A DNA stretch of 30,040 nt from Saccoglossus kowalevskii (taxonomy: Eukaryota; Hemichordata; Enteropneusta; Harrimaniidae). The stretch spans positions 141,348-171,387 of the forward strand of contig NW_003138337.1 in assembly GCF_000003605.2 (NCBI RefSeq), in the 5' to 3' direction. The position numbers were made by a program, and so were the translations under genes. Below the pieces are notes generated by a model. The model was given only the letters and a program-made list of their open reading frames with translations, did no database searches and was not told the DNA's origin. Every line of letters begins with the position of its first letter. Position 1 is the first letter of the stretch. Shown here one piece after another: positions 1 to 30,040 of this stretch.

Positions 1-132
1 AGCCTTAGATTATATCCACATCAGGCCCATATTATTAGCCATGGATGATATCCACCTCAGACCATTATTATAGCCTTAGATGATATCCACCTCAGGCCAT
101 TATTATAGCCTTGGATGATATCCACCTCAGGC
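1..132. repeat. 35-bp tandem repeat, about 3.8 copies, cut by window edge
   Basis: Units start at 1, 37, 72 and 107 and share agcc(t)t(a/g)gatgatatccacc followed by tcaggcc and attattat. They differ at a few bases. The array may extend left of the window. Confidence 0.93.
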
Positions 133-605
133 AACGTGTATTTTGCATAATTCACCATAAGATAAATTTCAATTTGATGAGTTTGCAAATATAGAAACTC
201 ATTCAAGTTATACATGGCAAATTCATGATTAAACAGTTACGATTTTGAGGTCCAGAACTAGGATTTCCATCTGTCTGCACAGTACGGTCCATTTTCATGG
301 AATCAAGGAATACCTCAAACTATACACCGACATGTCAGGTCGCTGTGGGTCGGGTTACAGATTCCAAACGTGAATACAAACAATTTCACAATTTGTTAAA
401 GTAATTATCGTGTACAAAGTTTAGATGTCCCATATGGCATTTACTGGTAGTCTCAAATGCTGGTCTTACCACACGTGCCGCTCCACTCGAGGGAAGTTTT
501 TAAGGAACAGAACATTTTCTGCCAACCAGCATTGTACCAGTGTGGCAAATGTAGTGCGAAACTATGTGTGAGACTATGTGCCTATAGTGATCAAACCGGA
601 TAACG
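133..605. other. Sequence 3' of the PIDD-like gene
   Basis: No gene or clear repeat seen here on either strand. Confidence 0.5.
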
Positions 606-611
606 TTTATT
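606..611 (-). terminator. Poly(A) signal AATAAA overlapping the PIDD-like stop codon
   Basis: The TAA stop (607-609) lies inside AATAAA. No other AATAAA or ATTAAA is seen on this strand from here to base 1, so the 3' UTR may be very short, or continue past the window edge. Confidence 0.4.
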
Positions 612-908
612 GAGTCGCCGCCACCGATGACGATGGTGATAGTAACTTATAAACTTCGAAATCAGCTCCATTTTCCTTCAGTTCGTCTCGTAACTGCTGC
701 CTTATTGCCAAAGCGCCCTTTTTCTGGCGCCAGTGGTGTAACATATAGAATATTTGTTGTGTCATAGACACCGCTTTCTTAAACCTATCCATTTCGTATT
801 GCTGCATGTCAAGTTTTATCGCAATAGTTTCCCAACTGTTGTCCATTTTTTCAGCTACCATTATAAGCTCCCTGTCTGTGACTATTTCGTCCGGATTTCT
901 TGGGGCAC
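607..908 (-). CDS. PIDD-like exon 12: death domain and C-terminus
   Basis: Acceptor TTTACAG before 908, phase 1; open to TAA at 607-609. Residues such as ELIMVAEKMDNSWETIAIKL, MLHHW and ALAIRQQLRDEL give the six-helix death-domain pattern (W..IA..L, I..ML..W, A...L...L). A Ser/Ala-rich tail of about 15 residues follows. Family role: homotypic death-domain contacts such as PIDD with RAIDD or RIP1. Confidence 0.88.
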
Positions 909-2750
909 CTGTAAACAAACACGAATGAAATAAGCCGTCGAATTAACAGCAATAATCACACATTAACATTTAGGGGCCTTTCTATTCAATTTCAAATTAA
1001 ATTTAAAATGTATTAGCACTACAACTGAAGGATATATGGAGTAGTGTATTCCTCATGTTACATGTGCAAACGTAAATAATTACATCTTTATATACGCGAA
1101 GTTTACAGTTAATCAGTGTTTCTCGTGTAGAAATCCGTGTGGTGGTACAATTACCCATGGTCCCATGCATTGCGGCGCAGAATGCAGCCGAGCACAATAA
1201 TCCAGGGACAATAGTGCTGTACGAAAATATATTTACCCTGTCTTCCAACTGTTTATAAAGCTGCCAAGCAAGTTGAATTTCCTTACGCATAAACAAATTG
1301 CGCTTAATTTGCGTTGACGTTACTACCGATTAGATCACGTCGATAGGATTTGTCATGGTAATCGTGTTTACTAAACCTGCCCGAAATTGGACTTCCAATA
1401 TTCATCCTTTTGTGCTCGCTAGCCAACACTGTGCGTTTGTGCGCATGCAGACGCAATTAGAGTGAAATGTTTGTTTGATTATAATAACACGTGCTGTAAA
1501 TAATTCTTATTAAACAGGTTTCATCATGTTGTTTGCTGATGAATGTCCCACATAGAATACCCGAGTCTTCGGATTAATAAATAGTTTTGATTTCAAGCCT
1601 ACCAGTCAACTGATATTCATTCTGACATATCACGGTACTATAGTTGAAATAAGAAACTCTACATTAGACTATATCGTGGGTGGGTGACGGAGGGGGGGGG
1701 GACGGATAGGATATACTGATCACACATACCTCATAAAACTATAAATTACCCAAAATTCTCCACGATTGGATATTGATTCCTAAGGAGTCTGCTGTATCTG
1801 TTTACATAAGCACGTTTTGCAATGTGTGACTAGAGTGTCTAATTTACCTCAAAGTCTGGCAAAAGGCAATTTATAGAAGTGCTAAAAATGTTGTTAAGCA
1901 CGCATCACCTGGAAGCCAAAAATACGCATATCTTTGTTTCATCCATTCAAAGACATCCATTCAAAAAACTCGGTGCCGGGGATTTCTTTAGAACACCATG
2001 CAGGCATTGTCTATTCCCATGCTTATTGTCAAATAGAAATTCGTATCTAACGATAAACAAAGGCGCCGCGCCTCAAATTGGAATGTACAGAATTGCAGTA
2101 CGCGTTCATTATAAAAACAAATCTGGACAGACGATTTATATGCACCGCCCTACCACGGATGGTCGTACGATGGATGAATCGCAAAACTGTAAGGGTTCAT
2201 GAACTTATAATAATATATATACTTATAATAATAATATACATCTAATCTATGTAAGCTTGTGTGTACATAAAATTGTGGGTAAACATAGGTATTGTGTATT
2301 CGGCTTTATAAGAAGATCTAAGAACATGGTTGTCTGTGATGGCGGGGCTTCGGCTTGCGCATGTCAATTTATTCACTGTAAGTCGACGTTCAACATACGC
2401 TATTTTGAGCCGTCGCTTTGGGGGTGGTCATAGTGGCGTGGTGAGGTACACAGTGTTCTAAAGTACTTTGCCGCGTTCGTGAGTTTAAATCTCTTGTTGC
2501 TTGCATATATAATCGTTACATATCTGTAAATGATTTCTAATTATCTATCAATCACATCATGGTACGGCACATTTTCATTATGATAATGAAAATGTTGTCG
2601 TCATTCGGTACAATCATGTATATGCGGCAACCTAAAACTAGCCCAAGGGATAAACAATCACACACCCTCAAAACCTACGAACCCACACGCGCCAAGAATA
2701 AATCGAATTTGCACTGATCACATGAATCCCTGATCCCAAAGCATTGATTA

Positions 2751-2843
<93 letters not shown>

Positions 2844-5800
2844 ACTGAACATACCGTTATGTATATTGTGCGGATACCCAGTGTCCTGGAAATAAATATA
2901 TAAAATTGATCAATAAACACCAAACTTTACTCATATCACCTGTATCGTAGACTCATCTACGATGTAATAGAAAGACAGTACCTTGATGTGGGTCTCGAGT
3001 AATAATAAACGGAGAATGCAATACATGATATATATTTGGAAACAAGGCTTCACATTTTTCATAATCTTAGCTATTTTTCATATCAGGGAAATGACAACTA
3101 CTAAGAACCATAGAATTAAAATATAAACTAAAATGCTATTGTCTTAAGTGAAAGAGAAGTTATTTTGAAAGCAACTGGGTTTGAAATTGATCCTGATTCA
3201 TGTGACAACAAATACTATGAAGTGCTGATAGCAAAAAATGCCAAAGCGTCTGTTATTTATTTGTTTATGTTGTGTTTATATAACGATGTCAACCCACACA
3301 ATATATTTTGTTCATTGCATCATATCATATTTAGGTAAAGCAAACATTAGGAAGTTGGGAATGAAATTTGCAAACCTTTGGAATCTTTAACGGGAATGTG
3401 ACCGTATCCAAACTTCCTACTATCTGGAAATCTATACAAAAGCTCCAACAGGGAGAGTCATGTTCTAGTGGTTTCCATTCTTCTATATGTACAGTCTAAA
3501 GCGGTTATTATTTCTTCAGGTTGATCATTATTTACCACATCGATTGCGACGCTCCAGTTATTATCCCTGCTTTCAGCAAATGTGTAAGACGTTTTCGTAC
3601 TAACAAGTATGCACTTATTACCAGGAACTGCAATTTCTATGCTCTCACCATTTTGCATGTTGAAGCTATCACTACACGGTTCTCATGATACGCATGATAC
3701 GACTTCTCTTTCAGACTTTCCACTCGCAATTCTGCTTGAGAAGATTTAACTATATTCAACGACAAGATCCTCGGCTCCTGTATTTGTTGCATGACAACAA
3801 TCTTTACCGAGTATAAGCCGATTATCCGTGCCTCTTTATACTTCTGCCATTTTTCGAATAGGTAATTAGGGTTAATGTTTCGCGGTGCAGCCACACATCC
3901 TATCCTATAGAAATTAAAAGGACACAATTGTACTAAAAAACAATAGATTAAAAATAACCTCCGAATGATCGTGAAGCTAAAATATGTTTATAACTGAAAA
4001 CAGGAGCCGTATATGACGTTCGCAACAAGCATTCAGTCTTTAGAAGTCACTTCACGTATTCTGCTGTTATAATTATTAATTCCAACCGTTTTGCTATTGT
4101 ATTTTCTAGACTCTTTGGTATAACGCAATATTTACAGTTCATTCAAAATTCAAAATTACTTTGGAATTGCGTTGATACAGTGTAACAATGTCGGCGCCGG
4201 TAATGTCTTGTCAGTGCACAACTCAGCCAAAATAAAAAGCATGATTATTCGAACAGTGGTATTACAAGACTGGTGGAGGGTAATACATTTGGGGCGAAAG
4301 TAAATTATTTGGCTGTTGCCATGTCAGCGGTGAACCAGAATGTTTTTTTCCGATTATTGACGGTATGACCTGCTTTCCAAGTATGAACAAAATCAGCCAA
4401 ATCAAAAAAAATCACAGAAGAGTTAAAAAGACGTTCCTGGTAAACAGTTACCCCAAAGTATCCCAAGTTTAAGGGCAATCCTAGCGTAACGGATCGCCAA
4501 TTATACATCTGATCATTTGTCATAACTTAACTTCACAGATCTTTGAATATTTCTAACAACTTATGATATTTCAAAATTAAGGATCAACGATTAGTGAAAC
4601 GGGTTTTATGAACTGAAACCAAAATTTAAAATGTGCAATTTGTGTAAAGAATTACACGACGTGCGACGATGCTTGTGATGAGTTGGATGGATATGAATGT
4701 TCGTGAACACACGAAGAGTATACACACTATTTGACGCCGTGAAACACAAGACAACATCACTATCTATACCATTACAATATTTTAGGGAGTTTATTATAAG
4801 AAATATCAGAATGAACATGTCTTAAAATTTGAATTTGAAAAGTTTGAATTATAATTTAATTTTATGGAATTGCATCTCTCAAAAAGGTAAATGTGTAGTT
4901 GAATTATGACTTGTTTCGACAAATATTTGTGCGTGTCAAGTTGTGACAATAAGGATATATCACAGATACTCACTCTCTAAATTCGTTTCCCCTGTATTGA
5001 ATTGTGTACCTCTTTTCGGTTCTCTCGATTATAACGTTCCCTTTTGTATCCTCTGTTATAAAAGACACCGCCCTAGAGACATTATGCTGGTCCGTTTGTG
5101 TGGATGGTGATGGGAGACAAACTGTCGCATCTTCTGACAAACGAAATCCTTCTGCGTTGACAACAGCCACTGAATGACCATAGTGGATATCATTCGTCCT
5201 CGATAGGCAACAGCGGAGTCTGGGTCTGGAGTATGTACCTAATAATATAAAATTTGACATCATGTATTCAGAATAGACAGTCGTGGATTCTCATTCGCAA
5301 AAAAAAAGAAATAATAATAATATGTTTTGACCTTTTGTTTCTCTAGTTTACACCTACATTAACACTCGTTGTTGTTGGTTGTGGAACCGCATTTGGACCG
5401 ATACTTATTGATACCCCGGGTCCAGCTATGGATTGAAATGTCGTCCCTGATCTCGTTACTGTGATCGTCTCTGATAAACATTCGGAAGTTGCAATGAACC
5501 TGGTCAGATTACTAATGTTTGCCTTCACACCAGTGTCAATCTTTGAGAAGAAAAAATTGTGATTTTAAATGAAGTGAAAGTCTATTCAATCAGTTAACAG
5601 ATCAATATACTGTTAATTGTAGTATACAAATATATTCCGATCATCACAATACCTGTTCCGTGACAAGCTCCGTCCAATTTGTACTTCCATCACTCGTCTT
5701 GAGCTTTACCTTTCTCGATCTACTGTTGATACATTGGAATATCAAATTTACTGAGCCGGCGAACTCATAGTCAGGCGTCATGGTGAGTATATCTGATGCT

Positions 5801-8800
5801 ATTTGCTCACTGGTGTCAAGTTCATATTTAACACTAGAATCTTGAACAGATACACTAGAAACTGCAATTTCCTTTTCCAATACAACACTATGAGGTAGAA
5901 CCTCTAAAGAATATCCATCAAGTAAGATATGTAGTTCCGGGTTCTGCGATGAAAAAATATTGTTTAACAATATATACATATCATAGCATAAAACGAGCCA
6001 ACGGCATGACATGATGATGTGGTACATACCTGTTCATTTGGCAGTAGATGAATAACTCGACTTAGTGTGGAACTGTCATCATCTGTGAAAACAAGTTATT
6101 GTATCAACATGTATGCAGCCACTTATTTGGGGGTTGATGAGTTTAACTTGTTTAACTTAAATTAAAATAATTTTATGATATATTACGCAACCTTTTGACT
6201 TGAAGTATCTTTTGATTTCTTTTATACCATGTACACATACACTACTGGGAGGTTCCGTCATTTCATCCGCATCGAGGGAAAAGTTTTCCAATTGCGATAA
6301 TAAATTTATCTGGATTGGTAATATTCTAATCTTATTCCCTTTAACAGTCAGCATTTTCAAAATAGTCAAACAACCTAAGAGAAAACAATTGAAACGATTA
6401 TACAAGAATTATCAACAAAATATACGCATCTTCACTGTTCATGTTCTGTTGACGAAAATCCGTAGCCAGTTGTTGTTTGCATGTCATACTGCAAGAACTC
6501 TTTCTAAATTGTCCACATCAAATGTAACGGGCAGCGAGTTTACGCATATCTTTTGTACAATTAACAAACAAAATTGAAAAGTCAACACTTACCAATGGTT
6601 GACGGAATCGAAGTCAACTTATTGTCCTCTATCTGCAGTCTCACCAGATTGTGTAAATTCCCAATAGTTAAAGGTAACTCAGTGATTTTGTTGTTGGATA
6701 TATATAGGTTTTTATATTGGCAAGGCTACCAATTTGAGCTGGAAGTTCAGTCAACTTATTCTCTGCTATGTCAAGCTCGAATAAATTGAATAGATTTCCA
6801 ATGGAAAGAGGTAGTTGTTCTAACAAATTGTGCGACATTTTCAGTGTCTCTAGGTTAGGGAGCTCACCAATTTCATCCGGGATATTTGATAAAAAATTCT
6901 GACTAATATGGAAATCTCTTAGATATTTGAGTTCCTCGATTGATGGTGGGATGCGGTGAATGAGGTTTTTCGACATATATGGCTTTTGTAGATTTTGAAG
7001 CATAATTATGGCGTCTGGGAAACTTTCCAAGTTGTTGTTACCAATATCTAGATATTGTAATTGCGGACATTGTATGTCGTTTGCTGAAATTATATTGATG
7101 TTGTTGCCAAATAGATCCAATTCTTTTAAAGTGGTTACATTTGAGGGGAATCCTGTTAATCTATTGGTTCTCATTTTTAAGCTGACGAGATTCTCAAGCT
7201 GAGTAACAACATGTGGAACCTCAGTGAATGCATCCTCTGACAAATTGATGTCTTCAAGATTAATTAATTCAGCTATCTCTATAGGCAGTGACGATACATT
7301 TGGATTCCCTCCAAGATGAAGACTTTTTGCATTTTCGTGTTCATTGATTAATAAGGGAACAAATTCATTTGAGTGCAGATCGAGTACTTCACTCTCTGGA
7401 TTACAGTTTTTCAGTAATTCTCTTTCTGTTGATAAAACAGAACAAAACACATAATGTTTTATTATGTAGAACAAAAGCTACTGACGAGAGCTCTTTAGAT
7501 GAAATGTGAATAGATGTAGGAGAAAATATGAAAGAGCACTAAATACACTAAGGGTTGAAAATGTGCGTTTTGGATCCATGGTTATGTCAGTTCTATTTTA
7601 GTAAATCAATGAACTAATCAACTTAACTTGTTTGCCAGGCATTAGCTATTACATATTATATCTCATAGTTATGTTATCCCTAAGAGTATTTTAACAAAAA
7701 TTATTGGCCACTTTGTGGGGCGAGCTCTAGTAAAAGACAGAGGCGAGGAGTGCAGATGACTCTTACCTGACCGAAGTACCATGGCGTACCCGTTAATTCC
7801 AGTAAACGTGCGAATAGGGGAAAGGAAACAAAGATTTCCTATGAAATAGATGAGTTTTAGGTAGTGTTTTCTGTAAGATGTTCAACAAAACACAAAATAT
7901 TGAAAACAGTGGTTATTTCGACAGATTTCTTTTGATTTGGTAATAAATATTTTTGACGCATATCTTGTGAAGACACGAAGGACTTCAGTCATTTTTTTCC
8001 TAAAGCATTCAGCTTTTAATTAAGGAGAAGCCGGTTTTACCCAGTTTATATAGTTTGCCTTTTGTGGATTCTTTTTCCGTCTAAATGTACCTAGCGCATT
8101 CAGATTCAAAAAGCTTAGAACATGTTTGTCTTGGATAGAAACTTTCCTAAAGAAGTTGACTATAAATTGGTAGAACAGCGCCTAGTGTATTAATACTTAT
8201 TCCATTAATTAGCTTGATATTGCTATAATGCTATACATTCCTACATTCGGTTAAAGTTAGTAACTTAAATTAGAGATAACATGTCATTGGCACTGTTGTT
8301 GGTAACAACTCAGTTAACTTCAGTCGTTTTTTTCACTTTTTACCTGAACCAAGTGTATTCAGGTAATACTAGACAAATATATTACTTCCTTAGCAAAAAA
8401 GATGACATTTATTTTCATTGTTATTTTCATCATGAACTCATGTTGCGTTGCATCATGAAAGTTGGGATTTTAAATTGGAAAACGAATAAATTATTTGAAA
8501 CGTCATATCATTTTGTGTGGCATTAATGGTTAGCACTCCTCACCGTGAGTCACGATTTTTTTTTTACAATTTCAGCTGTAGCATAGCGTTGCGTAGGGTA
8601 GTATATGGCGGGATTAAACATATACGCACATCACTTCGCCATGTTACAGTTACAGTATTTCAACATATTTCGAAACGCAATATATTATTTTTGATTATTG
8701 TAAGATTATAGTTTATGTATTAGGGCCAACTAACACAAGACTTATATACTAAATTTATGCAGCTTGAGAAATAGTTTAAATAGTTTAGATGAAATATGAG

Positions 8801-11800
8801 TTTAAAGTTAATATTGTGAGTACCCAGAATTCGGTTATGTTGTTATTGCATTCAAAACACACGACAGTAATCGCCATATTTACCCTCTTTGTTCCAATGG
8901 TCCACGAGAGATTCGACTCCCTGTTCAGCAGCATATTTAACCTCACTGTCATCCAGTTTGCCACCAGTGACTTTAACAACCTTCAAAGTAAAAATCCTTT
9001 TGATTTCTCGTGGTAGCTGTTTCAATGGGTTTCTCGACAAGTCCAGTTCTTCCAGCTGTGATAGCAGTCCTGTTAAAATGTTGAAAAAATTACGGTGTTT
9101 TAGTTAGCCTGTTGGACATAAACACAAATAACATATACACTAATACAGTAAGTATGACAATAATCAAAAAATAACTTATCCAGTTTACTTTAAGTTGAGT
9201 TTATAATCTTCGATATAGTTATTGAGGATCAGCGTTGTGTACAAAAGATAGCTTTTAGAACTAAAAGTTGTAAAAAAAATTGTTATGATTTCGAGTAATC
9301 CGAAAATACATCAGCTTCCAGACTATGTTCCTTTCATCCACAACGGAGAAGACATTTGTTGCAAAATATGTTTCTAATATTCTTTTGAAACCCTTTTTTA
9401 TCGATGACATTCGGAACAAAGCAGCTAATCAATTTTCCAGTTGCTTATGAATATTTGGGAAAATACAATGTTAACTGGTTCGAAAGTTTGCTGAGATTAC
9501 TTAACTTGGCTATAGATATTTGGCTCTACAAAGGTTATGTCTGCTATTAAACGCACATTGGCATTGAATTCGCATTGGCAATTGTCCGCCAATGAAAAAC
9601 CTAATGAATGTTATTATTCACAATAAAAGGTCCTTTTCATCCCACACCTACTTATATAAATAGTACTAAAACAACTTACCCACAGATGAGGGAATTTCAA
9701 TGATCTTGTTACTGGACAAGTCTAACACCCTTAAACTCAGCAGTTTACCAATTTCTTGAGGTACAATTTTTATATCATTTTCTCCTATATACAGTTTTGC
9801 TAAACATGGTAACTCATACACTGTTGGAGGAAACTCGGAGAAACTGTTATTAGAACATGTCGAACTCCTTGAGATTTGTCAGATTGCTTAGCTGACCAGG
9901 GATGGTACGAATCAAATTATTGTGGGCATATAATATAATCAGCTGACGCAATTTGCAAATTTCTATTGGTATTTGTTGAAACTCATTGTTTGCAATATTG
10001 CACTCAGAGAGATTTTCAAGCTTAGTAAAGTTAGAAGGAACGGTTCCCAATTGATTATTGTGTAAATCGAATATTTTGAGCTGTTGTAATTTACCAATCT
10101 TTGATGATAATTTTCTTATTTCATTCTGTGAAATATTTAGCTCTTCAAGGTGTATCAAGCAATCTATTTCGTTAGGAATATTGGTCAACTTATTTCTACT
10201 AAGATCGAGTTTCACTAAGGGGTATTCTCGCGTGTTGGAGACGGTAATATCTTCGATCAAGTTTTTGGATAGATCAAGCTCCAGCACTTTACCAATATAA
10301 GCTGGGAATTTCAACAACAGGTTGTTAGAAATACGTAGTCTGTGAAGACGTTCAATCTCAAATATATGTGTAGGAATACTCCGAAATATGTTATCGGATA
10401 GGTCAAGGTCTTCGAGGTCCCGTAGTTGCAATATTTCTATTGGTATGAATAATAATCTATTTTTAGAAAGGTTTAATTGCTTCACTTGATTGTACCGGGC
10501 GATGAGTGATGGTAGGTAATCTAATTCCCTGGATACCAGACGTATTTTCTTTTCCTCTGGATTGATGCCCTCCAAGATTCTGAGCTCTAATAGATAAATA
10601 AACGAGCAATATAAAATGACATACACACATGGAATTCGTTAATAAGCAGACGCATACTTTAATACCGTCTTCCATATCTCAATATATGTTGTAATTTTAA
10701 ACAATATATCACAAGAAAAAAAAACATATACCCTGTTCTTTCCAGTAACCTTTTATACCATCCAGTCCGAGATGAAGTACATGACATGGGACGTAGTTTA
10801 TTGGTTTTTTATCGTAGTTGAATGTCGCCAAACTTTCCAAACTTTGTATGTCACGACACAGACTACTTAGTTAATTTCTGCTAACATCTAGTTCGCGTAG
10901 TTTGGAAAGATATCCTGTAAGTTTATAATGAAATAATTACCTAATCAGTATAGAAAAAAATACACTAGATAAATTACTGTTAAAAACACATTATCATTAT
11001 GATTTTATTTTAGAATTTAAGACCAAAACTGAAAACATTTCAGCTATCCTGGTTTTCTAATAATACTATCTTTATAGAAAATGTGCTTTGTTCATTAACT
11101 TTTGCATTATATTACTATCATAAGCACGGACAAGTGTATGAGGCCTAAACACTGGCTCTGAGAGTGGATATGTATATTGAAGAAATCTGGCAGTTTGGCA
11201 TTTCCTTTCCATTGTGGGTGCCTTCTTGTTTTGAATTTTGTTCAATTTATCTCACTATTGAGTCAATTTGTGGTTGGGTTCATAGTAATTTATTTGTCCC
11301 GAACATCTTTATCAAATGTTGATAAATATTGAATTTCCCACATTCCAATGCGCTATTTTAATGAAATCACGAGTACGATATTTGACCTGGCCGCGACGTA
11401 CAGTAAATTCCGCCAGTGACTATTTTGATGTCTTCCATTCACCAACCAATACGTGCTATTTGATCTGCGCAATTCATCATCTTTGTTTAAATGGGACCCA
11501 TACTTTGCGCATGCGTGGCGCGACGACCACAGCCTTTTAATATGTCTTTCTCATTTATCAAATGGCGTTCTTTTATTTTCAAGTCTCATATTAACATTAA
11601 CGTGAGAAAGATGCTACTGTTTGTTACGTATGAACTGCCGATTACCAATCATTTTCCGTGAACTTATTTGAACATTTAAACCTGTAAAGTTGAGTAATTT
11701 TGCCATTTATTGCATAATTTTATTTCGGTCACACCATTTATATTGTAATGTATAAGGAGTAAAAGTAAAAATTGTTCATAACCACAAATATCCTCAGACT

Positions 11801-13317
11801 TGAATATGCAAATTAGTCACGTGTCGATGAATTATTTGCCTGTATTTTAGCGGCATTCGTGAGACAGAGTCTAAGAGCAAATATCAAACAATTTCTCATC
11901 TACGGTTAATCTTAATTTTTTTTTTAGAAATTTAGCTATTTGTCAAAATATCTTTCTGTGTTGATCAACAAAATACAAAACATAATTATATTGCTTCAAA
12001 AAACACCAAAAACCATTATCTGTAGCGTGAGGAGACTTTGAAAATGTTGACAGTGTCTTTCGCAAGGAAATTGCGCCAAAAGAAACAGTGCAGTATTCTT
12101 TAAACTTTCTAGATCCACTTTTCACAACCGAATTATACTAATTTATTTTATGCACTTTTCACGGTAATTTGAGCGCTACTTCAGTATGTTCCACTTGTCA
12201 CAGTAATAGAACTCCGACATTGCTAGGACTGAGGGGGCGCATAAACTTGTTACAGGTCACGTGTTACAAGTAATGACTCGGATTATATTGCACCTTATTC
12301 ATATAAAAAACTGAATTCGTGCTGTGTGCTGTATATTCTGCCGGTCGATATTTTCGTCAATGATGCTGTCAACATTCACATTGAATAAAGTGGCTCTTTC
12401 GTCGGACCTATGCATGTTCGTATAGCAGCGGTTCCACAGACAATGCCCACATTTTGGATCTCTCGGTTCTAATAGTCCAAAAAAAACTTTCAACAAGCAC
12501 GACACATAATTTTGACAACTGTTTAACTTCGCTATCATTCCTGTATATATGCAACTGTTTTTTCTCATTTCTCTAAAAAACTGGTTGCTATCATTATGGT
12601 AACATTCGTTGTTGTGTAAGCCTCAGTTTAATTCGTAACATTTTTCCGCAGGATACACCGCATCATTCGTGAAAATAACAATGCCAGGACGTTCTGGACA
12701 CAAGATGGCGTGTAGCATAATTATATTCACATACACTGATTTACCTATTGTAGGGGGTATTTCTTTGACCGTATTATTTGATATATCAAATATCACGAGC
12801 TGTTTCAGCTTGCCAATTTCCATTGGAATTTCTTGAAGCTGGTTTCTATCTATTCTCAACACTTGAAGGTTCCCTAACTCACAAATTGAAACTGGGATCT
12901 GGCGAATATCGTTTTTGGATAGATGCAATAAGGTCAGTTCTTTCAAATTTTCTATCTCCAATGGTATTTCTTGTATTCCACATCCTTTCGCTTGCAGATG
13001 TGTCAGGAATTTTAGTTTTCCTAGTTCAGGTGGTAGATTCAGTTCGTTATGGCTAATTTATAACCAGGTCAATTGCCAAAGACCGAACACACAAGAAGGT
13101 ATTTCACTGAATTCATTTCTGCTCAAATCCAGATATTTCAGTTTTCTCAACTTGGAGCATTCTTCTGGTAATGTGGTGAGTGAATTATCGCAAAGATTCA
13201 GGTGAGAGAAAACTGAATACTCCCCGGTATCCGACGACAGGCTTTGCAAAGATTTGTTGTAGACATCTATTTTATTGCTGGAATAATCATAACCAAACTC
13301 TTTTAACGATGTCATAT
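607..13317 (-). CDS. PIDD-like gene: three LRR blocks, two ZU5-like domains, UPA-like region, death domain (12 coding exons)
   Basis: Seen: twelve minus-strand exons with GT-AG borders and matching phases (12745-13317, 10732-10914, 9680-10586, 8884-9069, 6593-7425, 6192-6374, 6030-6082, 5653-5943, 5354-5540, 4974-5238, 3493-3904, 607-908). Corrected for three one-base indels they give 1,458 codons. Domains by residue: about 36 LRRs in three blocks (1-251, 252-615, 616-954), ZU5-like 1 (~975-1090), ZU5-like 2 (~1090-1215), UPA-like (~1220-1355), death domain (~1360-1445). Known: LRR-ZU5-ZU5-UPA-death domain is the order of PIDD1, a cytoplasmic/nuclear scaffold that recruits RAIDD/caspase-2 or RIP1/NEMO through its death domain. 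Inferred: a death-domain signalling scaffold. Odd: vertebrate PIDD has one LRR block, and the self-cleavage HF-S motifs are not seen. Two in-frame TAA codons and three frameshifts break the reading frame, so it is a pseudogene, a draft with base errors, or recoded. Alternative: the LRR blocks belong to more than one gene. Confidence 0.82.
909..3492 (-). other. Last intron of the PIDD-like gene
   Basis: 2.6 kb, AT-rich, holding a long (AT)n run and a ten-G run near 1691. No coding exon with conserved sequence seen; an unrecognised small exon between UPA and death domain cannot be excluded. Confidence 0.6.
2753..2841. repeat. (AT)n microsatellite, about 44 units
   Basis: Uninterrupted alternating AT. 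Such runs are often length-polymorphic and prone to assembly error. Confidence 0.98.
3493..3904 (-). CDS. PIDD-like exon 11: UPA-like region (one-base frameshift)
   Basis: Acceptor TTCTATAG before 3904 (phase 2). The first part reads GCVAAPRNINPNYLFEKWQK and onward; the second reads NGESIEIAVPGNKCILV to ITALDC. They lie in different frames that overlap near 3637-3658 and join cleanly as STCKNGESIE if the plus-strand T run at 3651-3654 had five Ts. The only phase-1 donor at the 3' end is ACT|GTACAT, which is weak, so that border is less certain. Confidence 0.65.
3905..4973 (-). other. Intron 10 of the PIDD-like gene
   Basis: 1.07 kb, AT-rich, no further feature seen. Confidence 0.65.
4974..5238 (-). 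CDS. PIDD-like exon 10: rest of second ZU5-like domain
   Basis: Acceptor ATTATTAG before 5238, donor GTGAGT after 4974; phase 1 in, phase 2 out. It contains NAEGFRLSEDATVCLPSP, the usual ZU5 'G..F..+..V.L..P' strand pair, and ends KRYTIQYRGNEFRE. The donor shares a TGA with the intron, so the splice is needed to stay open. Confidence 0.72.
5354..5540 (-). CDS. PIDD-like exon 9: ZU5 boundary and start of second ZU5-like domain
   Basis: Acceptor CTCAAAG before 5540, donor GTGTAA after 5354; phase 0 in, phase 1 out. It ends the first domain with ANISNLTRFIATSE, the place where PIDD1 has its first HF-S self-cleavage motif, and opens the second with GPGVSISIGPNAV, close to the ZU5 core (GVxLxIPPGA). 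Confidence 0.72.
5653..5943 (-). CDS. PIDD-like exon 8: first ZU5-like domain
   Basis: Acceptor ATCGCAG before 5943, donor GTATTG after 5653; 97 codons, phase 0 both ends. It encodes beta-rich sequence with GYSLEVLPHSVVLEKEIAVS, PDYEFAGSVNLIFQC and a closing TSDGSTNWTELV. This matches the ZU5 layout (early LxxPxxxV, a mid-domain P..F...V.L.F, a late W). The assignment also rests on position between LRRs and death domain. Confidence 0.72.
6030..6082 (-). CDS. PIDD-like exon 7: short linker exon
   Basis: Acceptor TTTCACAG before 6082, donor GTATGT after 6030; 53 bases, phase 1 in and phase 0 out. It encodes an acidic/serine-rich linker then LSRVIHLLPNEQ, joining the LRR part to the ZU5 part. 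The fit of both splice phases is the main support. Confidence 0.7.
6192..6374 (-). CDS. PIDD-like exon 6: third LRR block, capping exon
   Basis: Acceptor CTCTTAG before 6374, donor GTTGCG (weak) after 6192; 183 bases, phase 1 in and out, no stops. It encodes the last LRRs (LKMLTVKGNKIRILP) and the cap VCVHGIKEIKRYFKSK. The VCxxGIxxIxxYF pattern is typical of LRR-domain C-terminal ends in signalling proteins. Confidence 0.82.
6593..7425 (-). CDS. PIDD-like exon 5: third LRR block, long exon (one-base frameshift)
   Basis: Acceptor TCAACAG before 7425, donor GTAAGTG after 6593. It starts (E)RELLKNCNPESEVLDL and holds about thirteen LRRs. The frame is lost at a five-T run on the plus strand (6709-6713): the two flanking frames join cleanly as SLANIKNLYISNNKITELP if the run had six. 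The exon is 833 bases; 834 would keep the phase-1 symmetry. Confidence 0.88.
7426..8883 (-). other. Intron 4 of the PIDD-like gene, between the second and third LRR blocks
   Basis: 1.46 kb with no LRR-like or other recognisable coding sequence. If the LRR blocks were separate genes this is where one boundary would lie, but I see no obvious gene end. Confidence 0.55.
8884..9069 (-). CDS. PIDD-like exon 4: second LRR block, capping exon
   Basis: Acceptor TTAACAG before 9069, donor GTAAAT after 8884; 186 bases, phase 1 in and out, open throughout. It encodes the last LRR of the block (LEELDLSRNPLKQLPREI) and a cap ending GVESLVDHWNKE, aligned with the exons at 10732 and 6192. Confidence 0.82.
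9070..9679 (-). other. Intron 3 of the PIDD-like gene
   Basis: 610 bases, AT-rich, nothing else recognised. Confidence 0.65.
9680..10586 (-). CDS. PIDD-like exon 3: second LRR block, long exon (one-base frameshift)
   Basis: Acceptor CTATTAG before 10586, donor GTAAG after 9680. It starts ELRILEGINPEEKKIRL and carries about thirteen LRRs. The frame breaks near 9850-9857: LKEFDM is followed by TTC TAA TAA, while the next frame continues NNSFSEFPPTVYEL through to the donor. The exon is 907 bases; 906 would keep phase 1 in and out, as in its sister exons, so one base looks inserted (AA at 9854-9855 is the likely site). Confidence 0.85.
10732..10914 (-). CDS. PIDD-like exon 2: first LRR block, capping exon (in-frame TAA)
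   Basis: Acceptor TTACAG before 10914, donor GTATAT after 10732; 183 bases, phase 1 in and out. It encodes the last LRR (LRELDVSRN-stop-LSSL) and a C-terminal cap ending GLDGIKGYWKEQ, the same kind of cap as in the other two blocks. TAA at 10871-10873 falls on a variable LRR position. Confidence 0.72.
10915..12744 (-). other. Intron 1 of the PIDD-like gene
   Basis: 1.83 kb. Contains a locally CpG-rich patch (about 11380-11530) with an NRF1-like TGCGCATGCG at 11506-11515 and an ACCAAT near 11443; an internal promoter is possible but unproven. No coding exon recognised. Confidence 0.5.
12745..13317 (-). CDS. PIDD-like exon 1: first LRR block, long exon (in-frame TAA)
   Basis: Acceptor AG at 13318-13319, donor GTAAAT at 12744. 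The first ATG (13313-13315) is two bases into the exon and begins MTSLKEFGYD; I take it as the start because the best upstream splice-donor candidate (13900) would bring in-frame stops. About seven LRRs follow with the LxxLxLxxNxLxxIP consensus. A TAA at 13058-13060 interrupts the frame within a repeat (LTWL-stop-ISHNEL), and the frame continues perfectly after it. The exon ends in phase 1 in mid-repeat (EIPPTIG). Confidence 0.82.
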
Positions 13318-14212
13318 CTAGTAAATAACAGTAAAATATCAGATATTAGCACGACCCACTGAAGTTTATGACGTCATCACAGCAGATTGTTCGAAATAGA
13401 GTAATTTCATTATTGAATAGCTGAGCCCTGTATCATGCACACTGCAAACAAGTTTTAACTTCATTACCAAAACTACCCAGACCCAATATTAGACGTAAGA
13501 ACTAGAATAGATTAAAATTCATAAAAAAACGAACGAATATCCTGTTCGTTGTAGTGAGAAGACATATAATAATATCAAAACCTAATACCTCGTTTTTAAT
13601 AGGTCAGGTGAAAATTTACTCAGCCAAGTGAACTGATTATTAATGGTATTTTATGGTAAATCGATTGTACAAACAAATAAGTTGGAACAACTGTGCGGAA
13701 CGTGAAGTTTTAATCTGTTAAAACATTTAACGTTTATTTAACACCCCCCGGTGAAAAATAATCACAACTGTACAGACATGGACATGACTCACAGGAAACC
13801 ATGTCTCAATGGCCAATTTCGTACCTAACAGGGTATATTGTATTAAGTCATTCACAGGTGAATAAACAGCAGTCATAGAATAACTTGAAACTGGCTTACC
13901 TATAGACTACTAGAAGTTTGCGACACAGATATATTGAGTCAATGTTCCAGTCGTTAAATTAAAGTACTCATCTATTGCAGTTACCCACCAAGCCACCCAC
14001 TCAAAACTAACACTGGAAAGTAGCCAACATTGTATCCGGCTCGTCGCAAAATGGTGATCCGGATTTTGAATAAAATGTACTTGTTGTAACATGTTTTCAC
14101 TAATAAAAAGCTATTAAATATTGTGTAGCGCATTGCGTTGGCATCTTGAGAACTGTGTTTGTTGCATTGGGGTCAAAGGTGTCTAACAAACAAGTGACCC
14201 ACATGAGTGACC
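13318..14212. other. Intergenic or 5' region of the PIDD-like gene
   Basis: Apart from the possible non-coding exon, no gene seen. Confidence 0.5.
13900..14092 (-). other. Possible 5' non-coding exon of the PIDD-like gene
   Basis: A strong donor (CTATAG|GTAAGCC) lies at 13899/13900. Spliced to 13317 it would place the ATG of MTSLKEFG just after the junction. In-frame TAG TAG just upstream means it could only be 5' UTR. The right-hand limit given is arbitrary. Confidence 0.25.
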
Positions 14213-14515
14213 CATCTGTCACCAATCTGGTGTGCTACCCGCATGTACGTATGACATGACAATTGAATTCAATTATGTATGCGAGTACGTGTCAACTTTC
14301 CAATGCAATATTACTTTAATCTCCACATTCCAACACCTATGCAATGTTCTAATCTATTGTTTAAGCCTGGACCATTTTCACACATTCATGCGCGCCATGT
14401 CAAATGTCATCACGACTGTCTAGCACTCCTTATTTGGCATGTTATTAAGTTCTGTCCAGCCACGTTGACTTATGCTAGGCGTCGTAGTAATGTCACTATA
14501 TCACGTGGTTTCACT

Positions 14516-14523
14516 TATAAATA
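14516..14523 (+). promoter_or_regulatory. TATA box TATAAATA
   Basis: Good TATA element in the sequence cacttataaatagaggg. It most likely belongs to the LTR promoter and would start transcripts near 14545-14550. Confidence 0.45.
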
Positions 14524-14557
14524 GAGGGAGGACACTTAAGGGGAACATAATGAGGAG

Positions 14558-14632
14558 AAGAGAACTTAGGTTCCACGGGCTGTGTGTCTCTTAGGCGTGG
14601 CTGCAAAGCCAACGCCTGGGAACCAAGTTCTT
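14558..14632 (+). other. Two-step RNA hairpin within the LTR
   Basis: Outer stem agaacttaggttcc pairs with ggaaccaagttct; inner stem aggcgtggct (14593-14602) pairs with agccaacgcct (14607-14617) around a short loop. It lies just downstream of the presumed transcription start. Confidence 0.55.
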
Positions 14633-14775
14633 ATCACTACATGTATTATCATTATCCGATGTCTCTACAAATAAATATATTCTGATTGCATCACTGCCAC
14701 GGCAACTTCGCTATCCCAATTGATTCTACATCTCCACAATCTTCTACAGCTCCACATGTAAGACTGTTACACATC

Positions 14776-17700
14776 GCTATAAATCAGTAGTTAGTGCAAA
14801 TACTTAAGGTTCGTTTACTCTTTTATTAACTTTCACATAAAATCTGTTTACAGGGCACATACAATTTTAATTCGAGCTTCGAGGTTCGTTGCCAATAGTA
14901 TATGTTGGTATTTGCCGCAATTATACATGTTTTAAAGCCGTTCACAATGTTACCTACTCTCTCTCTAGTTTATTTCAAAGTATATATTGTTGTATCTGTA
15001 ACAACACAATTAACACGAGTTTCCAAGACTGATACACATCCGTTTGCATCTCTTTTATTGCAGTAAAAACTCCACAACTCGCCATAGTCGTACAGTAAGG
15101 GAAGAATTGTGCAAAATGTAGCAAAGACACACACATCAAGTTAGAAGAGCCATAGTATACAACATACATTTATATAGCGCCATCTACTGGTCAATCTGGT
15201 CAATCTGGTATAATCTGAAGTATAATACAGGTCACAAAATACATATTTATAATATGTACCGTAGACATTTATTTTATTCGTCCTTAATTTGTACACAGAT
15301 CTTATTTTCGTAAGAGTTCAAAGCATTTCCCACATTAATTGTCGTAATTCGTACGTAATTTCCAATTTTGATTCTTAAACACAAATTATCAATTACTAGT
15401 ATATTATAAAAATGTTACATGTAATTAGGAAAGTGCTTTATCTGTAAAGTGTAAATAACTATTTGTTACTGTAAATGGAACCTTCGTTTATTTTCTGTAA
15501 CCTAGTATCCAGGTATTCTCCTTGCCCCCCTGTTCTTCTATACTAGTTTCTAACACACAATTCGACAATGCAACTATACTATTTATGAATAACTCAAACA
15601 GTTGCCATGCAACACATTCACATTACATCGAATCAACAAATATTGTACAAGATAAAATCACCCAAAACGAAAACAAACCCAAAATTGTACTTGTTGAACA
15701 AATGTTTTGAACACCGCCCACAGAGTGCATTATGGGTGGACAGGTTCAGCGCAGTAATATGGTTGCTTCATCATCAATCATTAATCAACTTAGTAATTAT
15801 ATCTATACGTGTATGCAATACGTTCGCAACGAGATAGAATATGTTGTGTCAAAGTTCATAACAACACTTTATAAAGAAATAGAGACAGAGCTGGTTGCAA
15901 GTGAGGAATCGGAACGTAAAGAGATGGTCACAAAATATATCAATTAAATATAGACGGATATAAAATATATTTTGTAAACAATACGGAATAACATAAGTTG
16001 TCTCAACGTATACACCAGCACATTCTGGAGTGAATACGTAAATAAATCATATGGACAATAACAATAGACACATATCCCGTCAAATTAGCGTATGCAATTA
16101 AACACATTACACTGGTTCAACGACGTAAACTACACAAAGACGTGGTTATAGTATGAAGTGACCAGTCTCTCTCATATCACACATACTGGTGATCAGTATA
16201 GTCGTGGGGATCGTTGGAAAACGGGTTCATATAATATATATTAATTTTTATTTATTTATTTATATCAGTTCTTAAAAATAGGACAGTGATTGGACTTTAT
16301 CAATGCACAGCATAAATCCCACAATCGTACGTATAATTACGTTAAAAGAATGCAAATACATTACAGTGCTTCATCATGGTTTCCATTCACTAAAATGGCA
16401 ATTTCCTGTCAGGTATACAAACAAGCAGATTAGTGCTGATTCATAAAACTATCACACGTGTTTTAATGAACTACAATAAACAAACACATTGTCATCTCCA
16501 CATAGCAAAACTTGACACCTGAGGTCGCTGTTGCAATGTTTCCTTGATCAGTACTGTACAGGCGGAAAATGTAGCTTTTAAGTTTGTCAATTCGTATATC
16601 CGGAAACAAATTTTGTTTTAGCATACATGGCATTACTGTAGCAACCGCTTCAGTTGACGAATAACGATAGTGTTCACAATACGTTTAATCAAATATTATA
16701 TCGTGCGAACAAGATGTATATAATTGGTCGAAAACAGGTTAGTGCAATATCCGCAGGCAAACAATTATTAAACTAGCACTTAAAGGGTCGATCGCTGCAA
16801 TTGATACACATGTCTATTACCACAATTTTCTGACTCCAGTTGTTTTAACCAGTAACTAGGGAAAAACGAGTTAAAATTGATCTGTAATGCAGATATTCTC
16901 TACACATTACTAACCAAGCTACTATAACAACTTATATATTGTCTGAAAGCTTCGTATATGCACAGTCGTATTCGCCTATTAATCCAACCTTTCAAATAGT
17001 TGCGAGAAACGAGAATAACCGCTTCCCTGAAAAGTTACCATTGTGTTCTTTCTTTTCTTGACCACGAACGATCAGGAATGACAGAAAATATAAGTATCAT
17101 AATTTAAGTGTGATATTACAATACACAGTGTTCACATTCTGCGCAGTAATTGGGCATTACACATCACAAGGGACTAAATAATTGTTTGCTCTTTCTCCCG
17201 TGCAAGTGAATTATTTCTTTAGCGATATAAAACATTAGAACCATTGACTAGCGACGACGTGTCGCAAATACATATGTGGCGTTTTGCGAGGCAGACGACG
17301 AGTTTCCACGATTTGCATTTGTTGTCTGTATTGGTCGAGATCCACAACGAACTGAGAAAGTGATTGCTGGCGTTATTACTGTCCTACAGAAATTAGGAAA
17401 GCTATCAAAGCTATGTTTATTCTGTCATTGATTCTACGCCGATTTACAGCGAACCAATGGTCAGTTGTACTCTAGGTAGTCAACTAGAACCATACGATAC
17501 GGGCTACAAAGCCGTAAATGAAGTATTCCCCACAATGTCATCCAAGTTAAAGAGCATAGGAAAAAGTAAAGTACGTCACATGATTTCTTGAATGAATATG
17601 TTTTCATAAATAATTGAAATCAGAACTATTATAATATATCATACTGTTGCATGCGTTTTCGTCAATGTCACCTTAATCTGAATTCTTGTTTGATTCAATT

Positions 17701-19025
17701 AAATTTATTTTACTTCAAGATGTATAATTTCTAACTACCTCCACAAATGAAAACGACCAAAAATCAAATACAAAAGAAAATTGATGAATATTGTTCAAAT
17801 ACTGGACTTGATGTAACATGACATAAATACATTACATACAGGGGAAACACAAATACATTACAGCGTCTATAATATGAAAGATTGCGGTGTTTAGTTATTT
17901 ATATTATTCAGTTATTAGTGATCAGTCCCGTCCTATATGTGCCATTTAGTATTATATTTAATCACTCACATGCTCAACATGATTGATCAGCAATCAATTA
18001 CCTCTGAGGGGTAGATCAATATAAAAGAGTCTAAGTTATAACGAAAAGGGAATGAATGTACACATGAGAGAAAAAAATAACCCGGATGACACATAAAACC
18101 AAGTCTGATGTAGAGAAAGGAAGCGATCAAATGATTTTGTTTGATAAGTCGTGAGATATGCACATTATATCTTACGTTCAATGTGCATATTCATATCATA
18201 TCTATTTACCTTCTAATAAAGGTATAAATCGGATTCAAATCATTAGAATTAATCAATCTAAAACCACACACCTGAAATTCAACGTACATAAATTTATTGT
18301 TCGTAATACATGTATACATATATTGGAGTCAAATTATAATTTACCTAAATTGACAATTTAATTTAGTGGGCGTTGTATGTGTTTATATTTCGTTGAGGAT
18401 ATATTCTACTGAACAATTTATCTATCTCAGTGTGTATGTGAATGACAGATTATTAGAGAATGCGGTGGTAGTGTCAATAAGCGTCCTAGATACATATCAA
18501 CATTTCCGCAACGATAGGGAATGAAAACATTTACTTACATAGTACTGCCGTAGATTGAAAAGCAAGTTATATAATTCAAGTTAACCAACAGCGGGTTTAT
18601 CGTGTAGCTGAGCTATAACAACAACCTAACAAATTAAATGCTAAAAATCAGACCTAACCCATGTAACCATGATATTTGAAATATTGTCCGCGACTGCATG
18701 AGAGAATGGAATACTGTTTGAGAAGCAAAAACAAGTCTCGCGGCTCATTCGCTCTCACCACGAAATCTCGGCTCCCATTTTTTGATAACTGAATCAAATT
18801 GGAATTAAATCTTTAATTGCCTATATATTTATTTCTCTCTAATATGTTTTTGGAATTTTTCGGGAATAATATTATTATTATCACAAGCAGAAGCCAAGTT
18901 GTCGGTTCTTCAATGAATTTGTTATTTTTTTCTGACTATCTTTAGAACCTTTCTTTGCACTGAACGCGCTCTCTGTATTTACATTCAGGAAATTGTCGTC
19001 ACGAAACGTGTGATCTTCGACAATT
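14776..19025. other. Intergenic DNA between the two genes, left part
   Basis: AT-rich. A short plus-strand reading frame at 15732-15947 (71 codons, MGGQVQRSNMVASSSIINQ...) looks mildly protein-like but has no recognised family. A (TTTA)-type run lies at about 16238-16264. No RNA gene or conserved protein seen. Confidence 0.5.
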
Positions 19026-19140
19026 CTGTGTAAATAAATGTGTAAATTAATACATTTCTGTGTAAATAAATGTGTAAATTAATACATTTTTGTATAAATA
19101 AATATGTAAATAAATACATTTCTGTGTAAATAAATGCTAT
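19026..19140. repeat. 32-bp tandem repeat, about 3.5 copies
   Basis: Units start at 19026, 19058, 19090 and 19122 with the pattern ctgtgtaaataaatgtg, taaattaatacattt. The third copy is the most diverged. Confidence 0.92.
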
Positions 19141-20211
19141 AGAAAACTTTTTATCGTGAACATAAATATAAATACCGTTTATTCGGCGAACATACATATT
19201 ATGTAGAAATGGATTATTCCTTACGAAGGAAGAAAAACTGAGAAATCGCCCACGGCTTCCACAGGTTTGCCGTGTTGGCGCGCGTCGTCACGCCTATAAA
19301 CGACGTTACGCGATGTTTCAGTACAGCAGCGACTGGAATGTTATTACACACAGAATATTTGATTGAACATGGTTTGTAACCAAATGTGTCCGTGTTATAA
19401 TTTTCTGCCACCACATAGCCAAGAGATTTAATAACGTAGAACGACCAGGGTGTAACAACCGTATTTTCTGTTCACCAGAGATTAATTTGTACTAGCCTGT
19501 ACATGTTGTAACAATCAATATTTGCTATTTAATTAACAACAATACTTTGTAAAACAATTGAACTACAACGTCATAAAACCGTGTTTTCTCTGAACAATAC
19601 CGCAGGTATACAACGAAACCAAATTTCAGATTGGCTACTTGACATCGCGTACAAAAGAAAACCTCGGTAGTAAATGTCACTGGATCCTCATATATGCATA
19701 GAGGGTGGTAGCTGGTACAGGTTACAGGAAATAAAAAACGGCATTTCACAAGAAATAAAATGAAAATTCCATTTAATAATTTACAGATAATATCTTTTTA
19801 AAAATTACGGACAAATAAAATAGCTGATTACATTTTACAAGTTGACCATGTCTACGAATTTACAAGGTCTATTTATTTACATTACATTATTACGATAATA
19901 GAACATTTGATCACAGCTTACGAACATACCCCTCGCCGACCCTCTGCATACTATGAAGGTGGCTTATAAATACCTCATCTATTACTATTTTTAATATTTC
20001 AAATAGTTTTAACCTCGCTGGCACGAATAATTTACAACTAATACATATTAAGTTTAACTTTTCAATCCGAATTCGGGTAAATTCTTAATAGCTAACAGTC
20101 GCTATTTATAACTATCTATATATATAAGATAACTATGAAAATACATATTCGAAATACAAATGACATAGAGCAAATTGACGGTACACACAATTCTCTTAAA
20201 AGCTTGTTGTT
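19141..20211. other. Intergenic DNA and 3' UTR of the glutamate receptor gene
   Basis: A small CpG-richer patch (about 19260-19340) and AT-rich 3' UTR; no gene recognised. Confidence 0.5.
19872..19877 (-). terminator. Possible poly(A) signal of the glutamate receptor gene
   Basis: AATAAA on the minus strand about 335 bases after the receptor stop. A plausible 3' UTR end, but the region is AT-rich and chance matches are common. Confidence 0.35.
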
Positions 20212-20454
20212 TTAAAAAATGAAACTGGGCCTGTCCCAAATTCTTCCATCGTTCGTGAAATGCAGCCTCCCCGGGCTGACTCCTGTTGGCGTCTGCTCTT
20301 CTCGTTCACTTTCATTATAACTCATTGTAAACTGATCATTATACACTTGACTCGTTACACTATGTGTATATTGGTATCGTTGCAACACATCACTACTGCT
20401 TATTGCGCTGGGAAAACCTTCTGACAATCGATGTTCTTCATCCCATTCTTCATC
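20212..20454 (-). CDS. Glutamate receptor exon 11: cytoplasmic tail and stop
   Basis: Acceptor TTCTTCAAG before 20454, phase 0; it extends GSKKDH with DEEWDEEHRLSEGFPSAI and ends SFIF at TAA (20212-20214). The 80-residue tail is acidic and Ser/Thr-rich. The last four residues fit a class II PDZ ligand (hydrophobic-x-hydrophobic), which is inference. Skipping this splice would instead read through to TGA at 20733. Confidence 0.72.
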   Translation of the reverse strand, partial: DEEWDEEHRLSEGFPSAISSSDVLQRYQYTHSVTSQVYNDQFTMSYNESEREEQTPTGVSPGRLHFTNDGRIWDRPSFIF

Positions 20455-23400
20455 CTTGAAGAAAAAACACATTTTACTATGATTTCTTTTGAACATCTGA
20501 GAAATGGTGGATGATTTTTTATGATATATTATTCTTCTTCTTCATACCCAGATTAATTCATGACTTGCAAACAATATACTGTAAATATACTGATATACTG
20601 TAAAAAACAATGTGACCAGACGCCAAGGCCGTCAGTACAGGCTGTATGTAACATTTAAATAGATCATTATAAATACTTAGTAATCCATATTAAACGACAA
20701 GACAATGAAACTGAAACACGGACCGGAAAGATTCAACACGTGTTAGCATACAGTATATTGAACACATCAATACATGACATCCTTTTTTGGATTACATATT
20801 TATCCTCACATACATGATCCTTTTTAGATCCATTCCGCATGTATACAATGACCTCGACCAATGCTACCATTAGCCCAATAACGGCTCCTCCGGCGAGAAT
20901 GTAAAATATCCCAGCGATGTTGCTTAGTCTTAGTACGTTTTGGCCACTAATGCTAGAGGTAGAACCACTGGAATCCAATGCGACTGACAGCCACCATTTC
21001 CTTTTTAAGCCCAGGATAAACCCCTGCTCTCTGAGTTGCAGAATATTCAGCGAGAAATCATCTCTAAATGTTGCCCCTCGTGGAAAAGCGAGACCATAAC
21101 CTTTACTGTCGAATGGCGAACCTATAACCACCAAGTCACAGTCAGGTATCGGATTTCTGTTCGTGAAGAAGGCATTGAATGTGGAATCCTGCAGAAAGGC
21201 ATAGTTCTCGGTGCAAGCACGCCTTACTCCTTCTTCGTTGGATGGAACAAGGGGACTTGTTTCTGCAAGTTTCATAGCAGCCCACATTGTCTTGTAGGGT
21301 TCTATCTTCGAATCGCGAAAGAATGACATTGTTTGGGTACTTTCTGTGCAACCATAGCTTATTGTCGTCTGTTTCGCGAGATCAGCTACAGAATCAACTG
21401 GAGTATCGAGTTTTTGAACAGTTAAAAACGCCGCCATATTGGCAGTGTAACTGGCTATGAAAACGAGAACAAAAAACCACCATGTACCACTGATTATGCG
21501 AGCTGAGTACGAGTATGGCGAGAACTGCGACCCCTGCTGCACAAAAGCGCTGAATACAAACCATATACTGTTGACCAAATTCAAGTTGGTTGCCTCGTGT
21601 TTAGAAACTGCGTCACGACGTGATAAGTGGTTCGCTTCGTAGGGGCTAATTCGGTTGATCAGTACAAGTAGAAGACTAAACACAATCAACGCACCACAAA
21701 CACATAACCACATTTCAGTCGACATTGGACTTAAGAAGCTGAAAGGGTCTGGTGGCGAGGGTTCAGGCTTCCGCATGAGAACATCGGTACCAAGGAACAT
21801 ATACGGTGCTGAGAAATCAATGACTTCTTCGCGAACCGAACTAATAGTTAGACCAGCCATAGCTACGTCGGCCTGTAAATGCAACGGACAAAAATGCAAA
21901 TGAGGTTTCAAATAAGAATTTTTGATTTCTGGAATCGCAGGCAACACGTGAGAACCCCTAGTGACGAACCGCTGATGTCGTGAATAAATGACAATTATGG
22001 ATGGTCGAGACAATGTCACTTCCTTTGTTAGAATGACACCCAAACACCGAACATAAAGACAAAGTACAACTTGGGAATGACTTTCGATTAAACCACCTAT
22101 GTCACATCATCGATTTATCACCAATGACAGGTGATTCAAAAACTCTCAGTGAGTGATTAGCCGGACAAGTCTATTTATTTAGAATATAAAAGATATACAG
22201 CTTACCTAGCCATCAATCAATTCACGTACCATGCCGTTCCAAGATCCATTATCTAATTGCGCACCGTACTTTCCATCAGGAACAATGTACAGCTCATATT
22301 GGAAATCCATTCGCCTCGACAGTTCCTCTATAAGATCATAAAGAAATCCATCAAACCGCTCATTTCCGACCAGGTTTTCGTAGTTATCTCTCCACATTAT
22401 GAAAGGGTCGTCGACAATTGTGCTTATTCTCAAAGGGTTATCTCCGAATGCAAAATCATAAATAGGTTTTTTGAGAGAAAATATTTTTAAACGTTCCAAT
22501 CTCGTCCAAGAACCAACCTGCAAGGTATATACAAAAAATACATGTTACAAATTGCCTTTTGAATCATATTTTGGATATTTATGACCAAATTACGTCATAT
22601 TATATCTATTTATATCGTAGATTTTTGGCATGTGAAGTTAATTGTTATATCACCTAATATTATAATCGACAAGGTACATTAGTTTAATGAGTCATTTCGT
22701 TTCACTACTAAACTGAAACAAACAAGTGAACAGTGGTTTTATATGAAAACAAGATTAAAAAAATTACAATTCTGTAATTAAAAGTTCATTAATTATATAC
22801 TGATAAAATCGAGATCAATTGTTATAACTACTGTATATGGTCCATTAAACCACAATGACAGGTATTCATAAATGTATTTACATGCTTCCTATTCAAACAT
22901 ATAAATAATAATTTAATACAAATACAATGATTGATTTGATTAAAAGAATTACAATGACTATTCTGACACAAATCCACATCCGGCGTGACATTAACATTTT
23001 TCAATTATATATATATATATATATATATCTCAATTCCATTGTATTTAATAGATTTTATACACATTAAATCTCTCACCAAATTAATAAGTGACTGAAATAA
23101 CCTTTTTATCAAAATATTTATGTTGCAATATGAAAATTAAAACTATCTATAAATTAATTGATCAATGTCAAAGAGAACTAATCACTACAAATAACATCTA
23201 CACGTCTTCACGAGGCCAGCACGAACATATTTGAAGCTTTCTAAGTGAAAGTGTGAGATTTTTGTTTTCCAATTTCCCAATATATTTTGAAGCGATGTTA
23301 GACCCTCCAGTTGGAACCGATATTTTTCAACACACAGCTGCATAATTACATACTATTTCATTTACATTTGTCTATCTTACTGCAATTAAATTATTCCATC

Positions 23401-26400
23401 GCATATGTTGACCATTAGTTTATTCTATAGTATAATGCCTTAACAAACTTAAGATTAGGGCAAATTCCAAATGTTGAAAATGGTGCAAAGGTTTTCTAAA
23501 ACACCAATATTTTGCTGTTTCGTTTATTACAACTAAATAAACATTTCCACTTTAGAAGTTAATCTTGTGGCCATTCGTTTATTTAATTTACTTAATAATA
23601 GACTTACAAGAAGTAATTTAAAATACGAATCTAATGACGGTTAATTTAGATATATTGAACGCAAATTGTTCAACTCGAAAATGAAATTCATTTTTTCCCT
23701 AATTTCATGTTCAATAATGCATTATACAATGAAATAAACGAATGTCAATGTTACGGATTTAAATGTCATTTAAATTTAAACTTACTGTGACAAGTACCCC
23801 GAATTAAATGAACAATTAAAAGAGTGGCATGTCTAGTCAAATTAAAAAGTAAAATATTAAATAGTTTTGTCATAGAAATTGTAACACACAATTGTGGAAA
23901 ATGTAACAACATGGGTAATAAAAATATTCACTATGTTGATCCAGCTAAGTAAAACCGGTTAGTTTTTTTTTACGATATGAAAATAAATCAGTTGAAACAC
24001 AAGCAAGCCGTCTGTCGCAACAAGATATTCTTCGAAATAATAACCCAGCGCATTGATACAAATTATAATTGCAGTGTGAAAAAATATAGGCACAGCCATA
24101 TCACATATTCACCCCATGTAAATGCATCCAATTTTATGATCACAAATATTATACTCACCACAACCAGTTCTTCATTTTGAAGTTCGATTACATCAAACGA
24201 ATCGTTACACCGCATTCCATTCTTTTCAAACGAGATGTAACCTGATAGACCTTGTAATTTCACCTGCAGATATACATATGTCATAATCATTGCAGAGTAA
24301 TTATGCGTCAAAGTCAAAAAGCATCAATCATCCTTGTATCAATACCATTACCGAATTGTATCTTTCAGATGTTCGAATTTAAGCAGGTGAAATAGACGCC
24401 AAATAATAAGATTACACCAAAATAGCTTAAATTCAATCATCTTAAAAATACTGGACGCACATATGTATTGTTCCCAATATATGTACAGATATATACGATT
24501 TTCCTTATAACAAGAAAAGAGTCGAATTCACTACCATTTTAAGCGCCTAGCCAATGTAAACTCACACTCTCATATCCAGATTGGCGGTTTCCGACAATGA
24601 AATGTTAAATCAGACCCCATCATAACTACTCTTAATTACTAAGCCATTAAAAGGTGATACATTTCACAATATCGAGTATCTGTCATGGATAATGAATCCA
24701 TTAATTATAAAAAACATCTACAATCCACGCATAGAGGAGCACGTATACTGGTTTTATTATTACTTCTTTTATGTAGGCTCTTAATGCATTTGATGTTTCC
24801 GGGACCAGTAGTTCAGTTGCAAAACAGTCATTATTAGAATTCTGGTGATCAATCATCCCAGTGTTAGATGTATAATCCCGTATAGCCGATAACACGATAT
24901 TAATGGCATCATAGACTAATATCACTTCGTAGGTATCAAGCTTATGATCTGAAAGTAATTATACGATTAGTGAATAGTAATAGCATTTTTAGATCAACAT
25001 GTCTTGTGAATCTATCAACAGCACACAGAGAAAATGATATGGAAACGTTGTAATACATGTTGCTGTCATCTCCAGAACGATAGCCCTGATTGAACGAGAA
25101 ATGGTAATATGCAATGAATTACATTTCTTCTCGTTCCGTAGTCACGTGCAAAGTATATACAATGTTTTACCTCCCGCGTCTTCGATGTTAGTGATACCTC
25201 CCTGGTAGCTTGGATGAAGTAAAGTCAAATTGGTGTTCGTGTAGATGTATGAGCTAAGATTCATGTAAGAGACGTCCTGTACGTAATACAAAAAATAATA
25301 GACACATACACGGTATGTCTTAATGTAGAAGAATGATCAGAACAATGAAATTTATATTAAAATATATATTTGGAAAATTGATTTCGTATTTAAACGGTGT
25401 CAAACAGTGAACTACTAATGTACATATATATAGAATTCTGTTCTATCATCAATTACTAAATTATCATCAATACATTATGTACTCACGACATTCGTAATAA
25501 TCCAGTGATATCGATAACTCAGCATACCAAGGTACACAGCCTGCAAGAAAGTTTACATTGGCACAAACTTTCATTCCAATATATTCTTTTTATAACAAAA
25601 TATCATAAAACACCATTTTCCATATAGACAGTGAGTTACCAAAAATGTCAGACGATAGCGTATTGGTCTTAACCCTGTATTTCATTGGATAACAAAAAAT
25701 CATGCAACATCCCCCACTGTCAAAATAAAAATATAATACTATTATAAAAAAAACTCGACTCAGGATGTCGTATACGTGTATCTATAAAGCCATACGCACG
25801 TGCGTGTTCGAATACCGCATAGCGCTATGCTAATAAGCAGACATGTGATTAAAGTCATACTAAAATAGTCACTTTGTGTTAAAAGCTGCAGATATTGGTG
25901 ATTTCCCACATTGTCACATTGGATTCTAAACCAGGTCAAAGCGAGCTAGCGCGACACACTATATGTTTCAACAAATATGACGATATAAGTTTTAGTTAAG
26001 TTTGACTAATGAAAAAAGAGAGACAGTAAACTCACATCTCGGAGCACTGTGGCGATTGTTGTTGTATGTGCGTGTATAATTATTTGTTGAATATTCATAG
26101 ATCGAATCTCTGCTAGCACTGTCTTGTACTTAAGTTCGTCTTCAGTGTTGTGGGTTTCCGAACCCAATTTCAGTTGCCTGGCGACTACTTTTAACCCTAC
26201 CTCTGCTGTCTTGGCAACCAATTCCATCTCTATGAATTAAGATATTGAACAGAATTTGGTTAATTAAACATTTCATATATTTGAATATGAAGAAACACAG
26301 AATAATAATATAAGGTTATCATCAAGGATACCTATGCACGAAGACAGCACAGCGGCAGTGTCGACCGACGCGCAACGAAGGTCGATGCGACGGTGTACTG

Positions 26401-28247
26401 TCTGAGTGCATACTTTGAGGTATCATCGTAATAACCTTATTATTATACACGTTTTTCTTCCAAGCATACATCATGGAAATGTCGAAACCCAAAATGTTTA
26501 GAACTGAATCAGCGAACTTCTTGTGTTGAATCCGGTCAAACTCTGGTGGCAGCCATGTTTGTTTTTATTATTTGAGGACAGTTACGTGCGTAATCATTCC
26601 ATATTTAGAATTCGCATTTCCTATTATGGTAGGATGAAAATACCCTGTAAAAATTACGGCATGCTGTAACTTATGGCGTTACGGTGATAGATGTATAATA
26701 ATATATATCTTTCTAAATAAAATTCTGCTTTCTCGAAATTGTGGATTTGTGTTTTTGCATATTCCTTTCAGACGAAGTCAATTAATAGAATGACATACCT
26801 GGATATGTTACACCGTCAAACACAATTGCTACCGAGTTCCATTCGTAAAACTTTATCAAATCAACAATTACGTCGGAAATGTCGCCTTGACTCGGTGATA
26901 AGTGTAAAACGCCGTCTTGTTTGCCGTTGTTTTCGTACACATAACTCTGAAGGACGGCAATTCCCATGGCTTTCGCTAAACTTATGGCACTGTCGCATAT
27001 ATCACTACATGAACTCGTGATAATAACTGCTACTACGTCATGATTTAATAGGAATTCGCAAACTGAAAAACAAAATCTACGTCAATATTTAACGTTCTCC
27101 CCACTAGTTCTCTTTTTTCATCACAAATTCATAAAATAGCCCCGTTTATAGTTTGTATTTTCCTTCAGAAGATTTGGGACAAAAATAGCCAAGTGTTTTG
27201 AGTAAAAACTGACAATTGACTCAAATACTGTCTATTGGCCCTAAAATTATGGTTGATTTCCAGAAATATTCAAGAAAATAAGAAAAAAGTACAGAAAAAT
27301 TCTTGCGAGAAAGTCTGGTGCTGAAAAGGTTAAGTAATAGACCAACATTCGGCCACGTTATGGTATACCTGTAATGTTTTTTGTGTGGATGCAACGAAAC
27401 ATTCTGGAAAGTTTAACAATTACTTGACCCTGAAGTAGCTTTTTACTGTATAGAATAAACCTGGTCAGCGCAAAACTGGTTTTTGATTTTTGTGTATGCA
27501 TGTTCATTTATAGAGTGGCTTCCATAGAGGACAAAATGACATATTTGTAGCCTGTAGCCGATTAACACCTCATTGCAGCGCGTAGATGTAGACATATTTT
27601 ATCTTAGAAATTCTGCATATTATTGTATCATCAGTAAAATTTATTTTCCAAGCACAAAACTGAATTCAGACTAGTTAAAATACTGATTTAGTATTTAGTA
27701 TCGGTTATGGTAGCAATTTAGGCTTGTACATGTGTGCCAATCGTATCGACATATTCAAGAATTTGTCGACAAAAGGAGGGACGAACTCGGTACCATGCAG
27801 GCATATACAGTGTTATTCAAAAAATAGAGACCACTTGTTTTACCGTCTATTGTTTGCCTTACTGGATTCTGAACAGATATCGTCAGTTCTTTCACTTGTA
27901 TATCATTGAGACAGGTATTGTTGTGCATTCTGATACATAGATCAGAAATGACATCATTGAAAAACGACAAATCCATTCGTTCATTCTCACCATGGATCCA
28001 GCCTGGAGACAAAAACTATACGATTGTCAATTAGTAAATACAATTATATTACAGCTCACGTTGAACAATTAAACGTATACGCGTAAAGCTTATATCATAA
28101 AACGAGAATATAGTGTTTGTAGTGCCCTCAAATTAAATTAACATGAACCAACTACTTACCCACCGAGACGGGCGTACAAAAGGAGACACACACAGACATG
28201 TAACAAATGAGGAGAAACCGCGAAACGCAGACCGTCATCGATAGCAT
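20212..28247 (-). CDS. Ionotropic glutamate receptor subunit, AMPA/kainate-like superfamily, divergent (11 coding exons)
   Basis: Ligand-gated cation channel subunit at the plasma membrane. Eleven minus-strand exons have canonical borders and agreeing phases and sum to 922 residues: signal peptide (1-29), amino-terminal domain (~30-380), S1 (~386-540), M1 (~544-563), pore loop M2 with QQG (601-603), M3 with SYTANMAAF (630-638), S2 (~641-800), M4 (~807-833), cytoplasmic tail (834-922). Length and order match the family. Retained agonist-site residues: Arg503 and Thr498 (after TI/REEVIDFS), Thr670. Changed: Gly496 where relatives have Pro, Gln669 for Ser, Asp718 for Glu; Asp is the NMDA/delta-type residue. 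An in-frame TAG (codon 489, 22206-22208) sits where relatives have Lys, Arg or Gln. The QQG pore site is the unedited Q form. Closest class looks like AMPA/kainate/delta relatives of invertebrates; subclass not decided. It could be a pseudogene if the TAG is real and not recoded. Confidence 0.92.
20455..20813 (-). other. Last intron of the glutamate receptor gene
   Basis: 359 bases. The short frame that continues exon 10 to a TGA at 20733 would be an alternative, intron-retaining C-terminus. Confidence 0.55.
20814..21872 (-). CDS. Glutamate receptor exon 10: S1 end, M1-M3, S2, M4
   Basis: Acceptor TTTACAG before 21872, donor GTATGTG after 20814; 353 codons with no stop. It holds REEVIDFSAPYM, M1 (WLCVCGALIVFSLLLVLI), the pore FVQQGSQ, SYTANMAAFLTVQK, DLAKQTTISYG, FDSKGYGLAFPRG and M4 ending VIVYMRNGSKK. 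Of the usual S2 cysteine pair only Cys734 is present. Confidence 0.95.
21873..22205 (-). other. Intron 9 of the glutamate receptor gene
   Basis: 333 bases between the two halves of the S1 agonist region; nothing else seen. Confidence 0.8.
22206..22517 (-). CDS. Glutamate receptor exon 9: S1 ligand-binding segment (in-frame TAG)
   Basis: Acceptor CCTTGCAG before 22517, donor TAG|GTAAGC after 22206; 104 codons, phase 0. It encodes GSW, TIVDDPFIMW, GNERFDGFLYDLIEELSRRM and DGKYGA, then NGSWNGMVRELIDG followed by TAG and the splice. The next exon continues ADVAMAGLTI, so TAG holds the Lys/Arg/Gln place of 'GKADIAIAPLTI'. Confidence 0.92.
   Translation of the reverse strand, partial: VGSWTRLERLKIFSLKKPIYDFAFGDNPLRISTIVDDPFIMWRDNYENLVGNERFDGFLYDLIEELSRRMDFQYELYIVPDGKYGAQLDNGSWNGMVRELIDG
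22518..24158 (-). other. Intron 8 of the glutamate receptor gene
   Basis: 1.64 kb, very AT-rich, with an (AT)n run at about 23006-23028. No other feature recognised. Confidence 0.75.
24159..24263 (-). CDS. Glutamate receptor exon 8: end of amino-terminal domain
   Basis: Acceptor TCTGCAG before 24263, donor GTGAGT after 24159; 35 codons, phase 0 at both ends. It encodes LQGLSGYISFEKNGMRCN and DVIELQNEELVVV, the family's 'GLTG.I.FD..G.R....+.+.+L' end of the domain. Confidence 0.9.
24264..24763 (-). other. Intron 7 of the glutamate receptor gene
   Basis: 500 bases, nothing else recognised. Confidence 0.75.
24764..24948 (-). CDS. Glutamate receptor exon 7: amino-terminal domain
   Basis: Acceptor CTTTCAG before 24948, donor GTAATA after 24764; phase 1 in, phase 0 out. 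It encodes EVILVYDAINIVLSAIRDY, the 'YDAV..+..A' helix of the domain, and ends LRAYIKE. Confidence 0.87.
25171..25276 (-). CDS. Glutamate receptor exon 6: amino-terminal domain
   Basis: Acceptor CGTACAG before 25276, donor GTAAAA after 25171; phase 0 in, phase 1 out. It encodes DVSYMNLSSYIYTNTNLTLL and ends NIEDAG. The NLS and NLT sequons are possible N-glycosylation sites. Confidence 0.85.
25487..25540 (-). CDS. Glutamate receptor exon 5: amino-terminal domain (18 codons)
   Basis: Acceptor TTCTTGCAG before 25540, donor GTGAGT after 25487; phase 0 at both ends. It encodes AVYLGMLSYRYHWIITNV, a clear match to the family's 'A...GM...+YH+I.T' motif. Confidence 0.9.
25541..26035 (-). other. Intron 4 of the glutamate receptor gene, with two perfect palindromes
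   Basis: Contains acgcacgtgcgt (25794-25805) and gcatagcgctatgc (25817-25830), 11 bases apart. Otherwise plain. Confidence 0.65.
26036..26229 (-). CDS. Glutamate receptor exon 4: amino-terminal domain
   Basis: Acceptor TTCATAG before 26229, donor GTGAGT after 26036; phase 1 in, phase 0 out. It carries VLAEIRSMNIQQIIIHAHTT, matching the 'L..I+......II.' strand of the domain, after a helix ending KVVARQLKL. Confidence 0.88.
26301..26447. mobile_element. Foldback (long hairpin) element in intron 3 of the glutamate receptor gene
   Basis: The two ends pair along most of their length: left aataataatataaggttat with right ataaccttattattatac, then gatacc with ggtatc, tatgcac and gacag with ctgtc and gtgcata, and an inner gtcgacc with ggtcgat. 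It is more GC-rich in the middle than the intron. Most like a small MITE or foldback repeat; a structured RNA such as a microRNA precursor is less likely but possible. No clear target duplication seen. Confidence 0.6.
26448..26798 (-). other. Remainder of intron 3 of the glutamate receptor gene
   Basis: Nothing further recognised. Confidence 0.7.
26799..27062 (-). CDS. Glutamate receptor exon 3: amino-terminal domain
   Basis: Acceptor TTTTTCAG before 27062, donor GTATGT after 26799; 88 codons, phase 1 in and out. It has VCEFLLNHDVVAVIITSS (the 'VC.LL...V.AII' strand) and LIKFYEWNSVAIVFD (the 'FY.W..VA.V.D' element), both usual for this domain. Confidence 0.88.
27063..27843 (-). other. Intron 2 of the glutamate receptor gene
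   Basis: 781 bases, AT-rich, no other feature recognised. Confidence 0.7.
27844..28002 (-). CDS. Glutamate receptor exon 2: amino-terminal domain, start
   Basis: Acceptor GTCTCCAG before 28002; donor G|GTAAAA after 27844; phase 1 at both ends. It begins GWIHGENERMDLSFFNDVI, the first strand and helix of the LIVBP-like domain, and ends VRQTID. I chose this donor because only it gives phase 1 and the join IDVCEFLL. Confidence 0.75.
28160..28247 (-). CDS. Glutamate receptor exon 1: start and signal peptide
   Basis: ATG at 28245-28247, a second in-frame ATG three codons on, then a hydrophobic run (VSRFLLICYMSVCVSF) typical of a signal peptide. Donor GTAAGTAG follows 28160, phase 1. A good acceptor (TTTGCTTCTCTGCAG) ends at 28286, so 28248-28285 may be 5' UTR of a spliced leader-side exon farther right. 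Confidence 0.78.
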
Positions 28248-28829
28248 AATACACAGCGGCCGATCTGATCGTAGTGAAGTGAGACCTGCAGAGAAGCAAA
28301 TTTAACTGTGTACTCGTCCGGTTATTCTGCAAATATTAGTTATTGTGCAAACACTGGAAAGTAAATATGCCTCTGAACTAATGCACCGCTGTATGTATGG
28401 TCCATATTGATTTCGCTGATTCACTTTCATTTCTATATTTTATTGGTTTGTAGAGGGCGCAGTGTATTTTACAATGCTGGATACATTTTTTTTTAAGAAT
28501 ACCATTGTCTATGACGAGAACAATACAACAATTAATTAGACAATAAAAACATTTTTTTAAACGAACGAGTATTTGTCGCGATTGTTGTGGGTGGGCCTTA
28601 TGCATGAGCCAGTCTGTGCATGTGAGTTCACATGGTAATGAACTGAAGTCATGGAGACAGCCAATCAGTGATGGTACAGACTTTTGTGCCGATGACGTGG
28701 TTACATAGCGACTCACCAGACCCTTCTTGAGTGTACTTGAAATGACTCGATTCCAGGCTAGAATTTTTCGATGCAAATATAAAACATACTGACATTAATT
28801 ATTATGTATATATTAAAATTTGTCTTTGG
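28248..28829 (-). other. 5' flank of the glutamate receptor gene
   Basis: Likely 5' UTR next to the ATG, a possible upstream splice acceptor at 28286, then promoter or first intron. A 132-codon minus-strand frame at 28378-28776 shows no recognisable domain and is probably chance. Confidence 0.45.
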
Positions 28830-28833
28830 TTAA

Positions 28834-29629
28834 GGTAGAGATGCAGTTTACCTGACAGGTATTTTAATTAGTTAATTAGAAAAGCAAGATGACCTCCCTT
28901 GTCCACAAAACTATATATTTTCGGAAAGCTTAGTGTATGAATTTTAAAATTTTGTTAGTATTTTTTTTTGGGACACTGTAGTTTGAAATATGCACAAACA
29001 TGTGCTTTTTTGGTAAAAAGTGATTTAAAAAAAATTAGCTTCTAAACCATGCTTCTGTTTCCTGTCAAAATTGGTTTATGGGTACATCTGTTTACTATGA
29101 AAACAGTGCCGTCTTGAAAACTGTCTACCAGTTGTCAATTTTACAGGGCAGCAGCTCAAACTTCACGACTTCAAGTTTATGCATAAATTAACACCCAGAC
29201 TAGTTTTCTGTGCGATTGTTGTAACACTGTTCAACCAAAAACAATGCCCCGACGGCGTTTTGAAGAGAAACACAATTCACTCAGTAAGAAGTTTGCTAAT
29301 GCTCATAATTAAAATGGCTGTAACCGTTCCAAATTTAAATGTATTATCGTTTTGTTAAAAGTTAAATATAGTGCATGATATGGAGATCCCGTCATTTTTT
29401 TCACCATGTTTCTTTTTTGTCATTTATGTACAGCCTTGCTAAATCTTGCTAAGCATTCAAAGGAGAGAATGTTTGCACCTGTTATCTATATTTTAAACTC
29501 GTTTTTTGAGTATGTTCAACTATTTACAATTCTACAAAATTTTAACAGTCTATAGCCAAGACTGTTTTTTGGATATTAAAAAGCAAAAAAAATTTCACTC
29601 CCAAGTGCCTACGAACCTGCATCTCTACC
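28834..29629. mobile_element. TTAA-flanked non-autonomous DNA transposon (piggyBac-like MITE), 796 bp
   Basis: Perfect 13-bp terminal inverted repeats GGTAGAGATGCAG (28834-28846) and CTGCATCTCTACC (29617-29629), each with TTAA directly outside (28830-28833 and 29630-29633). TTAA duplication is the mark of the piggyBac superfamily. The inside is AT-rich with no transposase-like reading frame, so it would depend on an enzyme made elsewhere. The inverted-repeat sequence itself is not the common piggyBac CCC start, so the superfamily call is inference. Confidence 0.75.
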
Positions 29630-29633
29630 TTAA

Positions 29634-29935
29634 GTCTATGAATATTTTTTTACATTCAAATTGGTAGAATGTTCAATCCCCCGCACGATTTAGGTAATGC
29701 TGTTTTCTGTATGCCGCCTGCCACGACAGTTCGGCTCACATCAAATATATATTTATACATGACAACAGTATACGTAGTTAGAATCGACCGCTGACTCACT
29801 CTGCGATAATCGCGTTCCATCGAAGGAGCCTTTGATAAACTACCACGTATTATTATACACTTATACACAAATACGTGTTGCACCATAATTAGACCTCAAA
29901 CTAACATTCATTTACATCACAGGGGACAATTAGAA
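29634..29935. other. Sequence right of the TTAA transposon
   Basis: No convincing gene; a short minus-strand frame (29656-29886) shows no recognisable domain. Confidence 0.45.
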
Positions 29936-30040
29936 ATGTCGGAAGAAGACATTAGTAAAGTTAACATTTTACAAAATGCTCATGCACCCAACTGCAGATC
30001 GTTTTTTGTTCTAGCGTTTTCCAACCAGGCTCGATTGTTT
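29936..30040 (+). CDS. Possible start of a plus-strand gene, cut by window edge
   Basis: ATG at 29936 opens a frame with no stop for 35 codons to the window end (MSEEDISKVNILQNAHAP...). An acceptor-like TTTACATCACAG stands 14 bases before the ATG, whose context (agaaATGt) is acceptable. No family recognised; a chance frame of this length is quite possible. Confidence 0.28.
   Translation, partial: MSEEDISKVNILQNAHAPNCRSFFVLAFSNQARLF

Follow-up and report, generated by a model that had tools for sequence, protein, structure and literature searches.

The window, that is, the whole analysed stretch of 30,040 bases (C2966:141348-171387) within a 572-Mb assembly of 4,830 contigs, contains a complete ionotropic glutamate receptor gene on the minus strand. 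The gene was rebuilt from its splice signals and comprises 11 exons and 923 codons including the terminal stop, of which 921 are sense codons, codon 489 is TAG, and codon 923 is the terminal TAA. All 10 introns are of the GT-AG type and all splice phases are consistent. The features of the window are as follows:

28160-28247, minus strand: exon 1 (gene model)
27844-28002, minus strand: exon 2 (gene model)
26799-27062, minus strand: exon 3 (gene model; ANF_receptor match, E 2.6e-11)
26036-26229, minus strand: exon 4 (gene model)
25487-25540, minus strand: exon 5 (gene model)
25171-25276, minus strand: exon 6 (gene model)
24764-24948, minus strand: exon 7 (gene model)
24159-24263, minus strand: exon 8 (gene model)
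24159-28247, minus strand: exons 1-8 with their introns, encoding the signal peptide (identified by eye) and the amino-terminal domain (gene model, ANF_receptor match)
22206-22517, minus strand: exon 9, encoding S1, the first part of the ligand-binding domain (Pfam PF10613, E 2.7e-22; gene model)
22206-22208, minus strand: in-frame TAG, codon 489, the final triplet of exon 9 (sequence, gene model)
21873-22205, minus strand: intron 9, 333 nt, donor GTAAGC, acceptor TTTACAG (gene model, junctions of relatives)
20814-21872, minus strand: exon 10, encoding the end of S1, the channel pore (Gln at the Q/R site), the SYTANMAAFLT motif, S2, and the last membrane helix
20212-20454, minus strand: exon 11, encoding the C-terminal tail and the terminal stop (gene model)
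610-13345, minus strand: gene region with leucine-rich repeats (LRR) and a death domain (PF00531, E 1.5e-6)

Two repeats lie on this contig: a long (AT)n-type simple repeat at 2734-2892 of the window, which is open in several frames (IYIYIY), and, in the flank at C2966:132000-141900, a TTLHYTTLHY repeat at positions 2794-3231 of that locus.

Both the ligand-binding profile PF10613 and the pore profile PF00060 matched the gene above the cut-off, and solved AMPA and kainate receptors were its best matches. Exon 10 matched PF00060 (E 2.4e-43) and, in the solved-structure search, best matched GluA1 (E 1.7e-98), and S1 best matched kainate receptors such as GluK1. The gene is thus, as judged from its sequence, an AMPA/kainate-like receptor of the AKDF type, and it is intact apart from the TAG. 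It shares with metazoan AKDF receptors the amino-terminal domain, S1, a pore with Gln at the Q/R site, the SYTAN motif, S2, and the last helix, and differs from them in the in-frame TAG and in an intron displaced by one codon (described below). In a study of AKDF receptors, none of the Phi subunits carries Gln at the Q/R site (PMC6307864). Within window positions ~21310-21560 (minus strand), the pore sequence VQQGSQ includes the Q/R-site Gln and, four residues on, a Gln where GluA1 has Asp; an S2 stretch there reads STQT versus AGST in GluA1. The identity, coordinates, and phase given in a preliminary description of the locus therefore agree with the gene model, Pfam, and solved-structure matches.

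Exon 9 ends with ATT GAT GGC TAG, directly followed by the intron 9 donor GTAAGC, and exon 10 begins in phase with GCC GAC GTA, as had been described from the sequence before. The TAG is the sole internal stop and the sole lesion in 2.8 kb of coding sequence with 10 introns, which bears out the earlier statement that all other codons are open and the other splice phases agree. The donor had been called perfect; it is good, but falls short of that in reading GTAAGC and in having T at position -3 instead of C or A. The TAG lies within a continuous domain: in the Pfam Lig_chan-Glu_bd alignment, exon 9 reaches profile position 76 and exon 10 restarts at position 79, and solved kainate receptors align without gaps over the exon 9-10 junction, with Arg in GluK1 at the TAG residue.

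A donor that skips the TAG had been named among the findings that would overturn the description. Reading exon 9, intron 9, and the acceptor by eye, we saw no canonical splice that avoids the TAG: (i) no GT or GC donor immediately follows GGC; (ii) no acceptor lies shortly upstream of GCC; (iii) the codon for the residue is absent after the exon 10 acceptor; and (iv) use of the donor-like sites further upstream in exon 9 would delete part of VRELIDG in the binding domain. A tblastn search of the window revealed no second or alternative exon 9 (S1). Therefore, transcripts that use the GTAAGC donor carry the TAG. Intron retention was also considered as an escape and rejected; the TAG sits before intron 9, and more in-frame stops follow.

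To place the TAG among its relatives, we used profile searches of the same assembly (22 matches for PF00060 and 25 for PF10613, best-scoring candidates only). In the 16 relatives that could be read at this residue, it is Lys (8), Glu (3), Arg (2), Asn (1), Thr (1), or Ala (1), and none of the 16 has a stop, Trp, or Gln at this position. The Lys and Arg that had been attributed to relatives are thus present, and the Gln is not. Half of the 16 have no intron at the junction. In all 8 relatives that do, the equivalent intron is placed exactly one codon further 5', and the codon for the residue starts the next exon. Both sides of this intron were read in the relatives on C3767, C1, C2887, C4525, C1572, and C354, and the acceptor side only in those on C50 and C1357; the donor alignment with the window took 5 of the 6 readable donors, C354 having been read separately, and the junction tabulation omitted one PF10613 match (C4731, L035), which has no junction. 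Compared with the relatives, the window gene has three extra bases right before the GT, and its acceptor side passes from ACAG to GCC GAC, one codon short. The codon count across the junction is therefore the same, and the intron appears one codon later.

It had been proposed that a single AAG-to-TAG or CAG-to-TAG change explains the stop. A mutated exon-end codon tells only part of the story, since the 8 intron-bearing relatives carry the corresponding codon at the start of the following exon; the final step may have been a point change, and the boundary shift also needs explaining. An ancestral gene that still worked may first have shifted its boundary by one codon and later acquired TAG in this triplet; alternatively, the triplet may have been TAG from its arrival. 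The window gene is, on these alignments, a candidate for intron sliding, a process that has been proposed for Drosophila genes (PMC2891723) and that a mammalian study calls very rare, “if it exists at all” (PMC7730772). In the relative on C1357 (L010), a close one with 46% identity over exon 10, the acceptor near 6610 on the minus strand carries a tandem AAG-AAG (AAAAG/AAG) with a three-base ambiguity. A tandem of this kind could let a boundary move by one codon.

The remainder of the gene bears the marks of constraint. In a leave-one-out comparison, 40 columns were unanimous among the remaining relatives, with at least 5 of the 8 readable; the window agrees at 36 of them, and its 4 misses are conservative (V/I, A/V, F/Y, and M/L); lesion-free relatives reached 71-97% in the same test. 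This agreement indicates that constraint held until recently. No additional decay of the reading frame, which only an old loss would lead one to expect, was found in the gene, and the lack of a second lesion bounds the neutral divergence since loss at ~0.6-1.9%, a range that depends on the assumed indel rates. Together, the constraint and the lack of a second lesion leave three readings: a young loss, a wrong base, or rescue at the RNA level. A 901-base query spanning the junction matched only itself in the 572-Mb assembly, and no other copy, allele, haplotig, or recent duplicate was found; as the DNA search scores the best candidates only, this suggests a single copy and does not prove it. 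The disabling change thus lies in the only copy found in this one assembly. No relatives were confirmed in viral and prokaryotic contigs.

The best explanation, and in our view the probable one, is that the TAG is a real nonsense codon in the sequenced animal and marks either a null allele or a unitary pseudogene of very recent origin of an AMPA/kainate-like receptor. Such a change is an ordinary kind of event, since 361 of the 8,289 possible single changes in the frame (4.4%) create a stop; what sets this one apart is its isolation in 2.8 kb of coding sequence and its coincidence with the displaced intron boundary, the unusual feature of the case. We infer that the base is real in the DNA and that the TAG is not removed at the RNA level; the allele would then be young. 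Translation would end once the first half of the ligand-binding domain had been made, and the pore and S2 would be lost, which agrees with the truncation foreseen earlier. With 1,059 nt between the TAG and the final exon-exon junction, nonsense-mediated decay is expected and would presumably occur, and any protein product would be a membrane-less amino-terminal fragment. As in unitary pseudogenes and segregating nonsense alleles, a single disabling change interrupts a gene that is otherwise intact, and no second copy turned up. The gene differs from them in that it has no decay beyond one codon and in that its stop, read in one assembly, may not be fixed. Our literature search found no nonsense or pseudogenised molluscan ionotropic receptors, which is not a claim that none is in print. 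Two points speak against the null reading: the stop falls exactly in the triplet that the 8 relatives lack on the donor side, which is odd for a random change, and a local base error may underlie the TAG. The causes listed in the preliminary description (error, null allele, young pseudogene, readthrough, and RNA-level change) proved to be the right set, and the evidence below allows them to be ranked.

An assembly base error, in which the true triplet is a sense codon and the gene is intact, is rather unlikely and is the alternative that survives best. A single isolated lesion in an intact, constrained gene is how one wrong base would look. The neighbouring LRR-death gene is interrupted, within conserved repeats, by two in-frame TAA triplets (13058-13060, 10871-10873) and by what look like two one-base shifts (near 9853, 6709-6713); it is probably decayed, or the sequence is locally poor, and its four apparent lesions could mean that the contig is poorly polished. 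Against an error, the two nonsense substitutions in this neighbour resemble real decay, which they suggest rather than indel noise, and nonsense errors without indels are rare because stops arise from only 4.4% of substitutions. The wider assembly also speaks against an error. The exon-10 aligned sequence of eight relatives (2,733 residues) has one stop, at a match edge, and 12 of the 26 HSP70 matches (1,097 residues) have three, all at match edges. Reading base by base around these stops and in another eight S1, PF00060, and HSP70 matches with stops, we found each stop at the edge of a match or in intronic sequence adjoining a splice site, some of the intronic ones being TAG acceptors. The matches read were, for PF00060 (7 of 22 stop-bearing), C1572 (twice), C1, and C1210, leaving out C1550, C3744, and C4731; for PF10613, C2887, C1572, and C3767; and for HSP70 (5 of 26 stop-bearing), four on C3049, leaving out one on C1729. 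In sum, ~11.5 kb of coding sequence elsewhere in the assembly is free of internal lesions, although matches found by similarity favour intact sequence. The assembly is therefore not generally noisy in appearance, and a base error is for this reason less likely than a real young nonsense allele.

It is quite unlikely that the splice model is wrong and that the mature mRNA lacks the TAG, either because splicing uses a non-canonical donor where the ancestral intron lay or because a microexon has escaped notice. The intron position of the 8 intron-bearing relatives, one codon earlier, would place the TAG in the intron, and the reported rarity of intron sliding (PMC7730772) also favours this possibility. 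Against it stand the sequence after GGC and the exon 10 start, as described above, which offer neither a GT/GC donor nor the residue codon; the window search found no further S1 exon either.

Rescue by A-to-I editing, in which UAG would become UIG, read as Trp, and the genomic stop would act as a switch, is likewise improbable. The triplet and its position are suitable. The A of the TAG is at donor position -2, like that of the mammalian GluA2 R/G site. The two sites also share a glutamate receptor gene and an exon end paired with the intron; they differ in that the pairing in the window is weak and not clearly above chance. In the predicted fold, the A is unpaired within a local stem that pairs the exon end with the intron. 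For the most favourable fold (75 nt), z was -1.65, and 12 of 200 shuffles were as good, so that even in the best case a stable exon-intron duplex around the A did not stand out; for a 91-nt fold, z was -0.14, and 82 of 200 shuffles were as good. When only the sequence outside the fixed arm was shuffled, p was 0.11 locally; against the shuffled rest of the intron it was 0.35. Equally stable folds occurred in 15% of 1,620 folding windows along the gene, and at 33 of the 84 remaining gene-strand UAGs the long-range pairing was equally good or better. The GluA2 R/G hairpin, used as a power control, gave z -8.2 versus -1.1 here with single-base shuffles. The predicted hairpin is thus not clearly better than chance, and these structure models neither support nor contradict editing, which we consider improbable. 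The absence of Trp at the residue in the 16 readable relatives also argues against editing.

Precedents for such recoding exist. A Fusarium study (PMC4817773) cites UAG as a triplet favoured by animal editing enzymes and documents in-frame stops that are rescued by conversion of UAG to UGG; in work on cephalopods, the UAG-to-UGG change is scored as recoding of a stop to Trp (PMC8382921). Like the PUK1-type UAG of Fusarium (PMC4817773), the window TAG lies in a conserved domain of an otherwise intact frame; by contrast, editing was seen in RNA in Fusarium, and here the structure models give no clear support for it. Among titles and abstract openings on editing of premature stops and on glutamate receptors, no such case was found. 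In a full switch, which we hold to be similarly doubtful, the splice-adjacent UAG, edited to UIG in the nervous system, would give a full-length channel with Trp solely at sites of editing, a secreted amino-terminal fragment would be made elsewhere, and the intron displacement would have made the site.

Translational readthrough of the UAG, yielding some full-length receptor, is the least probable. The frame downstream is intact and constrained, but the mRNA context is UAG GCC, which is not known as a leaky context (UAG CARYYA and UGA CUA are), and an efficient channel subunit produced in this way would be unusual. Editing and readthrough, even summed, make RNA-level rescue unlikely.

If real and segregating, the nonsense codon would offer a naturally occurring knockout of one subunit in an animal whose receptor family is large; if RNA recoding rescues the gene, a neurotransmitter receptor would carry a switch from stop to Trp. 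The one-codon offset of the intron relative to eight relatives is a candidate for the debated sliding of introns, and the window gene may show how a stop gets trapped at a shifting exon edge.
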